The notes under the pieces: model-generated
The model's database searches: none
Told to the model about the DNA's origin: nothing
The model's input: the letters and a program-made list of their open reading frames with translations, nothing else
Part shown: piece by piece, positions 1-64,000 of the stretch
Layout of the letters: every line of letters starts with the position of its first letter
How positions within the stretch are numbered: position 1 is the stretch's first letter
Program-made: the position numbers and the translations under genes
DNA from: Flavobacteriales bacterium
GTDB lineage: Bacteria; Bacteroidota; Bacteroidia; Flavobacteriales_F; PHOS-HE28
DNA: 64,000 nucleotides
Assembly (NCBI GenBank): GCA_016788295.1
Contig: JAEUSY010000004.1
Span: forward strand, 186,001 to 250,000
Reading direction: 5' to 3'

Positions 1-105
1 CCAGTACTGCCGATCGTGATCGACCCATTCATTGCCGTAAGTGCCTTGGGCAAGGCCAACGGCGGCGTTCAGGAATACCAGGACGAGGAGTACCGCTCTG
101 ATCAT
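1..105 (-). CDS. PorU2-like T9SS protein, N-terminal fragment
   Basis: Partial gene: only the first 35 codons lie in the window and the rest runs off the left edge. It encodes a hydrophobic signal peptide ending near GLAQ, followed by YGNEWVDHDRQYW. This YGNEWI/V start of the mature protein is typical of the large cell-surface C25-like proteins annotated as putative type IX secretion sortase PorU2 in Flavobacteriales. The ATG (103-105) overlaps the TGA stop of the upstream PorV/PorQ gene in an ATGA arrangement, so the two are probably translationally coupled. The assignment rests on a short stretch and on the neighbour. Confidence 0.6.
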   Translation of the reverse strand, partial: MIRAVLLVLVFLNAAVGLAQGTYGNEWVDHDRQYW

Positions 106-1205
106 GAGGACGGCTTCTTGAAGAGGTCGAACTTCAGGGAGAAGATGTTGGAGTACAACGCAACGCTGTTGTCACCGATGTCCGTGAGGGCGTAGTCCAA
201 CGAAACGCTCTTGATCTTCAGGCCCAGGCCGATGTTGGGCTGCACCGTGAGCGAGCGCTTGTCACTGATGTCCGTAACGTACTGCATGTTGGCGATGCCG
301 GTACGCACGTAAACGATACCCGCATACCCCAATTCAACACCCAAGCGCGGATCAATGCTCACGAAGTCCGACTGGATCAGTGTATTGCGCCGACCATCGA
401 AGGTGTTCTCCAGGTCCAGGGCGGCAATGAGCTCGACCTTCTGTCCGAACTTGAACTGGCGGGCGGCGCCCAGCATCAGGCGGGGCAGTGTCACCTCCAC
501 ACTGTTCACGGGGATGTCGTTGCCGGTCTGCTGGAACACATCAATGGTGCGCTGGTCCAGGGTATAGTTCCATGCGTTGAATGTGCCGGTAATGTCGCGG
601 GCAACGGCGGAAAAGCGCCAGCGGTCGCGCTGGTAGGTGGCACCGGCATCGAGCCCGAAGCCCCAGGCCGTGGCGAAGCTGCCCACTTTGCGGTAGATCA
701 CCTTGGCATTGCCGCCCAGTTGCAGGCCGGGCACGCTCAGTTTGCGCGCGTAGCTGATGATGAACGCATGATCGGCCGAGCTGAAGGAAGTGATCCGATC
801 GTAATCGATGTTCCCCGAGGGATCGATCAGATCGATGGTGTTCGGGATGTTGTCGATACCGAAGCGCACGAAGGTGAAGCCGATGGAACTGAGCGAATCG
901 ATGGGCTTGGCCAGGCCGATGTAGTCGTACTTGGCGATACCGGCGAAGTACTCGCTATGCATGGCCCCCACCTGCAGGTCGCTGCGCACGCCCAGCAGGC
1001 CGGCCGGGTTCCAGTAGCCGCTGGTCACATCGTTAACCACGGCGGTATATGCACTGCCCATGCCCAAGGCACGCGCACCCACTCCGATGGCCAGGAACTC
1101 GTTGCTGTACTTGGGCGCATCCTGTGCCATGGCCGTCCCGCAGGACATCACGGCGATCATCACGGCCCAGAGGCTGCGCATACCCTTCACGCTCACGGTC
1201 TTCAT
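102..1205 (-). CDS. PorV/PorQ family outer-membrane protein
   Basis: A 367-residue outer-membrane beta-barrel protein of the PorV/PorQ (UPF0164) family. PorV and PorQ act in type IX secretion; PorV shuttles folded cargo from the translocon to the sortase complex. An N-terminal signal peptide ends near AMAQ (about residue 27). The mature start has the family hallmark GVGARALGMGSAYTA, followed by YWNPAGL, and the rest is alternating amphipathic strands. The stop overlaps the start of a PorU2-like gene. I cannot tell PorV from PorQ or from a PorV-like paralogue by eye, so no symbol is given. A TAAATTCG element on the minus strand at 1259-1266 could be its promoter. Confidence 0.85.
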   Translation of the reverse strand: MKTVSVKGMRSLWAVMIAVMSCGTAMAQDAPKYSNEFLAIGVGARALGMGSAYTAVVNDVTSGYWNPAGLLGVRSDLQVGAMHSEYFAGIAKYDYIGLAKPIDSLSSIGFTFVRFGIDNIPNTIDLIDPSGNIDYDRITSFSSADHAFIISYARKLSVPGLQLGGNAKVIYRKVGSFATAWGFGLDAGATYQRDRWRFSAVARDITGTFNAWNYTLDQRTIDVFQQTGNDIPVNSVEVTLPRLMLGAARQFKFGQKVELIAALDLENTFDGRRNTLIQSDFVSIDPRLGVELGYAGIVYVRTGIANMQYVTDISDKRSLTVQPNIGLGLKIKSVSLDYALTDIGDNSVALYSNIFSLKFDLFKKPSS

Positions 1206-1314
1206 TCGTTCATGCTATTGACGCAGCTTCTAACTCCTGGTGGCCTTCATTATTGCCCCGAATTTATCCCAACTTCGACCCCGCAAGGTCTCGGCCCTGC
1301 CTATTCACCCTTTC

Positions 1315-2100
1315 ATGGCCCGCCTGCCCCGCTTACCGGACGTGCTGACCACCGCGAACCTAGCGTGCGGCACGGGTTCCATTCTGTTGGCCTCCCAAGG
1401 ACAGCTAACACTGGCGTGTTGGCTGGTGTTCGCCGGGGCGGTGTTCGATGTGTTTGATGGGCTGGCCGCCCGTGCCTTTGGGGGCGGCTCGCCACTGGGT
1501 GCCCAACTGGACAGTTTGGCGGACATGGTGACCTTCGGGGTGGCGCCGGCAGTGATCCTCTGGTGCGGCCATTTATCGCACACCTGGAGGAAATACCTGC
1601 TCTTCGTGGACCAGGACGGACCCGCAACTGAATTGGCACCCGATCCGATATATGCCATCGCTACAGTGATCCTTGTTATCGCCTCCTGCTGGCGTTTGGC
1701 CAAATTCAATGTGGATACGCGCCAAAGCAGTGGTTTCCTCGGCTTGGCAACACCGGCGAATGGTCTTTTCTGGGTCTCATCGGTATTGGCAGCCTCGGGT
1801 GAAGCGCTCCATGGCGGCCCCGGTTCAGACTTCTTGTTGGGGGCGGACCGGAATCTGCTGGGCAGTCCAGAAGCCCTTTTCGCAGCGGCCGTGGGCATGG
1901 CTGTCCTCATGCTCTCGGAACTCCCCCTCCCCTCACTGAAATTCAAGCACTTCAGGTGGCCCGGCAACCAGGTGATCTACCTGCTGGGTGGGATCGGGGC
2001 GTTGCTGGTGGCGTTCTATGGAATTCTGGGCGTGCCGCTGATACTGGTCCTGTATATCCTCAGCCCATTGTGGGGGCGGGTGTTCCCGAAGGAGCTGTGA
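1315..2100 (+). CDS. pssA: CDP-diacylglycerol--serine O-phosphatidyltransferase
   Basis: Integral membrane enzyme that makes phosphatidylserine from CDP-diacylglycerol and serine, the precursor of phosphatidylethanolamine. The 261-residue protein starts MARLPRLPDVLTTANLACG, like family members. It carries the complete CDP-alcohol phosphatidyltransferase motif D-G-x2-A-R-x8-G-x3-D-x3-D, with D48, G49, A52, R53, G62, D66 and D70, plus several hydrophobic helices. An in-frame ATG at 1240 would add 25 residues without family support, so 1315 is preferred. It is divergent from the PorV/PorQ gene. A CAACTTCG sequence lies upstream at about 1270 as a possible -7 element. Confidence 0.88.
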   Translation: MARLPRLPDVLTTANLACGTGSILLASQGQLTLACWLVFAGAVFDVFDGLAARAFGGGSPLGAQLDSLADMVTFGVAPAVILWCGHLSHTWRKYLLFVDQDGPATELAPDPIYAIATVILVIASCWRLAKFNVDTRQSSGFLGLATPANGLFWVSSVLAASGEALHGGPGSDFLLGADRNLLGSPEALFAAAVGMAVLMLSELPLPSLKFKHFRWPGNQVIYLLGGIGALLVAFYGILGVPLILVLYILSPLWGRVFPKEL

Positions 2101-2137
2101 TCATCTCCTCCATTACGTAACCCATGCACCTGGGAAG

Positions 2138-2156
2138 GTCGACCCTGAGGGTCGAC
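2138..2156. repeat. Palindrome GTCGACCC-N3-GGGTCGAC, copy 1
   Basis: GTCGACCCTGAGGGTCGAC has 8-bp perfect arms around a 3-base centre and lies between pssA and purS. A second copy with a different centre lies at 2550-2568, and a degenerate copy between kmo and kynU at about 18888-18908. This looks like a small dispersed intergenic palindrome. Confidence 0.7.
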
Positions 2157-2213
2157 GTTGCAGGTGGAGGCGAATGACAGGCCCCTTCCATTGCACATTC
2201 GCAATTCCCTGCG

Positions 2214-2243
2214 ACCTTTGCGCCCACCGCGCCTCTGCGGTGA
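2214..2243. repeat. CTTTGCGCC...CTCTGCGGTGA intergenic motif
   Basis: The 30 bases directly upstream of purS hold a pyrimidine-rich phrase built from repeated TTTGCG, CGCC and CTCTGCGGTGA units. I recall similar phrases as recurring intergenic sequences in many environmental bacterial genomes, but have not checked this. Only one copy is seen here. It ends about 13 bases before the purS ATG. Confidence 0.35.
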
Positions 2244-2256
2244 ATCGCCATTCCCC

Positions 2257-2514
2257 ATGAAGACTTTCCGCGCCTCCATTGATGTGATGCCCCACGACAA
2301 CCTGCTGGACCCCCAGGGCAAGGCCGTTACCGGCGCCATGGGCAACCTCGGCCTGCCCGAGATCAGCGGCGTGCGCATCGGCAAGCACATCACCCTGCAC
2401 GTGGAGGCCGCCGACAAGAAGACCGCCGAGGCGAAGGTGGATGAGGCCTGCAAAAAGCTGCTGGCCAACCAGATCATGGAGAAGTACAGCTTCTCCATCG
2501 AAGAACTGGCATAA
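2257..2514 (+). CDS. purS: Phosphoribosylformylglycinamidine synthase subunit PurS
   Basis: Small 85-residue subunit of the PurLQS FGAM synthase complex of de novo purine synthesis; it bridges PurQ and PurL. The sequence fits the family throughout: an N-terminal strand (KTFRASIDVMPHDNLLDPQG), then GKAVTGAMGNLGLPEISGVRIGKHI and a C-terminal helix region ending YSFSIEEL. Length matches the usual 80-85 residues. The ATG at 2257 gives the canonical N terminus; an in-frame start at 2158 would add 33 residues of translated intergenic repeat. purL and purQ are not nearby. Hairpins follow the stop. Confidence 0.9.
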   Translation: MKTFRASIDVMPHDNLLDPQGKAVTGAMGNLGLPEISGVRIGKHITLHVEAADKKTAEAKVDEACKKLLANQIMEKYSFSIEELA

Positions 2515-2523
2515 CAGTTACCG

Positions 2524-2643
2524 CTACGGGTGCCCGGGGCTCCCGTAGTGTCGACCCTGTGGGTCGACCATTCCGAGCGGTTCCATGGGAGCGCCAAGGG
2601 GGCGAACCGCAGCGAATATGGCTAGGTCGGTCCGGTAGACCGA
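2524..2643. repeat. Cluster of four intergenic hairpins
   Basis: The gap between the convergent purS and lptB genes is almost entirely inverted repeats. They are CTACGGG/CCCGTAG (2524-2530 with 2542-2548), GTCGACCC/GGGTCGAC (2550-2568), GCGGTTC/GAACCGC (2577-2583 with 2604-2610) and TCGGTC/GACCGA (2627-2643). None has a clear T-run, so a BIME-like repeat cluster is as likely as a bidirectional terminator. Confidence 0.65.
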
Positions 2644-2654
2644 GGCTGAATGCG

Positions 2655-3383
2655 CTAGACCTTCCTCCGCAGCTCAAAGTTCTTCCCGAGGTACACGCGG
2701 CGCACGGTCTCATCCGCGGCCAGTTCCTCGGCGGTGCCCTGCTTCAGGATCTTGCCCTCGAACAGCAGGTAGGCACGGTCGGTAATGCTCAGTGTTTCCT
2801 GCACGTTGTGGTCCGTGATCAGGATGCCGATGTTCTTCGCTTTGAGCTTGTAGACAATGCTCTGGATATCCTCCACGGCAATGGGATCCACGCCTGCGAA
2901 GGGCTCATCGAGCAGGATGAAGCGCGGCTCGTTGGCCAATGCGCGTGCGATCTCCGTGCGCCGACGCTCGCCGCCGCTCAGCACATCGCCCATGTTCTTA
3001 CGCACATGCTGTAGGCTGAACTCGTCCAATAATTCCTCCAGCTTCCGTGCCTGTTCGGCCTTGCTCTTCCCGGTCATCTCCAGGATCGCGCGGATGTTGT
3101 CCTCCACACTGAGCTTGCGGAACACGCTGGCCTCCTGTGGCAGGTAGCCGATGCCCTTCTTGGCCCTGCGGTACATCGCCAGATCGGTGATCTCCTCGTT
3201 GTCCAGATAGATGTGACCCTGGTTGGGCTTGATGAGGCCCACGATCATGTAGAAGCTGGTGGTCTTACCGGCGCCATTGGGGCCCAGCAGGCCTACGATC
3301 TCGCCCTCGCGCACTTCCACGCTGACGCCGTTCACCACGGTGCGGCGCTTGTACAGCTTGAAGATATTGTCGGCCCTCAACAC
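2655..3383 (-). CDS. lptB: LPS export ABC transporter ATP-binding protein
   Basis: Cytoplasmic ATPase of the LptB2FG complex that extracts lipopolysaccharide from the inner membrane. The 242-residue protein has Walker [10 protein letters not shown] (residues 34-42), the Q-loop region [10 protein letters not shown], the signature LSGGERRR (135-142), Walker B FILLDEP (155-161) and the switch histidine in LITDHN. The motif order, the LptB-specific [11 protein letters not shown] and [14 protein letters not shown] stretches and the length all agree with LptB. It is the last gene of an apparent tatC - DUF5686 - lptB operon, starting 4 bases after the DUF5686 stop. Confidence 0.95.
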
Positions 3384-3387
3384 GCGA

Positions 3388-5883
3388 TCAGAAGGTGATG
3401 TTGAGCTTCAAACGTAAGGCCCAGGCCCGTGTGTTCGGGTGGTCCAGGTAGGTGAGGCGGCGTACGGCATCCACGCGCAGGATCTTCAGGATGTTCTCCA
3501 CGCCCAGCGAAACCTCCGCATACGGGCCATTGCTCAGGTCGTACATGAAGGGCAGCAACTCCATTTCCTCCCGCTGTTCCGGGGCCAGGCTGCCAATGGC
3601 GGTCTTGAAGCCCACCACTTCGCGCCACTTCAACCGGCGGAACAGGGGAATGCGGTTGAAGAAGAGGCCATCGAAATGGTGCTCGATGAACATGGTGGCA
3701 CTGCGGTCGTTGATGAACTCGAAGAAGTTCATGGTGTTGAACGCGATGTCGTCGTAGTAGAAGGTCTCGTTGCCCGCATTGATCAGGAGCAAAGGGTACG
3801 GCAGCGTGCCCCAGACCTTTCCGCCCGTTACGGTGTACCGCATGAATCCCAATGCTCCGAGCTGGATGCGCTGTTGAACGCGCACGATCATCTTGGTGTA
3901 GTCGTAGTCGCCGTCGAGCACACCCTTGAAACCGTGCACCAAGTGGACTTGCAACACCGGGAACGGTGTGCCCAGGCTTACACGCGAGAAATCGCCGCTC
4001 ACATACTTCTCCTTGTACGCGAAGTAGGTATTGAGAAACACCTCGGTGGTGGTGATGCTGTTGATGATCTCGGGCTCCTGTGCATCGGAGTACGAGATGT
4101 ATGAGAGACTTCCGCGCGGGAACATGGTGCGGTGCCTGAACCCAATGGTGTTGCTGAAGCCGGTGAACCACTCCCGTTCCAGGAAGGTGTAGTAATCATC
4201 CACCAGGGTGAGCTTGTTGTTGGGCAGACGCCTGAACAGCGAGGAGAGGATGTTATCCTCGCGGAATGCGCCCACGCTCTGGCCGAGCTGCTCGATGTCG
4301 CGCTTGAAGTAGGCACCTGCGATGACCCGTGGCGAGCGCGACACCATGAACTTCCCGCCGAGGCCGAACTTGAACTCCTCGTCCTTGGTGCCGTATGCCG
4401 TATAGCCTTCCAGTTCCACGCGCTTGCTCCATTGGCTGCTGGTGCGCGCACCGATCCGGAAGCGACTGCCCTCCACCGCGTTGAAACTGTAGGTGGTGAA
4501 GTAAGGCCCCAGTTCGATGTCGCCCATGGGGTAATAGCCCGTCACCACGGTCTGTACAATGTCGATGTAGGTGCGGAACCGCGGAATGGTCTTCATGGTA
4601 TCCACCATGTGGTAGATCTTGGCCTCCTTCTCGGAGAGCGCCATGTGGCGGTTCTGTTCCCAGTAGGCCTCCTGTTCGCTGGCAGGGTCCAAGGCCATCA
4701 GTACTTCCTCGGCGCCCGCATAGAAAGCCTCTTCGCGCGGACGGTTCACCACGAACTCCCTGTAGCTCGCCGTGCGCCTTCCATAGAAACCCTGCACGGC
4801 GTTCTTGTTGGGCTTTCCTGTGTCGCGGATCACATTAAGGTCGGCCACGAGCTCATCGCGGGTGAGCATCCACACTTCGTTCTGCACCTGATCGTATTCC
4901 TGCCGCACCCAGAAGCCTTGCACGAAATTGAGGTTGGCACCGGCCGGGATGCCAGCCTCGATCCGGCGCACTGCGTAGGTGGTATCGTTGATCCACATTT
5001 CGCCGGCAAAGGCCAGTTCTTGCGGACGCTTGGGCTTGAACTCGAGCTTGTAGCACCAGTACTTCCCCACGTAAGCACTGTCGGTGAGGTAGTAGTCGTA
5101 AAAGCCCTTGCCGCCATCGGCAATGGGGCTCACGAAGTTCCTCCCGAAGATCACCAGGAAGTTGTCGTAAATGTTGATGTTCTGGTACATGTCGCCCATG
5201 AACTGCGACACGCTCTCGTTCTCGATACCGCTCACCTTGGTGCCATTGATCAGTTCGCGCTGGGTCTTGGGTTTCTGTCGGTAATACACCTCCGACAGGG
5301 TCTCCGTCATGAAGATGGGCAGGTAGGGTTTGGCTCCGGTGCTATCGATGTTGTCGAAGATGAACGCGAAGGGCTTGAAGAGCTTCTTCTGTGTGAACTC
5401 CTCGGTGATGTTGTTCAGGTCGAACTCGATCTTGTTGTAGGCCTGGTACTCGTAGGCCGACAGCTTTTCGCGGTTGTTCGCGGGCTTGTGTTGCACCACG
5501 CGGCGCAGGATGGCGAACGCTGGGTTCTCGTCCGGCGGCCGGATGACCACTTCGGCCAATTGCACATTGCTGGGCTGCAAGGCGATGTCGATCACCTGGG
5601 CGCGGTCCTTCCGCACGGCCACCGAGCGCGGTGTGTAGCCCACGAACGACACACGCAGCGAATCGGTGGCGTAGTAGGTGTCGATGCTGTACTTGCCATC
5701 GATATCGCTGGTGGTGCCGATGCGACTATCGATGAAGCTGATGTTCACGAAGGGCAGTGGCTCACCGGTATTGGCATCGGTAATGCGGCCGCTAACACGG
5801 GTGCTCTGGGCATGCACGCTCAACATCAACAACATCAGGGGCAGTCCCAGTGCAATACGCGCTATGCCGGTCGGCAGCCTCAT
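3388..5883 (-). CDS. DUF5686 outer-membrane protein with carboxypeptidase-regulatory-like domain
   Basis: An 831-residue outer-membrane protein. It has a signal peptide (residues 1-25, ending SVHAQ) and a carboxypeptidase-regulatory-like beta-sandwich at about 28-115 ([20 protein letters not shown]). The long DUF5686 region follows, starting with the motif [15 protein letters not shown] and ending in a beta-barrel with a terminal aromatic (KLNITF). The family is near-universal in Bacteroidota but its function is unknown. The architecture recalls TonB-dependent receptors without a plug domain. Its ATG overlaps the tatC stop (5880-5883) and lptB follows 4 bases later, which links it by context to envelope biogenesis. 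Confidence 0.88.
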
Positions 5884-6698
5884 GCGTTCCCTTTGGCAGG
5901 CAGGACATTGGCGGCGGCGCGTTCCATTCGGCGCAGGGTGCTGGCCGAGAGCAGGATGCTGGCCTCATAAAGAAGCATGAGCGGGCCGGCCACCACCAGC
6001 TGGCTCACCACATCGGGTGGTGTGATGATGGCCGATGCAACAAGCACGATCACGAAGGCATGTTTGCGGTAGGTGCGCATGAACGTTGGCGTGAGCAGTC
6101 CGGCACGTGTAAGGAAAAGCACCACGATGGGCAGCTCGAACAGCACGCCGGTCCAGAGCGTAACGGAGGTCACCATGGAGATGTAGCTATCCAGCGCAAC
6201 TGCGTTCTGCACAGCACCGCTCACTTGGTACGTGCCGAAGAACTGGATGCTGAGCGGTGCGAGCATGAAATAACCGAATGCCACTCCCAACAGGAAAAGG
6301 AAGGTGGCGAACACCACCACCCCGCGAAGCGATCTACGCTCTGTCGGATGGAGACCGGGGGCGATGAAGCGCCAAAACTCCCAGAGCACATACGGGAATG
6401 CAAGAATGAACCCCGCCACAAAGGAGACCATGAGGTGCGTGAAGAACTGTCCGCTCATGCTGATGTTCTGGAGGGCGAAGGGCAGTTCGTTGATGCACAA
6501 TGCATCGCCCATGCCCACCCGATGGCCCAAGGCGCAAAAGGCCCGGTAGGTGATGAAGCCGGCCGACTTCGGAGCGAGCACAATGCCGTCGAACACGAGG
6601 TCTTTGGCGATGAAGGCCGCGACCATACCGACGACCACGGCAATGCTGGACCGGACGATGGTCCACCGGAGCTCCTCAAGGTGCTCCAAAAAGGTCAT
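5880..6698 (-). CDS. tatC: Sec-independent protein translocase TatC
   Basis: Polytopic membrane core of the twin-arginine translocase, which recognises RR signal peptides and exports folded proteins. From the ATG at 6698 the 272-residue protein begins MTFLEHLEELRW, the conserved cytoplasmic N terminus. It keeps the TatC pattern of about six helices, with FILAFPYVLWEFWRFIAPGL and the periplasmic-loop and helix regions in order. An in-frame start at 6770 would add 24 residues; both are possible. It heads the operon with the DUF5686 gene and lptB. At least one Tat-type substrate is encoded in this window, the SoxB-like protein at 40571. Confidence 0.92.
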   Translation of the reverse strand: MTFLEHLEELRWTIVRSSIAVVVGMVAAFIAKDLVFDGIVLAPKSAGFITYRAFCALGHRVGMGDALCINELPFALQNISMSGQFFTHLMVSFVAGFILAFPYVLWEFWRFIAPGLHPTERRSLRGVVVFATFLFLLGVAFGYFMLAPLSIQFFGTYQVSGAVQNAVALDSYISMVTSVTLWTGVLFELPIVVLFLTRAGLLTPTFMRTYRKHAFVIVLVASAIITPPDVVSQLVVAGPLMLLYEASILLSASTLRRMERAAANVLPAKGNA

Positions 6699-6931
6699 TT
6701 CGGTAGGTTCAGGACGGGCCACGGCAGGGGTCCGGAAAGTGCCAAAGATAGCCGGAGGCCTAGCCGGCACCGGGGCTCAACAGTGTACTTATCAACGGGC
6801 GGTGTGCTTGCAACAACACCCGGCGCGATCCGTTGAAACCTGTGGAAAGATCGCGGTCCGTGAACCCACCTGTTACCGTACCTTTAAGCGTTCAAAAAAT
6901 GAGCACCTGCTCCGGTGCCCGGTACCAAGCA

Positions 6932-9118
6932 ATGATCAAAGTAGACCTGTCCCCTCGGGAAGCCCTCGAGCAATTCTTCGGTTTCAACACCTTCAAAGGC
7001 GAACAAGAGTCCATCATCCAAAGCGTTCTGGACGGCCAGAACACCTTTGTGATCATGCCGACCGGCGGTGGAAAGAGCCTTTGCTACCAACTGCCCGCGC
7101 TCATGATGGAGGGCACCGCGATCGTGGTGAGCCCGCTCATCGCCCTGATGAAGAACCAGGTGGATGCCTTGCGCGGCTTCAGCGATGAGGAGGGCGTAGC
7201 CCACTTCCTGAACAGTTCGCTCACCCGCAACGAGACCCTGAAGGTCCGTAAGGACATCAAGGACGGCCGCACGAAGATCCTGTACGTGGCACCCGAATCG
7301 CTCACGAAGCGGGAGAACGTGGAGTTCCTCACCGACATCAAGATCAGCTTCTTCGCCATTGACGAAGCGCACTGCATCAGCGAGTGGGGCCACGACTTCC
7401 GGCCCGAGTACCGCAGGCTGCGCACCATCTTCGACGAGATCAAGCGCGTGCCCGTGATCGCGCTTACCGCCACGGCCACGGAAAAGGTGCAGGAGGATAT
7501 CCTGAAGAACCTGGACATATCGGATGCCAAGACGTACAAGGCCAGCTTCAACCGCCCCAATTTGTACTACGAGATCCGCCCTAAGAAGGACGTGGGCCGC
7601 GAGATCATCCGCTTCATCAAACAGCACTCAGGCCGCAGCGGCATCATTTACTGCCTGAGCCGCAAGAAGGTGGAGGAAATGGCCGAGATGCTGAACGTGA
7701 ACGGCATCAAGGCGCTGCCCTACCACGCCGGCATGGACGCCAACCAGCGCGCCAGCCACCAGGACCAGTTCCTGATGGAGGAGGTGGACGTGATCGTGGC
7801 CACCATCGCCTTCGGCATGGGTATCGACAAGCCCGATGTGCGCTTTGTGATCCACCACGACATTCCCAAGAGCCTGGAGAGCTACTACCAGGAGACCGGC
7901 CGCGCAGGACGTGATGGCGGCGAGGGCAAGTGTGTGGCCTTCTACAGCTACAAGGACATTGAGAAACTGGAGAAATTCCTTCAGGGCAAGCCCGTGGCGG
8001 AACAGGAGATCGGCAAACAATTGCTGGCCGATACGGTGAGCTTCGCCGAGACCAGCATGTGCCGCCGCAAATACCTGCTGCACTACTTCGGCGAGCACTT
8101 TGAAGCGGCCGAGTGCAACAAGGGCTGCGATAACTGCGCCAACCCAAAGGAACAGTTCGAGGGCAAGGAGGACCTCGCGTTGGTGCTGAAGGCCGTGAAG
8201 GAGAGCAAAGAGCGCCACCGCGCCAAGTTCATCTGCGACCTGATCACAGGCACAGAGACCAGCGAGATCAAGAACTATAAAGGCGACAAGCTGAAGGTAT
8301 ACGGCGAAGGTGCCGATAAGGACGGACACCATTGGATGGCCGTGTTGCGCCAGGCCAACGTGGGCGGGTTCCTGCACAAGGACATTGAGACCTACGGCAA
8401 CCTGAGCCTCACCGATGCGGGCAATAAGTTCCTCGCCAAGCCGGTGTCCATCAAGTTCGTGAAGGAGCGCGACTACAGCGATTACGAAGGCGCCGACGAC
8501 GAACCCATTGCACGCGCTGGTGCTGCGGCCGACGAGAAACTGATGGCCATGTTAAAGGACCTGCGCCGCTCCCAAGCCCAGAAACTGAAACTGCAACCGT
8601 GGGTGCTCTTCGGTGACCCCTCGTTGGAGGAGATGACCATGCGCTATCCCATCACCATCGACGAGCTGACACAAGTGAGCGGTGTGGGACCCGGCAAGGC
8701 ACAGAAGTTCGGTAAGCCCTTCATTGAGCTGATCGCGCGCTATGTGGAAGAGAACGACATCGAACGGGCCGAGGAGGTCACCGTGCGTTCGGTGGTGAAC
8801 AAGAGCGGCAACAAGGTCCACATCATCCAGAACATCGATAAGCGCCTGCCACTGGAGGCCATTGCCAAGTCGCGCAACCTTAGCCTGAACGACCTGCTGA
8901 CCGAACTGGAGAGCATCGTGATGAGCGGCACCAAGCTGGACATCAACTACCAGCTGAACGACATGCTGGAGGCCGAGTCGCAGCAAGAGATCATGGAGTA
9001 TTTCCGCGACGCAGAGTCCGACGATATTGAGACCGCCCACCAGGAATTCGATGGTGATTTCAGTGAAGAGGAACTACGCATGATGCGGATCAAGTTCATG
9101 AGCGAGGTGGCGAACTAG
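6932..9118 (+). CDS. recQ: ATP-dependent DNA helicase RecQ
   Basis: 3'-5' DNA helicase for recombination and replication-fork repair. From ATG 6932 the 728-residue protein has motif 0 (FGFNTFKGEQESII), Walker A PTGGGKSL (43-50) and DEAH (144-147) within the RecQ loop DEAHCISEWGHDFRPEY. The second RecA-like domain holds the arginine-finger motif QETGRAGRDG. A zinc-binding RQC domain (cysteines in MCRRKYLLHYF and CNKGCDNC), an HRDC domain and an acidic C-terminal extension follow. In-frame starts at 6899 and 6833 exist; 6932 gives the usual N terminus. It is divergent from tatC, with TACCTTTA at about 6877-6884 as a possible -7 element. Confidence 0.95.
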   Translation: MIKVDLSPREALEQFFGFNTFKGEQESIIQSVLDGQNTFVIMPTGGGKSLCYQLPALMMEGTAIVVSPLIALMKNQVDALRGFSDEEGVAHFLNSSLTRNETLKVRKDIKDGRTKILYVAPESLTKRENVEFLTDIKISFFAIDEAHCISEWGHDFRPEYRRLRTIFDEIKRVPVIALTATATEKVQEDILKNLDISDAKTYKASFNRPNLYYEIRPKKDVGREIIRFIKQHSGRSGIIYCLSRKKVEEMAEMLNVNGIKALPYHAGMDANQRASHQDQFLMEEVDVIVATIAFGMGIDKPDVRFVIHHDIPKSLESYYQETGRAGRDGGEGKCVAFYSYKDIEKLEKFLQGKPVAEQEIGKQLLADTVSFAETSMCRRKYLLHYFGEHFEAAECNKGCDNCANPKEQFEGKEDLALVLKAVKESKERHRAKFICDLITGTETSEIKNYKGDKLKVYGEGADKDGHHWMAVLRQANVGGFLHKDIETYGNLSLTDAGNKFLAKPVSIKFVKERDYSDYEGADDEPIARAGAAADEKLMAMLKDLRRSQAQKLKLQPWVLFGDPSLEEMTMRYPITIDELTQVSGVGPGKAQKFGKPFIELIARYVEENDIERAEEVTVRSVVNKSGNKVHIIQNIDKRLPLEAIAKSRNLSLNDLLTELESIVMSGTKLDINYQLNDMLEAESQQEIMEYFRDAESDDIETAHQEFDGDFSEEELRMMRIKFMSEVAN

Positions 9119-9168
9119 GCCCCACCAGCTTCCCAAGGGACCTCCGAAGAAGATCCGAGCAAGGCGTC

Positions 9169-9570
9169 GTGATACACAACGGGCCAACGCATCAACCCGG
9201 ATCGACCCCATCCGCACTGGAGGTGGCGCTTTGGATACTCTTCTTTGTGGTATCCATTCCGGCCGTTGTATTCCTTCTGGGATACTGGTTGACCACAGAC
9301 CTTAGCGAACGCACTTACCAGGCAGCACTGCTCGGCATGTTGGCCCTTCAATTGATCGGCCTCATCCGTTCAGTGCGAAGCAGCAAAAGGTTCAACCTGC
9401 TCATCACGGTTCTTGTTGGCCTTTTAGTGGCCGGGGCCTTGTTCATGACCATCTTCGCATTGTGGTTCAGCATGGACGAAAAACCACTCGTACAGAACAC
9501 AGGTCCGGCGCCGTTGATCTCGCTGAAAGTACGGGCACCACATGATATCAGCGCCATTTCACTTGGTTGA
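9169..9570 (+). CDS. Hypothetical membrane protein
   Basis: 133 residues from a GTG start, 50 bases after recQ. Three hydrophobic segments are visible at about residues 20-42, 50-65 and 78-100, separated by a short basic loop (RSVRSSKRF), and a soluble tail follows. I do not recognise the family. It may be co-transcribed with recQ and the next small gene. It is scored as real for its coherent membrane topology and its fit between neighbours. Confidence 0.55.
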   Translation: MIHNGPTHQPGSTPSALEVALWILFFVVSIPAVVFLLGYWLTTDLSERTYQAALLGMLALQLIGLIRSVRSSKRFNLLITVLVGLLVAGALFMTIFALWFSMDEKPLVQNTGPAPLISLKVRAPHDISAISLG

Positions 9571-9590
9571 CCCTAAGCCATTAAACGACC

Positions 9591-9926
9591 ATGAGCCCCA
9601 ACGACCTCTCCATTGTCGCTAAGCACGTGATGAAGCTGCTCGTGGAGCGGCGCTTCGAGGAACTGGAAGTGGCTTCGGGCGGTGCTGGCCTGAGCGCCGA
9701 CGACATGGAAGCCGCGGTGGACGATATCGGCGGCAAACTCGTGATGCCTCCCGAGAATATTTGGCGGGACCTTAGCGCCCGCGCTGTGAGGAACGTACCC
9801 GATGCGTTCGAGCTCTCTTTGGACCTGTATACCAAAGGCGGCCGTTCGGGCAGTACCGTGGAACTGATGGTCCAGCTACGGAGTGGGACACCTGCGGTCG
9901 TGGTGGAGGATATCATTGTGAGCTGA
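9591..9926 (+). CDS. Small hypothetical protein, DUF7668-like
   Basis: 111 residues with an acidic alpha/beta character. An N-terminal helix region (IVAKHVMKLLVERRFEELE) is followed by LSADDMEAAVDDIGGKLVMPPENIWRDL and a strand-rich C terminus (FELSLDLYTKGGRSGSTVELMVQL). This layout recalls the DUF7668 domain, a small unannotated family, but I assign it only from memory of the pattern. No signal peptide or membrane segment is present. The start is 20 bases after the previous gene. Confidence 0.6.
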   Translation: MSPNDLSIVAKHVMKLLVERRFEELEVASGGAGLSADDMEAAVDDIGGKLVMPPENIWRDLSARAVRNVPDAFELSLDLYTKGGRSGSTVELMVQLRSGTPAVVVEDIIVS

Positions 9927-10020
9927 GGGTCCGGAAAACCTCGGTCGGGATCACCTCCATCGAGCAGATCGGATGTGACCCTCCTTGATCGAAGGCTATT
10001 GCCCCTCCCGTAGCACTCAC

Positions 10021-10572
10021 TTATCGATCGTTCACTTCCTCCTCCGGAACCACCCAGTAGATCATGCGGCCCTTGCGCTCGCCGGTGTAGGTGAGGAAAA
10101 ACCCGATGTGTTGCACGTAGTCCGTTTCATCCACACCGATGAACGCATTGAAGTAGAGGCTCTGTGCCCGCACGAGATCGAAGTCCAAGGCGTACAGGCC
10201 TGCTTGAGCAAGGAAGTCCGCATCCAAACTGTCGGCAAAGGTGAACCTGGTCAACACCGTGTCTACTACTGGTCCGTGTGCGTTGGTCAACTGGATCCGG
10301 TAACTGCGGTCGAAGTTCGACCCGCCGCTACCGGTACCCGTGATGGTTAGGCGATGCGGCTCGTTGTACAGGCTCAATGCGGTCTCGCTGAAAACCGTAT
10401 CGGCTTCGCGCGCGGCAACTTCCGCTTCGATCTCCAGGGAAGGCCATGAACCGCTGGTATCCACCGTTGCAGATGAGACCTCGGGTTGCAAGCTGGGAGC
10501 TACACAGCCTACCGACAACATGATGACCATGGTTGCTGCGATGGTCCAGTTGGCACTTGCGTAGATGAACAT
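10021..10572 (-). CDS. Hypothetical lipoprotein
   Basis: 183 residues. The N terminus is hydrophobic and ends in a lipobox-like MLSVGC, so it is probably a lipoprotein anchored at about Cys23. The mature part is strand-rich and soluble, with no motif I recognise (for example ALSLYNEPHRLTITGTGSGGS and ERKGRMIYWVVPEEE). It is the last gene before the convergent 9.6 kb genes. An ATG 14 codons downstream of the chosen start would give a shorter signal peptide. Confidence 0.65.
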   Translation of the reverse strand: MFIYASANWTIAATMVIMLSVGCVAPSLQPEVSSATVDTSGSWPSLEIEAEVAAREADTVFSETALSLYNEPHRLTITGTGSGGSNFDRSYRIQLTNAHGPVVDTVLTRFTFADSLDADFLAQAGLYALDFDLVRAQSLYFNAFIGVDETDYVQHIGFFLTYTGERKGRMIYWVVPEEEVNDR

Positions 10573-10589
10573 TGTTGATGTGCTCTGAC

Positions 10590-11798
10590 CTACACCAGCT
10601 CGTTCATCGCCCCTGCCACCATCATGCCCGCACCGATCACCAGCGCATCCTCATCCACATCGAACGCCGCCGTATGCAGGCCGCTTTGCGTTCCCGCCTT
10701 GGTGGGATTGCCGGTACCGAGGCGGTAGAAGCAGCCGGGCATCACATGCGTGTAGTACGCAAAGTCCTCGGCGCCCATGCGGATGTCCATGTCCACCACG
10801 TTCCCTTCGCCCACGAGTTGCGTCGCCACAGCGCGCATGCGTGCGGTCAGCTCAGGGTCGTTCTTCACCACCGGCGATCCCTTCACGATGCGGAAATCGA
10901 CCTTCCCCTGCATACTGCGCACGACCTCCTGGGCGATGCGAGGTAACAGCTCATGTAAACGGGCACGCAGGTCCTCATTGAAGGTGCGCAAGGTGCCTTC
11001 GATGGACACCGCCTCGGGAACGATGTTCGTAGCACCGTTCGCCATGAACTTCCCGAAGCTGATCACCATGGGCTCGCCCTGTGGCACCGCGCGTTCGGCC
11101 ACTTCGTAGAGCATGGGCAGCAAACGCGCCGCGATCAGAATAGGATCAACAAGGCGGTCGCGTACGGAAGCGTGTCCACCCTTGCCTTGCACGGTGATGT
11201 ATAGCTCATCGGCCGCTGCCATGAACGGACCACTGCGGAAACCGAGCTTGCCAATGGGAAGCTCAGGCGTTACGTGTTGGCCGATGATACTTGATGGCGT
11301 TGGGTCCGAAAGCACGCCTTCCTTCACCATCAGCGACGCTCCGCCCGGCTCCTTCTCCTCGCCCGGCTGGAACACGAGCATCACATTGCCGCTCCACTCG
11401 TGGCGCATGCGATGCAATGCGACCCCAGCACCCAGCACCATGGCCGTGTGCGCGTCGTGGCCACAGGCGTGCATGACACCATCGTTCAATGAGCAGAATT
11501 CCGGCTTGCCTGTTTCCTGGATCGGCAGGGCATCCATGTCGGCGCGCAGGGCAATGCACCGATCGCTCGGTCGCTGGGTACCGCGCACCACGGCGATAAG
11601 GCCTGTGCCCTTGGCCTCGGGCGTAAGCTTGGCCACACCTTCGCGCACTTCGATGCCTTCGCGTTTCAGCACATCGGCAACGTACGCCACGGTATCGTGC
11701 TCGCGGAACGAAAGCTCGGGATGGCGGTGCAGGTGTCGTCTCCACAGCACCATGTCGGCCTGCATGCGCTCCACCTCGGCGTGTATCCGCTGGTTCAC
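10590..11798 (-). CDS. M20 family metallopeptidase / amidohydrolase
   Basis: A 402-residue zinc amidohydrolase of the M20D type, which includes N-acyl-amino-acid and hippurate hydrolases. Metal-site motifs are ACGHDAHTAM (Cys112, His114, Asp115, His117) and FQPGEEKEPGG (Glu147, Glu148). The lid-domain sequence GKGGHAS and the C-terminal GAEDFAYY are also present. The start is taken as GTG 11798, which overlaps the TGA stop of the upstream TauE gene as GTGA and gives the familiar N terminus up to WRRHLHRHPELS. Upstream in-frame starts would run deep into tauE. The substrate cannot be fixed from sequence. Confidence 0.88.
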   Translation of the reverse strand: MNQRIHAEVERMQADMVLWRRHLHRHPELSFREHDTVAYVADVLKREGIEVREGVAKLTPEAKGTGLIAVVRGTQRPSDRCIALRADMDALPIQETGKPEFCSLNDGVMHACGHDAHTAMVLGAGVALHRMRHEWSGNVMLVFQPGEEKEPGGASLMVKEGVLSDPTPSSIIGQHVTPELPIGKLGFRSGPFMAAADELYITVQGKGGHASVRDRLVDPILIAARLLPMLYEVAERAVPQGEPMVISFGKFMANGATNIVPEAVSIEGTLRTFNEDLRARLHELLPRIAQEVVRSMQGKVDFRIVKGSPVVKNDPELTARMRAVATQLVGEGNVVDMDIRMGAEDFAYYTHVMPGCFYRLGTGNPTKAGTQSGLHTAAFDVDEDALVIGAGMMVAGAMNELV

Positions 11799-12163
11799 TT
11801 GCCCAGGATGAGTTTCACGGAGATCAGCAGCATCAGCACGCCGAACACGCGTTTCACCGTTTCCATGGGCAACGAAAGCGACCACTTGCTACCGAAGTAA
11901 CCACCGACCACGAAGGCCACCGCGATCACGGCCACCATCTTCGGGTCGATCATGCCCGCCTTGTAGTAGTTGCGCACAGCAAGGGCCACCACAGGAAGCA
12001 CAAGCACGGCAAGGCTCGTTCCCTGTGCCTGATGTTGCGAATAGCCAAGCAGCATCACCAGAGCAGGCACCATCACCACACCGCCCCCAATACCCACGAA
12101 ACCACTGAGCACACCGGCCAGCAGACCGACAAGCGCAAGCAGGAACACGGTGATGAACGACAT
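11795..12163 (-). CDS. TauE/SafE family membrane protein, half-size
   Basis: 122-residue polytopic membrane protein of the sulfite exporter TauE/SafE (DUF81) family. It has the N-terminal family motif GFVGIGGGVVMVPAL and four hydrophobic helices. It is about half the length of standard members (compare the 268-residue paralogue at 35942), so it probably dimerises to form a full carrier. The substrate is unknown. It starts 6 bases after the stop of the 12170-15421 gene, and its stop overlaps the GTG start of the M20 gene, so the three genes form an operon. Confidence 0.82.
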   Translation of the reverse strand: MSFITVFLLALVGLLAGVLSGFVGIGGGVVMVPALVMLLGYSQHQAQGTSLAVLVLPVVALAVRNYYKAGMIDPKMVAVIAVAFVVGGYFGSKWSLSLPMETVKRVFGVLMLLISVKLILGK

Positions 12164-12169
12164 GGCTGA

Positions 12170-15100
12170 TCAGATATCGAGGCCCAGCGAGAAATGGAAC
12201 ACCGGCCTTTGGATCACGCCATCATCCACGCCCCAGCCCCAGTCGGCACGCATGAAGTAGCCCAGGATGCGCGTGTGGATACCGAAGCCGTAACTACCCA
12301 GCACAGGTTCGCGTTGGTTGATGAGCGTAATGGTGAGCGGGTTGCGGCGGATCACACGCTGGTTGAACGAATTGTCCGGGCTGTAGGGATCGCCGCCGGT
12401 CCATGCACTGCCGATATCGCCGAAGCCCACGATCTGGAAATTCTGGATGAAGTCGCTGCGGATGGGTCTGTTGAGCAGGTAGCGGAAGAGCGGTACGCGG
12501 ATCTCGGTATTGATCACGCCGAAGCTGGTACCGTTGCGGGCGTTGTAGTAGAAGCCGCGCATGGGCACGGACAGCGACTGGTAGAAATAATTCTGCGAGT
12601 AATCGATTGGAATACTGTTGTCCGTTTGAGAGAACAGCCAGTTATCCACCCCGCCCAGGAAGTGTATGATGCGCCGACTGCCGAATGAACCCGCACCGGC
12701 AAAGCGCGCCACCCAGATGATGTCGCGATGCACCTTCAACGAATGACGCAGATCAAGGCCCACTACCTGCATGTCGCCCTGCTTCGTGGGCTGCTGGTAG
12801 TATTCGGCGAAGACCTTCAGCTTCCAGCCGGTCCACAGGTTGAGGCCGCGCGGAATGGAACTGTCGTAGATGTATTCGAGCTTGCCGCCGGCCATTTCAT
12901 CATAACTGTTGCCAGCGCGCAGGCTGAGCATGTCGATGGACTGCACCACGTAGCGATCGTTGCGGTACATCACCGAGGCCCGCAGGCTGGCCAGTTCGCT
13001 GAACGGCCAGCTGACCTGGTAACGGATGTTATGCGTATGCACCTTGTACACCGAGGTCTGCGTGAGCCCTTGATAGGCTTGGCGCTGGAAGGAGATACGC
13101 TTGTCCAGACGGCGCTTCACGTTCTCGAAGGCCACGAGGTAATCGTTGTTGTTCAGGTCAAGCGCGAGGCGGAAACCACCCACCACGCGGTAATCCTCGA
13201 ACAGGTCCGAAATGCTCAATCGCGTGAGCGCGCTGAGGCCGGGATTCAGTTCCGGCGCACCGGTGAACGGCTGATAGAACTGGTTGGAGAAACTGTTATC
13301 CACCTGGGTCACCACGGCATCCATGGTGAAGTTGACGTTGTAGTTACGCTGCTCGGGCCACACGAAGGGCTTGGCAGGAACCGTGTCATTGGGCGCGGTC
13401 GTAGTTGTAGCTGCTGGTGCTGAACGCGACGTGGGCTTCGACGCTGGCTTGGCCCCGTCCACCTCATCACTGAACACATAGTTGCGCGTATCCACGGCGT
13501 CCTTGCCGGAGGGCCTTGGCACTTGCGGGTCCACCTTCACCACCGGGTTCATGTCATCGGTCACCGACGTGGGGTTGGTGGCATCGCGGGGTTCGGGCGA
13601 ACCTTGACCGGTACTGCCCGTGGTGGTCGTACGCGCGATCGGACCCTGGTAGAAGCGGTATCGGCCGTTGGAGTATTGCAACTGCGCCAGTCTTCCACGG
13701 TCGGGATGGACGTCCTGCTCGAGGATGGAACGGCGCAGATCGGTCAGCTGCTCTTCAACGGTGAAATAGCGGTAGTGAACCGTGGTGTCGATGTGGCTCA
13801 CCGTACTGTCATAATGCACAAGGAAACGGTTGACGATGCCGTCCGCATCGCGCAGGAACACATAGTTCGAGCTGTCGTAGCGCGCAGGCTGCATCTCGTT
13901 GACTCCCGGCGTGTTCGTGAGCCTTGTCAGCAGGCGCGAGCGTGTTTCCACATCGAGCAGGAAGATGTCCTTGCTGCCGTTCACCAAGGCCACGTTGGCA
14001 TTGCTTCGCAGCGTATCATCCGGGCGATCACTGGCGAAGATCACGCGACGGTCATCGTCCACGAAGCGCGGGTCCAGGTCATCGAACTGATCATCCGTGA
14101 GCTGCTCCTGGCGATTGCCGATCACGAAGTACTGGTAGAGGTCGGTGCGGCCATCACGCACGGCGCTCATCACCATGCTGCGACCATCCTTGGAGTAGGA
14201 CATGCTCAGTATCTTCTCCAGCATGTACACCTCCTTTTCGGTGGTCTTCCGATCATCAAGCGTATAGGTGCACAGCAGCAACTTCCCCTTTCGCTCCACG
14301 GCATAGGAAAGGGCCTTGCTCGTGGGATGCCATGCCAACACCGGGAAGGTCTTGTCCACGATGCGCTCCATCTTCTTCTCCCCCTTCACGATCCGACGCA
14401 GCTTGCGTGTGGCCGGCTCGTACAGCCATAACTTGTATTGCCCCAGTTCATTGCTCACCCAGGCCATGTACCGGCCATCGGGGCTCTGCTTGAACTGGCT
14501 ATAGGTACGCTGCTTGCGGGTCTTGATGGCCAGGGGTTCCTGCGAAAGCTCCTTGCGGAAGCGGTCCTCCTCCTTGAACCGGGTCTTGTAGTAGGCCAGA
14601 CATTCCTCGGCCAATGTCTTGAAGGAGACACCGAGCACGAACAGGAATCCGCTCTCGGCATTGCGGCTCACGCGGGTCATGTACAGGATGTTGGGTATCA
14701 CCCCCGGACCATACACCTCTGCCACGTACTTCCAAATGGCATGGCCCACCAGTCGAGCATCATCGCCCTGCAACCGATTGAACTTGTCGAAACGACCGGC
14801 CAGAACGCCATCACGCAGGCGGCTGTTCATCTCGGCATCCCATGGGTTGCTGTGGTATGAGATGATGCCATCGGTGTACCACGGTGGCAGCGTCATGAAG
14901 GTGGCACTGCGCAGCATTTCGCGCCAGTTGCCTCCGAACATCATCTGGTCGATGATGACGTGCGCGATGCCCGAGCGGATCTGTCGGTCGAGCAGTTCAT
15001 GATCTCCCTCGAAGTACACGAAGATCTTGGTGCCAACGATGCGTGTGAGGCCACCAATGTTCAGTTGTCCGTCCGCGCCGGCCAGACCGATGTTGCTCTG

Positions 15101-15421
15101 CCTGAAATCGGTGAGGGAGTTGTAGACGATGAACTGCAAGCGCTCGTCCACAGCAAAATCGAAGGCCACCTCCAGTTCCCTTAGGTGACGTTCGGCGGCC
15201 ATGGCGGTGTAGCGCGCAAGGTCGCGGCCTTCCTTGTAGAAGTACACCTCCATATCGCGGAAGCGGTACTGCTGCCAAAGGAAGTCCTGGTACTGCACCC
15301 TGTTCTTGCCATACTCCTGCTGCGAACCCGAGTAGAACTGGGCGCGCAGCAGGGCTGCAGGCAGGAGCACGGCCAGTGCCATGGCCAGCCAACGGGAACG
15401 GAGCGGGGTTACGGGCAGCAC
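12170..15421 (-). CDS. Giant surface protein: peptidase-MA-like region, TolB-like propeller, outer-membrane barrel
   Basis: About 1,083 residues from a GTG start at 15421. A signal peptide ends at ALLRAQ. An N-terminal region resembles peptidase MA-like proteins (YNSLTDFRQSNIG, then PPWYTDGIISY), but the position expected for HExxH reads HVIID, so it may be catalytically dead. TolB/PD40-type propeller repeats follow (QSPDGRYMAWVSNE, SYSKDGRSMVMSA). A low-complexity Pro/Thr-rich linker leads to a C-terminal barrel that resembles surface-antigen proteins and ends in FHFSLGLDI. Similar architectures are common in Bacteroidota but uncharacterised. An ATG at 15382 is an alternative start; 15520 would overlap the divergent gene. 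Confidence 0.75.
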   Translation of the reverse strand: MLPVTPLRSRWLAMALAVLLPAALLRAQFYSGSQQEYGKNRVQYQDFLWQQYRFRDMEVYFYKEGRDLARYTAMAAERHLRELEVAFDFAVDERLQFIVYNSLTDFRQSNIGLAGADGQLNIGGLTRIVGTKIFVYFEGDHELLDRQIRSGIAHVIIDQMMFGGNWREMLRSATFMTLPPWYTDGIISYHSNPWDAEMNSRLRDGVLAGRFDKFNRLQGDDARLVGHAIWKYVAEVYGPGVIPNILYMTRVSRNAESGFLFVLGVSFKTLAEECLAYYKTRFKEEDRFRKELSQEPLAIKTRKQRTYSQFKQSPDGRYMAWVSNELGQYKLWLYEPATRKLRRIVKGEKKMERIVDKTFPVLAWHPTSKALSYAVERKGKLLLCTYTLDDRKTTEKEVYMLEKILSMSYSKDGRSMVMSAVRDGRTDLYQYFVIGNRQEQLTDDQFDDLDPRFVDDDRRVIFASDRPDDTLRSNANVALVNGSKDIFLLDVETRSRLLTRLTNTPGVNEMQPARYDSSNYVFLRDADGIVNRFLVHYDSTVSHIDTTVHYRYFTVEEQLTDLRRSILEQDVHPDRGRLAQLQYSNGRYRFYQGPIARTTTTGSTGQGSPEPRDATNPTSVTDDMNPVVKVDPQVPRPSGKDAVDTRNYVFSDEVDGAKPASKPTSRSAPAATTTTAPNDTVPAKPFVWPEQRNYNVNFTMDAVVTQVDNSFSNQFYQPFTGAPELNPGLSALTRLSISDLFEDYRVVGGFRLALDLNNNDYLVAFENVKRRLDKRISFQRQAYQGLTQTSVYKVHTHNIRYQVSWPFSELASLRASVMYRNDRYVVQSIDMLSLRAGNSYDEMAGGKLEYIYDSSIPRGLNLWTGWKLKVFAEYYQQPTKQGDMQVVGLDLRHSLKVHRDIIWVARFAGAGSFGSRRIIHFLGGVDNWLFSQTDNSIPIDYSQNYFYQSLSVPMRGFYYNARNGTSFGVINTEIRVPLFRYLLNRPIRSDFIQNFQIVGFGDIGSAWTGGDPYSPDNSFNQRVIRRNPLTITLINQREPVLGSYGFGIHTRILGYFMRADWGWGVDDGVIQRPVFHFSLGLDI

Positions 15422-15491
15422 GCTTGGAAGATAGCTACTTTCGAGCCCCTTTGCCGGGGCAATTCCCTGCGAATTTCGGGCTTTTACCGCC

Positions 15492-16127
15492 ATGCTCAGC
15501 GTCGCCAAGTTCACCTTCAATCCCTTTCAGGAAAACACCTATGTACTGCATAATGGTTCGCAGGCCCTGTTGATCGACCCCGGGTGCTACAATACCGCAG
15601 AGGAGCGCGAGCTTGAGGCCTGGCTGGCGGAGAACGCACTTACCCCCGTCCGTCTTGTGCTGACCCATGCACACATCGACCATGTGTTCGGCTGTGCCTG
15701 GGCCCACCGGCGCTACGGCCTGCTGCCTGAACTGCACCCAGCCGACCACATGCTCCTGAACGGCGCACCGCAAGTGGCCCGCATGTATGGCCTGCCTTTC
15801 GAGGAGGGTGCCGGACCGGGTGGCGAACTGGTCCCGGGCAGCACGATCACCTTGGGAGATGACCGGTTGGAGATCCTGTTCGTTCCGGGACATGCGCCGG
15901 GACATGTGGCCCTGTACTCCGCCGAACAACGATTCGTGATCGCCGGCGATGTGCTGTTCCGCGATAGCATCGGGCGCACCGACCTTCCGGGCGGCGACCT
16001 GGACACCCTGCTACTCAGCATCCGCGAACAACTGTTCCCCTTGGGCGACGAGGTGACCGTGTACTGCGGCCATGGGCCCGAGACCACCATTGGGCGCGAG
16101 CGGAAGATGAATCCGTTCCTGCGTTAG
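15492..16127 (+). CDS. MBL-fold metallo-hydrolase, glyoxalase II-like
   Basis: A 211-residue metallo-beta-lactamase-fold hydrolase. The binuclear metal motif THAHIDH (residues 58-64) is complete, and GHAPGHV, AGDVLFRDSIGRTD and CGHGPETTIGRE supply the other ligands in the order seen in YcbL-type glyoxalase II proteins. It lacks the C-terminal glutathione-binding domain of classical GloB, so hydroxyacylglutathione hydrolase activity is possible but not certain. It is monocistronic and divergent from the giant surface protein. TACTTTCG at about 15435 may be the -7 element. Confidence 0.85.
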   Translation: MLSVAKFTFNPFQENTYVLHNGSQALLIDPGCYNTAEERELEAWLAENALTPVRLVLTHAHIDHVFGCAWAHRRYGLLPELHPADHMLLNGAPQVARMYGLPFEEGAGPGGELVPGSTITLGDDRLEILFVPGHAPGHVALYSAEQRFVIAGDVLFRDSIGRTDLPGGDLDTLLLSIREQLFPLGDEVTVYCGHGPETTIGRERKMNPFLR

Positions 16128-16190
16128 GCCTGAAGGCTTTCGTGCGAGGGATGGCTTGATCAGTGGGCAGTTGGCAGTTGGCCGTGGGTG

Positions 16191-17057
16191 CTAAGGGTGA
16201 TAGCTATCCGGCTTGTACTGCTTGGTTCGGCCTTTTTCGAACTCGTTGTGCTTGATGGGTGGCGGACAATCGAATCCATTGCGCGCACGCAGGAAAAGGA
16301 ACCGAACGCTGAGGATGATCGGACGGTACTGGCTGCTGAACCACTGCAGCTGTCCGAACCCCTGGTCAGGGGGCGTGATACTGAAAACGGGCGTCTCCAG
16401 GGCGGGAATGAGGATCAGCTTGCCGGTGAGCTTGAAGCCATAGCCGACCCTGAAATGTAGTTGCCCGATGAGGTCCGGCGGGAAGCCATGCTGGTTGAGC
16501 ACGGGGTCGCCCGTATGCTCGTAGTCGCTTCCCAAACGGTAGTCCAGGTTGGCACCAAGGCTTAGCTGCACGAACTGGTAGTTGCCGGTCTGGATGAATT
16601 TGTTGGCGTTCACCTGAAAGGTCAGCAAGCGCTCAGCGAAGGTCCCCTCGCCAGCCAAGGATGAGGTCGTGTCGCCGCGCATCAAAGTGCTTTCATAGGA
16701 CTCCCGGCCGCGCAGGTTCTTGTACGCAAGACCCGCATCGAAATAGTCCACCACCACGGGGTCGCGCGTGAACCAGGTCAGTCCACCTTCCAGGTAGAAC
16801 CCGATGCGGCCGTTGGGATCGTAGGTGGCCTTGTACAGCGTGTCGTTGCTGCGAAGCACTTCCTCCTCCTCATTGTTGATGCGGGTGTGGGTCCACGTAA
16901 TGCCCGGCCCGATGAACCATCCGATGCGCTTGGCCTGGCCCTCAAGGGGAATGATGTCGGGGCGTTTGCGCTGTGCGAATGACGGGCTCGCAGCGGCAAG
17001 ACCGAGAAGCAGGAGAAGGACGACCCTGAGCATGAGCACGAAAGTGGGAGCCCGCAT
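16191..17057 (-). CDS. Hypothetical outer-membrane beta-barrel protein
   Basis: About 288 residues from ATG 17057. A clear signal peptide ends PSFAQ. The mature protein is rich in alternating strands (RIGFYLEGGLTWF, YQFVQLSLGANLDYRLG, IGQLHFRVGYGFKL), as in a small outer-membrane barrel. The C terminus carries a soluble tail (FDCPPPIKHNEFEKG) rather than a terminal aromatic. I do not recognise a named family. The 36 bases upstream that extend the frame to 17093 are less likely to be coding. Confidence 0.65.
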   Translation of the reverse strand: MRAPTFVLMLRVVLLLLLGLAAASPSFAQRKRPDIIPLEGQAKRIGWFIGPGITWTHTRINNEEEEVLRSNDTLYKATYDPNGRIGFYLEGGLTWFTRDPVVVDYFDAGLAYKNLRGRESYESTLMRGDTTSSLAGEGTFAERLLTFQVNANKFIQTGNYQFVQLSLGANLDYRLGSDYEHTGDPVLNQHGFPPDLIGQLHFRVGYGFKLTGKLILIPALETPVFSITPPDQGFGQLQWFSSQYRPIILSVRFLFLRARNGFDCPPPIKHNEFEKGRTKQYKPDSYHP

Positions 17058-17145
17058 GGAGACAGAACGACCGTAATGCTGGGAAAGTGTCAACGTGGCC
17101 GTGTGGGGATCGGCCGCGCGAGCTTTCGAATTGCACCTGCGGGGA

Positions 17146-17523
17146 TCAACGGTAAACCAACAGCCCCAAGCCTCTCGCGTCTAAACAAACTGTGTCAAGA
17201 AGTCTCCTCTGCGATCCGATGCGGCATTTCCGGACGTTAGTCCAATACTCCTCCCGGACATCCTCATCGATATGCACAGGAGGACCGCCCTCATATAGGC
17301 GATCAGCACCATCCTTCCGGCAACCCTAGATCCAGAACTCCGCTCCGGTGCCTACCTCGAAGTAGTTCGACTTGAACCCTTGGCCAGCAAGCGTCTGAAA
17401 AGTTCGTCCCTTGTAATGGATCGAACTGCCAGACTTCGAGAAAGTGACCCGGCCGATCACAGCACCACCGACCAGACCTTGCGACTTGTCTTCGATGTAC
17501 ATGATGCGAGAGGTCGGACGCAT
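17146..17523 (-). pseudogene. Small conserved protein interrupted by an in-frame TAG
   Basis: The frame from ATG 17523 (or ATG 17502, MYIEDKSQGLVGGAVIG) reads 65 codons to TAG at 17326-17328. It continues in the same frame with GCRKDGADRLYEGGPP and VHIDEDVREEYW before stopping at 17146. From memory, a widespread small uncharacterised family has EYWISGCKKDG...DEDVREEYW at this point, so the stop appears to replace a serine codon (TCG to TAG, one base). No frameshift is needed. It starts 5 bases after the kmo stop. It may be a decayed gene, a sequence error or, less likely, a functional shortened protein. Confidence 0.72.
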
Positions 17524-17528
17524 GCTTA

Positions 17529-18872
17529 TCAGATCGCTTCCAACAACCCCAAGGCCACCTTCTCCACCTCCTCACTCTCCCACTTCTCCTCGATCCCCGG
17601 CATGGCCAGCACCTGCTCCATGATGCGGTCGTGGCGCAGGCCCTCATCCCACGCCTGCTTGTAGCCGATATCGCTGAACTTTACCTGGCTGTAGAGCGGG
17701 ATCCACTTGTCGGGGTGCTTGGTCTGCAGGCGGCCTTCGATCTTTTTGCGCAGGATGAACTGCGGGTCTGCGACGAGGTCGCGCATCTCCACGAAGTTGC
17801 GGAGCGATAGGTCGGCGATGGCGTCGCCGTTGGGCTTGCGCGCTTTGTGGTAGGCATCGAGCACGGTGCCCCAGTTGTCGTCGCCGTACTGATCGAGCAG
17901 GTCGTTCAGCACCTTGCAATCCTCGTAACCGGCGTTCATGCCTTCGCCATAGAAGGGCACGATGGCGTGGGCCGCATCGCCGATCAGCGCCACCTTGTCC
18001 TTGTGTGTCCATGGCGAGCAGCGGATGATGGCGAGGTTGCTCTGCGGGTTGCGGAAGTACTGCTCGGCGAGGTCGGGCAGCATCGGGATGGCATCCTTGA
18101 AGTGGTCGCCGAAGAAGCGCATGAGGTCCTTCTCGTCCTTGATGGTGTCGAAGGAGAACTCGCCCTCGTGCGGCATGAAGAGCGTGCCGGTGAAACCGCC
18201 ATCGGTATTGGCCAGGCCCATCATCATGAACCATCGGCGCGGCCAGATGTGCAGGCAGTGCGGGTCCATCTGCGGCGTGCCATCAGGCTTGGGCGCGAAG
18301 GCGATCTCCTTGTAGTCGTGCTCGATGAAGGTCTGGCTGAAGGTGAAACGTCCCTTCATCATTTCCTGCCGCACGGCGCTGGGTGCACCATCGCTTCCGA
18401 AGACCAGATCGGCGGGCACGGCCACGTTCTCGCCGCTCTGCTCGTTGTGGAAACTGCAGGTGGCCGTATCGAGGTTGACACCCGTGCAGCGGTGCTCGAA
18501 GTGCAGCTTCACATTGGGGAACTTCTCCGCTTCAGAGAGCATCACTTTGTTCAGCTCGCCGCGGCTCACGCTGTGGATCGGACGCTCGTCGATGCTGTAG
18601 GGCAGCCGCGCGGTGTTGCCTTCACGGTCGTGCGTCATGCGGGCATGCACGGGCACCACGATGCGCTCAACGGCCTCATGCACACCGGCCGCTTTCAGTG
18701 CGGTCCAACCACGGTGGCTCACCACCAGGTTGATGCTGCGCCCAGCATACACATTGGTCTTGCGCGGATCGGGACGACGTTCATAGACGTTAACGTTGTG
18801 TCCGCGCTTGGCGAGGAAAACGGTAAGCAAGCTGCCTACGAGACCGCCGCCGACGATGGTGATGTTCTTCAT
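17529..18872 (-). CDS. kmo: Kynurenine 3-monooxygenase
   Basis: FAD- and NADPH-dependent hydroxylase that converts kynurenine to 3-hydroxykynurenine in tryptophan breakdown. The 447-residue protein has the Rossmann start IVGGGLVGSLLTVFLAKRG, the arginine-containing region RSINLVVSHRG, the second FAD motif LIGDAAHAIVPFYGEGMNAGYED and the C-terminal membrane-associated region. GEGMNAGYEDC is typical of KMO rather than of general salicylate-type hydroxylases. It follows kynU by 64 bases. Together the two convert kynurenine to 3-hydroxyanthranilate, a step toward quinolinate and NAD. Confidence 0.92.
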   Translation of the reverse strand: MKNITIVGGGLVGSLLTVFLAKRGHNVNVYERRPDPRKTNVYAGRSINLVVSHRGWTALKAAGVHEAVERIVVPVHARMTHDREGNTARLPYSIDERPIHSVSRGELNKVMLSEAEKFPNVKLHFEHRCTGVNLDTATCSFHNEQSGENVAVPADLVFGSDGAPSAVRQEMMKGRFTFSQTFIEHDYKEIAFAPKPDGTPQMDPHCLHIWPRRWFMMMGLANTDGGFTGTLFMPHEGEFSFDTIKDEKDLMRFFGDHFKDAIPMLPDLAEQYFRNPQSNLAIIRCSPWTHKDKVALIGDAAHAIVPFYGEGMNAGYEDCKVLNDLLDQYGDDNWGTVLDAYHKARKPNGDAIADLSLRNFVEMRDLVADPQFILRKKIEGRLQTKHPDKWIPLYSQVKFSDIGYKQAWDEGLRHDRIMEQVLAMPGIEEKWESEEVEKVALGLLEAI

Positions 18873-18936
18873 TGTGTGATAGCGTTTGTTCGACCAGAAG
18901 GGTCGACAATACAGGTGCCCTGAAACCGGATCCGTG

Positions 18937-20208
18937 CTAAGCGGCGAGGCATTCCGTGAGGATCTGTCCGAAGCGCCAAACGTCCTCGAACGAATTGTAC
19001 ATCGGCACCGGTGCTACGCGGATCACGTTGGGTTCGCGCCAGTCGGCGATCACACCGCGTTCGGTGATGCGGTTGAAGAGCGCCTTGCCGTGGCCGTGGG
19101 CGAGGATGCTCAGCTGACAGCCGCGTTGGGCGGGATCGCTGGGGGTGATCACTTCGAGGTGGGTGCCGGTGGACTTGGCCACTTCGGCGATGATGAAAGC
19201 GAGGTAGGCCGTCAATTGTTCGCTTTTGGCGCGCAGGTTGGCGATGCCCGCGCGATCGAACTGCTCCAGCGCCACGCGGTGCACAGCCATGCTGAACACC
19301 GGCGCGTTGCTCACTTGCCATGCTTCCGCTGTGGGCATGGGCTTGAAGGTGCGTTCCATCTTGAAGCGCTCGTTCTTATCATGTCCCCACCAGCCGGCGA
19401 AGAGCGGCAACTGCTGCCCTAGATGGCGCTGATGCACGAAGGCACCCGCCACACTACCCGGTCCGCTGTTGAGGTACTTGTAGCTGCACCAGCAGGCGAA
19501 GTCCACGTTACAGTCGTGGAGCTTGAGGTGCAGGTTGCCGGCGGCATGGGCCAGATCGAAGCCGGCATACGCTCCGACCGCATGGGCGGCCTTGGTGATG
19601 GCGGCCATGTCAAAGGCCTGGCCGGTGTAGAAGTTGACACCACCGAAGCAAACGAGAGCGAGTTCATCGCTCAACTCGTTGATCTTGGCGATGATGTCCT
19701 CCGTGCGCAGGGTGTGCTCGCCAGCACGGGGCTGCACTTCCACCAGGTCGGTTTCCGGATCACCGCCGTGGAAGGAGAGCTGCGAAGTGAAAGCATACGT
19801 ATCGCTGGGAAAGGGCCGCGTTTCTGTGAGGATCTTCTTGCGCTTTCCGCTGGGCCGGTAGAAGCTCACCATCAGGAAATGCAGGTTGCTGGTGAGCTGG
19901 TTCATGGCCACCACCTCCTCCGGCAGTGCGCCTACAAGTCGCGCCAATGACGCGGTCAGCTCCTCGTGGTAGCTGTACCACGGATGCTTCGCTTGGAAGT
20001 GCCCTTCCACCCCGAAGCGCGCCCAATCATCGAGCTCCTGCTTCAGTGCATCTGCAGCGGCTTTGGGCTGCAGGCCGAGCGAATTGCCGGTGAAGTACAA
20101 CACGTCGTTCCCACCATGCTGTGGGAAGTGGAACTCGGAGCGGAAGGCACGCAGCGGATCATTGGCATCCTGGGCCTGCGCGTAGGCAAGGGTGTTCTCG
20201 GGCTTCAT
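18937..20208 (-). CDS. kynU: Kynureninase
   Basis: PLP enzyme that cleaves 3-hydroxykynurenine or kynurenine to 3-hydroxyanthranilate or anthranilate plus alanine. From ATG 20208 it is 423 residues and begins MKPENTLAYAQAQDANDPL, the expected N terminus. Landmarks are LYFTGNSLGLQPK, the PLP-contact region FDLAHAAGN, and the Schiff-base lysine in CSYKYLNSGPGS. An in-frame start at 20283 would overlap the upstream membrane-protein gene, so 20208 is favoured. It is co-directional with kmo. Confidence 0.93.
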   Translation of the reverse strand: MKPENTLAYAQAQDANDPLRAFRSEFHFPQHGGNDVLYFTGNSLGLQPKAAADALKQELDDWARFGVEGHFQAKHPWYSYHEELTASLARLVGALPEEVVAMNQLTSNLHFLMVSFYRPSGKRKKILTETRPFPSDTYAFTSQLSFHGGDPETDLVEVQPRAGEHTLRTEDIIAKINELSDELALVCFGGVNFYTGQAFDMAAITKAAHAVGAYAGFDLAHAAGNLHLKLHDCNVDFACWCSYKYLNSGPGSVAGAFVHQRHLGQQLPLFAGWWGHDKNERFKMERTFKPMPTAEAWQVSNAPVFSMAVHRVALEQFDRAGIANLRAKSEQLTAYLAFIIAEVAKSTGTHLEVITPSDPAQRGCQLSILAHGHGKALFNRITERGVIADWREPNVIRVAPVPMYNSFEDVWRFGQILTECLAA

Positions 20209-20261
20209 GGAAGGCGTCCAAAAGTAGCCGTCGCGGACCAGCCGCACCTGACGATCGTCGA

Positions 20262-21146
20262 TCAGAAGCGTTCTCCCAGCCAAGCCAGCACCGGGATCAG
20301 GATCAGCAAGCCGTCCACTGCCACATCGAAGTAGCGCTCATTACGGCCGGGGCGGGTGAACAGGGCAAGCACGGCACCGAGCAGGAAACCCAACGAGGCC
20401 AACACTTCGCTCCAGGGCACTTCGCCTTCCACATAGGCCATGTAGCCCAACAAGCCTCGAAGGAGCACGATGGCACCGGCATACAGGAAGAGGAGCACGG
20501 CCAACGCACGGGTCCAACCTTCGCCGATCAGTTGTGGCACCGTCCGCAGGCCCGGAGGATCGAAATGCCGATCGCGTAGATCGAAGAGCAGTGCTACGGC
20601 GATGTACAGCGGTACATGCACCATGCCTTGGGCCAACAGCGCCGCGCCGAACACCTCCGCCGACCCCAGGGAGATGGGCAATGCCACCGTGGCCATGGTC
20701 CAGCACCACGTGATCACCACCACCTTCAACATGGGCACGTAGCGGAGACCGATGCTCCGCCCACCGCGCTGCCAGGGCAACAGGTAGAGCAGACCCGGCA
20801 CCAAGGCCAAGGCCAACACACGCCAGAGCCTGTCAAGCTCAGGGGCCAGGAACAACAGCCCGATCACCGCCGCCGCAACACTTATGGTCAACGACTTTCT
20901 GCGATGGACGTGATGCCAATGAAGCATCGGCGAGGCCTGGCGCGTGACATCTTCCCGCGACCGCACCCAACGCAACAGGTTGTACATGGCGAACATGCCC
21001 AAGAAGACCGCCCCAATAAGCCGCACATGAGGCAGACCCATGTCGAAGTACATGCAGGTCCACCAGGTCTGTGCCGCAGCACCAAGTGCCAGCCATACAT
21101 GTCCGTGAACCATCGCACGCATTGCCGATGACCACCAGTTGCCCAT
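20262..21146 (-). CDS. UbiA-like polytopic membrane protein
   Basis: 294 residues with about eight hydrophobic helices and loops typical of the UbiA-related membrane proteins of Bacteroidota (for example FLGMFAMYNLLRW and YLLPWQRGGRSIGLRYVP). True UbiA prenyltransferases have Asp-rich NDxxD-type motifs for Mg-pyrophosphate. I see only MYNLLRW and DLRDRHFD at comparable places, so prenyltransferase activity is doubtful. It lies between the unknown 21156 gene and kynU on the same strand. No function is assigned. Confidence 0.6.
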   Translation of the reverse strand: MGNWWSSAMRAMVHGHVWLALGAAAQTWWTCMYFDMGLPHVRLIGAVFLGMFAMYNLLRWVRSREDVTRQASPMLHWHHVHRRKSLTISVAAAVIGLLFLAPELDRLWRVLALALVPGLLYLLPWQRGGRSIGLRYVPMLKVVVITWCWTMATVALPISLGSAEVFGAALLAQGMVHVPLYIAVALLFDLRDRHFDPPGLRTVPQLIGEGWTRALAVLLFLYAGAIVLLRGLLGYMAYVEGEVPWSEVLASLGFLLGAVLALFTRPGRNERYFDVAVDGLLILIPVLAWLGERF

Positions 21147-21155
21147 CGCTCCGTG

Positions 21156-21794
21156 CTAATCGGCCAATGCTGGATCGATGACGAACTGGCGCAAGGCCAA
21201 ACCGACAGCCACACCGGCGAAGGTGCTCATCAATGTGCGCACCACCCGCTTGGAACGACCCACGCGCGCATAGCCGTAAGCATAGTACTCGTCGCCTTCC
21301 ATGGTCACGTCGGAAATGGAGCCCTTGGTCACGTGGACGCGCGGCAGGATCATGGTCATACCCACCAAGGGAGGCAGGAAGAAGGCGTTCATCTCCAGGT
21401 CCAGGGCCACGGTGGTACCGGCGCCGATAAGGAAACCGGCGAGCACAGGCCCCAAAGGCTTGTATCCGCTGCGCGCATCCTGTTCACCCACGATGAAGCG
21501 GCGCATCTGGTCGATGCTTAGATCGTTGCCGAACACGGTGTCGTGGAAGTACCAGATGCGTTCGCGCCCCAGGCTGTCCGTAACACTGAACACCCCTTCC
21601 GTTGGCTCGGCACGTTCGCGTGTGCGGCCTTTGCGATCGGTATCCAGATAGCGGATCTCCAAGGTGCTCTGGCCGAGCACACGTCCTTTGAGCACTTGCC
21701 CGTTCATCAGCAGGATCTGGTCCGTGCCCGGGGTTTGGGCAAAGGCATGCAAAGCCGTTACGAACAAGAGCAATAAAACCAGTGGCGAGCGCAT
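21156..21794 (-). CDS. Hypothetical secreted/membrane protein
   Basis: 212 residues from ATG 21794. A signal peptide (MRSPLVLLLLFVTALHAFAQ) leads into a small beta domain with ILLMNGQVLKGRVLG and EIRYLDTDRKGR, resembling the short strand-rich modules found in many Bacteroidota secreted proteins. Two C-terminal hydrophobic segments follow (about LGPVLAGFLIGAGTTVAL and FFLPPLVGMTMIL). The frame extends upstream to 21923, but that would cross the gcvP promoter region. It opens the run that ends in kynU and kmo; function unknown. Confidence 0.65.
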   Translation of the reverse strand: MRSPLVLLLLFVTALHAFAQTPGTDQILLMNGQVLKGRVLGQSTLEIRYLDTDRKGRTRERAEPTEGVFSVTDSLGRERIWYFHDTVFGNDLSIDQMRRFIVGEQDARSGYKPLGPVLAGFLIGAGTTVALDLEMNAFFLPPLVGMTMILPRVHVTKGSISDVTMEGDEYYAYGYARVGRSKRVVRTLMSTFAGVAVGLALRQFVIDPALAD

Positions 21795-21897
21795 GTGCAG
21801 TGGCCAAAGATAGACGAGTGCACTTGGTACGAACAGGATGCCCGCCAGCAGCGTTTTGCACATGACAGTACAGCCCTTCCGCTCGCGGGCCACCCAG

Positions 21898-21905
21898 TAT
21901 ATTTG
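21898..21905 (+). promoter_or_regulatory. -7 element TATATTTG of gcvP
   Basis: An exact match to the Bacteroidota -7 consensus TAnnTTTG, 27 bases before the gcvP ATG. No exact TTG is seen at the -33 position. Confidence 0.6.
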
Positions 21906-21932
21906 CGCGCCCATTCGGCACACTCAACCATC

Positions 21933-24794
21933 ATGCAAGTCGTAAGCTACCAGGAACGCCACATCGGCCCCAACGCCGCTGAGACAGAGAAGATGCTCCG
22001 CGCCATCGGCGTGGGCACATTGGATGAACTGATCGCACGCACCGTGCCGCAGGGCATCCGCGCAGCCGCGGCCTTGGCCACCGGCGAGGCCATGCCCGAG
22101 CTCGACTACCTCTACCACATGAAGGAGCTGGGGGCGCTGAACAAGCAGTACCGCAGCTACATCGGCCTGGGTTACCACGGCACCGATGTGCCCCAGCCCA
22201 TCCTGCGCAACATCATGGAGAACCCCGGATGGTACACGGCCTACACGCCGTACCAGGCCGAGATCGCACAAGGCCGCCTGGAGGCCCTGCTGAACTTCCA
22301 GACCATGGCGAGCGACCTTACCGGTCTGCCCATCGCCAACGCGAGCCTTCTGGATGAAGCCACCGCCGTGGCCGAGGCCATGCACATGCTCTACGCCGCG
22401 CGCCCCAAGGAATTGGCCAACGCCAGCAAGTTCTTCGCCAGCGATGCGCTCTTCCCACAGAACATCGATGTGTTGCGCACCCGTTGCGTGCCCATTGGCG
22501 TGGAACTGGTGGTGGGCAACGTGAAGGACTTCGATCCCACCGCCGGCTACTTCGGCCTGGCGCTGCAGTACCCGGCAATCGATGGCAGCGTGAACGACTA
22601 CCGCGACATCGTTGCCAAAGCCAAGGCCGCTGGTGTGCGCACGGCAGTATGCGCCGACCTGCTCTCGCTGGTGCTGCTCACCCCCCCGGGCGAATGGGGA
22701 GCCGATGTGTGCGTAGGCAACAGCCAGCGCTTCGGGGTGCCCATGGGCTACGGTGGCCCGCACGCCGCCTTCTTCTGCACTACCGATGAATACAAGCGCC
22801 TGATCCCGGGCCGCATCATCGGCGTGAGCCAGGACCGCCGCGGCCGTCGTGCGCTGCGCATGGCCCTGCAGACACGCGAGCAGCACATCCGCCGCGACAA
22901 GGCCACCAGCAACATCTGCACGGCACAGGCCCTGCTCGCCGTAATGGCCGGCATGTACGCCGTGTACCATGGACCTGAAGGCTTGAAGCGCATCGCCCGC
23001 CGCGTGCATGGCATCACCCGCCAGGTGGCCGAAGCCGCCAAGGCCATGGGCTACACGTTGCAGAACAACAGCTTCTTCGACACCATCACCTTGGGCGGCT
23101 GCGATCCGCAGAAGGTGAAGCAGGCCACCGAGGCGCGCGAGATCAACGTGCGCATCAATGCGGACAGCATCACCATCAGCTTGGACGAGACCGTGGGCGC
23201 ACAGGATGTGAACGACCTGTTGGCCGCGCTCGCTGAAGCACAAGGCAAGCCGCTGGTGGCACCCGCGATCAACGGCAACGCCACGGCCGTACCGAGCGGA
23301 CTGGAGCGCAGCAGCGCCTTCCTCACCCACCCCATCTTCAACACGCACCACACCGAAACGGAGCTGATGCGCTACATGAAGCGCTTGGAGAACCGCGACT
23401 TCTCCCTGGCGCACGGCATGATCCCGCTGGGCTCGTGCACCATGAAGCTCAACGCCGTTTCCACCCTTTGGCCGATCACGCGTCCGGAGTGGGCCTACAT
23501 CCACCCCTTCGCGCCCATCGACCAGGTGCAGGGCTACCAGCGCGTCTTCACCGAACTGAGCGACATCCTCGCCAAGGCCACAGGCTTCACGGCCGTGAGC
23601 CTGCAGCCCAACAGTGGCGCGCAGGGTGAATACGCCGGCCTGATGGTGATCCGCGCCTACCACGAGGCCCGCGGCGATATGAACCGCAACATCGCCCTGA
23701 TCCCCAGCAGCGCGCACGGCACCAACCCCGCCAGCGCGGTGATGGCCGGCATGCAGGTGGTAGTGGTGAAGGCCGATGCCGAAGGCCATGTGGACGTGGC
23801 CGACCTGAAGGCCAAGGCGGAACAATACAAGGACACGTTGAGCTGCCTGATGGTGACCTACCCAAGCACGCACGGCGTGTACGAGGCGGCCATCAAGGAG
23901 ATCACCGGCACCATCCACGCCAACGGCGGCCTGGTGTACATGGACGGCGCCAACATGAACGCGCAGGTGGGCCTCACCAGCCCCGGCGAGATCGGTGCCG
24001 ATGTGTGCCACCTGAACCTGCACAAGACCTTCGCCATCCCGCACGGCGGCGGCGGCCCTGGCATGGGCCCCATCTGCGTGAACGACAAGCTGAAGCCCTT
24101 CCTGCCCGGCCACCCGCTGGTGAAGACGGGTGGTGAACACGCCATCTCCGCCGTGAGCGCGGCACCCTGGGGCAGCGCGCTGATCCTGTTGATCAGCTAT
24201 GGTTACAGCAAGATGCTCGGCGGCAGCGGCCTCACCGATGCCACGCGCTACGCCATCCTCAACGCCAACTACATCAAGGCGAAGCTGGAGAAGCACTACC
24301 CCATCCTCTACGTGGGCGACCAGGGCATGGTGGCGCACGAGATGATCCTTGATTGCCGCGAGTTCAAGCGCACCGCCGGTGTGGAGGTGGAGGACATCGC
24401 CAAGCGCCTGATGGACTATGGCTTCCATGCACCCACGGTGAGCTTCCCGGTAGCCGGCACGCTGATGGTGGAACCTACCGAGAGCGAGAACCTGGCCGAA
24501 CTGGACCGCTTCATCGAGGCCATGATCGGCATCCGCCACGAGATCGCCGAGATCGAGAGCGGCAAGGCCGACAAGGCGGACAACGTGCTGAAGATGGCCC
24601 CGCACACCAGCGACGAGGTCTGCGCCGACACGTGGAGCCACGCCTACGGACGCGAGAAGGCCGCCTTCCCCGTGAGCGTGAACCGCGAGTGGAAATACTG
24701 GCCCACCGCCAGCCGCGTGGACAATGCCTACGGCGACCGCAACCTGGTGTGCACGTGCCCGCCCATTGAGGAATACGCCTCGGCAGAAGCCTGA
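21933..24794 (+). CDS. gcvP: Glycine dehydrogenase (decarboxylating), P-protein
   Basis: PLP-dependent P-protein of the glycine cleavage system, in the single-chain (about 950 residue) form. From ATG 21933 it has 953 residues and begins MQVVSYQERHIGPN, the canonical N terminus. It keeps ANASLLDEATAVAEAM in the N-terminal half. The C-terminal half has MIPLGSCTMKLN, QPNSGAQGEYAGL, SSAHGTNPASA and the PLP-lysine segment HLNLHKTFAIPHGGGGPGMG. The other components (gcvT, gcvH, lpd) are not in the window. A long antisense open frame under this gene is only a GC-codon shadow. A terminator follows. Confidence 0.97.
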   Translation: MQVVSYQERHIGPNAAETEKMLRAIGVGTLDELIARTVPQGIRAAAALATGEAMPELDYLYHMKELGALNKQYRSYIGLGYHGTDVPQPILRNIMENPGWYTAYTPYQAEIAQGRLEALLNFQTMASDLTGLPIANASLLDEATAVAEAMHMLYAARPKELANASKFFASDALFPQNIDVLRTRCVPIGVELVVGNVKDFDPTAGYFGLALQYPAIDGSVNDYRDIVAKAKAAGVRTAVCADLLSLVLLTPPGEWGADVCVGNSQRFGVPMGYGGPHAAFFCTTDEYKRLIPGRIIGVSQDRRGRRALRMALQTREQHIRRDKATSNICTAQALLAVMAGMYAVYHGPEGLKRIARRVHGITRQVAEAAKAMGYTLQNNSFFDTITLGGCDPQKVKQATEAREINVRINADSITISLDETVGAQDVNDLLAALAEAQGKPLVAPAINGNATAVPSGLERSSAFLTHPIFNTHHTETELMRYMKRLENRDFSLAHGMIPLGSCTMKLNAVSTLWPITRPEWAYIHPFAPIDQVQGYQRVFTELSDILAKATGFTAVSLQPNSGAQGEYAGLMVIRAYHEARGDMNRNIALIPSSAHGTNPASAVMAGMQVVVVKADAEGHVDVADLKAKAEQYKDTLSCLMVTYPSTHGVYEAAIKEITGTIHANGGLVYMDGANMNAQVGLTSPGEIGADVCHLNLHKTFAIPHGGGGPGMGPICVNDKLKPFLPGHPLVKTGGEHAISAVSAAPWGSALILLISYGYSKMLGGSGLTDATRYAILNANYIKAKLEKHYPILYVGDQGMVAHEMILDCREFKRTAGVEVEDIAKRLMDYGFHAPTVSFPVAGTLMVEPTESENLAELDRFIEAMIGIRHEIAEIESGKADKADNVLKMAPHTSDEVCADTWSHAYGREKAAFPVSVNREWKYWPTASRVDNAYGDRNLVCTCPPIEEYASAEA

Positions 24795-24824
24795 GCGACA
24801 CCCTGACCTTTGCAGAAGCCCTGC

Positions 24825-24854
24825 CCGATACGATCGCGGCGGGGCTTCGCTTTT
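24825..24854 (+). terminator. Terminator after gcvP
   Basis: GAAGCCC (24825-24831) pairs with GGGCTTC (24842-24848) and is followed by GCTTTTCC. It lies about 30 bases after the gcvP stop. Confidence 0.65.
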
Positions 24855-24876
24855 CCTCCACCAAGCCACGAACAGG

Positions 24877-24884
24877 TAATTTCG
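24877..24884 (+). promoter_or_regulatory. -7-like element TAATTTCG
   Basis: A TAnnTTCG variant of the Bacteroidota -7 element, 35 bases before the T9SS cargo gene at 24920 and after the gcvP terminator. Confidence 0.45.
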
Positions 24885-24919
24885 CCCCCTTGCGGCCGGG
24901 CCGCGATCATACCATTCGA

Positions 24920-26704
24920 ATGAACATCCGCCACCTGACCCCGCTCGTTGCCCTCTTCCTCATTGCCAACAGCGTGGCTGGCCAGGGTGGAGCGAAGGCC
25001 AGCGCTTGTTTCTTCAGCGCGGACCTGGAGGATGGTCTCTTTCCCGCTGGTTGGACAAACCAACAAGTGGAACGGCTGGATGCCAATGGTGCCGGGACCG
25101 GAGCGTTCGTGGATGCCTGGACCGTGGGTGCCGCGAGCAATGCCAATGCGGGCGGCTTTTTCCCGGTGGCGAACGTGCCTACCGGCAACCACTTCATCAT
25201 GGCCAACGACGATGCTTCGCCGTGCAATTGCGCCATGGATGATGTGGCATTGACCACACCAACGATCGACCTTGATGGCCGAACGGGCGTGGCCCTTCAA
25301 CTGCGCGCCTTCCATGAGCAGACGCTGGGTGCAGGAGCAGCGATCATCGAAGCCTACAACGGAACGGAATGGACCAGCCTGTTGGAGATACCTGCTGTTG
25401 TCGGTGAATGGCAGCACCTCTTCGTGGACCTGAGCGCCTATGACGGGAACCCCGCGTTCCAACTGCGGTTCCGCTGGAGCGATGGTGGCAACTGGGCCAG
25501 CGGCCTGGCGATCGACGACCTCTGCCTGATCGAACGCCTTCCCGTGGACCTTTCGGTAATACAGGTCCTCACGCACGACCCCTCAGTGGGTCCGTTCAAT
25601 ACCGCAGTGCGCAGCCTTCGCTACCGTCAACTGCCCGCCACGCAGGCCAGCGAACTAGAGGGCGCAGTGGAAGTGATGAACCGCGGCATACAACCCATCG
25701 CTGCGTTCGACCTGCTCGTGACCATGGAGCAGAACGGGGACCAGAGCACGGCCATCGCCACGGTCACCGAAGCATTGGCTCCGGGCGAACGCCGCATGAT
25801 CTCCCTGCCCGCAATGACCATGGCCCCGAACGCGGGTACCGTAACGCTATCCGTGCAGGCCACACCATCCACTGCTGATGATGACCCCACGGACAACACC
25901 GGCACGGCTTTGTTGCAGCTGACCGGCGATGGCTGGGAACAGGGCTATGGCGCCATGGCCTGCGACGATGGCACTTACGACGGTATGCTTGGCGGCGCTG
26001 GACAATGGGTGGCCGTGCAACGCATGGAGGTCACCGCGCCGGGAAGCACGGCATATGGTATCAGCGCTGTGATCACCGGTAGTTCGCAGGAAGGAGAGCA
26101 GGTACGCGCCATCCTTTTCGACGACCAGCTGGCCTTCGTGGACACTTCAGCACGTTACACGCTCACCGCTGCCGACCTCGATATGGGTGCGGCAGGCGAA
26201 GCACTGTTCCTAGCGCTAAGCACCAGCCCAATGCTGAGCACGGGCGACTATTACGTGGGCATCCAGCACTTGGAAGGCAGCACGGCTGGCGAGGTACACG
26301 TGGCCACTGGCGGCAATGGTCCGCTGGGCGCCGCAGCCCTTTTGACTGGCAGCACCTTCGTGGTGAACTACACCCGCCAAACACCCATGGTGAGGCTGCA
26401 CCTCTCCGGTTTCGGGGTGGGCATCAATGAAACTTCGAATGCCGGAGCGAACGACCTGTTGGTGTTCCCTGTGCCTGTAAAGGACCAGGCCACTGTGGTC
26501 TTCGATCTGGCGCAATCCGGTCCGGTTTCATTCGAGCTTCTCGACCTTTCGGGACGCGCCCTTCTCACCGAAGAGCGCGGATACCTACCGCAAGGGCAGC
26601 ACCGCACAGAACTGAACACCAGCAACGTGCTGCCCGGAACGTACGTGCTGTGCATAAGGACCGTGAGCCACATCCTTACCAGGACCATTGTGGTGAGCCG
26701 ATAG
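24920..26704 (+). CDS. T9SS type A sorting domain protein 1
   Basis: Secreted protein of 594 residues from ATG 24920. A signal peptide ends SVAGQ. An N-terminal jelly-roll module of the choice-of-anchor J / MAM-like type (DLEDGLFPAGW ... FRWSDGGNWASGLAIDDLCLIE) is followed by a CARDB-like repeat region and a second beta module. A C-terminal T9SS type A sorting domain (VFPVPVKDQATVVFDL ... GTYVLCIRTVS) ends at SR. The sorting domain directs export and cell-surface attachment through the T9SS. It is the first of three tandem cargo genes of similar plan. Ligand or enzymatic role unknown. Confidence 0.88.
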   Translation: MNIRHLTPLVALFLIANSVAGQGGAKASACFFSADLEDGLFPAGWTNQQVERLDANGAGTGAFVDAWTVGAASNANAGGFFPVANVPTGNHFIMANDDASPCNCAMDDVALTTPTIDLDGRTGVALQLRAFHEQTLGAGAAIIEAYNGTEWTSLLEIPAVVGEWQHLFVDLSAYDGNPAFQLRFRWSDGGNWASGLAIDDLCLIERLPVDLSVIQVLTHDPSVGPFNTAVRSLRYRQLPATQASELEGAVEVMNRGIQPIAAFDLLVTMEQNGDQSTAIATVTEALAPGERRMISLPAMTMAPNAGTVTLSVQATPSTADDDPTDNTGTALLQLTGDGWEQGYGAMACDDGTYDGMLGGAGQWVAVQRMEVTAPGSTAYGISAVITGSSQEGEQVRAILFDDQLAFVDTSARYTLTAADLDMGAAGEALFLALSTSPMLSTGDYYVGIQHLEGSTAGEVHVATGGNGPLGAAALLTGSTFVVNYTRQTPMVRLHLSGFGVGINETSNAGANDLLVFPVPVKDQATVVFDLAQSGPVSFELLDLSGRALLTEERGYLPQGQHRTELNTSNVLPGTYVLCIRTVSHILTRTIVVSR

Positions 26705-26860
26705 TGACCAACGGTTAAATTGACCGTTCCCTGTGCGAACAGCGCCTTTGCTTGGTGAACATGACTGTCCGGGCAACACTTCGCCACAGCGGATCTGTCC
26801 ATATGCCGAGTACCCTTAACTTCGTGCCTCTCGCACTTCAAAGACAAAAACCGATTACAG

Positions 26861-28768
26861 ATGAACTATCGTTACGCTTTGCTGGCATCGACGCTGATCG
26901 CCAGCACCGCCATGGCCCAACGGGCTACCTACCAGCCTGCCCGGGTGGACTTCAGCCCAGCGACCGCACAAACGGAAAAGCTCCCTGCCAACCGCGAGAC
27001 CGCCGATGACGAACGCGCCGGTGGCGATGTGGTCTGGTACGAGGACTTCGCCAATGGCATGGATGGCAACAACGGCGTAGGTCCATGGACCTTCGGTGGC
27101 CCTAATGGCAACATTTGGAAGCGCACCACCACGGGACCTGTTGGCGCCTATACCGCGGCCTCTGCCCGCATTGGAGCCCCTGCCACGTTCGCCAACGGCT
27201 TCATGCTGTTCAATGGTGATTCCGTGAACTGCTCATGGAGCGGCAATACCCCCACTGCACTTTCAAGCTTCACCAGCTACGAGGGTTCCATTGAGTCGCC
27301 TGTCCTCGATCTGAGCGCTACGCCTTTCGTGGAGATCCAGTTCTACCAGCGTCTGCGTTACTGCTGCGACAATCCTCCCCATTACCTGGAGGTGAGCACG
27401 GACGGTGGCACGACCTGGCCCACCCGGATCCTCACCTCTTCCGGTGTGGCCGTGAACCAACTGACCGCCACAGAGCTTCGCAAATTCAACCTGACCGCTG
27501 CGATCGCCGCCGATCCCACCAACGTGAAGATCCGCTTCCGTCACGATGCCGACCAAGGCACCTCGCACTACCACTGGCAGATCGATGATGTGAAGATCGT
27601 GGAGTTGTACGAATACGATCTGCGTATGGTGAGCTCTGCGGTCACCACCTGGGACATCAATACCGCGATCAGCTATGACTCCATCCGCTACTCGGTCTAT
27701 CCCTATAGCCAACTGCGTCCCATCGGCCTGAACACCACGATCTTGAACAATGGTTCATTGGACCAGAGCGATGTGGTCGTGAACTTCACTGTTCAGCGTC
27801 AGGGTGGCGATGTGGTGCTTGATCAGGACCAGAATGTCGGAACGGTTGCTGCAGGTAGCACGCAGACCGTATTCGTGAACCCTGACTTCACCCCCCCTGC
27901 TGAAGCAGGCACCTACAACGTGACCTTTGACGTGAGCTCAGGAAATGAGGATAACGTACCCACGGACAATGGAGGGACCGGCAGCTTCGGTGTCAGCCAG
28001 TTCGTCTATGCACGCGACAATGGCACCATCGCAAGCTTCGAGGATGGTAATGGTGATGGCGGCACCCTCATTCTGGGCAACACCTTCTACATTGCCAACT
28101 CTGTCGACCTGTACAGCGTGGCAGTGGCCTTGAACACTGGCAGCGAAGTGGGGGCCGTTATCGTGGGCGAACTGCGCAACCCGAACGAAGCTGATTTCCC
28201 AGTGATCGCCACCACACCTGAGATCGAGATCACCGCCTCGATGCTGGGCGGCACGGGCAGCAGCAACTTCACCCAGTTGATCTTTGACTCCCCAGTAACG
28301 CTGGATGCAAACCTCGACTACATGGTGACCGTTCAGTGCTATGGCAATATCCGTATCGGCCAGAATGGCACGAGCGAGGCGCAGACCTCCTTCATCTACT
28401 ACGTGAGCCCCACGCAGGGTGAGGATTGGTTCTTCACCACCACCACACCCATGGTGCGCATGAACTTCAACCCCACCGTGGGCATTGAGGCTGCTGACCG
28501 TGGCAACGGTGCTGGTCTGGGACAGAACGTACCGAACCCCGCCAATGGTACCACGATGATCCCTTACGAGCTGGAGAACGCCTCCACCGTGACTTTGGAA
28601 GTGCGTGACCTCAGTGGCAAGCTGGTGACCGTGATCAACGAGGGCACCCGCGGCGCCGGTAGCTACCGCATCACCCTGCCCCTGGACCAACTCGCCGAAG
28701 GCATGTACACCTACACCCTGCGCACCGAGCGCGGCAGCCTCACCAAGCGCTTGAGCGTGGTGCGATAA
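26861..28768 (+). CDS. T9SS type A sorting domain protein 2
   Basis: A 635-residue secreted protein. A signal peptide ends TAMAQ. The jelly-roll module includes VWYEDFANGMDGNNGVGPW, the CCDNPPHYLEVSTDGGTTW strand pair and RHDADQGTSHYHWQIDDVKI. A CARDB-like middle part and a second beta module follow. The C-terminal sorting domain starts QNVPNPANGTTMIPYEL and ends LSVVR; this QNxPNP form is a standard T9SS type A start. The jelly-roll and the second module share their plan with both flanking genes, suggesting tandem duplication and divergence. A strong terminator follows. Confidence 0.9.
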   Translation: MNYRYALLASTLIASTAMAQRATYQPARVDFSPATAQTEKLPANRETADDERAGGDVVWYEDFANGMDGNNGVGPWTFGGPNGNIWKRTTTGPVGAYTAASARIGAPATFANGFMLFNGDSVNCSWSGNTPTALSSFTSYEGSIESPVLDLSATPFVEIQFYQRLRYCCDNPPHYLEVSTDGGTTWPTRILTSSGVAVNQLTATELRKFNLTAAIAADPTNVKIRFRHDADQGTSHYHWQIDDVKIVELYEYDLRMVSSAVTTWDINTAISYDSIRYSVYPYSQLRPIGLNTTILNNGSLDQSDVVVNFTVQRQGGDVVLDQDQNVGTVAAGSTQTVFVNPDFTPPAEAGTYNVTFDVSSGNEDNVPTDNGGTGSFGVSQFVYARDNGTIASFEDGNGDGGTLILGNTFYIANSVDLYSVAVALNTGSEVGAVIVGELRNPNEADFPVIATTPEIEITASMLGGTGSSNFTQLIFDSPVTLDANLDYMVTVQCYGNIRIGQNGTSEAQTSFIYYVSPTQGEDWFFTTTTPMVRMNFNPTVGIEAADRGNGAGLGQNVPNPANGTTMIPYELENASTVTLEVRDLSGKLVTVINEGTRGAGSYRITLPLDQLAEGMYTYTLRTERGSLTKRLSVVR

Positions 28769-28788
28769 GCCGTTGCATCTACAGAATT

Positions 28789-28826
28789 GAAAGGGATGCG
28801 GCCTGAGCCGCATCCCTTTCTTATTT
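28789..28826 (+). terminator. Strong terminator after T9SS cargo gene 2
   Basis: A perfect 14-bp stem, GAAAGGGATGCGGC (28789-28802) with GCCGCATCCCTTTC (28807-28820), has a CTGA loop and is followed by TTATTTG. Confidence 0.85.
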
Positions 28827-28882
28827 GCAGCCACGAAAGTTCCACATACTATCTTGGGATTCCGAAATCAACCCCTCATCAC

Positions 28883-30748
28883 ATGATCGAACATCGACTC
28901 GCACTGCTCGTACTGCTCGGATTATCGGTGCCAACGTTCGCACAGGACCGGACCAGCGGTGTGCAAGGCCGTACCGAAAAACCATCCCTCGATCCCCGTG
29001 TAGCACCCGGCCCTGCGAACCAAGGAGCTCCGCGCGTGGATCTCTGGAGCGACGACTTCTCCTCACCAGGCAACTGGGTGATGGGCCAAACAGGCGCCAC
29101 CACATTGAACTGGCAGATCGGCACCGGATTGAGCTCACAAGGTGATTACCCAACACCGGCAATCCTGAGCACAACGGCCGATAATGGGTACGCCATGTAC
29201 GATTCCGATGCCGGCAACAACAACACCGGCAGTCCAGAGTATGCGTTCATGACCAACGCCACACCGTTCAGTACCGCTGGATACCAGAACGTGATCATCG
29301 AGTTCCAGACCCAGTATCGGCGCTTCAATAACGAACAGACCTACCTCATCGTTAGCACCAACAACACCGACTGGCCCACCAACCTGACCCCGACCAGCGA
29401 TATCAGTGGTCTTCAGAACGTATACCATGTGTTCGTGCCAGGCGAACTAACGCAGGGTGTTTCCCCAGGAAATCCGGAGACCCGCCGGATAAATATCTCC
29501 GCAAGCGCAGGCGACCAGGAACAAGTGTGGGTGCGCTTTCTCTTCGTGGGCGTCTGGGGCTACACCTGGTATATTGATGATGTGAAGGTGCGCGAGCAGC
29601 CCGCCTACGAACTGATCATGGAGGATGGATTCCTATCCCATACCGGCGACGGCGAGGAGTTCGGCCGTATACCCGCATCTCAACTGAACAACACCATGCG
29701 CGTGGGTGGCAGCTACCTCAACTTCGGATACGAGGACATGACCGACGTGGCCGTTACCGTGGAGCTCCGCGACGGTGCGGACAACCTTGTTGTTGGCGCT
29801 TCTACCGATCCCTTTGCCATGGCCGCAGGTACCGATGGGACCATGGATCAATCCGTGAACCTTCCGGCTCTCTCCGATGGTTTCTATACAGGCACCTTCG
29901 AAGTTACCGCCGCTGAGACGGACAGTGAAGAAGACCAGTTGAACAATAGCTACCTGCGTCGTTTTGAAGTGACCCCGCTGCGCTACTCGCTTGACGGACT
30001 GGGCAACCATCCCGATGGCTACCAGTCGACCACTTCCACAGGTTCCAATAGCTTCCTGGAAGATCCTGATGGACTCATGCTGTTCACCTACTACCCGGTA
30101 CGGCAAGCCATTACCGTCTACGGGCTTGAGGTGGCCCTGGCCTCCAACACGGTGGAGGGAGGATTCATGATCGCCAGCATGCACGATACGGCCAGTGTAT
30201 TGGCTGACAACGTGGGTGATCTCCTCGCCGAAGGGCAGCCCACCGACATCACTGCGGAGGATATCGAGAACGGGCTGATCACCATGCTCTTCGATGATCC
30301 CGTGACGCTCTCCCCCGAAGGCTACTACGCTGGCGTGGCCCTTTTCAGCAACACGGGCGCTGGTCACATCCGCGTTGTGGATGACCTCACCGTGCCCCAA
30401 CCCGCCTTGGCCAGCATGATCTACCTGCCCAGCGACAACACCACCTACACCAACGGCAACGCCTTCGCCATCCGGTTGCTCACCGATCCGAGCATCGGTA
30501 TGGCCGAACAGCGCAGAACCTTGGACGTGGCCCTCTACCCCAACCCCACCAACGGGCTGGTGACCGTGCGCGTGCCCGGCCAAGAGGTGGCCACCCTGGA
30601 AGTGATCGATGGCTTGGGCCGCACGCTGCTCACCAAGCGCAGCAATGGCAACACCACGCTCGACCTGCGCCATTTGGCCAAGGGCATGTACCAGGTGCGT
30701 TTGAACAGTGCCACAGGCACCGGCGTTCAACGCATCGTACTGGAGTAA
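28883..30748 (+). CDS. T9SS type A sorting domain protein 3
   Basis: A 621-residue secreted protein from ATG 28883. A signal peptide ends VPTFAQ, a jelly-roll module runs from WSDDFSSPGNW to WYIDDVKV, and a CARDB-like domain and a second beta module (SPEGYYAGVALFSNTG) follow. The C-terminal T9SS sorting domain begins VALYPNPTNGLVTV and ends QRIVLE. It is the third tandem cargo gene, with the same order of modules as the two before it. The frame extends upstream to 28787, but that part overlaps the preceding terminator. Binding specificity cannot be read from sequence. Confidence 0.9.
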   Translation: MIEHRLALLVLLGLSVPTFAQDRTSGVQGRTEKPSLDPRVAPGPANQGAPRVDLWSDDFSSPGNWVMGQTGATTLNWQIGTGLSSQGDYPTPAILSTTADNGYAMYDSDAGNNNTGSPEYAFMTNATPFSTAGYQNVIIEFQTQYRRFNNEQTYLIVSTNNTDWPTNLTPTSDISGLQNVYHVFVPGELTQGVSPGNPETRRINISASAGDQEQVWVRFLFVGVWGYTWYIDDVKVREQPAYELIMEDGFLSHTGDGEEFGRIPASQLNNTMRVGGSYLNFGYEDMTDVAVTVELRDGADNLVVGASTDPFAMAAGTDGTMDQSVNLPALSDGFYTGTFEVTAAETDSEEDQLNNSYLRRFEVTPLRYSLDGLGNHPDGYQSTTSTGSNSFLEDPDGLMLFTYYPVRQAITVYGLEVALASNTVEGGFMIASMHDTASVLADNVGDLLAEGQPTDITAEDIENGLITMLFDDPVTLSPEGYYAGVALFSNTGAGHIRVVDDLTVPQPALASMIYLPSDNTTYTNGNAFAIRLLTDPSIGMAEQRRTLDVALYPNPTNGLVTVRVPGQEVATLEVIDGLGRTLLTKRSNGNTTLDLRHLAKGMYQVRLNSATGTGVQRIVLE

Positions 30749-30763
30749 CCGACCGCAGCGATC

Positions 30764-30810
30764 AAATGCGAAGCCCCCGCCGGACAGCGTCCTGCGGGGG
30801 TTTTGCATTT
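30764..30810. terminator. Terminator between T9SS gene 3 and mlaF
   Basis: The inner stem CCCCCGC (30774-30780) / GCGGGGG (30794-30800) is followed by TTTT. Outer arms AAATGC (30764-30769) / GCATTT (30805-30810) also pair. It lies between convergent genes and could act on both strands. Confidence 0.8.
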
Positions 30811-30817
30811 CAACCGA

Positions 30818-31576
30818 TCACAGGCCCATGGCCTTCTTCGCCTGCCGCATAAGGGCGCTCGCGAATACGAACTCGTTCAGCTCAGTGTTCGTGCTGCCCA
30901 GCAGTTCCTCGCGGGTACCCTGCCACCACTTGCGGCCCTTGTGGATGAAGATGATGTTCTCGCCGGTCTCCATCACTGAGTTCATGTCGTGCGTGATAAC
31001 GATCGTGGTGGTCTTGAACTCGTCGGTGATCTCCTTGATCAGATCATCGATGACGATGCTTGTTTGTGGATCAAGGCCGCTGTTGGGCTCGTCGCAGAAC
31101 AGGTACTTAGGGTCCATGGCGATGGCCCTGGCAATGCCTACACGCTTCTGCATGCCCCCGCTCAGCTCTGCCGGGAACAGCTTGTCTTTATCAATGATGT
31201 TCACGCGCTTCAGGCAGGTGTGGGCACGGTCCTCCATTTCGCTCTTCGCCATGGAGGCGAACATCTTCATGGGGAACATCACGTTCTCCAGTACCGAAAG
31301 GCTGTCGAACAGCGCGGAGCCTTGGAAGAGCATGCCGATCTCCTGCCGTACCTGCCGCTTCTCATCGCGGTCCATGTCGTGGAACGAGCTCCCTTCGTAG
31401 AACACTTTGCCTTCCTCGGGCTTGTGCAGGCCCACGATGCACTTGGCCAGCACGCTCTTACCCGAGCCGCTCTTGCCAATGATCTGGTTCACCTTACCCT
31501 TCTGGAATACAGCATTGATGTCGGTGAGCACCTGTGTACTTCCGAACCGCTTGCCAACGCCCACCACCTCGATCAT
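30818..31576 (-). CDS. mlaF: MlaF-type phospholipid ABC transporter ATPase
   Basis: Cytoplasmic ATPase of the Mla-type lipid transporter that maintains outer-membrane lipid asymmetry. The 252-residue protein has Walker A GKSGSGKS (34-41), the MlaF-type QGSALFDSLSVLENVMFP, signature LSGGMQKRV, Walker B YLFCDEP with NSGLDP, and H-loop ITHDM. Its start overlaps the mlaE stop by 4 bases (31573-31576). The MCE substrate-binding protein (mlaD) is not in the window. The choice of Mla over the general Mkl/Ttg2 name is by family resemblance. Confidence 0.88.
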   Translation of the reverse strand: MIEVVGVGKRFGSTQVLTDINAVFQKGKVNQIIGKSGSGKSVLAKCIVGLHKPEEGKVFYEGSSFHDMDRDEKRQVRQEIGMLFQGSALFDSLSVLENVMFPMKMFASMAKSEMEDRAHTCLKRVNIIDKDKLFPAELSGGMQKRVGIARAIAMDPKYLFCDEPNSGLDPQTSIVIDDLIKEITDEFKTTTIVITHDMNSVMETGENIIFIHKGRKWWQGTREELLGSTNTELNEFVFASALMRQAKKAMGL

Positions 31577-32313
31577 ATCAGCAGCAATTGGGTGAGCGCG
31601 TAGTTGACGATGAGGATGACCACGTTGCTGTACACCACGGCGAGCGTGCTACTGATGCCCACTTCACGCGTGCCGCCCACCGTATAGTACCCCTGGTAAG
31701 CAGAAACCGTGGCAATAATGAAGGCAAAGACCACCGTTTTGATGAGGGCGTAGGTAACGTGGTACGTGTTGAAGTTCATCTGGATACCCTGCAGGTAATC
31801 CTCTGTACTAACGATGCCCGTGCCGACCCCAGCGAGGTACCCACCGAAAATGCTCAGGAACATGCTGAACATGATCAGGAACGGGTTGAACAGCATGGTG
31901 CCCAGGATCTTGGGCAGGATGAGGTAACCGGCGCTGTTCACACCCATGATGTCCAGCGCATCGATCTGCTCCTTCACCCGCATGGAACCGATCTCGGCGG
32001 CGATGTTGCTGCCCACTTTGCCCGCCAGGATCAGCGAGATGATCGTGGGGCTGAACTCAAGGATGGTGCTTTGGCGTGTGGCAAAGCCCACCACCCAACC
32101 CTGGATCAACGGGCTATCGATGTTGGTCTTGGTCTGGATGGTGATCACCGCCCCCATAAAGAAGCTCAGTAGTGCCACGATGCCCAGGCTCTGAACCCCC
32201 AGCAGGTCCATCTCCTCCAGCGTACGCTGCCAGTATAGGCGCCGCTTCTCAGGCCTGCTGAACGTATCGCGCAGCAACAGGAAATACCGGCCGATGTGGA
32301 AAAGGACCTTCAT
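31573..32313 (-). CDS. mlaE: MlaE-type ABC transporter permease
   Basis: A 246-residue membrane permease of the MlaE (DUF140) family. From ATG 32313 it begins MKVLFHIGRYFLLL. Family hallmarks are GVQSLGIVALLSFFMGAVITIQTK, PTIISLILAGKVGSNIAAEIGSM and the conserved EQIDALDIMGVNSAGYL. It pairs with MlaF, with which it overlaps by 4 bases. A TATTTTCG element on the minus strand at 32329-32336 lies 15 bases upstream and is a likely -7 box. An in-frame ATG further upstream at 32379 would read through that promoter. Confidence 0.9.
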   Translation of the reverse strand: MKVLFHIGRYFLLLRDTFSRPEKRRLYWQRTLEEMDLLGVQSLGIVALLSFFMGAVITIQTKTNIDSPLIQGWVVGFATRQSTILEFSPTIISLILAGKVGSNIAAEIGSMRVKEQIDALDIMGVNSAGYLILPKILGTMLFNPFLIMFSMFLSIFGGYLAGVGTGIVSTEDYLQGIQMNFNTYHVTYALIKTVVFAFIIATVSAYQGYYTVGGTREVGISSTLAVVYSNVVILIVNYALTQLLLI

Positions 32314-32328
32314 GGTTCGGAACGTGGG

Positions 32329-32336
32329 CGAAAATA
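32329..32336 (-). promoter_or_regulatory. -7-like element TATTTTCG of mlaE
   Basis: A TAnnTTCG variant on the minus strand, 15 bases upstream of the mlaE ATG. Confidence 0.45.
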
Positions 32337-32383
32337 GGCCTTCCGGGCAGGAACGGCATTCCTGTACTGGCATTGCCACCCGC

Positions 32384-32391
32384 TACCTTTG
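32384..32391 (+). promoter_or_regulatory. -7 element TACCTTTG
   Basis: An exact TAnnTTTG match only 8 bases before the ATG of the small lipoprotein gene, which implies an mRNA with almost no leader. Confidence 0.6.
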
Positions 32392-32399
32392 CAGGGTAC

Positions 32400-32618
32400 A
32401 TGCTTCACCGGACCGGACACTCCCTGCTTATTCAGTTATTGGCGGCCTTGTTGGTGCTCGGCACCTTGTATGGTTGCCGTACGCAGCCGAGGAAATACCG
32501 CAAAAAGCGCGGGTGCGACTGCCCGAAGTGGAACCTGCACCAGGCTCCTGGGCCACAGGGCGTTCACGCCCAATGGGAGCGTTCGGTAGGCGAACACGCG
32601 GCACAAGCCTCGATCTGA
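32400..32618 (+). CDS. Small lipoprotein
   Basis: A 72-residue protein with a short basic N terminus, a hydrophobic stretch LLIQLLAALLVLGTLYG and a lipobox Cys (LYGC). The small basic mature part contains KKRGCDCPKWN. Small lipoproteins with a Cys-rich basic core of this kind occur in Bacteroidota, without known function. ATG 32400 sits 8 bases after a perfect -7 element, which supports this start. It lies 19 bases upstream of the SprT-like gene and is probably co-transcribed with it. Confidence 0.65.
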   Translation: MLHRTGHSLLIQLLAALLVLGTLYGCRTQPRKYRKKRGCDCPKWNLHQAPGPQGVHAQWERSVGEHAAQASI

Positions 32619-32637
32619 GCACGTTGGGAAAGACGCC

Positions 32638-33270
32638 ATGAGCACCAACCACGACCTGGACCTACTGCGCAAGCACCTGCCAGCTTCGGCCTGGCCGATC
32701 GTGCTGCACTGGTTGCAGGCCAATCCGGTGAAGGTGCGGGTGGTGAAGCCCCGCACCTCAAAACTGGGCGACTACCGCACCGCACATGCTGACAAGCCGC
32801 ACCGAATCACGGTGAACCGCGACCTCAACATGTACGCGTTCCTGGTTACCCTGGTGCACGAGTTCGCCCACCACTCCACCTACATGCGCACCCGGCGCTG
32901 GCAGGATCCCCATGGCCCCGAATGGAAGGCCGAGTTCCACCGGCTGATGCGCCCCTACCTGAGCCGGATGATCTTTCCGGAGGATGTGCTGCACGCCTTG
33001 GAACGCCACCTGCGCGATGCCCCTGCCAGCAGCTGTGCCGACCCTGTGCTGATGCGGATCCTGCGCAAATACGACGCCTCTCCCCGGCCCATGCTGGAAG
33101 AACTGCCGGACCGCACGGTGTTCCGTTTCAATGAAAAATTGTTCGTGAAAGGCCCCCGGTTACGTAAAAGGTTCCGGTGCCAGTGCCTGAACGACCGACG
33201 CACCTACCTTATAGACCCACTTGCCGAGGTACACTTGAGCGCCCCGCTCGCTGTGCGAAAGGCTTCTTGA
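32638..33270 (+). CDS. SprT-like zinc metalloprotease-domain protein
   Basis: A 210-residue cytoplasmic protein with the SprT-type zincin motif HEFAHH within TLVHEFAHHSTYMRTRRWQDPHGPEWKAEF; the later DPHGPEW segment supplies a likely third metal ligand. The C-terminal part has a Cys pair (RCQCLNDRR), a rudiment of the SprT zinc ribbon. SprT/Spartan relatives act on DNA-protein crosslinks in eukaryotes; the bacterial role is unclear. It lies between the small lipoprotein and the guanylyltransferase. Confidence 0.85.
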   Translation: MSTNHDLDLLRKHLPASAWPIVLHWLQANPVKVRVVKPRTSKLGDYRTAHADKPHRITVNRDLNMYAFLVTLVHEFAHHSTYMRTRRWQDPHGPEWKAEFHRLMRPYLSRMIFPEDVLHALERHLRDAPASSCADPVLMRILRKYDASPRPMLEELPDRTVFRFNEKLFVKGPRLRKRFRCQCLNDRRTYLIDPLAEVHLSAPLAVRKAS

Positions 33271-33295
33271 CCCAACTTTGGGGCGAATTCCCGAG

Positions 33296-34387
33296 ATGAC
33301 CGACAAACACACCTACTGCGTGATCATGGCCGGCGGCGTTGGAAGCCGCTTCTGGCCCATGAGCCGCAGCGCCTACCCCAAGCAATTCCTCGATTTCCTT
33401 GGCTTGGGCCGTACCTTGCTGCAACAGACCTACGACCGGTTCCTAGCGATCTGCCCTCCAGAGAACATCCTGGTGGTGACCAACGACCGCTACGCCGCGA
33501 TCGTGAAGGAACAGCTACCGGCATTGGCTGCTGACCAGATCCTGGCGGAACCATCCAGGCGCAACACGGCACCCTGCGTGGCCTATGCCAACCACGTCAT
33601 CGCAGCGCGCGATCCGGAGGCGGTGATCATTGTGGCGCCAAGCGACCACCTGGTGCTGAAGGAGGAGGCCTTCCACGAGACCGTGCGCACGGCCGTGCAA
33701 CAGGCGCGCAGTTCCGATTGCCTGGTAACGCTGGGCATCATGCCCAACCGCCCCGATACGGGCTACGGCTACATCCAGTTCACCGAAGGGGATGGCACCG
33801 TGCACCCACGTGTGAAGAAGGTGAAGACCTTCACCGAAAAGCCCGACCACGACACGGCACTGCGCTTCGTGGAGAGCGGAGACTTCCTGTGGAACGCGGG
33901 CATCTTCATCTGGAGCCTCAAGAGCATTCAACACGCCTTTGCGCAACACCTGCCTGAAATGCAGGCCAGGTTCGCCGAAGGCAAAGCGCATTTCGGAACA
34001 CCCGGCGAGACCGCTTTCATCAATTCCATCTACGATGCCTGCGAGAACGTGAGCATCGACTATGGGATCATGGAGAAGGCCGCCAATGTGTACACCGTGG
34101 TGAGCGAGTTCGGCTGGAGCGATCTGGGAACCTGGGGCAGTCTCTACACCCACATCCCCAAGGACGGCAAGGGCAACGCTGCAGTGGGCGACCAGGTGCG
34201 TCTCTACGATTGCAGCAACAACGTGGTGCACGCGCACGACGGCCGCCTGATCGTGTTGGAGGGACTGGAGGACCACATTGTGGTGAGCACCGCCGATGCC
34301 CTGTTGGTCTGCCGCAAGCGCGAAGAGCAGAAGATCCGCCAAATGGTGAACGATCTGGCCGCAGAAGGTCTGGACCGTTATATCTGA
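33296..34387 (+). CDS. manC: Mannose-1-phosphate guanylyltransferase
   Basis: Makes GDP-mannose from mannose-1-phosphate and GTP for glycan and polysaccharide synthesis. The 363-residue protein from ATG 33296 has the nucleotidyltransferase signature MAGGVGSRFWPMSRSAYPKQF, the second motif AEPSRRNTAPC, APSDHLV, the substrate-site segment FTEKPD, and WNAGIF. It lacks the C-terminal phosphomannose isomerase domain of the bifunctional ManC/AlgA type. CAACTTTG (33273-33280) is a possible -7 element. Confidence 0.93.
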   Translation: MTDKHTYCVIMAGGVGSRFWPMSRSAYPKQFLDFLGLGRTLLQQTYDRFLAICPPENILVVTNDRYAAIVKEQLPALAADQILAEPSRRNTAPCVAYANHVIAARDPEAVIIVAPSDHLVLKEEAFHETVRTAVQQARSSDCLVTLGIMPNRPDTGYGYIQFTEGDGTVHPRVKKVKTFTEKPDHDTALRFVESGDFLWNAGIFIWSLKSIQHAFAQHLPEMQARFAEGKAHFGTPGETAFINSIYDACENVSIDYGIMEKAANVYTVVSEFGWSDLGTWGSLYTHIPKDGKGNAAVGDQVRLYDCSNNVVHAHDGRLIVLEGLEDHIVVSTADALLVCRKREEQKIRQMVNDLAAEGLDRYI

Positions 34388-34399
34388 CCCCGGTCCGCA

Positions 34400-35524
34400 G
34401 TGCCATCCTACGAACTGATCACCACCCCCGAAGGTCTGGCCCGTGCGCTGAAGACCCTGGATGGCGCACCCTTGCTCGCGCTCGATACCGAGGCCAGCAG
34501 CTTTCACCGCTACCAGGAACGCGTATGCCTGGTGCAATTGAGCGACCGCGAGCGCACCTTGCTCGTGGACCCCTTGGCCATAACCGACCTTTCGCCATTG
34601 GGTACCCTGCTGGCCGACCCCGGCATGCAGGTGGTGATCCATGATGCCGATTACGACCTGCGTATACTGGCCAAGTACCACCGGATCCGGGTGGAGAACG
34701 TGTTCGACACGCTGGTGGCCGCTGAACTACTGAACGAGCCGGAGATCGGGCTGGCCGCACTGCTGCTCAAGTACCAAGGCGTGCGGGTGGACAAGAAATT
34801 CCAGAAGGCCGATTGGAGCGAACGCCCCCTGCCCGCGCCCATGTTGGATTATGCCGCTGGTGACACCGCCAACCTTATCGCTCTACGCGACATACTGGAG
34901 GAAAAACTGCGTGCCAAGGAACGCTGGACGTGGGCCGAAGAGGAGTTCGCCCTGTTGACCGATGCACCGTTCAACCTACCGGCGGACGAAGAGCCTGCTT
35001 TTCTGAAAATGAAAGGGGCCAAAATGCTCAAGCCGCATCAGCTCGCTATTTTCAGGGAAGTGCATGGCTGGCGTGAAGGGATAGCCGCCAAAATGGACCG
35101 TGCCCCCTTCATGGTGTTCGGCAACGAACCACTGCTCAGCCTGGCCATCGATCCACCACGCAACATCCAAGATGTGCTCGACCGGAAAGGCGTGAACGCG
35201 CGGGTGTTGCAGCGCCATGGCCAGGAACTGATGGATGCCATTCAACGTGGCCTGCAACTGCCCAAGGAAGAGTGGCCGCGCATCCCGCGCCACAAACGCT
35301 GGGACCGCGACGACGATTACGAAGAGCGGCTGAAGCGATTGAAGCAGGTACGCGACCGGCTCACCCTCGCCTCGGATCTGCGCCCGGGGATCGTTGCTGC
35401 CAACCAGATGCTCATGGACATCGCACGCACGCTGCCCGGCGACCTGGATACCCTGGCAGCGATCCCTGGCATGCGCCGCTACCAAGTGGAGCACTTCGGC
35501 GCTGATCTATTGAAGGCCCTTTAA
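34400..35524 (+). CDS. rnd: Ribonuclease D
   Basis: 3'-5' exoribonuclease of the DEDD superfamily that takes part in tRNA 3' maturation. From a GTG start it has 374 residues. The exonuclease motifs are LALDTEASSF (Asp29, Glu31), VVIHDADYDLRIL (Asp82 region) and LDYAAGDT (Tyr and Asp of motif III). One or two HRDC domains follow, as usual for RNase D. It starts 12 bases after manC on the same strand. The next gene opens a separately regulated island. Confidence 0.9.
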   Translation: MPSYELITTPEGLARALKTLDGAPLLALDTEASSFHRYQERVCLVQLSDRERTLLVDPLAITDLSPLGTLLADPGMQVVIHDADYDLRILAKYHRIRVENVFDTLVAAELLNEPEIGLAALLLKYQGVRVDKKFQKADWSERPLPAPMLDYAAGDTANLIALRDILEEKLRAKERWTWAEEEFALLTDAPFNLPADEEPAFLKMKGAKMLKPHQLAIFREVHGWREGIAAKMDRAPFMVFGNEPLLSLAIDPPRNIQDVLDRKGVNARVLQRHGQELMDAIQRGLQLPKEEWPRIPRHKRWDRDDDYEERLKRLKQVRDRLTLASDLRPGIVAANQMLMDIARTLPGDLDTLAAIPGMRRYQVEHFGADLLKAL

Positions 35525-35549
35525 CAAGCTTTCACGCCCTTTTGTCGCT

Positions 35550-35567
35550 AAGTGACGCGTGTCACTT
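35550..35567. promoter_or_regulatory. Dyad operator/activator site 1 upstream of arsR
   Basis: AAGTGACGCGTGTCACTT has 7-bp arms around GCGT. Its core TGAC-N4-GTCA (35553-35564) ends 24 bases before the -7 element TACGTTTG, which puts the dyad centre near -41.5. The same core recurs at 35606, 42365 and 44250. Confidence 0.65.
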
Positions 35568-35588
35568 TAACGCATAGCCATGCGACTA

Positions 35589-35596
35589 TACGTTTG
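35589..35596 (+). promoter_or_regulatory. -7 element TACGTTTG of the sulfur-island regulator
   Basis: An exact TAnnTTTG match 20 bases before the ArsR-type ATG. No TTG is present at -33; a dyad site occupies the region just upstream. Confidence 0.65.
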
Positions 35597-35604
35597 CATC
35601 ATCA

Positions 35605-35618
35605 ATGACGCTTGTCAT
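35605..35618. promoter_or_regulatory. Dyad site 2 over the arsR start
   Basis: ATGACGCTTGTCAT has 5-bp arms, and its core (35606-35617) has the same TGAC-N4-GTCA form as site 1. It lies just downstream of the promoter and overlaps the start codon. Its centre is 53 bases, about five helical turns, from that of site 1. Confidence 0.6.
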
Positions 35619-35931
35619 GTCGATGGCAACCTTGGACCAACGCATAGGCACCGAAAAGCTGACGAAGGTCAGTGAACTACTGCGCGTAGTGGCCCATCCA
35701 CAACGTCTGGCGCTCTTGGATGCGCTGGCCGACGGTGAACGCAAGTGCAATCGTGAGCTACAGGAACTGCTGGGTATTGAGCAGGCCATCCTGAGCCAAC
35801 ACCTGACCCTGATGAAGGACCGCGGCGTATTGGCTTGCTCCAAGGAAGGCAAGTACACCTTCTGGGTAGTAAAACGACCTGAACTGCTGAAGATCCTCTC
35901 GTGCATGGAGGATTGCTGCGACAAGCTCTGA
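35617..35931 (+). CDS. ArsR-type transcriptional regulator of the sulfur island
   Basis: A 104-residue winged-helix repressor of the ArsR family, with the DNA-reading helix region LGIEQAILSQHLTLMKDRGVL and a C-terminal wing. Cysteines lie at 44, 74, 96, 100 and 101. From memory, persulfide sensors BigR and SqrR use a pair near 41-42 and 107-108; Cys44 with one of the C-terminal cysteines could form an equivalent switch (inference). ATG 35617 is chosen because the earlier in-frame ATG at 35605 lies within dyad site 2. TauE, a persulfide dioxygenase and YeeE-type proteins follow, as in the BigR operon of Xylella. Confidence 0.85.
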   Translation: MSMATLDQRIGTEKLTKVSELLRVVAHPQRLALLDALADGERKCNRELQELLGIEQAILSQHLTLMKDRGVLACSKEGKYTFWVVKRPELLKILSCMEDCCDKL

Positions 35932-35941
35932 ACACTGGACC

Positions 35942-36748
35942 ATGGAACTGCTCGGCTACATCGGCGCGATACTCATGGGTCTGTCCCTTGGCCTCATCGG
36001 AGGTGGGGGCAGCATCCTAACAGTACCCATTCTTGTCTATTTGTTCCTGATCGATCCGGTGCTGGCCACGGCCTATTCCCTCTTCATTGTGGGCCTCACG
36101 AGCTTGATCGGCAGTTTCAGCCACATGCGGCTGGGCAACATTCACTGGCGCACGGCCATCGTGTTCGGCATACCCAGCATTGCGGCCGTGTATGCCACAC
36201 GCGCTTGGCTGGTGCCCGCCATACCCGACCCCATCTTCACCCTGGGCACCACGGCGATCAGCAAGGCCATCGGCATCCTGGTGTTCTTTGCGCTCATCAT
36301 GGTAGCCGCAGCGTATAGCATGATCCGCAAGCAGAAGGCGGCCAGCACTGCTGCCTCAGGTGAAGAAGTACGATTCAACTATCCGTTGATCCTGGCCGAA
36401 GGGTCCATTGTAGGCATGGTCACCGGCATTGTGGGCGCAGGCGGCGGATTCCTCATCATTCCCGCGCTCGTGCTCCTAGCCAAGCTGCCCATGAAACAGG
36501 CCGTGGGCACATCGCTGATCATCATTGCAGCAAAGTCGCTCATTGGCTTCACGGGCGACCTGAAAGGCCATGAGGTGATCGACTGGAATTTCCTGCTCAC
36601 CTTCTCAGCAATTGCCGTGGTAGGGATCCTTGCGGGCAGCATGCTGAGCAAACGTATTCCCAACGAGAAACTGAAACCCGCATTCGGCTGGTTCGTGCTG
36701 GTGATGGGTGTCTACATCATCGCAAAGGAACTCTCCAAACTCAACTGA
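35942..36748 (+). CDS. TauE/SafE family sulfur-compound permease
   Basis: A 268-residue polytopic membrane protein of the TauE/SafE family, which exports small sulfur-containing anions such as sulfite and sulfoacetate. Both internal repeats carry the family glycine motif: SLGLIGGGGSILTVPILVYL near the N terminus and GIVGAGGGFLIIPALVLLAKLPMKQA in the second half. It starts 10 bases after the regulator stop, so the two genes form one transcript. In this context it may export sulfite produced by the persulfide dioxygenase (inference). A palindrome with terminator character follows. Confidence 0.88.
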   Translation: MELLGYIGAILMGLSLGLIGGGGSILTVPILVYLFLIDPVLATAYSLFIVGLTSLIGSFSHMRLGNIHWRTAIVFGIPSIAAVYATRAWLVPAIPDPIFTLGTTAISKAIGILVFFALIMVAAAYSMIRKQKAASTAASGEEVRFNYPLILAEGSIVGMVTGIVGAGGGFLIIPALVLLAKLPMKQAVGTSLIIIAAKSLIGFTGDLKGHEVIDWNFLLTFSAIAVVGILAGSMLSKRIPNEKLKPAFGWFVLVMGVYIIAKELSKLN

Positions 36749-36755
36749 CCTCAGC

Positions 36756-36783
36756 GGGCGCGTCATGACGCGCCCAATAAAAT
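36756..36783. terminator. 20-bp perfect palindrome with A/T-rich tail
   Basis: GGGCGCGTCATGACGCGCCC (36756-36775) is followed by AATAAAAT. As RNA it forms an 8-bp stem with a CATG loop. It lies between tauE and the persulfide dioxygenase and may be an internal terminator or attenuator, or a protein-binding site. Confidence 0.5.
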
Positions 36784-36809
36784 CGAAGGAACAACACTGC
36801 TAACACGCG

Positions 36810-36826
36810 ACAGGCAGGATGCCTGT
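36810..36826. repeat. Hairpin ACAGGCAGGATGCCTGT
   Basis: Perfect 7-bp arms and a GGA loop, 19 bases before the persulfide dioxygenase ATG. It has the style of the other short intergenic palindromes in this window. Confidence 0.5.
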
Positions 36827-36845
36827 AGAACAACAACCCTCCCCC

Positions 36846-38261
36846 ATGAAGATCGAACAGATTTACACCGGCTGCCTGGCACAAGGCGCCTACTATATCG
36901 AGAGCAACGGCGAGGCCGTGATCATCGATCCACTGCGCGAAACGCAACCCTACACAGAGCGCGCAGCGCAGAGCGGAGCCACCATCAAGTATGTGCTGGA
37001 GACGCACTTCCACGCGGATTTCGTGAGCGGCCACCTGGACCTGAGCAAGAAGACCGGCGCACCCATTGTGTACGGCCCCAATGCCAACCCACAGTTCGAG
37101 GCGCACGTTGCCAAGGATGGCGAGGTGCTCACCGTCGGTAATGTGACCATCACCGTGCTGCATACGCCCGGCCACACCATGGAAAGCACCACCTACCTGT
37201 TGAAGGATGAGAGCGGAAAGCCGCATGCGATCTTCAGTGGGGACACCCTCTTCATCGGCGATGTAGGCCGCCCGGACCTCGCCCAGAAAATGGGCTCTTT
37301 GACGCAAGAGGACCTGGCCGGCTACCTCTACGACAGCCTGCACAACAAGATCATGACCCTGCCCGACGACGTGATCGTGTACCCCGCGCACGGTGCTGGT
37401 AGCGCCTGCGGCAAGAACATGAGCAAGGAGACCTGGGATACGCTGGGCAACCAGAAGAAGAACAACTATGCGCTGAAAGCCGCCACCAAGGAGCAGTTCA
37501 TCAAGGAGGTGACCGACGGCCTGTTGCCCCCACCCGCCTATTTCCCGCAGAACGTGGCCATGAACAAGGGCGTGATCGAAAGCGTGGACACAGTGAAGGA
37601 AAAGGGCCTGCGCGCATTGACACCGGACCAGTTCGAGCTCGTTGCTGAAACAGAAGGTGCGCTGGTGCTCGATACCCGCGGAGCACAGACCTTCAAGGAC
37701 GGCTTCGTGCCCCGCAGCATCAACATCGGTATCAAGGGCGACTTCGCCCCCTGGGTGGGTGCCATGATACCCGATGTGAAGCACCCGCTGTTGCTGGTGA
37801 CGGACGAAGGCATGGAAGACGAAGTGGTGACGCGCCTCGCACGCGTAGGCTACGACAACGTGTTCGGCTATCTCAAAGGCGGCGTGGATGCATGGAAGGC
37901 CAGCGGCAAGGACACGGACACCATCGAGAGCATCTCCGCTGAGGAATTCGCGGATCGTTTCCACGCCAACAAGCTCCGGGTAGTGGACGTGCGCAAGGAC
38001 GGCGAATACGAAGCTGAACATGTTGATGGAGCCTGGCATGCCTCGCTTCAGTACATCAACCAGAACCTCGCCGCCTTCAGCAAGGACGAGACCAACTACA
38101 TCCACTGCGCTGGCGGATACCGCAGCATGGTGGCGGCCAGCCTGCTGAAGTCACGTGGTTACCACAATGTGATCGATGTTGCCGGTGGGTTCAACGCCAT
38201 CAAGAACAACACGGATGTGAAGGTGACGGACCATGTCTGCCCATCCACGCTCAAGAAGTAA
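36846..38261 (+). CDS. CstB-like persulfide dioxygenase with two rhodanese domains
   Basis: A 471-residue fusion. The N-terminal MBL-fold persulfide dioxygenase has THFHADFVSGH (His54, His56, Asp58), His110, Asp133 and His182 as metal ligands. A first rhodanese-like domain (about 260-350) has LLVTDEGME where the active Cys should be, so it is inactive. A second rhodanese domain (about 360-455) has the catalytic loop IHCAGGYRS with Cys421. This order, with a dead middle domain, is that of Staphylococcus CstB, which turns persulfides into thiosulfate. The thiosulfate could feed the TsdA/SoxB-like proteins downstream. ATG 36846 is the best start. Confidence 0.88.
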   Translation: MKIEQIYTGCLAQGAYYIESNGEAVIIDPLRETQPYTERAAQSGATIKYVLETHFHADFVSGHLDLSKKTGAPIVYGPNANPQFEAHVAKDGEVLTVGNVTITVLHTPGHTMESTTYLLKDESGKPHAIFSGDTLFIGDVGRPDLAQKMGSLTQEDLAGYLYDSLHNKIMTLPDDVIVYPAHGAGSACGKNMSKETWDTLGNQKKNNYALKAATKEQFIKEVTDGLLPPPAYFPQNVAMNKGVIESVDTVKEKGLRALTPDQFELVAETEGALVLDTRGAQTFKDGFVPRSINIGIKGDFAPWVGAMIPDVKHPLLLVTDEGMEDEVVTRLARVGYDNVFGYLKGGVDAWKASGKDTDTIESISAEEFADRFHANKLRVVDVRKDGEYEAEHVDGAWHASLQYINQNLAAFSKDETNYIHCAGGYRSMVAASLLKSRGYHNVIDVAGGFNAIKNNTDVKVTDHVCPSTLKK

Positions 38262-38272
38262 ACGCAAGCGAA

Positions 38273-38358
38273 TGGTGAATGGTCAATGGTGAATGGGTTG
38301 CCCTCGGCATTCCCTCCCGATATACATCGGGACGCCATTTACCAATGACCATTCACCA
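38273..38358. repeat. MITE-like inverted repeat element
   Basis: Two 24-base arms (38273-38296 and 38335-38358) are inverted copies with 22 matches. They are built from the phrases TGGTGAATGG and TGGTCAATGG. The interior carries a second hairpin, TCCCGATATACATCGGGA (38315-38332). It sits in the 111-base gap between the persulfide dioxygenase and the YeeE/YedE gene. No coding potential. Confidence 0.75.
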
Positions 38359-38372
38359 ACAGACCACTCCCC

Positions 38373-38936
38373 ATGATCGAGACCCTCAAACAACCCTGGA
38401 CCTGGTACGTGGCCGGTGCGCTCATTGGCCTCACCGTTCCTTATCTGTTGCTGGTCGGTAACAAGACATTCGGCATCAGCAGTTCGTTGCGTCATTTGTG
38501 CGCTGCGTGCATACCCGGGAACGTGAAGTTCTTCAAGTACGACTGGAAGAAGGAATCCTGGAACTTGTTCTTCGTCGGCGGGATCGCCATTGGCGCATTC
38601 CTTGCGGCCAACTTCCTGAGCAACCCTGACCCCATCGTTCTGGCCGAGAGCACCCAGCAATACCTCGCCACCAAAGGCATTACTGACACATCGAGCCTGC
38701 TTCCGGCGCAGATCTTCAGCTGGGACCAGCTCTTCACGGTCCGCGGCCTGATCTTCTTCGTCATCGGCGGTTTCATGGTGGGCTTCGGCACCCGCTATGC
38801 CGGCGGTTGCACCAGCGGACACGCCATCATGGGCCTTAGCAGCCTGCAATGGCCCAGCCTTGTAGCCACCATGAGCTTCATGATCGGCGGTATGCTCATG
38901 ACGTGGTTCATCCTCCCCCACCTCCTCACGCTCTGA
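38373..38936 (+). CDS. YeeE/YedE family protein, first half
   Basis: A 187-residue membrane protein with about four or five helices. It has the YeeE/YedE hallmark GFGTRYAGGCTSGHAIMGLS (about residues 140-160) with its conserved Cys, and an extra HLCAACIPG Cys pair. The family includes the thiosulfate importer TsuA, whose cysteines relay thiosulfate through the membrane, and the SoxT proteins. The neighbouring gene encodes the complementary half, so the two should form one transporter. Uptake of thiosulfate or other sulfane-sulfur compounds is the best guess. Confidence 0.87.
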   Translation: MIETLKQPWTWYVAGALIGLTVPYLLLVGNKTFGISSSLRHLCAACIPGNVKFFKYDWKKESWNLFFVGGIAIGAFLAANFLSNPDPIVLAESTQQYLATKGITDTSSLLPAQIFSWDQLFTVRGLIFFVIGGFMVGFGTRYAGGCTSGHAIMGLSSLQWPSLVATMSFMIGGMLMTWFILPHLLTL

Positions 38937-38939
38937 ACA

Positions 38940-39458
38940 ATGGCACACTCCTTCCAACACACCCCCACGCCGCAGGAGATCGCCGACCTGCAGACCCGTG
39001 AGCTCGATTCCATCTGTGTCAATGAAAGCGAACTCGTACACCCTTGGTGGTACAACCTGAAATACAGTGCCTGGGGCGTGCTCTTTGGCATCGTGTTCTT
39101 CAAGGCCGAGATCATCAGCTGGTTCCGTATCCAGGAGATGTTCCGCTTCGAAAGCTTCCATATGTACGGCGTGATCGGCACTGCGGTGGTGGTGGGCATG
39201 ATCAGCGTGCAGCTCATCAAGCGCTTCAAGTTGAGGACCATCTATGGCGAGGAGATCCACATCCCCAACAAGGAATTCAACAAGGGACAGATCTTCGGAG
39301 GCCTGCTCTTCGGCCTGGGCTGGGCCGTTACCGGTGCGTGTCCGGGGCCGTTGTTCGCGCAGGTGGGCGCGGGGTATTCCGTGATCATCGTGACCTTCCT
39401 GAGCGCTTGGCTGGGGACTTACATCTACGGCGTGTTCCGCGACAAGCTTCCCCACTAA
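38940..39458 (+). CDS. YeeE/YedE family protein, second half (DUF6691-like)
   Basis: A 172-residue membrane protein starting 3 bases after the first half. A soluble N-terminal stretch (about residues 1-40) precedes hydrophobic helices. The matching Cys motif is GLGWAVTGACPGPLFAQVGAG, the TGACPGP form usual in DUF6691/YeeE-B halves. HIPNKEFNKGQIFGGLLFG is also typical of the split form. Together the two halves rebuild a full YeeE-type channel. Split pairs of this kind often accompany persulfide dioxygenase and BigR-type regulators. Confidence 0.87.
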   Translation: MAHSFQHTPTPQEIADLQTRELDSICVNESELVHPWWYNLKYSAWGVLFGIVFFKAEIISWFRIQEMFRFESFHMYGVIGTAVVVGMISVQLIKRFKLRTIYGEEIHIPNKEFNKGQIFGGLLFGLGWAVTGACPGPLFAQVGAGYSVIIVTFLSAWLGTYIYGVFRDKLPH

Positions 39459-39482
39459 TGAGGATCGAATACGACCGCAGCC

Positions 39483-40574
39483 ATGATCATTCCCATCATC
39501 ATCCTCATCTCCGCACTGCTGGTACTGGTGGTGATGTACGTACTGGACGACGCGCTGCGCGTGATGAACGAACGCGCAGGACTCGCTCCAGGCAAGGGAA
39601 TGGTGTGGTCCAAACGCATCGTGTGGGCGTTGCTCCTTGCGGTAGTGGCACAGTTCTTCATACCCGCCGACCTGTTCGAACCGCCCCCACCCCAGCAAGC
39701 CCTGTACAACGCCGACAGCCTGTGGACCGGTGCGGATACAACGCGTCTTACCTACTTGGATAAAGACCAACGTGAACTGATCCGCTACGGCCAGGAGCTG
39801 ATACGCAACACGGCGCACTACCTCGGCCCCAAAGGCACGGTGATGCAAGGCACCAACGGCATGAACTGCCAGAACTGCCATCTGGATGCCGGCACCAAGC
39901 CATGGGGCAACAACTACGGCGCTGTGTGGAGCACCTATCCCAAATTGCGTGCACGAAGTGGGAAGCTGGAGACCGTTGCCAAACGTGTGAACGATTGCTT
40001 TGAGCGCAGCCTGAACGGCACGGCGCTGGACACCACGAGCAGGGAGATGCAGGCGATACTGGCCTACATGCAATGGCTGGGGACCGGGATCAACAAAGGA
40101 GAAAAAGCCAAAGGCAGCGGCATTGTCGAGCTCGCCTTCATGGACCGTGCTGCAGACCCTGAACAGGGTGCACGGATCTACAGCGGCAAATGCGCCAGTT
40201 GTCATGGTGCCGAAGGACAAGGTGTCCTAAAGGCTGATGGTAATACCTATCAGTACCCGCCGCTCTGGGGACCACACAGCTACAACCAAGGCGCAGGGCT
40301 TTTCCGAATGAGCCGGTTCGCCGGGTACGTGAAGGCCAACATGCCCTTGGGTGCAACTTGGAACACGCCAATGCTCAGCGATGAGGAGGCATGGGACCTT
40401 GCCGCATACGTGAATTCCCAACAACGACCTTCGAAAGACCTCACCGGCGATTGGCCAGACATCAGCAAGAAGCCCATTGACCATCCATTCGGACCATATG
40501 CTGACGCCTTCACTGAGCAACAGCACAAGTTCGGGCCTTTCGGTCCGATAGCCGCCTACTACAAAAAGCCATGA
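39483..40574 (+). CDS. tsdA: Diheme thiosulfate dehydrogenase, TsdA-like
   Basis: A 363-residue diheme c-type cytochrome. Heme sites are CQNCH (129-133) and CASCH (237-241). VNDCFERSLNG supplies Cys172, the kind of heme-1 Cys ligand that marks TsdA, and YVKANMPLG supplies Met287 as a possible heme-2 ligand. WGPHSYNQGAG and AYVNSQQRP are also TsdA-like. TsdA joins two thiosulfates to tetrathionate or does the reverse. Two N-terminal hydrophobic segments (about 3-20 and 47-60) suggest a membrane-anchored periplasmic enzyme, whereas classic TsdA is soluble. Its stop overlaps the next ATG as ATGA. Confidence 0.85.
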   Translation: MIIPIIILISALLVLVVMYVLDDALRVMNERAGLAPGKGMVWSKRIVWALLLAVVAQFFIPADLFEPPPPQQALYNADSLWTGADTTRLTYLDKDQRELIRYGQELIRNTAHYLGPKGTVMQGTNGMNCQNCHLDAGTKPWGNNYGAVWSTYPKLRARSGKLETVAKRVNDCFERSLNGTALDTTSREMQAILAYMQWLGTGINKGEKAKGSGIVELAFMDRAADPEQGARIYSGKCASCHGAEGQGVLKADGNTYQYPPLWGPHSYNQGAGLFRMSRFAGYVKANMPLGATWNTPMLSDEEAWDLAAYVNSQQRPSKDLTGDWPDISKKPIDHPFGPYADAFTEQQHKFGPFGPIAAYYKKP

Positions 40575-42358
40575 GCGAGATCCACCACCCACCAGGCTGC
40601 ACGTGCGGCGCGCATGATGAAGCATCCTACAACCTTAGCCGGAGACAAGCGCTGAAGTCGCTTGGCGCTTTGGGTGCTGGGCTCACCTTGGGGCCCACTG
40701 TGGCCATGGGCTCCATGGGTAATGCGCAAAGCCGTGACGAGATCATCCGCTCAACTGCCCTTCGCGCAGGCAAGGCCGAGAAGTTCAGCATCCTCTTCAC
40801 CAGTGACATCCACTCGCAATTACACACACACGACGAGTTCTTCTTGGAGAATGGCAAGCCAGTGTACAAAAAACGAGGCGGCTATGGTGTGTTGAAGACG
40901 ATGATCGACACGCTGCGCAACGAGGACCCGGCGAACACCATTGTGATCGATGGCGGCGATTGTTTCCAAGGTGGTGGTGTTGCGGCAAAGAGCGAAGGGC
41001 GCGCGATCGTGCCGCTGATGAACAAGGTGGGCTACGACCTGCTTTTGCCAGGCAACTGGGAAGTAGTGTACGGCAAGGAGAACATGCTGAAGGACCTGGG
41101 CGGCTACAAAGGGGCGAAGATCTGTGCCAATATGTGGCACGAGAAAGTGTTCGAAGGCTGCCCTCCATCCAGCGATCTGCAAAGTGAGCTCGTTGGCGAG
41201 CTCATCTTCCCGCCCTATTGGACCAAGGTGGTGGCCGGCGTGAAGATCGGTTTCATCGGTTATAACGACCCGCTAACACCAAAGCGCCAATCGCCGGCCT
41301 ACAGCTGCGGCATCAAGTTCACCAAGCCAGACCTGAACGTTGCGCGCTACATCCGCCACCTGCGTGACTATGAACAGTGCGCCATGGTCTTCCTTGTCAC
41401 GCACATGGGCCTTGCGCAGCAAGTCGATCTCGCGAACAAGAACGTGGTGGATGGCGTGGACATGATCCTCGGAGCGGACACACATGAGCGCGTACGGACG
41501 CCCATTGATGCCAGGTACAGCAAAGTGGTTGAGCCGGGAGCCTTTGGGTCGTTCCTTGCGCGCCTCGATGTGGTGGTGGAGAACGGCGTGGTGAAGGACA
41601 GCCACTACGAGCTGTTGGACGTGGACCCCGAGAAATACCCGGCCGACAAGGACATGCTCGCGTTGGTGGATGAAGTGAGCGCGCCCTATATGGAGAACCT
41701 GAGCAAGGTGGTGGGCAGCACCAAGAGCACACTGGTGCGCTACTACGTGATCGAGAACCCCATGGACAACTTGATCACGGACGCGCTGATGTGGAAGCTC
41801 AAACCAGACATTGCGATCAGCAACGGCTTCAGGTTCTGCCCGCCGATCGTGGCCGATGGCAAGACGCCAACCCCGATCACCAACGACCATCTCTGGAGCA
41901 TGATACCGGTGGACAGCGATGCGAAGTACGGCGAAGCGACCGGTCGCCAGATCTGGGATTGGCTGGAGAAAGAGCTGCACAATGTGTTCGCGAAGGATCC
42001 GGCCAAACGCTTTGGCGGATGGGTGGTGCGCTTCAAAGGCATGACCGCCAACTTCACCATGAACAACGACCTGGGGAAGCGTGTGAACTGGATCAAGGTG
42101 GGAGGCAAGCCCATCGACCTGGAGCAGTACTACACCATAGCCGCGTGCGAACGCGAAGGAGACCCGGACCACGTGCTCTGCCGTATGGAACATGTCCGCA
42201 ACCCACGCCTGGCCGGCATCACCATGCACACCATCCTGCGCGACTACTTCGGCAAGTTCAGTCCGGTGGCACCGAAAGTCGAAGGACGTATCACTGCCAC
42301 CGATGCGCCGCAAACGCTGTTGAGCCAATTGGAGGGATATGATTACGAATTCCGGTGA
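40571..42358 (+). CDS. SoxB-like Tat-exported metallophosphatase-family protein
   Basis: A 595-residue protein of the 5'-nucleotidase/SoxB family. A twin-arginine signal (SRRQALK, residues 24-30, then GALGAGLTLG) predicts folded export through TatC. Metal-site motifs are SDIHSQLH, DGGDCFQGG and GNWEVVYG. The usual GGHTH is GADTHERV here, so one ligand His appears replaced by Asp. A C-terminal nucleotidase-type domain follows. SoxB hydrolyses thiosulfate-derived sulfate from SoxYZ, but no soxYZ, soxA, soxX or soxC is in the window, so the carrier is unknown. Overlap with the TsdA gene implies coupled synthesis. Confidence 0.8.
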   Translation: MSEIHHPPGCTCGAHDEASYNLSRRQALKSLGALGAGLTLGPTVAMGSMGNAQSRDEIIRSTALRAGKAEKFSILFTSDIHSQLHTHDEFFLENGKPVYKKRGGYGVLKTMIDTLRNEDPANTIVIDGGDCFQGGGVAAKSEGRAIVPLMNKVGYDLLLPGNWEVVYGKENMLKDLGGYKGAKICANMWHEKVFEGCPPSSDLQSELVGELIFPPYWTKVVAGVKIGFIGYNDPLTPKRQSPAYSCGIKFTKPDLNVARYIRHLRDYEQCAMVFLVTHMGLAQQVDLANKNVVDGVDMILGADTHERVRTPIDARYSKVVEPGAFGSFLARLDVVVENGVVKDSHYELLDVDPEKYPADKDMLALVDEVSAPYMENLSKVVGSTKSTLVRYYVIENPMDNLITDALMWKLKPDIAISNGFRFCPPIVADGKTPTPITNDHLWSMIPVDSDAKYGEATGRQIWDWLEKELHNVFAKDPAKRFGGWVVRFKGMTANFTMNNDLGKRVNWIKVGGKPIDLEQYYTIAACEREGDPDHVLCRMEHVRNPRLAGITMHTILRDYFGKFSPVAPKVEGRITATDAPQTLLSQLEGYDYEFR

Positions 42359-42363
42359 GGGCT

Positions 42364-42377
42364 GTGATGCGCGTCAC
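42364..42377. promoter_or_regulatory. Dyad site 3 upstream of dsrE-like gene
   Basis: GTGATGCGCGTCAC; with the preceding T it reads TGTGA-N6-TCAC, close to the CRP consensus. The core (42365-42376) ends 23 bases before the -7-like CAGCTTTG, the same placement as sites 1 and 4. Confidence 0.65.
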
Positions 42378-42399
42378 TGTATTCGACCATCCCGCACAC

Positions 42400-42407
42400 C
42401 AGCTTTG
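42400..42407 (+). promoter_or_regulatory. -7-like element CAGCTTTG of the dsrE-like gene
   Basis: Matches TAnnTTTG except for the first base, and ends 6 bases before the ATG, giving an almost leaderless message. Confidence 0.5.
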
Positions 42408-42413
42408 CGCACC

Positions 42414-42827
42414 ATGAAGAAGCTCCTTCTCCTCCTCGTCCTTTTCATCGGCTTCACCGCACACGCCCAGGACAAGCCCACGCATCACCGCATCGTAATG
42501 CAGCTCACCAGCGGCGATTCGCTGGTGCATAAGAACATGATGAAGCAGATCCGCAACATGAAGGAAGCCGCGCCCACCATGGAACTCGAGATCGTTTGCC
42601 ATGGCCCCGGCATGGACCTGCTGATGAGCGACCGCAGCACGGTTGCCGCCAAAGTGAAAGAGTTCGCGGCGCAAGGCATTGTGTTCCTTTCTTGTGAGAA
42701 CACCATCAAGGAACGGAACCTCGATCGTTCGAAGGTCCTTTCTGAAGCGGGGTATGTGAAGGCGGGCATTATCCACATCGTGGAGCGGCAGGAACAGGGC
42801 TGGAGCTACATCAAGGCAGGCTTCTGA
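42414..42827 (+). CDS. Periplasmic DsrE-family protein
   Basis: A 137-residue protein from ATG 42414. A signal peptide (MKKLLLLLVLFIGFTAHAQ) precedes a DsrE/F-like fold: HRIVMQLTSGDSLVHKNMMKQIRNM, then the strand-loop MELEIVCHGPGMDLL and VFLSCENTIKERNL. The Cys in FLSCENT lies where DsrE-type sulfur carriers hold their active Cys; the second Cys (IVCHGPG) is near the dimer cleft in relatives. Exported DsrE-like proteins are poorly studied. Here it may carry sulfane sulfur for the SoxB-like protein (inference). It starts a transcript of its own and is followed by the porin gene. Confidence 0.82.
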   Translation: MKKLLLLLVLFIGFTAHAQDKPTHHRIVMQLTSGDSLVHKNMMKQIRNMKEAAPTMELEIVCHGPGMDLLMSDRSTVAAKVKEFAAQGIVFLSCENTIKERNLDRSKVLSEAGYVKAGIIHIVERQEQGWSYIKAGF

Positions 42828-42840
42828 TCCGATCCATCGC

Positions 42841-44235
42841 GTGCTTCGCAACCTCGGCATTTTCCTTTTCGTGCTGTCCAGCGTGCTGGTGCAAGCGCAG
42901 CAGACCGACCAGGATCTGCCGCCAAGCGACACCCTGAAGCAAGGCGCCCCCCTGCCCGATGTGATCCGCAACGGCACGCTCGAAGGTCGATTCAGGCTCT
43001 TTCTCATGGGAACCCTGAACGATGGCGCTCCTTCGGATTACCACGCACAGGCTTTTGGGGGATCATTGGGCTTCTCTTCGTTGCGCTGGCATGGCTTTCA
43101 ACTTCGCATGAGCGGAGGATACACCTTCGACCTATGGAGTTCCGACCTGACGAGGCCCGACGCAGCGACAGGGATCCCCAACCGCTACGAGATCGGCCTG
43201 TTCGATGTGACAGATCCGCGCAGCGACAACCAGCTCGCCTACGTGCACCTCTTTCAGGTCAACTACCGATCGCGCAACGAAAGGTCCTCTATCGTCTTCG
43301 GTCGGCAAGAGCTGACAACACCGTTCATTAATGCGCAGGATGGTCGCATGCACCCCGGGCTTGCAGAGGGCTTGTGGAGCACGCATAAGAGCAAGAAAGG
43401 CCTGCGCCTCGAGGGCGGGTTCATCTATCGCATGGCGCCGCGATCAACGGCTGCTTGGTATGCGATAGAGCGCACCTTCGGGCTGTATCCAGTAGGCATC
43501 GGTGTGGATGGCAGGTCAAGCCGGTACGCAGGGAACACCACGACACCCGGTATCGCCATGGCAGGCATCACAGCACCTCTAAAGCAGAAGATCACCATCA
43601 CTGGCTGGAACATGCTCGTGGCGAACGTCTTCAATTCGGCCATGCTACAGGTGGAGCGTGGTGCACGTGATGACCGCTGGATGTTCGGTGCTATGGCCGT
43701 GCGACAAGACCGCATTACCAACGGGGGTAATACAGCGGACAGCCTGGCCTATTTCCAGAGCGATGCATCCATGACCTTCAGTGGCCGCGTTCGCATGAAC
43801 CTCGGCCGCTTCCGCTGGCAGGCCAACTACACGCGTATCACGGCCGATGGTCGTTACCTGGTACCGCGCGAATGGGGCCGGGACCCGTTCTACACCTTTC
43901 TACCGCGCGAACGCAACGAAGGCTTTGGCGATGTGCATGCCGCCACACTTAACCTGATCTGGCGCACCAAGAGCGGGTGGCGAGTCCAAGCGGATGTGGG
44001 CCATTACTGGTTGCCCGCTATCAGCAACGTCAGGCTGAACAAATATGCCTTCCCGGCCTACCAGCAATTCGACGTGAACGCACAGTACCAGTTCAAGGGA
44101 AGTTGGAAAGGCCTTGCGGCACAGTTCATCTATCTGGTGAAGCTGCCGATGCCTGGCGCCATTTACACCGAACGGCAGGCTGTGAACAAGGTGGACATGC
44201 ACCACGCGGAGATCATCGTGAACTACGCGTTCTGA
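42841..44235 (+). CDS. OprD-like outer-membrane porin
   Basis: A 464-residue outer-membrane protein from a GTG start, 13 bases after the dsrE-like gene. A signal peptide ends VLVQAQ. The barrel contains VFGRQELTTPFINAQDGRMHP, the conserved segment of OprD-family (PF03573-like) porins, and ends with an aromatic (IIVNYAF), as barrel proteins do. OprD-type porins admit small anionic or amphiphilic solutes. Co-transcription with a periplasmic sulfur protein suggests passage of sulfur oxyanions such as thiosulfate or tetrathionate (inference). Confidence 0.78.
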   Translation: MLRNLGIFLFVLSSVLVQAQQTDQDLPPSDTLKQGAPLPDVIRNGTLEGRFRLFLMGTLNDGAPSDYHAQAFGGSLGFSSLRWHGFQLRMSGGYTFDLWSSDLTRPDAATGIPNRYEIGLFDVTDPRSDNQLAYVHLFQVNYRSRNERSSIVFGRQELTTPFINAQDGRMHPGLAEGLWSTHKSKKGLRLEGGFIYRMAPRSTAAWYAIERTFGLYPVGIGVDGRSSRYAGNTTTPGIAMAGITAPLKQKITITGWNMLVANVFNSAMLQVERGARDDRWMFGAMAVRQDRITNGGNTADSLAYFQSDASMTFSGRVRMNLGRFRWQANYTRITADGRYLVPREWGRDPFYTFLPRERNEGFGDVHAATLNLIWRTKSGWRVQADVGHYWLPAISNVRLNKYAFPAYQQFDVNAQYQFKGSWKGLAAQFIYLVKLPMPGAIYTERQAVNKVDMHHAEIIVNYAF

Positions 44236-44248
44236 AGCACGGCATTGT

Positions 44249-44262
44249 GTGACGGACATCAC
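44249..44262. promoter_or_regulatory. Dyad site 4 upstream of the rhodanese gene
   Basis: GTGACGGACATCAC; with the preceding T it reads TGTGA-N6-TCAC. The core (44250-44261) ends 24 bases before the -7-like CAACTTTG. It lies just after the porin stop. Confidence 0.6.
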
Positions 44263-44285
44263 CGCTGCGCCACTCTCGCTCAGAA

Positions 44286-44293
44286 CAACTTTG
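44286..44293 (+). promoter_or_regulatory. -7-like element CAACTTTG of the rhodanese gene
   Basis: One mismatch to TAnnTTTG, 23 bases before the rhodanese ATG. No -33 TTG is seen. Confidence 0.45.
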
Positions 44294-44316
44294 CGATCAA
44301 ACAACCACAAGATCAA

Positions 44317-44628
44317 ATGGGCATTCTTCAAACCCTGTTCGGCATCGGCGGCCCCAAAGTGGACATCGCCCAAAAGATCAAGGAAGGCGCCATCATCATT
44401 GATGTGCGTACACCAGAGGAGTTCAGGTCTGGCCATGTGAAGGGCTCCATCAACATCCCGTTGGACAAGGTGCAAGTGCAGCTGGGCAAGATCAACAAGA
44501 CCAAGCCGATAATAACATGCTGCCGCAGTGGTGCCCGCAGTGGCATGGCCGCCGATGTGCTCAAGCGCAACGGGTTCGAGTGTTACAATGGAGGCGCATG
44601 GACCACCGTCCGCGCCATGAAAGGATGA
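44317..44628 (+). CDS. Single-domain rhodanese
   Basis: A 103-residue cytoplasmic sulfurtransferase. It has the rhodanese entry motif IIIDVRTPEEFRSGHVKGSINIPLD and the active-site loop CCRSGARS with catalytic Cys69, preceded by a second Cys at 68. It transfers sulfane sulfur from thiosulfate or a persulfide carrier to thiol acceptors. It has no signal peptide. Its TGA overlaps the ATG of the next gene as ATGA. It carries its own promoter with the shared dyad, so it is probably controlled together with the rest of the island. Confidence 0.9.
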   Translation: MGILQTLFGIGGPKVDIAQKIKEGAIIIDVRTPEEFRSGHVKGSINIPLDKVQVQLGKINKTKPIITCCRSGARSGMAADVLKRNGFECYNGGAWTTVRAMKG

Positions 44629-44870
44629 TCGCACAACTCCTGAATTGGCATTGGTCGCGCTGGCTGCGGGCCGGGGTGGCCTTGGCATTCGCCGCACAGG
44701 CCGTGTTCGGCGATGATGCCATGGCTTTCATTCCCGCCGCATTTTTCGGTGCGCAGGCCGTGTTCAACCTTGGCTGCGGCATGAATGGCTGCAGTACACC
44801 ACAGAGCAAGACGGCAGAGAATGAGAAAGCCGTTGAATACACTGAGATACGCTCTGCTGGAGAGCGATGA
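44625..44870 (+). CDS. DUF2892-like membrane protein
   Basis: An 81-residue membrane protein, translationally coupled to the rhodanese. Two hydrophobic helices (about residues 14-30 and 33-48) resemble DUF2892 proteins, which often accompany rhodaneses. After the second helix a Cys pair NLGCGMNGCST lies at the membrane edge and could accept sulfur or metal. The tail is hydrophilic. DUF2892 proteins are often fused to or next to sulfurtransferases, but their function is not established. Confidence 0.75.
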   Translation: MIAQLLNWHWSRWLRAGVALAFAAQAVFGDDAMAFIPAAFFGAQAVFNLGCGMNGCSTPQSKTAENEKAVEYTEIRSAGER

Positions 44871-44962
44871 ACAGCGACCGGTTGGTACGGCGTAACCTCT
44901 GGCGGAGTCGACCAGTTGTCCGAAGGAGTAGATTGGCCACGGACCACTTGATAACTTGAACC

Positions 44963-45553
44963 ATGAAAACCATCCAGAAGACCGCATTCTACCTCGCCCT
45001 AGGAGCTGTTACCATCACGCAGACCGGCTGCTTCGGTGAATTCGCGCTGACACGCAAAGTGTACAACTGGCATGATGGCGTTTCGAACAACAAGTTCGTG
45101 AAATCGCTGCTGTTGTGGATCCCCATGGCGTTCGCGTACTCCATCTCCGCCATGCTTGATGTGGTCATCTTCAACCTCATCGAGTTCTGGGGCGGCAGCA
45201 ACCCTATCTCCATGAACGAAGGCGACCATGAAATGCAATTGGCCACTGTGGATGGCGTGGACTACCGTATCGAGGCCACCAAGGACACCTTCACCACCAC
45301 CCAGCTCTCCGGCGAAAAGGCCGGCGAGGTGCGCGTGCTGAAATTCGATCGGACCACGATGACCTGGAAATACAGCGACAGTCGCGTGTGCGAACAACCG
45401 GTAATGAGCTTTCTTGATGATCGCGCTGAAGTCGTGCGCGTCTACACGGATAATGGCACCTTGGACCTCGCTACCTCAGATCTGAACAACAAGGATGTGG
45501 TGATGGCCAAGCTTGGTGCGACCAAGGGGCTTGTTACCGCCTCCTCGAACTGA
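44963..45553 (+). CDS. DUF3332-like lipoprotein
   Basis: A 196-residue protein. The N terminus (FYLALGAVTITQTGCFG) is a lipoprotein-type signal with the Cys at 23. The following FALTRKVYNWHDGVSNNKFVKSLLLW is typical of DUF3332 proteins, which have a hydrophobic helix pair (IPMAFAYSISAMLDVVIFNLIEFW) and a soluble C terminus. Function unknown. It lies 92 bases after the DUF2892-like gene, and a strong terminator closes the island behind it. A role in sulfur metabolism is not implied by the family. Confidence 0.82.
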   Translation: MKTIQKTAFYLALGAVTITQTGCFGEFALTRKVYNWHDGVSNNKFVKSLLLWIPMAFAYSISAMLDVVIFNLIEFWGGSNPISMNEGDHEMQLATVDGVDYRIEATKDTFTTTQLSGEKAGEVRVLKFDRTTMTWKYSDSRVCEQPVMSFLDDRAEVVRVYTDNGTLDLATSDLNNKDVVMAKLGATKGLVTASSN

Positions 45554-45573
45554 CCAACTTTGCATTCGAAATG

Positions 45574-45604
45574 GAAAAGCCCGGCCAAAAGCCGGGCTTT
45601 CTTC
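45574..45604. terminator. Bidirectional terminator at the end of the sulfur island
   Basis: GAAAAGCCCGGC (45574-45585) pairs with GCCGGGCTTTC (45591-45601) across a CAAAA loop. It is T-rich on both strands and lies between convergent genes. Confidence 0.85.
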
Positions 45605-45617
45605 TTGAACGGGAGCA

Positions 45618-46304
45618 TCACCGACCGACCTCAAGCACGACCCTCGCGGGATCGATCCGCAGCACATCCAAATGACCCATGAGCTTCTGGTCCCACGAGA
45701 TGTAGTGCACATGGATGTTGGTGTCGTGGTGCGTGAACACCGCCTTGTGCTTCGTGGAGAAGAAACCCACCAAGGTGCCTTCGTTGTTACGATCATGAAC
45801 CACCACTTGGTGTGAATGTGCCTCGCCAGGCCCATTGATCGTCGTGCCCGGAGGAACGTTCATGACATGTACATGAGCATCGCCCACCAGGCCGCGTAAC
45901 CGGAATGTGAACGGCTCGGTCCTCATCTTAGCCCATTCGGTCAGGAACGCATCCAACGAGGGAAGGTCAACGACCATGGAGGGAAGTGTGACCGTGTCCC
46001 ATCGGGTCACTGAGGCACGCACGAAGAACGGTGCTTTCACGTCGCTCCGTTCCTCCACCCTGACCGTACCGTCAGGCAATACGTACGACACGAAACAACG
46101 ACCATCCACCATGGTGATCTCGCCCCGCAGGTGCTCCAATGGTCCAATGCCATACATACCCGGCCCCGCGATCGAATCCATTGCGATGAGCCCAGCGAGC
46201 TGCCCCTCCCACATTGTGCGGCGCATGGCACCAGTGGGGATCACCTGCGCGTGAAGTGAGCAGGACAGCAATGAGCCTACGATCGAAATGAGGATGATCC
46301 TCAT
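45618..46304 (-). CDS. budA: Acetolactate decarboxylase-like, secreted
   Basis: A 228-residue protein of the alpha-acetolactate decarboxylase family, which forms acetoin from 2-acetolactate. The signal peptide ([15 protein letters not shown]) predicts export, as for the Brevibacillus enzyme. [22 protein letters not shown] matches the family core, and the metal-binding C terminus has [18 protein letters not shown], with the His-x-His and later His expected. The ATG (46302-46304) overlaps the fumC TGA, so the two genes are coupled. The physiological substrate in this organism is uncertain. Confidence 0.75.
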
Positions 46305-47695
46305 CCTCCGCTCACCATGTCCGCCGGATCCACCCACTTGTCGAAGTTTTCGGCAGAGACGTGGCCCAATGCGATGGCGGCTTCCTTCAGTGTGGTACCT
46401 TCCTTGTGCGCCTTCTTCGCGATCTCGGCCGCCTTGTAGTAGCCGATGTGCGTATTGAGGCTCGTCACTAGCATCAGCGAGTTCTCCAGGTGACGCTTGA
46501 TCATGGGTCGGTTGGGCTCGATGCCTTCGGCGCACTTGTCGTTGAAGCTCACGCAGGCATCACCGATGAGGCGTGCGCTTTGTAGCACGTTGGCTGCGAT
46601 CAACGGCTTGAAGACGTTGAGCTCGAAGTGGCCATTGCTACCCCCGATGCTCACGGCCACATCGTTGCCCATCACCTGTGCGCACACCATGGTGAGCGCC
46701 TCGGGCTGGGTGGGGTTCACCTTGCCGGGCATGATGGATGACCCGGGCTCGTTGTCAGGGATGATCAGCTCACCGATACCGCTACGCGGACCGCTGCTGA
46801 GCATGCGGATGTCGTTGCCGATCTTCATGAGCGACACGGCGAGACGCTTCAGCGCGCCGCTGAGTTCCACCATGGCATCGTGTGCGGCCAGCGCCTCGAA
46901 CTTGTTGGGCGCGGTAACGAAGGGAAGGCCGGTGAGCTCGGCGATCTTCTTCGCCACAAGCACACTGTAGCCTGCGGGTGCATTGAGGCCGGTGCCCACG
47001 GCGGTGCCACCGAGCGCCAGTTCACGCACCATCACCAGGGCATTGTCCACAGCACGCAGACCATTGTCAAGCTGCTGTACGAAACCACTGAACTGTTGGC
47101 CAACGGTCAGTGGCGTGGCATCCATGAAGTGCGTGCGGCCGGTCTTCACGATGTCCTTGAAAGCCTCCGACTTCTTTGCCAGTGTATCGCGCAGCTTCCT
47201 CACGCCGGGAATGGTGACCTCGGTGGTGAGCTTGTAGGCCGCGATGTGCATGGCCGTGGGGAAGGTATCGTTGCTGCTCTGGCTCTTGTTGACGTCATCG
47301 TTGGGGTTGAGCACCTTCTGCTCATCCGTAAGCTGGCCGCCGTTGAGCACGTGTGCACGATAGGCAACCACCTCGTTCACGTTCATGTTGCTCTGCGTGC
47401 CGCTACCGGTCTGCCAGATCACCAGCGGGAACTGGTCATCGAGCTTGCCTTCGAGGATCTCGTCGCATACGCGGCCGATGAGATCGCACTTCTCCTGTGG
47501 AAGCTTGCCCAGTTCGGTATTGGCCAACGCGGCGGCTTTCTTCAGGTAGGCGAATGCATGTACGATCTCGCGCGGCATACTGGCGGGCGGACCGATCTTG
47601 AAGTTGTTGCGGCTGCGCTCGGTCTGCGCGCCCCAGTACTTGTCGGCGGGTACTTTCACCTCGCCCATGGTGTCTTTCTCGATGCGGTAGTTCAT
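46301..47695 (-). CDS. fumC: Class II fumarate hydratase
   Basis: Iron-free fumarase of the TCA cycle, interconverting fumarate and malate. The 464-residue protein from ATG 47695 starts [28 protein letters not shown]. It has the fumarase family signature [13 protein letters not shown], the region [14 protein letters not shown] and the Thr-His pair in [10 protein letters not shown]. Aspartase is excluded by overall resemblance to FumC rather than AspA. It lies 45 bases after arsC in a long minus-strand gene block, and its stop is shared with the budA start. Confidence 0.95.
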
Positions 47696-47740
47696 GGTAG
47701 CAGAGTTGGGGCGGGAAATTTCCCGCCCGTACAGATCCAT

Positions 47741-48097
47741 TCAGAATAGTTCCTCAATATTCTCAGGGGGGCGGCCGATCACCGCCTTATGGTCCCGAAC
47801 AACGATCGGACGTTCGATGAGCTCGGGATGCTCGCGCATCACCTTCACCCATTCGTGCTCGTTCAACTTCAGGTTCTTGAACTTCAACTTATAGGTGGCC
47901 TCGCCCCTGCGGACCAGGTCCTCGGCCTTGATGCCCAGCTTCATCAGCAGCATCTCCATCTCACGCTCCGTGGGCACGGCCTTCAGGTATTCCACCACCT
48001 TGGGCTCTATGCCCTTGTCACGCAACAACTCCAAGGCCTGACGGCTCTTGGTGCAACGCGGGTTGTGGTAGATGGTCCAGTTTGGCATCGCGGTCAC
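47741..48097 (-). CDS. arsC: ArsC-family arsenate reductase (glutaredoxin type)
   Basis: A 118-residue thioredoxin-fold protein with the single catalytic Cys in YHNPRCTKSRQAL, as in the glutaredoxin-dependent ArsC family. The C-terminal arginine region (LIERPIVVRDHKAVIGRPPENI) is conserved. ArsC homologues in Bacteroidota often stand alone without arsB or arsR, as here, and may act as general reductases of the YffB/Spx type. The ATG (48095-48097) overlaps the prfB TGA; ATG 48088 is an alternative start. Confidence 0.88.
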   Translation of the reverse strand: MTAMPNWTIYHNPRCTKSRQALELLRDKGIEPKVVEYLKAVPTEREMEMLLMKLGIKAEDLVRRGEATYKLKFKNLKLNEHEWVKVMREHPELIERPIVVRDHKAVIGRPPENIEELF

Positions 48098-49194
48098 GCC
48101 ACCTTTTGCGATTGTCCGTGCTTCATCAGGTAGGCCTTCAGGAACTCCCCGATATCACCATTGAGGACATCGTCCACGTTGCTGGTCTCGTGCTCGGTGC
48201 GCACGTCCTTCACCAGCTTGTAGGGTTGCAGCACGTAGTTGCGGATCTGGCTGCCCCACTCGATCTTCTTCTTGCCGGCCTCGATCTCGCTGCGCTTGCT
48301 ACGACGCTTTTCCAGTTCCATCTCGTACAACTGGCTCTTCAGCAGCTGCAGCGCTTTGGTCTTATTGTCCAGCTGGCTGCGGGTCTCGGTGTTCTCGATG
48401 ATGATGCCCGTGGGCGCGTGACGAAGACGCACACCGGTCTCCACCTTGTTCACGTTCTGGCCACCGGCACCACCGCTGCGGAAGGTGTCCCACGTAATGT
48501 CACTGGGATTGATGTCGATCTCGATGCTTTCGTCCACCAATGGATACACGTACACACTTACGAAGCTGGTGTGGCGGCGGGCGTTGCTGTCGAAGGGGCT
48601 GATGCGCACCAGGCGATGTACGCCGTTCTCGCCTTTCAGCATCCCGAACGCGAACTCACCGTCCACCTCCAAGGTGGCCTGTTTGATGCCTGCGGCTTCG
48701 CCGTCCTGATAGTCGAGCACCTTCACGCTGTAGCCGCCTTTCTCGGCCCACATACGGTACATGCGCAGCAGCATCAGGGCCCAGTCGTTGCTCTCGGTAC
48801 CTCCTGCCCCACTGGTGATCTGCACCACGGCGCTCAGGGGATCCTCCTCGGCACTGAGCATATTCTTGAACTCGAGCTCCTCCAGGGCCTCGCTCGCCTT
48901 CTTGAATTGTGCCTCCAACTCCTCCTCGCTAACATCCTTGGCCTTGAAGAACTCGTACACTACCCCAAGGTCGTCGATCTCCCGCTTCACTCCTTCATAA
49001 AGGGCCACCCAGCGCTTCAGTTCGCGGATCTTGTTCATCACCAGCTGGGCCTTCTTCTGGTCGTTCCAGAAATCGGGGTCCAGGGTGTACTTCTCCTCCT
49101 CCAGGATTCGCCCGTGCTTCTCTTCGATGTCCAGGTAGCCCTTGAGCGCTTCGAGGCGCTCGCTGAGCTCGGTGATCTTGTCAATGGTGATCAT
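48094..49194 (-). CDS. prfB: Peptide chain release factor 2
   Basis: Release factor for UGA and UAA stop codons. The 366-residue protein has the codon-reading tripeptide SPF in RISPFDSNARRHTSF and the catalytic GGQ in SGGAGGQNVNKVETG. The frame is continuous from MITIDKITEL. The classic programmed-frameshift site (CTT TGA C, about codon 26) reads CTG GAC in GYLDIEEKH, so there is no in-frame UGA and no autoregulatory frameshift. It lies 77 bases after recX. Confidence 0.96.
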   Translation of the reverse strand: MITIDKITELSERLEALKGYLDIEEKHGRILEEEKYTLDPDFWNDQKKAQLVMNKIRELKRWVALYEGVKREIDDLGVVYEFFKAKDVSEEELEAQFKKASEALEELEFKNMLSAEEDPLSAVVQITSGAGGTESNDWALMLLRMYRMWAEKGGYSVKVLDYQDGEAAGIKQATLEVDGEFAFGMLKGENGVHRLVRISPFDSNARRHTSFVSVYVYPLVDESIEIDINPSDITWDTFRSGGAGGQNVNKVETGVRLRHAPTGIIIENTETRSQLDNKTKALQLLKSQLYEMELEKRRSKRSEIEAGKKKIEWGSQIRNYVLQPYKLVKDVRTEHETSNVDDVLNGDIGEFLKAYLMKHGQSQKVA

Positions 49195-49271
49195 ATGGGC
49201 GTGCCGTTCACGGCGGACTTTGGGGCCGCAAAAGTACCGCTCAGGAGGGCATTGGGCACGCTGCCGAACGT

Positions 49272-49757
49272 TCAGCCCGCTTCCACCAGCCGCAGGGCTT
49301 GTTCCACGGCTTCTGCGGCGAACCCTTTGCCAAGAAAGTACAGGAACACCTTCTGCCGCTTCACGTACGGGTCGGTCTCTTTGGTGCGTTCCCAGCGCCT
49401 GACGACCGCCACCTGTAACGCGGCGTCGTACTCCGGCTGTTCAATGGACCGCATGGCCAGGCGGATGCACGGATCGGAGACCTGTTTGAGCCGCAGGGCC
49501 TGCTCGATCTTCCGCAAGCCCCAGCCCTTCTGCCTGAACTTGCTCACCGCGAAGTGCTCGGCGAAACGTGCTTCGTTCAGGAAGCCCTCACCGATCAACT
49601 GGGCAATGATGGGCTCGATGTCACGTCCGGCAACCTGCCACGCGAACAACTTGTTACGCACCTCTTGCTGGCAGCGCTCTTGGCTGGCGCAATAGGCGCG
49701 TGCTTTTGCGAGGGCTTCCGCTGATGAAAGGGTGCGTTGCACAGCGCGAAGTTGCAA
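49272..49757 (-). CDS. recX: Regulatory protein RecX
   Basis: A 161-residue RecA modulator made of three-helix repeats. LAKARAYCASQERCQQEVRNKL, LIGEGFLNEARFAEHFAVSKF with KGWGLRKIEQAL, and the C-terminal KRQKVFLYFLGKGF match RecX repeats 1-3. RecX inhibits RecA filament growth. recA is not adjacent. It lies 19 bases after rng and precedes prfB on the same strand. Confidence 0.88.
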   Translation of the reverse strand: MQLRAVQRTLSSAEALAKARAYCASQERCQQEVRNKLFAWQVAGRDIEPIIAQLIGEGFLNEARFAEHFAVSKFRQKGWGLRKIEQALRLKQVSDPCIRLAMRSIEQPEYDAALQVAVVRRWERTKETDPYVKRQKVFLYFLGKGFAAEAVEQALRLVEAG

Positions 49758-49776
49758 CGAGCTTAACGCACGGACG

Positions 49777-51363
49777 CTAAACCGGCACCTCGTTCCCCTG
49801 CCCGTCCTTCACCGAGAAGGCGAGCAACTGCTGGGCGCCTTCGGGGCGCACCTTCACCCACTTCTTCCAACGCCACCACCACTTGTGCTGGATGCTGGGC
49901 AGGCCGTTCGTGAGGTAGCCGTGGATGAAGGGATGAACGCAGAGGGTGAGGCCGCTCATGTCCTTCTCCATGAGGAGGTAGTTGAGCGCGTTCTCGATCT
50001 CGTCGATGATGAGGATGGCCGCCTGGACCTCGCCGGTTCCCTTGCATGTGGGACAAGCCTCGGTGGTGTCGATCTCCGTCTCGGGCCGTACGCGCTGGCG
50101 GGTGAGCTCGATGACGCCGAAGCGTGAAGGGGGCAGTACGTTGTGCTTGGCCTTGTCGTCGGCCATGGCATCCTTCATTGCCTTGTGCAGGATACGCCTG
50201 TTCTCAGGCTCGTAGAGGTCGATGAAGTCGATGGCCACGATGCCGCCCATATCACGCAGGCGCAGTAACCGTGCGATCTCGTTGGCGGCCTCTACGTTGA
50301 TGTCAAGCGCGTTCTTCTCCTGCGCCTGGTTGCCTCCCTTGCGGCTGCCGCTGTTCACGTCGATGACGTGCATGGCCTCGGTCTTCTCCACAATGAGGTA
50401 GGCTCCGCTGGAAAGCATCACCTGCCGCCCGAAGGCCTGCTTGATCTGCTTGTTGACCCCGAAATTGTCGAAGATGTCGAGCTTGCCCTTGTAGTGCTTG
50501 ACGATGCCCTTTTTCTCGGGCGCTGTCTTCTCCAACGTCTGGTAGATCTCCTCGGCAAGGAGCTCATCATCCACATGGATGGCGGTGAAGTCCTTGTTCA
50601 GCAGATCGCGCAGCACGGCGTTGGTGCGGTCGATCTCGCCAAGCACCTTCTTGGGAGGCTGGCCATTGCGCAGGTTGTGGAACATCACGTCCCAGCGCTG
50701 CATCAAGGTCTTCAGGTCGTTCTCCAGGTCCTCGGTCTTCTTCTCGGCCGCGTTGGTTCGGATGATGACCCCGAAGTTCTTGGGACGAATGGCCTGCATC
50801 AGTTCCTTCAGGCGCTTGCGTTCCACCTCGTCGGTGATGCGGCTGCTGATACTGACCTTGTTAATGAAGGGGACCAGCACCATGTATCGCCCGGCCAGGG
50901 TAACCTCGGCCGTAAGGCGTGGTCCCTTTGTGCTAATGGGCTCCTTGGCGATCTGCACCAGAATGGTCTGGCTGGCGCTAAGCACATCGGCCAACTTGCC
51001 GTCCTTGGCGATATCAGGCTCAAGCTTCCAATCATCGAGGAGGCTGGAGGATACCGTGCCGGATACGGCGCCTTTGGCGAACTTGTAGGAATTGCGGTAC
51101 TGCGGCCCAAGGTCGAAGTAATGCAGGAATGCATCCTTCTCGTGGCCCACGTCCACGAAAGCGGCATTGAGGCCAGGGGCCACCTTTCGGACCTTCGCGA
51201 GGTGAATATCGCCCACGGCAAAGCCGCGTTCGGTCTTTTCGCGATGAAGTTCGGACAAGACCTTGTCCTTCATCAAGGCGATGGACACCTCGGAGGGACC
51301 TGAACGGATGATCAGGTCGATGTTCACTCGATGTTCCGCGTGTTGGGAAGTGTGAAGCGCCAT
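49777..51363 (-). CDS. rng: Ribonuclease E/G family protein (RNase G)
   Basis: Endoribonuclease for RNA turnover and 16S rRNA 5' processing. The 528-residue protein has the S1-like N-terminal domain (GFAVGDIHLAKVRKVAPGLNAAFVDVG), the DNase-I-like catalytic core with HVIDVNSGSRKG and IVAIDFIDL (Mg-binding aspartates), and the zinc-link CPTCKGTGE. There is no long degradosome-scaffold tail, so it is RNase G-like. A GTG at 51327 (VNIDLIIRSGPSEV) gives a tighter family N terminus than ATG 51363. A hairpin separates it from the preceding small gene. Confidence 0.92.
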   Translation of the reverse strand: MALHTSQHAEHRVNIDLIIRSGPSEVSIALMKDKVLSELHREKTERGFAVGDIHLAKVRKVAPGLNAAFVDVGHEKDAFLHYFDLGPQYRNSYKFAKGAVSGTVSSSLLDDWKLEPDIAKDGKLADVLSASQTILVQIAKEPISTKGPRLTAEVTLAGRYMVLVPFINKVSISSRITDEVERKRLKELMQAIRPKNFGVIIRTNAAEKKTEDLENDLKTLMQRWDVMFHNLRNGQPPKKVLGEIDRTNAVLRDLLNKDFTAIHVDDELLAEEIYQTLEKTAPEKKGIVKHYKGKLDIFDNFGVNKQIKQAFGRQVMLSSGAYLIVEKTEAMHVIDVNSGSRKGGNQAQEKNALDINVEAANEIARLLRLRDMGGIVAIDFIDLYEPENRRILHKAMKDAMADDKAKHNVLPPSRFGVIELTRQRVRPETEIDTTEACPTCKGTGEVQAAILIIDEIENALNYLLMEKDMSGLTLCVHPFIHGYLTNGLPSIQHKWWWRWKKWVKVRPEGAQQLLAFSVKDGQGNEVPV

Positions 51364-51390
51364 GGTGGGCGCCGTCCATAAAGCCGCAAG

Positions 51391-51420
51391 GGCCCCGAAG
51401 ACCGTAATATCTTCGGGGCC
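51391..51420. terminator. Hairpin between the 31-codon gene and rng
   Basis: GGCCCCGAAGA (51391-51401) pairs perfectly with TCTTCGGGGCC (51410-51420) around an 8-base loop. There is no strong T-run on either side. It could be an intercistronic attenuator or an mRNA processing site. Confidence 0.55.
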
Positions 51421-51446
51421 ACGCTACGGCCAGGCGTCAGAAAAAC

Positions 51447-51542
51447 CTACCGGTTCTTCTTCTTGTGCCTGTTCTTCCGCAAGCGCTTCTTGCGCTTGTG
51501 CGTGGCCATCTTGTGCCGCTTTCTCTTTTTACCGCAGGGCAT
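51447..51542 (-). CDS. AURKAIP1/COX24-domain mini-protein
   Basis: A 31-residue, extremely basic protein that starts MPCGKKRKRHKMATHKRKKR and ends NRHKKKNR. The sequence fits the tiny AURKAIP1/COX24-domain proteins of Bacteroidota, related to mitochondrial small-subunit protein mS38, so a ribosomal role is likely. The ATG (51540-51542) is 9 bases after the TPR gene stop, and the gene sits in the HU - TPR - rng operon. At 32 codons it is easily missed by automatic calling. The domain assignment is from memory. Confidence 0.85.
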   Translation of the reverse strand: MPCGKKRKRHKMATHKRKKRLRKNRHKKKNR

Positions 51543-51551
51543 GGGTCTGTG

Positions 51552-52037
51552 TTATTTATTCTCCAGTTCGATCAGGAAACGGTCCACCCCGTTGATGATG
51601 GCCGTGTCCTGGGAAATTGTCCGATACTTCTTGAAGCACGCGATCGCTTGATCGGTGCTGTCCAACGTTGCATAGGTGCGCCCGAGGTAGAACCAAACGT
51701 CAGGGAAACCCTGCTCGTTAAGGTCCCTCACCTTCTTGAACCGCTCCAGGGCCTTGTCGTACTGACCGCTCTGGATGGAGAAGAGCCCGAGGTGCCAATG
51801 CGCTTCGGCATTGTTCGGGTCCTCCTGCAGGATCTCGCGCAGCATCATGATCCCCCGCATGGGGTCTTGTCCCTGCACCAGTGCCACGGCCTCGGCGGTC
51901 TTCGCCTGGGCCGCGCTCATGGCCGGGGCCTGCGCTTCCTGTTTCCCGGAAGGTGTCCGGGGCGCCATTACCAAAAGAACGATCACCACCAACGCCCCTG
52001 CGAGGGCCAACAACTGAGGCTTTTTCAAGCCCATCAT
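51552..52037 (-). CDS. TPR-repeat membrane-anchored protein
   Basis: A 161-residue protein with an N-terminal membrane anchor (LLALAGALVVIVLLVMAP) and about three TPR units, for example NNAEAHWHLGLFSIQSGQYDKALERFKKV and PDVWFYLGRTYATLDSTDQAIACFKKY. It probably scaffolds protein contacts on the periplasmic face. The gene occupies the usual Bacteroidota position between HU and the RNase E/G gene. Its ATG overlaps the HU stop (52034-52037). Function unknown. Confidence 0.85.
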   Translation of the reverse strand: MMGLKKPQLLALAGALVVIVLLVMAPRTPSGKQEAQAPAMSAAQAKTAEAVALVQGQDPMRGIMMLREILQEDPNNAEAHWHLGLFSIQSGQYDKALERFKKVRDLNEQGFPDVWFYLGRTYATLDSTDQAIACFKKYRTISQDTAIINGVDRFLIELENK

Positions 52038-52330
52038 TGCTGGCCGCCCTGTGAGCGGTTCTTCACCTTGTCGACGAACGTGTCGGCAGGTTTGAACGCC
52101 GGCACATCATGCGCCGGAATGATGATGGTGGTGTTGCGCGCCAGGATCCTTCCGGTCTTCTGGGCCCGATGCTTCACCACGAAGCTCCCGAAACCACGGA
52201 GATGGACGTCCTCGCCCTTCTCCAAGCTGGTCTTTACCTCCTCCATGAATGCCTCCACGGTCGTCAACACCACCTGGCGTTCCACTCCGGTGCGCTTCGC
52301 GATGATGCTGACCAATTCCGCCTTCGTCAT
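52034..52330 (-). CDS. HU-family DNA-binding protein
   Basis: A 98-residue nucleoid protein. MTKAELVSIIAKRTGV opens the helical dimer part. VHLRGFGSFVVKHR and the arm region GRILARNTTIIIPAHDVPAFKPAD match HU/IHF, including the conserved GFGSF and the arm Pro. The length is typical. It heads a minus-strand operon (TPR protein, mini-protein, rng and on) and has the best Bacteroidota promoter in the window just upstream. Confidence 0.93.
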   Translation of the reverse strand: MTKAELVSIIAKRTGVERQVVLTTVEAFMEEVKTSLEKGEDVHLRGFGSFVVKHRAQKTGRILARNTTIIIPAHDVPAFKPADTFVDKVKNRSQGGQQ

Positions 52331-52352
52331 ACCCTTCTTCGGTTTGGGGCGG

Positions 52353-52382
52353 CAAAGATAGCCGATCCAGTGGATCGCACAA
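52353..52382 (-). promoter_or_regulatory. Consensus Bacteroidota promoter of the HU operon
   Basis: On the minus strand TTG (52380-52382) is followed after exactly 19 bases by TATCTTTG (52353-52360). This matches the -33 TTG and -7 TAnnTTTG pair, 22 bases before the HU ATG. Confidence 0.75.
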
Positions 52383-52399
52383 CCGATCTTTGCCCCTGT

Positions 52400-53464
52400 A
52401 TGTCAACAGCTTCATGGTTCGGCCCGGCACTGCTGCCCTGGTACCGCGAACAACAGCGTCCGCTCCCCTGGCGCCAAACCCGCGATCCGTACCACATCTG
52501 GCTCAGCGAGGTGATCCTGCAACAGACCCGCGTGGACCAAGGCACCGCATACTGGCATCGCTTCGTGGAACGGTTCCCGACCGTGGCCGACCTGGCCGGG
52601 GCATCGGAAGACGAGGTACTGCGGCTTTGGCAGGGACTGGGCTATTACAGCCGGGCCCGCAACCTGCGCACCGCTGCCCAGCAAGTTGTGAATGAGCACG
52701 GTGGTCGTTTTCCCGCCGGCCATGCCGCACTATTGGGCCTGAAGGGTGTGGGCGACTACACGGCCTCGGCCATCGCCAGCATCTGTTTCGGCATACCCGA
52801 ACCGGTGGTGGATGGCAATGTCTTCCGTGTGCTGGCCCGGGTATTCGGCATGGCCACGCCCATCGACAGCACCGAGGGGCGCAAGCAATTCCGGACATTG
52901 GCCGGCGAGCTGTTGGACCGCAAGCATCCCGGCGATCACAACCAGGCCGTGATGGAACTGGGGGCCACTGTGTGCATCCCAAGGAACCCTCGCTGTGGTG
53001 AGTGCCCGCTGGCCCGGAAATGCATCGCACGAGCAGAGGATCGCATTGCCGAGCTGCCCGTGAAGAGCGGGAAGACCAAGGTGCGCACCCGGCATTTCAA
53101 CTACCTGCTTATCGAGGCGAAAGGCGGCATCCACCTGCGGAAACGCACAGGCAAGGATATCTGGCAGGGCTTGTGGGAACTACCGTTGATCGAAACGGAA
53201 AAAACGATGTCCGCACGCAGCTTTCCGGCCATGCTCAGGAAGGAACTTGGAGCGGGCTGGACCATAAAGGACCCACACGGTCCGGTAAAACACGTGCTGA
53301 GCCACCAGGTCATCCAGGCCATGTTCTGGAAGGCAGTGCCGCCTGCAGAACACCGCGCCCCTTTGGATTGGAAGGTGGTAGAGCTGAAAGCCGTGGACCA
53401 GCACGGACTTCCCCGCCTGATCGAACGCTACCTCGCTGCCCATGCAGGTTCGGGCCGACCATGA
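52400..53464 (+). CDS. mutY: Adenine DNA glycosylase MutY
   Basis: Removes adenine mispaired with 8-oxoguanine. The 354-residue protein from ATG 52400 has catalytic Glu37 in IWLSEVILQQTRV and the helix-hairpin-helix LKGVGDYTASAIASICFG. Catalytic Asp is in VVDGNVFRV, and the iron-sulfur ligands are C-x6-C-x2-C-x5-C in CIPRNPRCGECPLARKC. A C-terminal NUDIX-like domain recognises 8-oxoG. GATCTTTG ends 7 bases before the ATG as a -7-like element. It is divergent from HU and is followed by ssb. Confidence 0.95.
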   Translation: MSTASWFGPALLPWYREQQRPLPWRQTRDPYHIWLSEVILQQTRVDQGTAYWHRFVERFPTVADLAGASEDEVLRLWQGLGYYSRARNLRTAAQQVVNEHGGRFPAGHAALLGLKGVGDYTASAIASICFGIPEPVVDGNVFRVLARVFGMATPIDSTEGRKQFRTLAGELLDRKHPGDHNQAVMELGATVCIPRNPRCGECPLARKCIARAEDRIAELPVKSGKTKVRTRHFNYLLIEAKGGIHLRKRTGKDIWQGLWELPLIETEKTMSARSFPAMLRKELGAGWTIKDPHGPVKHVLSHQVIQAMFWKAVPPAEHRAPLDWKVVELKAVDQHGLPRLIERYLAAHAGSGRP

Positions 53465-53473
53465 GCGAAGCCC

Positions 53474-53481
53474 TATCTTCG
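53474..53481 (+). promoter_or_regulatory. -7-like element TATCTTCG of ssb
   Basis: A TAnnTTCG variant, 19 bases before the ssb ATG. Confidence 0.45.
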
Positions 53482-53500
53482 TCCATTCATCGAACAAGTC

Positions 53501-53950
53501 ATGGCCGGAGTCAATAAAGTTATCCTGATCGGAAACCTGGGTGCAGACCCTGAGGTACGCCACCTCCAGAACGGCGCCAGCGTAGCCAATTTCCGCCTCG
53601 CCACCAGCGAGACCTACAAGGACCGGCAGACCGGCGAACGGCGCGAGCAGACCGAGTGGCACAACGTGGTGGCTTGGCGTGGCCTGGCCGAGATCACCGA
53701 GAAATACCTGCGCAAAGGCAGCAAGGTGTACGTTGAAGGCAAGCTCCGCACACGCAAATGGCAGGATAAGGACGGTCAGGACCGTTACACCACCGAGATA
53801 CAGGCCGACGAGATGACGCTGCTGGACCGCCCGACCGGCGACGCAGGTGCTGGCGCGCCGATGGCCGCACGCCCCGCCGCGCAGCCCATGGCCGCTGCAC
53901 CGCAGCACATGTCCGCTCCGGCCGATGATGTGGACGACCTGCCCTTCTGA
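53501..53950 (+). CDS. ssb: Single-stranded DNA-binding protein
   Basis: A 149-residue SSB. The OB-fold begins [22 protein letters not shown] and continues [29 protein letters not shown] and [18 protein letters not shown] flexible Pro/Ala/Gln-rich linker leads to the acidic tip DDVDDLPF that recruits partner proteins. It lies 36 bases after mutY and upstream of gldE, the conserved mutY - ssb - gldE - gldD order of Bacteroidota. Confidence 0.95.
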
Positions 53951-53986
53951 GCGACGTCCGCGACTATTCCACTAAGCACCTGTTGA

Positions 53987-55318
53987 TTGGAGCCTCCCTC
54001 CGCATATCCCTTGTTGGTGGCGCTGTATTGGCGCCCGTTGGATGCCGCAACGGTCGTGATCCTGCTGGTCATTGGCCTGCTGTTGATCGCATCGGCGGCC
54101 ATGAGCGCCAGTGAAGTGGCCCTCTTCTCGCTGAACCCAACGCAACTGCGCGACTTGAAGGAACGCGGCGGCAGTTCGGGGCAACGTGTGCTCGACCTAT
54201 TGGCCAAACCAAGGCGACTGCTCGCCACGATCCTCATTGCGAACAACTTCGTGAACGTGGGCATCGTGATCCTGAGCACGGTGGCCGTTTCCGCACTGCT
54301 GGAGGTGGAACGCATGCCCACCTATATGGTCTTCATCATCCAGGTGCTGGCCGTCACCTTCATCATACTGCTCATCGGCGAGGTGCTTCCAAAGGTTTAC
54401 GCCACAGCCAATGCCATGCGCGTGGCACAGGTGATGGCGGGCCCGCTGTGGGTGATGCGTTGGGTGTTCAAACCCGTCAGTGAAACGCTCGTTCGCAGCA
54501 CCACGTTCATCGAGAAGCGGTTCAAAAAACGAGGCACGCAATCCATCTCCGTTGATGCGCTCGGGCATGCCTTGGAGCTAACGCAGGATGCCAGCACCAC
54601 TGCCGAGGAACAACGGATCCTGCGCGGCATTGTGAAGTTCGGGAACATCGAGGTCCATCAAGTAATGCGGCCGCGCACCGAAGTGGTCGGCTTCGACAAG
54701 GACATCGACTTCAAACAGCTGCTGATCTCCATCGTGGACTCGGGCTTCTCTCGTGTCCCGGTTTACGAGGAGACCTTGGACCGCGTGGTGGGTGTGCTCA
54801 ACATCAAGGATGTGTTGCCGCATCTCAGCAAAGAGACTTTCGACTGGCATAGCCTGTTACGGGACCCCTATTTCGTTCCCGAGGGCAAGAAACTGGACGA
54901 CCTGTTGAAGGAGTTCCAATCGGAAAAGGTGCACCTGGCGGTGGTGGTGGATGAGTACGGAGGCACCAGCGGGATCATCACCCTGGAGGACGTGATCGAG
55001 GAGATCGTTGGTGACATCACCGATGAATACGACGACGAGGACCTGATCTACAGCAAGCTCGATGACCGCACCTGGGTCTTCGAAGGCAAAGCCCCCCTGC
55101 CCGATGTGTATCGCGTTCTGGGTGTGGACGGCAAATTGTTCGAAGAGAACAAGGGCGATAGCGGCACGCTGGGCGGCTTCATCCTTGAACTGACCGGACG
55201 CATTCCGAAAAAAGGGGAACGCGTGGACCTGCAGAACTACGGCTTCATTGTGGAGGCATCGGACAACAAGCGCGTACGCCGCGTGAAAGTGATCGTGAAC
55301 GATGAGGCCAAACATTAA
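53987..55318 (+). CDS. gldE: Gliding motility-associated protein GldE
   Basis: A 443-residue membrane protein with a DUF21/CNNM transmembrane domain (about residues 20-190; SASEVALFSLNPTQLRDL and FVNVGIVILSTVAVS), then a CBS pair (MRPRTEVVGFDKDIDF ... VPVYEETLDRVVGVLNIKDVL) and a CorC/HlyC domain ending near KRVRRVKV. The genomic position between ssb and gldD identifies it as GldE, partner of the gliding and type IX secretion lipoproteins. The start is a TTG at 53987, giving MEPPSAYPLL, close to the usual GldE N terminus. Confidence 0.9.
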   Translation: MEPPSAYPLLVALYWRPLDAATVVILLVIGLLLIASAAMSASEVALFSLNPTQLRDLKERGGSSGQRVLDLLAKPRRLLATILIANNFVNVGIVILSTVAVSALLEVERMPTYMVFIIQVLAVTFIILLIGEVLPKVYATANAMRVAQVMAGPLWVMRWVFKPVSETLVRSTTFIEKRFKKRGTQSISVDALGHALELTQDASTTAEEQRILRGIVKFGNIEVHQVMRPRTEVVGFDKDIDFKQLLISIVDSGFSRVPVYEETLDRVVGVLNIKDVLPHLSKETFDWHSLLRDPYFVPEGKKLDDLLKEFQSEKVHLAVVVDEYGGTSGIITLEDVIEEIVGDITDEYDDEDLIYSKLDDRTWVFEGKAPLPDVYRVLGVDGKLFEENKGDSGTLGGFILELTGRIPKKGERVDLQNYGFIVEASDNKRVRRVKVIVNDEAKH

Positions 55319-55871
55319 GTGGTTGCTTGCATTGGCCGTTCTGGCCGGTTGCAGCGAAGAGCCCCTGCCCAAGCCGCGGGGCTGGTTCCGCATAGACCTG
55401 CCGGAGCAGACCTATGCCCGCTGGACCGATGATGACGTGCTGGCCATGGACGTGCCCACCTACGCCCGTGTGCGTGAACGCAAGGCGGAGGGCGATGCAC
55501 GCTGGTACGACCTGCGCTTTCCCGGCCAACGCGCCACCGTGCACCTCACCTGGTCGCCCGTGAACGGGAACATCAACGCATTGATCGATGATGCACACGC
55601 GTTCAAAGGCAAGCACGAGGCCATTGCCGTTCGCATTCGCAGTGAACGGATACTGATCGACAGCACGCGCGTATTCGGCAACGTGTTCGAAGTGGAAGGC
55701 GATGCGGCCAGTCCGCTGGTGTTCTACCTCACGGACAGCACATCGAACTTCCTGTATGGCGCCTTGTACTTCGATGTGAGGCCCAATGCCGATTCGCTGG
55801 CTCCGGTCACCGAGCGTATCCGGCAGGATATGCGGCACATGATCGGCACCCTCCATTGGGGTAACCGCTGA
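55302..55871 (+). CDS. gldD: Gliding motility lipoprotein GldD
   Basis: A 189-residue lipoprotein. The signal LLALAVLAGC has its lipobox Cys at 17. The mature protein begins SEEPLPKPRGWFRIDLPEQTY, the characteristic GldD opening, and continues with DLRFPGQRATVHLTWSPVNG and NALIDDAHAF. GldD is needed for gliding in Flavobacterium johnsoniae. The gene overlaps the last 17 bases of gldE in another frame, so the two are coupled. Confidence 0.93.
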   Translation: MRPNIKWLLALAVLAGCSEEPLPKPRGWFRIDLPEQTYARWTDDDVLAMDVPTYARVRERKAEGDARWYDLRFPGQRATVHLTWSPVNGNINALIDDAHAFKGKHEAIAVRIRSERILIDSTRVFGNVFEVEGDAASPLVFYLTDSTSNFLYGALYFDVRPNADSLAPVTERIRQDMRHMIGTLHWGNR

Positions 55872-55880
55872 CCGGAAGCC

Positions 55881-56903
55881 TTACGATATAAGCTTGCCGC
55901 TTTGGTGCAAGGCCTTCAGCATCGCGGCCAAGAGGACCAGCGCACCGAACTGGTGCACCACGCCAAGGATCAGGTCCACCTGAGTGAGCACGGTGAATAC
56001 CCCGAGCGTGAACTGCAACAGCACAGCGCCCACCAGCCAAGGCGTAACACCCGCGAACTGACGACGATAGTGCAGGGCAGTGCCCACAACGAGCGCCGCG
56101 ACCAACCAGGCCAGATTGCGATGTACGAACTGCACGCCATCACGATGGTCCGTAAGGTCCTTCCAAAGGCTGCCGTGTGCCATAACGTTCTCGGGCATGA
56201 ACGACCCGTTCATCAACGGCCAGGTGTTGTAGATACGTCCTGCATCGAGCCCGGCCGTGAAGGCGCCCCAGATGATCTGAATTACAAGCACGGTAAAGGC
56301 CACGCGGACCCAACCATCTCCGGCCTGGCCACTGGCACGGAGGCCACGACGTCCATCGCGGATATCGAACACTGTCCATAGCACCAGTGAGAACACGGTG
56401 AAGGCCGCACAGAGGTGAATGGCTAAACGATAATGGCTCACATCAGGGTTGTCCTGCAGACCACTGGCCACCATGAACCAGCCCAAGGCACCCACAGAGC
56501 CACCACCAACAAGGATGAGCCATGCCCGCTTCAAGAGCCAGCCCTGGAGCAGGCCCCGTCGCCAGAACAATACGAACGGCACGATGAACACCAGGCCCAT
56601 CAATCGACCCCAGTTGCGGTGCAGGTACTCCCAGAAAAAGATCTGCTTGAACCCGGCCATGTCCATGTGCTGGTTCTTCAGCGTGTATTCGGGAATGGCC
56701 TGGTACTTCTTAAAGGCCTCGGACCACTCCACTTCGTTCATCGGAGGCAGGGCACCCATGATCGGCTTCCACTCCGTGATGCTCAGACCGCTGCCGGTAA
56801 GTCGCGTAATGCCACCGATGACCACCATGCAGGCAATGAGCAAACAGCCGGTGATCAACCACCAGACCACCGGTCGCAGGTCCTTCTCGTGCTCCTTGTT
56901 CAT
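55881..56903 (-). CDS. ctaA: Heme A synthase (COX15/CtaA)
   Basis: Membrane enzyme converting heme O to heme A for cytochrome oxidase. The 340-residue protein has two similar four-helix halves. Heme-ligand His residues are visible in FFWEYLHRNWGRLMG, YRLAIHLCAAF, GVQFVHRNLAWL and GVVHQFGAL, as in COX15. ITRLTGSGLSITEWKPIMGALPP is the N-terminal family signature. It is convergent with gldD. No oxidase genes are in the window. Confidence 0.94.
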   Translation of the reverse strand: MNKEHEKDLRPVVWWLITGCLLIACMVVIGGITRLTGSGLSITEWKPIMGALPPMNEVEWSEAFKKYQAIPEYTLKNQHMDMAGFKQIFFWEYLHRNWGRLMGLVFIVPFVLFWRRGLLQGWLLKRAWLILVGGGSVGALGWFMVASGLQDNPDVSHYRLAIHLCAAFTVFSLVLWTVFDIRDGRRGLRASGQAGDGWVRVAFTVLVIQIIWGAFTAGLDAGRIYNTWPLMNGSFMPENVMAHGSLWKDLTDHRDGVQFVHRNLAWLVAALVVGTALHYRRQFAGVTPWLVGAVLLQFTLGVFTVLTQVDLILGVVHQFGALVLLAAMLKALHQSGKLIS

Positions 56904-56961
56904 GGGCCGCCAAAACTACCAACACCGCTGTGGCCCATCGGTTCACCCGAACACACACAAC

Positions 56962-56988
56962 GAAAAAAGGGGACCGAAGCCCCCTTTC
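56962..56988 (-). terminator. Terminator after the HMA lipoprotein gene
   Basis: Read on the minus strand, GAAAGGGG pairs with CCCCTTTT around a short loop and ends in a T-run. It closes the 57008 gene. Confidence 0.75.
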
Positions 56989-57007
56989 AATTCGTACACT
57001 TCTTTGA

Positions 57008-57538
57008 TCACTGACGCAGCACGCTGGTCAACAGGGCCAGGATGCTGGGCAGCAGCACATCCGAGGACGGCAACGACGCCTTCACGCCTTTCTCCTCCTT
57101 TTCAGCGGGCTCCTCATCACTGCTGGCCCCGGAAGAACCACGCACCTGTTTGGTGACGGTGACCGCGAGCACTTTGTACTGTCCATCGTGCAGCGCTTGA
57201 ATGGCCTCCACCATCTGGGCGTCCGTCACTTTGCTCTCGTCGTAGGTCACAATGGCGTGATCGCGCTCATCACCCTCGATGAACTGGATCTCCGTGGAAG
57301 CGATGCCTGGTAGCTTGGCCAGCGCCTTCTTGATGGAACCGCCGCACATCATCTCGCAGCTCATGCCGTCAATGCTGAGGTCGGCAATGGCCAGGGGCTC
57401 GCCGGAAGAGATCACCACTTCCTTCACCACACGCTCAACGCCGGGCAGGGCGACCTCGGCAGCGGGTTGCTCACTACTGCCGCACGATGCCAACACCATT
57501 GCGACAGCGAACAAGGGGAACAGGGAACGAACGATCAT
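57008..57538 (-). CDS. Heavy-metal-associated domain lipoprotein
   Basis: A 176-residue lipoprotein (lipobox VLASCGSS). A ferredoxin-like HMA domain (about residues 50-130) starts with DLSIDGMSCEMMCGGSIKKALAKLPGI. The metal loop is C-x3-C (CEMMC) instead of the common C-x2-C, a form that recurs in secreted HMA proteins of Bacteroidota. The tail is acidic and Ser-rich. The -7 element TACCTTTG on the minus strand (57588-57595) is its probable promoter. A copper-binding role is plausible but not proven. Confidence 0.82.
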   Translation of the reverse strand: MIVRSLFPLFAVAMVLASCGSSEQPAAEVALPGVERVVKEVVISSGEPLAIADLSIDGMSCEMMCGGSIKKALAKLPGIASTEIQFIEGDERDHAIVTYDESKVTDAQMVEAIQALHDGQYKVLAVTVTKQVRGSSGASSDEEPAEKEEKGVKASLPSSDVLLPSILALLTSVLRQ

Positions 57539-57587
57539 GACCGTGTTTGTTAGACGTGCATAGGACGCACAACCTCAACGAAGGTTA

Positions 57588-57595
57588 CAAAGGTA
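57588..57595 (-). promoter_or_regulatory. -7 element TACCTTTG of the HMA lipoprotein
   Basis: An exact TAnnTTTG match on the minus strand, in the divergent gap with the DMT transporter. Confidence 0.6.
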
Positions 57596-57616
57596 TAGTT
57601 CAAAATTCCCCTTGGG

Positions 57617-57624
57617 TATTTTTG
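57617..57624 (+). promoter_or_regulatory. -7 element TATTTTTG of the DMT transporter
   Basis: An exact TAnnTTTG match on the plus strand, 43 bases before the ATG at 57668. Confidence 0.55.
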
Positions 57625-57667
57625 TCGGCCTGCTTAACGCCCACATGGGTCACGCAGGGGCGCAGGC

Positions 57668-58573
57668 ATGCAGGAAAAAGGCGGTAGGAACGGAGGGATA
57701 TGGCTACTGCTGTTGGTACTGGCCCTGATCTGGGGCAGTTCCTTCATCCTGATGAAACGGGGGTTGTACTACGAGGGCGTTCCCGTGCTCACCCCCTGGC
57801 AAATGGCCACGGCGCGGCTCTCCATCGCCTGGCTGGCGCTCTCGCCGGTGCTCCTCAGGCATGCAGGGCTTCTGCGGAAGCACGTTCTTCCCCTCTTGGG
57901 CGCCGGCGTGCTCGGCAATGGCATTCCGGCGTTCCTGTTCGCTACGGCCCAAAGCCGCATCGATAGCTCTTTGTCCGGCATGCTCAACAGCCTTACGCCA
58001 CTAATGACCTTGCTGACAGGCGGCCTGTTCTTCGGTACGCACATACGGGGCGTGCATGTGGCTGGGGTAGTGCTTGGGCTTGCAGGGGCCGTGGGCCTGA
58101 TCGCGTTGAAGGGAGGAGATGGCCCGCCCTCGTGGTCGCTTTACGCGGCCCTGCCGATCATCGGGACACTGTGCTACGGATTCAGCGGCAACATTGTGAA
58201 AAGGCACTTGTACGCTGTGCCGCCCATGGCCACTTCGGCGCTGGCGCTCACGTTCGTGGGCCCTATCAGCATAGGCCTGGCCCTCACCAGTGGCCTTCCG
58301 GAGACACTGCGCACCAACCCGCATGGCTGGAGCGCATTGGGCCATGTGGCCGTGCTGGCCGTGCTCAGCTCAGCGCTCGCCCTGGTGCTCTGGAACGTGC
58401 TCTTGCAACGGACCTCTGCCTTGCGGGCCAGCTCTGTGACCTATCTGATGCCCGTGGTGGCCATTGGCTGGGGCCTGTTGGACAAGGAGGTCATCGGCCT
58501 GGCGCAACTGGGCATGATCGCCTTGGTGCTGGGCGGCGTGTACGTGGTGAGCGTGGCCGAACGCAATAGGTGA
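57668..58573 (+). CDS. EamA/DMT family transporter
   Basis: A 301-residue inner-membrane protein with ten predicted helices as two EamA repeats. LLLLVLALIWGSSFILMKRGL opens the first repeat and LPIIGTLCYGFSGNIVKRHL the second. The C-terminal half has SSALALVLWNVLLQRTSALRASSVTYLMPVVAIGWG, the usual EamA end. Substrates in this superfamily are varied (amino acids, metabolites), so none is assigned. It is divergent from the HMA lipoprotein. Confidence 0.88.
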   Translation: MQEKGGRNGGIWLLLLVLALIWGSSFILMKRGLYYEGVPVLTPWQMATARLSIAWLALSPVLLRHAGLLRKHVLPLLGAGVLGNGIPAFLFATAQSRIDSSLSGMLNSLTPLMTLLTGGLFFGTHIRGVHVAGVVLGLAGAVGLIALKGGDGPPSWSLYAALPIIGTLCYGFSGNIVKRHLYAVPPMATSALALTFVGPISIGLALTSGLPETLRTNPHGWSALGHVAVLAVLSSALALVLWNVLLQRTSALRASSVTYLMPVVAIGWGLLDKEVIGLAQLGMIALVLGGVYVVSVAERNR

Positions 58574-58592
58574 GCGTTCGACGCTGGGGACG

Positions 58593-58600
58593 CATCTTTG
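58593..58600 (+). promoter_or_regulatory. -7-like element CATCTTTG
   Basis: One mismatch to TAnnTTTG, only 4 bases before the GT2 ATG, implying a leaderless message. Confidence 0.45.
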
Positions 58601-58604
58601 CACC

Positions 58605-59363
58605 ATGTACCTGGGCCAAAAGGTGATCGTGGTGCTGCCCGCATACCGGGCAGCGCTCACATTGAAGCAGACCTACGACGAGATCCCCTTCGACCTGGTG
58701 GACGAAGTGGTGCTGGTGGATGATAAAAGCCCCGACAATACCGTGGAGGTGGCGCGGCAGCTGGGCATCAAGCACATTGTGGTGCATGATGTGAACAAGG
58801 GCTACGGTGGCAACCAGAAGAGCTGCTACGACAAGGCCCGCGAACTGGGGGCCGACATCGTGGTGATGCTGCATCCCGACTACCAGTACACGCCCAAATT
58901 GCTCGCCAGCATGATCACGCTGATCGGGAATGGCGTTTACCCCGTCGTGTTCGGCTCACGCATACTGGGAGGCGGTGCGCTGAAAGGCGGCATGCCCATG
59001 TACAAGTACATCGCCAACCGGGCGCTCACATTGACGCAGAACCTCCTGATGGGAGAAAAGCTCAGCGAGTACCACACCGGCTACCGCGCGTTCCACCGGA
59101 CGGTGCTTGATGCGTGCCCCTACCATACCTGCTCGGACGACTTCGTGTTCGACAACCAGATGATCGGACAGATCTTCTGGAAGGGCTTCGAGATCGCCGA
59201 GATCACCTGTCCCACGAAGTATTTCGATGAGGCCAGTAGCATCAATTTCAGTCGCAGCATGACCTACGGCTTCGGCGTTCTGAACGTGAGCTTCCGCTAC
59301 TTTCTTGCGCGTACCGGCCTGATGGGCTGGGCGCTCCTTGGCCAACGAAAATCCTCGCGCTGA
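58605..59363 (+). CDS. GT2-family glycosyltransferase
   Basis: A 252-residue GT-A-fold enzyme. VIVVLPAYRAALTLKQTYDEIP opens the fold, VVLVDDKSPDNT gives the nucleotide-binding Asp pair, and VVMLHPDYQYTPK is the DXD-like metal motif (here HPDYQY). YHTGYRAFHR is typical of dolichol- or undecaprenyl-phosphate sugar transferases of the DPM1/GtrB type. It is the first gene of a pair with the ArnT-like enzyme, which would use such lipid-linked sugars. The acceptor is unknown. Confidence 0.88.
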   Translation: MYLGQKVIVVLPAYRAALTLKQTYDEIPFDLVDEVVLVDDKSPDNTVEVARQLGIKHIVVHDVNKGYGGNQKSCYDKARELGADIVVMLHPDYQYTPKLLASMITLIGNGVYPVVFGSRILGGGALKGGMPMYKYIANRALTLTQNLLMGEKLSEYHTGYRAFHRTVLDACPYHTCSDDFVFDNQMIGQIFWKGFEIAEITCPTKYFDEASSINFSRSMTYGFGVLNVSFRYFLARTGLMGWALLGQRKSSR

Positions 59364-59373
59364 CCCGCACCTT

Positions 59374-61029
59374 ATGCTTACCCGCGGCCGCATCCAGCTG
59401 TTGATCATCGCTGTGGCGGCGCTGCTCTTCGTACCCGGGCTCGGTGCGGTACACCTGTTCGATTGGGACGAGATCAACTTCGCGGAGATCGCCCGGGAGA
59501 TGATCGTGACCGGCGATTGGTCAAGGCCACAGATCGGGTATCTCCCCTTCCATGAGAAGCCACCGCTGTTCATCTGGCTGCAGGCGCTCAGCATGAAGGC
59601 CTTCGGGGTGGGCGAGTTCGCCGCACGATTCCCCAACGCGGTGTGCGGACTGCTCACGCTACTCGTGCTCTACCGCATCGGCGATCAATTGCGTGGCCGG
59701 GTCTTCGGCATGTTGTGGCCCTTGGCCTACATCGGCTCCGTGCTGCCCCACCTTTACTTCCGCAGCGGCATCATCGATCCGTGGTTCAACCTCTTCATCT
59801 TCCTCGGGCTGCATGCCATCATCACCCTTGTGCAGCGCGACCCCACGCGGCATCCAAAAGGATTGAACGGACGCACTGACAAACATGCCTGGCTGGCCGG
59901 TCTTTTCCTTGGGCTCGCGGTGCTTACCAAAGGACCGGTCGGGGTGCTGGTGCCCGGACTGGCCATGGCGGCTTACTGGTTCCTTGGCCGTTGCAAGCCG
60001 TACCTGCGTTGGCGGCGCCTGGGGATCATCGCAATTGCCACGCTGCTCACCGTGGGCACATGGGGCGTGTATGACCTGCTGCGCAACGGACCGGAGTTCA
60101 TGGTTGCCTTCTTCTGGCGCCAGGTGGCCATGCTCACCACCGAGGATGCCGGCCATGGAGGCTTCATGGGCTATCACTTCGTGGTGCTGCTCATCGGTTG
60201 TTTCCCCGCCTCGGTGTTCGCCTTGCAGGAACTCATGCGGCCCACACGTACCGCTGATCCAGCGCAGAACGATCATCGCCGGTGGATGGTGATCCTCTTC
60301 TGGGTGGTGCTGATCCTCTTCAGCATTGTGAAGACCAAGATCGTGCACTATAGCAGCCTGTGCTACTTCCCGCTCACCTACCTGGCAGCGCTGCAACTGG
60401 AACGCATCTGGAAGAAGCAGGAAGGCTTCGGGTGGTCGCGCTTTTTGCTGGGAGCACTTGGCACCTTGCTCGCCTTGATCGTGATCGCCCTTCCCTTTGC
60501 CGGCATGCAGCTCGAACGGCTGAAACCGCTGTTCGCGCAAGACCCCTTCGCACTCGCTAACCTTGATGCGGACGTACACTGGACCGGTGTTGAGGCGCTG
60601 GCCGGGCTTCTGCTCCTCACCGCATTGATCGCAGGGCATTTTTGGCATGGCAAGGCCCGCTATCGCGCCGCGATACTTGCCGTGTTCGGTGGTGGTGCGT
60701 TGTTCGTCACCGTCACCTTGTTCTTCTTCATCAACCGGATCGAAGGGTACTCGCAACGTGCTGCCATCGAGTTCTTCGAGGAACGGCAGCATGAGGAGTG
60801 CTATGTGATCACGAAGAACTACAAGAGCTACGCGCAGCTGTTCTACACCCGCAAGCCAACTGTGACCGACCTGCGGGCGCATGATGAGGAGTGGCTGCTC
60901 TATGGCGATATCGACCGGCCGGTATACGTGGTTTGCAAGATCACCGCAGTGGATGAGGTGGGCACGATACGCACGCTCACGGAGATGGGCCGAAAGAACG
61001 GGTTCGTGTTTTTCCGACGCGACCCGTAG
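59374..61029 (+). CDS. ArnT-like (GT39/GT83) membrane glycosyltransferase
   Basis: A 551-residue polytopic membrane glycosyltransferase of the PMT/ArnT type. The first periplasmic loop has FDWDEINFAEIAREMIVTGDW, with the acidic catalytic site, followed by FHEKPPLFIW, the KPPL motif of ArnT-like enzymes. About twelve helices and a soluble C-terminal domain follow. They transfer a sugar from a lipid-phosphate carrier, fitting the upstream GT2 gene. ATG 59374 is chosen; a TTG at 59338 would overlap the GT2 gene. Confidence 0.85.
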   Translation: MLTRGRIQLLIIAVAALLFVPGLGAVHLFDWDEINFAEIAREMIVTGDWSRPQIGYLPFHEKPPLFIWLQALSMKAFGVGEFAARFPNAVCGLLTLLVLYRIGDQLRGRVFGMLWPLAYIGSVLPHLYFRSGIIDPWFNLFIFLGLHAIITLVQRDPTRHPKGLNGRTDKHAWLAGLFLGLAVLTKGPVGVLVPGLAMAAYWFLGRCKPYLRWRRLGIIAIATLLTVGTWGVYDLLRNGPEFMVAFFWRQVAMLTTEDAGHGGFMGYHFVVLLIGCFPASVFALQELMRPTRTADPAQNDHRRWMVILFWVVLILFSIVKTKIVHYSSLCYFPLTYLAALQLERIWKKQEGFGWSRFLLGALGTLLALIVIALPFAGMQLERLKPLFAQDPFALANLDADVHWTGVEALAGLLLLTALIAGHFWHGKARYRAAILAVFGGGALFVTVTLFFFINRIEGYSQRAAIEFFEERQHEECYVITKNYKSYAQLFYTRKPTVTDLRAHDEEWLLYGDIDRPVYVVCKITAVDEVGTIRTLTEMGRKNGFVFFRRDP

Positions 61030-61077
61030 GAACTTCGTTCCCAGCCGGTTAGCTTTCGGTCACCAAACCACCGGACC

Positions 61078-62886
61078 ATGGTCTTACGCTACCCGTTCAT
61101 TTCGTTGCTTGCCTTGTTCTTGTTGCAGGGCACGATCACCTTCGCACAAGGAGACACCTGCACGACGGCGTTGGAGGTGGTGAGCGGCGTGCATTACGCG
61201 AACGGCCCTTCAACGGGTGCTGGAGTGGATTGCGTCACGGGCGGTGCCCTTAGCTATAATGGGGACTGGTACAGCTACACGCCGTCATTCTCTGGCACCA
61301 TACAGATAACCTCATGCCATACCTTGAATCAACAGCCGTATCCTGACACCTATCTCTACGTGCTCACGGGTAGCTGCGGCTCGCTGACTTGCCTCTTTCA
61401 GAATGATGACATGGGTGCCTGCAATGGCTATCCGTTCTTCTCCATGCTCGAGATCCCAGTTGTTCAAGGAGAGACCTACTTCATTGTCTGGACCGATAAC
61501 TGGTCTAACTCCGCCTTCTACTGGGAGCTCCGGGAGTGCGCCGGCACGGTGACAGGAGTGACCTACCGCGATGCCAACAGCAACGGCGTGCGCGATACCG
61601 GCGAGGAACAGGTGGACGTGATGCTCCAAGTGGATCCCGGTGCACAGTTCCGCTACGCCGGACAGGCCCCCTATTCCTTCTGCAGTTCCATCGGCACCTA
61701 CACCATCTCGGTGCCCACACCTCCTGTGTACCACAACGCGGTGCCGGCCACCCGCACCTACACCGTTGCCGCCCAAGGTGACCAGGTCACGGGCATGGAC
61801 TTCGCCTTCCAACCCATCCCGGGCATGTACGATGCTGCGGTGACGCTGTGGGGCTGGAACCCGTGGATCGGCAACAACACCCAGCTCCATATCCATTACA
61901 GCAACCCGGGCACCGAGCCGATCGAGGCCTCCGTACTGCTCACGCTCGATCCGCTGCTCAGCTACGTGTCGGCCTCCACACCTGCCACCTCCGTGAACGG
62001 TCCGCTCGTGACCTGGGACCTCGGCACCCTGCAGCCTGGCTCCTCCGGGACCATCAACGTCACGGTCTTCACCAGCATCAGTGCCACGCCCAATGCGCCC
62101 ATCCTGAACACAGTGATCCTCGCCACGGAAGAGAGCGATGTGAACGCAGCCAACAACGCGGATGACATGCATGGCATTGCCACCACCTCGTTCGACCCCA
62201 ACGACAAGGCCGTGGACCTCGTGAGCATCACCCCCGAACAAGTGATCGCTCAACAGAAACTGGAATACACCATCCGTTTTCAGAACACGGGCAATGCACC
62301 GGCGGTGAACGTGGTGATCAAGGACAGCCTTGACGCTGATTGGGACCTCAGCACCTTCGAGATGATCGGCGCCACGCACCCATACTCGCTCACCATCACC
62401 AACGAGGTGGCCATCTGGACCTTTGCCAACATCATGCTGCCCGACAGCGCCACCGACCCCTTGGGCAGCCAGGGAAGTTTCACCTACCGCATGGCCGCCC
62501 GTCCCACCCTGCAGCTTGGCGAGCAGCTCACGAACCGCGCCGACATCTACTTCGACTACAACGAACCCGTGCTCACGAACACCACGGTGACCACTGTGGA
62601 GCTCAACACCAACATTTCGGACGGCACCCGGCAAAACACGTTCGACGTGTTCCCCAACCCCAGCAATGGCCAGTTGCAATTGCGCTACAACGCGGCAGCG
62701 CTTGGTCACGCACAGCTCACCGTGTTGGATGCGCTGGGCCGCATGGTGTACACGTCATCCATCACTGGCCTCTCGCAAGGCCGTGCAGTTTCCTTGGACC
62801 TGGCCGGACTGCACAGCGGCACCTACATCGCGCGCCTGACCGCCGATGGCGTGGAGGAACGCGTGCGCTTCGTGATACGTCGCTGA
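61078..62886 (+). CDS. T9SS cargo protein with DUF7619-like repeat domain
   Basis: A 602-residue secreted protein. A signal peptide ends ITFAQ. An N-terminal beta domain (GDWYSYTPSFSGTIQITSCH) is followed by an SdrD-B-like module (GVTYRDANSNGVRDTGEEQ) and a DUF7619/DUF11-like region (SFDPNDKAVDLVSI, YTIRFQNTGNAPAVNVVIKDSLD). The C-terminal T9SS type A sorting domain begins FDVFPNPSNGQLQLRYN and ends VRFVIRR. Adhesion or a structural surface role is likely; no enzyme motif is visible. TAGCTTTC (61050-61057) is a weak -7 candidate. Confidence 0.88.
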   Translation: MVLRYPFISLLALFLLQGTITFAQGDTCTTALEVVSGVHYANGPSTGAGVDCVTGGALSYNGDWYSYTPSFSGTIQITSCHTLNQQPYPDTYLYVLTGSCGSLTCLFQNDDMGACNGYPFFSMLEIPVVQGETYFIVWTDNWSNSAFYWELRECAGTVTGVTYRDANSNGVRDTGEEQVDVMLQVDPGAQFRYAGQAPYSFCSSIGTYTISVPTPPVYHNAVPATRTYTVAAQGDQVTGMDFAFQPIPGMYDAAVTLWGWNPWIGNNTQLHIHYSNPGTEPIEASVLLTLDPLLSYVSASTPATSVNGPLVTWDLGTLQPGSSGTINVTVFTSISATPNAPILNTVILATEESDVNAANNADDMHGIATTSFDPNDKAVDLVSITPEQVIAQQKLEYTIRFQNTGNAPAVNVVIKDSLDADWDLSTFEMIGATHPYSLTITNEVAIWTFANIMLPDSATDPLGSQGSFTYRMAARPTLQLGEQLTNRADIYFDYNEPVLTNTTVTTVELNTNISDGTRQNTFDVFPNPSNGQLQLRYNAAALGHAQLTVLDALGRMVYTSSITGLSQGRAVSLDLAGLHSGTYIARLTADGVEERVRFVIRR

Positions 62887-62905
62887 CACATCCGTTGAAC
62901 CATGG

Positions 62906-62938
62906 AAAAGCGCTCCCTTGGGGGCGCTTTTCTTTTGT
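62906..62938 (+). terminator. Terminator after the T9SS cargo gene
   Basis: AAAAGCGC (62906-62913) pairs with GCGCTTTT (62924-62931), with an inner CCC/GGG pairing, and is followed by CTTTTG. Confidence 0.8.
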
Positions 62939-62941
62939 CAC

Positions 62942-62949
62942 CAACTTCG
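62942..62949 (+). promoter_or_regulatory. -7-like element CAACTTCG
   Basis: Two mismatches to TAnnTTTG; it ends 4 bases before the ATG at 62954, as in other near-leaderless genes here. Confidence 0.35.
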
Positions 62950-62953
62950 CTGC

Positions 62954-64000
62954 ATGGACCTTTCCCACATCCTCACACACCTCGGCGAAGAACGTGAGCG
63001 CGGCTTCGATGCCGTGGTGCCGCCCATCGTACAGAGCGGAAATTTCACCTACCCCACCGTGGCCGCCATGCGCGCGGTGGTGCAGCAGGAGATGGAACGC
63101 CCGCTCTACACACGCGGATTCAACCCCACCGTGGGCATGCTGCGGAAGAAGATCGCCGCTTTGGAACATGCCGAAGATGCGCTGGTCTTCAGCAGTGGCA
63201 GCGCTGCGATCGCGGCAGCAGTGATCAGCTTCACCAAGGCGGGCGATCACATCGTGTGTGTACACAAGCCCTATAGCTGGACCAAGAAACTGCTGGCCGA
63301 ACTGCTCGTGCGTTTCGGTGTGGAACACACCTTCGTGGACGGCACCGATGCGGAGAACTACCGCAAGGCCATCAAGCCGAACACCGCCTTCTTCATCCTG
63401 GAAAGTCCCAACTCGCTCACCTTTGAGCTGCAGGACATCGCAGCGGTGGCGGCCATCGCCAAGGAGCGCGGCATCATCACGCTGTGCGACAACAGCTTCA
63501 ACAGCCCGCTGTACCAGAACCCGATCGATCTCGGCATCGACATGGTAGCGCACAGTGCCACCAAATATCTGAACGGCCACAGCGATGTGGTGGCGGGCGT
63601 GCTCGCGGGCAGTGCCGCGCACATGCGCCAGGTCATGAGCAAGGAGTTCATGACCCTTGGTGCAGCGCCGTCACCGCACGATGCATGGCTGCTGATGCGC
63701 GGCCTGCGCACACTGCCCCTGCGCATGGAACGCAGCGCGGACAATGCGGAGAAGGTGGCGCGCTTCCTTGAGGCACACCCGAAAGTGAAGCGCGTGCATT
63801 GGCCAGGGCTGGAAAGCCATCCGCAGCATACTCTTGCGAAGAAGCAGATGAAGCGCGTGGCCGGCTTGATGAGCATCGAACTGGATGCACCGGACGTTGC
63901 AGCCGTGGAACGTTTCTGCGACAACCTGAAGACCTTCCTGATCGCAGTGAGCTGGGGCGGATACGAAAGCCTGCAATGGCCGGTGTGCGCGTTACAAGGA
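62954..64000 (+). CDS. Cys/Met-metabolism PLP-dependent enzyme, partial
   Basis: The frame is open for 349 codons and runs off the right edge. It encodes a PLP enzyme of the cystathionine gamma-synthase / gamma-lyase family. RGFDAVVPPIVQSGNFTYPT and YTRGFNPTVGMLRKKIAALE mark the N terminus. VFSSGSAAIAAAV is the cofactor-phosphate region, CDNSFNSPLYQNP holds the ring-stacking Asp, and SATKYLNGHSDVVAG carries the PLP lysine. The reaction (synthase, beta-lyase or gamma-lyase) cannot be decided here. It may link to the cell's sulfur metabolism. Confidence 0.9.
   Translation, partial: MDLSHILTHLGEERERGFDAVVPPIVQSGNFTYPTVAAMRAVVQQEMERPLYTRGFNPTVGMLRKKIAALEHAEDALVFSSGSAAIAAAVISFTKAGDHIVCVHKPYSWTKKLLAELLVRFGVEHTFVDGTDAENYRKAIKPNTAFFILESPNSLTFELQDIAAVAAIAKERGIITLCDNSFNSPLYQNPIDLGIDMVAHSATKYLNGHSDVVAGVLAGSAAHMRQVMSKEFMTLGAAPSPHDAWLLMRGLRTLPLRMERSADNAEKVARFLEAHPKVKRVHWPGLESHPQHTLAKKQMKRVAGLMSIELDAPDVAAVERFCDNLKTFLIAVSWGGYESLQWPVCALQG

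Follow-up and report, generated by a model that had tools for sequence, protein, structure and literature searches.

Gene content of the locus

The window analysed here is a stretch of 64,000 nucleotides from a Flavobacteriales genome (contig JAEUSY010000004.1, positions 186,001 to 250,000). It carries, all on one strand and in this order, arsR, a TSUP gene, an MBL-rhodanese gene, two YeeE/YedE halves (PmpA-like, then PmpB-like), tsdA, a soxB-like gene, dsrE, an oprD-like gene and a rhodanese gene (Table 1). PmpA and PmpB are halves of YeeE-type sulfur importers, PmpA being the C-terminal one (PMC11582611). In the genus of the window arsR is the first gene of the operon. The reading frames of tsdA (363 residues) and of the soxB-like gene (595 residues) were rechecked in the window, and the stop of the former shares an ATGA with the start of the latter at 40571-40574, exactly as the first-pass annotation had stated. 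For dsrE, the true start is probably at 42414, where the frame opens with a signal peptide (MKKLLLLL...), rather than at the longest-frame start at 42339. A search for conserved neighbours returned no SoxAX-, SoxCD- or SoxYZ-like cluster. The other conserved neighbours were Crp/Fnr-, thioredoxin-, SQR- and MFS-like genes along with housekeeping genes, named by reading the sequences.

Table 1. Genes of the operon in the window, with the number of long loci (out of 48) in which each was present
Feature	Coordinates	Strand	Basis	Long loci (of 48)
ArsR-family repressor, BigR-like, candidate sulfane-sulfur sensor	35605..35931	+	PF01022; BigR model 48 bits, under its cut-off	
TSUP (TauE/SafE) permease, candidate sulfite exporter	35942..36748	+	PF01925, 154 bits	34
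MBL-fold protein with two rhodanese domains, persulfide dioxygenase-like (as SdoA/SdoB)	36819..38261	+	3tp9, E 3.5e-70; ETHE1, 1.6e-19	36
YeeE/YedE half, PmpA-like (C-terminal half)	38373..38936	+	PF04143, best stretch at profile positions 251-310	
YeeE/YedE half, PmpB-like (N-terminal half; DUF6691)	38940..39458	+	PF04143 profile positions 10-103; PF20398	
TsdA, diheme thiosulfate dehydrogenase, two hydrophobic N-terminal stretches	39483..40574	+	Homologue and heme-site comparison	
SoxB-like metallohydrolase with Tat signal, family A	40571..42358	+	Family models, structure model, tree, motifs	
Exported DsrE-family protein	42414..42827	+	PF02635; signal-like N-terminus; best solved relative ST0148	
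OprD-like outer-membrane porin	42841..44235	+	PF03573	24
Single-domain rhodanese	44245..44628	+	PF00581	26 (rhodanese cluster)

The cytochrome carries the signatures of TsdA

The best solved relatives of the window cytochrome are TsdA of Allochromatium vinosum (E = 4e-48) and chain 5lo9 (2e-42), SoxA reaching 9e-4. CXXCH heme sites are found at 129 and 237. In the alignment of homologues from related loci, Cys172, R158, R168 and S176 are kept in 67 out of 67 sequences and Met287 in 66, the remaining one being unread at this position. Cys172 and Met287 occupy the heme-1 and heme-2 ligand positions, both of which mark TsdA. The window protein thus shares with the TsdA of A. vinosum and Campylobacter jejuni the two CXXCH motifs, the Cys ligand of heme 1, the Arg/Arg/Ser residues and the Met ligand of heme 2. 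With every TsdA signature tested in place, the cytochrome is by sequence a TsdA, as had been proposed in the first pass, and by its closest solved relatives it does not group with SoxA or other diheme cytochromes. It differs from the A. vinosum and C. jejuni enzymes by two hydrophobic N-terminal stretches (residues 1-19 and about 41-60), which probably form a membrane anchor.

The neighbour of Met287 is Asn286 and not Lys, and Asn is found in 63 of the 67 homologues. TsdA of C. jejuni, a tetrathionate reductase, has the corresponding Asn beside its heme-2 Met ligand (PMC5146829). This likeness could suggest that the window TsdA is mainly a tetrathionate reductase serving respiration or detoxification, and that the SoxB-like enzyme handles other polythionates. 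However, although the heme-2 surroundings influence the direction of the C. jejuni enzyme, exchanging its Asn for Lys gave no adaptation to thiosulfate oxidation (PMC5146829). The Asn alone does not set the direction and, because this exchange does not switch the enzyme to oxidation, the direction of the reaction cannot be read from the sequence. The persulfide dioxygenase-like protein and the candidate sulfite exporter of the operon, on the other hand, fit oxidation, and we regard a mainly reductive role as unlikely.

The SoxB-like protein belongs to a clade separate from canonical SoxB

SoxB (TIGR04486) is the best NCBIfam model for the SoxB-like protein, with a score of 250 bits that lies under the 550-bit cut-off, and SoxB of T. 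thermophilus is its best solved relative (E = 1e-27); the initial SoxB-like label was well chosen. The top fold match of an AlphaFold2 model (mean pLDDT 82) was SoxB 2wdc (E = 8e-40), but the fold alone is not decisive, because nucleotidases rank close behind the SoxB structures. A tree was computed for 35 proteins including the family of the window protein (family A), canonical SoxB, a second group of SoxB-like proteins from Sphingobium, Bosea, Bradyrhizobium, Pontibacter and Hymenobacter (family B) and sampled 5'-nucleotidases. Family A and canonical SoxB each formed a clade with 100/100 support, and a 100/99 branch separated these two and family B from all sampled 5'-nucleotidases but one. 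The exception, a haloarchaeal sequence labelled nucleotidase, fell inside the SoxB side on a long branch. A Pontibacter paralogue initially placed with family B is nucleotidase-like.

In nucleotidases of the UshA type, the His of the GNHE/D motif is catalytic. All family A members have a Trp at this position (Trp163, GNWE), and Arg421 is invariant, as in SoxB. These features bear on the idea that the protein is a periplasmic nucleotidase, or another phosphoesterase, present in a sulfur operon by chance. It does belong to the same superfamily, carries a 5_nucleotid_C domain and is annotated 5'-nucleotidase in public records, but the replacement of the catalytic His in all members, the conserved SoxB Arg, the position in the tree outside the 5'-nucleotidases and the sulfur genes surrounding the soxB-like gene in nearly every full-flank locus make this reading very improbable.

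With SoxB of the Sox system (TIGR04486; PDB 2wdc, 4uwq) family A shares the fold, the active-site Trp and Arg and the twin-arginine signal. It differs in scoring less than half the cut-off, in belonging to a genome without SoxYZ partner and in two active-site positions, Asn162 and Asp303 (the latter missing in one member, L052), where SoxB and most of family B have His (xHWE and GHTH motifs). We take the two His to be metal ligands from what is known of the superfamily; since these two positions differ from SoxB, activity or substrate may differ as well. The DxH-GG spacing is 21 residues in all of family A compared with 63 in the five SoxB examined, and family A is devoid of an insertion of about 42 residues present in all five. 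Family B resembles family A in its SoxB-type Trp and Arg, its short DxH-GG spacing and, for several members, its sulfur-gene neighbourhood, but mostly keeps the His at the metal-ligand positions and is about 30% identical to the window protein. Judged by tree and motifs, the window protein is not a canonical SoxB; it falls in a separate, fully supported clade of Bacteroidota.

Conservation of the tsdA-soxB-like pair

In a set of 58 genomes, which included 34 congeners of the window genome, the SoxB-like gene was found in 19 and TsdA in 18, in a nested fashion: TsdA occurred in none of the 39 genomes devoid of the SoxB-like gene, and in the single SoxB-like genome without TsdA the contig starts inside the soxB-like gene. 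In a sample of 395 Bacteroidota genomes, with family A genes counted at over 500 bits, family A was present in 19, TsdA in 44 and both in 14. TsdA was thus found in 14/19 family A genomes versus 30/376 others (Fisher p = 4e-11), so that five of the 19 had no TsdA and 30 of the 44 TsdA genomes had no SoxB-like gene. The association of the two genes is not due to chance.

Loci were also gathered from a scan of 84,980 species genomes, in which 558 relatives were confirmed and the best 80 returned. Within about 10 kb, the 40 full-flank loci contained tsdA (39), MBL-rhodanese (32), TSUP (30), pmpA-like (30), dsrE (23) and oprD (21) genes. The pair on which the first-pass annotation had rested its proposal is therefore conserved, and the set of tsdA, soxB-like, MBL-rhodanese, TSUP and pmpAB genes recurs in Flavobacteriales, Chitinophagaceae, Sphingobacteriales and Cytophagales, with plasmid-borne copies in Runella and Pontibacter. 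Cultivable carriers include Lacibacter cauensis and Runella, the SoxB-like protein of Runella slithyformis being WP_013931303.1. The ATGA overlap was seen in 6 of 37 adjacent tsdA/soxB-like pairs, all from the genus of the window, the gap elsewhere being 2-138 bases; production of the two proteins in a fixed ratio, previously deduced from this overlap, is hence no general property of the pair.

Some loci depart from this arrangement. In some members of the genus (L026, L027, L028), dsrE is set apart from the soxB-like gene by an insertion of about 1.7-2.3 kb. In Hymenobacter NBH84 (L149), a family B protein replaces family A in a plasmid-borne sulfur cluster, while the same cluster in Hymenobacter GOD-10R (L152) reads tsdA-oprD-dsrE and, over the portion examined, contains no SoxB-like gene. 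The hydrolase of this cluster thus seems to be exchangeable.

Absence of SoxYZ and the possible role of the DsrE-family protein

Searches with SoxY and SoxZ profiles gave no match in the genome of the window or in 57 relatives. SoxZ was likewise undetected in 42 further genomes bearing a SoxB-like gene, and SoxY in 23, while both searches found their genes in Paracoccus versutus, used as positive control. The lack of detectable SoxYZ first noticed at the locus therefore holds for the whole genome and for its relatives.

In SoxY the Cys is borne by a C-terminal arm. The DsrE-family protein has a signal-like N-terminus and one invariant Cys in the alignment, the internal C94, and its C-terminus contains no Cys. 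It had been suggested to replace SoxYZ as covalent carrier, in which case it would be loaded by TsdA (or by the SoxB-like enzyme) and the SoxB-like enzyme would then strip off sulfate. Its export, its invariant Cys and the gene order of Runella, where dsrE is flanked by tsdA and the soxB-like gene, agree with such a role. Nevertheless, dsrE was detectable in only 23 of the 40 full-flank loci as against 39 for tsdA, the Cys is not on a C-terminal arm, the SoxB-like protein has no SoxB-specific insertion, the GOD-10R cluster combines dsrE with tsdA in a stretch free of a SoxB-like gene, and Erythrobacter flavus mutants act on supplied tetrathionate (PMC9426585). On the alignment and the locus counts, DsrE was set aside as a carrier, and we consider this role improbable.

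Published precedent and proposed pathway

A thiosulfate route combining TsdA and SoxB without SoxYZ has been demonstrated genetically in E. flavus 21-3 (PMC7608252, PMC9426585). In that strain, TsdA converts thiosulfate to tetrathionate, SoxB yields sulfate and zero-valent sulfur, and SdoA/SdoB act next. Deletion of tsdA abolished thiosulfate use in culture (PMC7608252, PMC9426585), but the mutant still made S0 from supplied tetrathionate (PMC9426585); deletion of soxB led to tetrathionate accumulation (PMC7608252) and to no detectable S0 in the medium (PMC7608252, PMC9426585). The action of SoxB on free tetrathionate was apparently deduced from these mutants and not from purified SoxB (PMC7608252, PMC9426585). 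The three SoxB homologues of E. flavus are annotated metallophosphatase/5'-nucleotidase or 5'-nucleotidase/3'-nucleotidase, the one of the pathway being a 'bifunctional metallophosphatase/5'-nucleotidase' (PMC7608252, PMC9426585), and family A proteins of Runella bear much the same annotation. The same authors already noted Bacteroidetes genomes with both tsdA and soxB (PMC7608252), and a 2025 sediment study takes TsdA-to-SoxB as an assumed route (PMC12345210). The route that the first-pass annotation called new is in essence published.

E. flavus 21-3 and the window have in common TsdA, a SoxB-like hydrolase annotated 5'-nucleotidase, the absence of a Sox multienzyme system and an MBL-rhodanese dioxygenase in the cluster. 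Unlike in E. flavus, tsdA and the soxB-like gene of the operon described here are usually adjacent, in a compact arrangement with pmpAB, TSUP, OprD and often DsrE genes. The E. flavus SoxB (D0Y83_01365, CP032228) is likened to family A by annotation and context.

The identity of TsdA, its SoxB-like partner, the conservation of the pair, the lack of detectable SoxYZ and the thiosulfate/tetrathionate role proposed earlier are all supported. We propose, with a probability of roughly 0.6, that this Bacteroidota operon is dedicated to thiosulfate oxidation without a Sox carrier. Thiosulfate would enter through the OprD-like porin, and TsdA, probably anchored to the membrane, would couple two thiosulfates into tetrathionate and hand the electrons on. 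As for the reaction and substrate of the Tat-exported SoxB-like enzyme, we infer that hydrolysis may take place at the sulfonate end, either of free tetrathionate or of an organic S-thiosulfonate derived from it, to give sulfate and sulfane sulfur. The latter would reach the cytoplasm via PmpAB, where the MBL-rhodanese persulfide dioxygenase would oxidise it, and the resulting sulfite would leave through TSUP. DsrE and rhodanese, where present, could serve as auxiliary sulfane handlers, and the operon would be switched on by ArsR, or by a Crp/Fnr regulator in other lineages.

The substrate could instead be protein- or glutathione-bound S-sulfonates arising from sulfite or polysulfide chemistry. 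What canonical SoxB recognises on SoxYZ is a conjugate that contains a sulfane (PMC5336275), and some genomes with the SoxB-like gene have no TsdA, but the very tight linkage to tsdA points to the TsdA product as the source of the substrate, and bound S-sulfonates seem to us an unlikely choice.

Compared with the published route, what is new on the sequence evidence is a distinct SoxB-like family with changed metal-ligand positions, encoded in a conserved and sometimes plasmid-borne Bacteroidota operon. More tentatively, the window protein may stand for a so far unrecognised family of thiosulfohydrolases that need no carrier, have an altered metal site (Asn/Asp in place of His/His) and are specialised for free tetrathionate. 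This family would have spread across Bacteroidota together with tsdA, in part on plasmids, and been missed by SoxB-based surveys under its 5'-nucleotidase annotation. If so, many heterotrophic Bacteroidota would oxidise thiosulfate by a route that surveys based on SoxB or SoxYZ genes overlook, because the score of the enzyme is less than half the cut-off for SoxB and its records read 5'-nucleotidase. The compact and recurrent tsdA-soxB-like operon would offer a clean test of the ability of SoxB-type enzymes to use free tetrathionate.

Of 46 family A proteins, at least 35 have a CxC or CxCxxC motif upstream of the twin-arginine signal, on the side expected to be cytoplasmic. In the window it falls within the first 18 residues of the SoxB-like protein (40571-40624), and L078, L080, L100, L112 and others have it too; it was not seen in the N-terminus of Paracoccus SoxB. 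Gram-positive relatives of the SoxB-like protein with GNWD motifs are present on plasmids of Sporosarcina psychrophila (L162) and Cohnella herbarum (L163). The Sporosarcina gene lies near TusA, TSUP and MBL genes, hinting at a further hydrolase lineage in sulfur operons.
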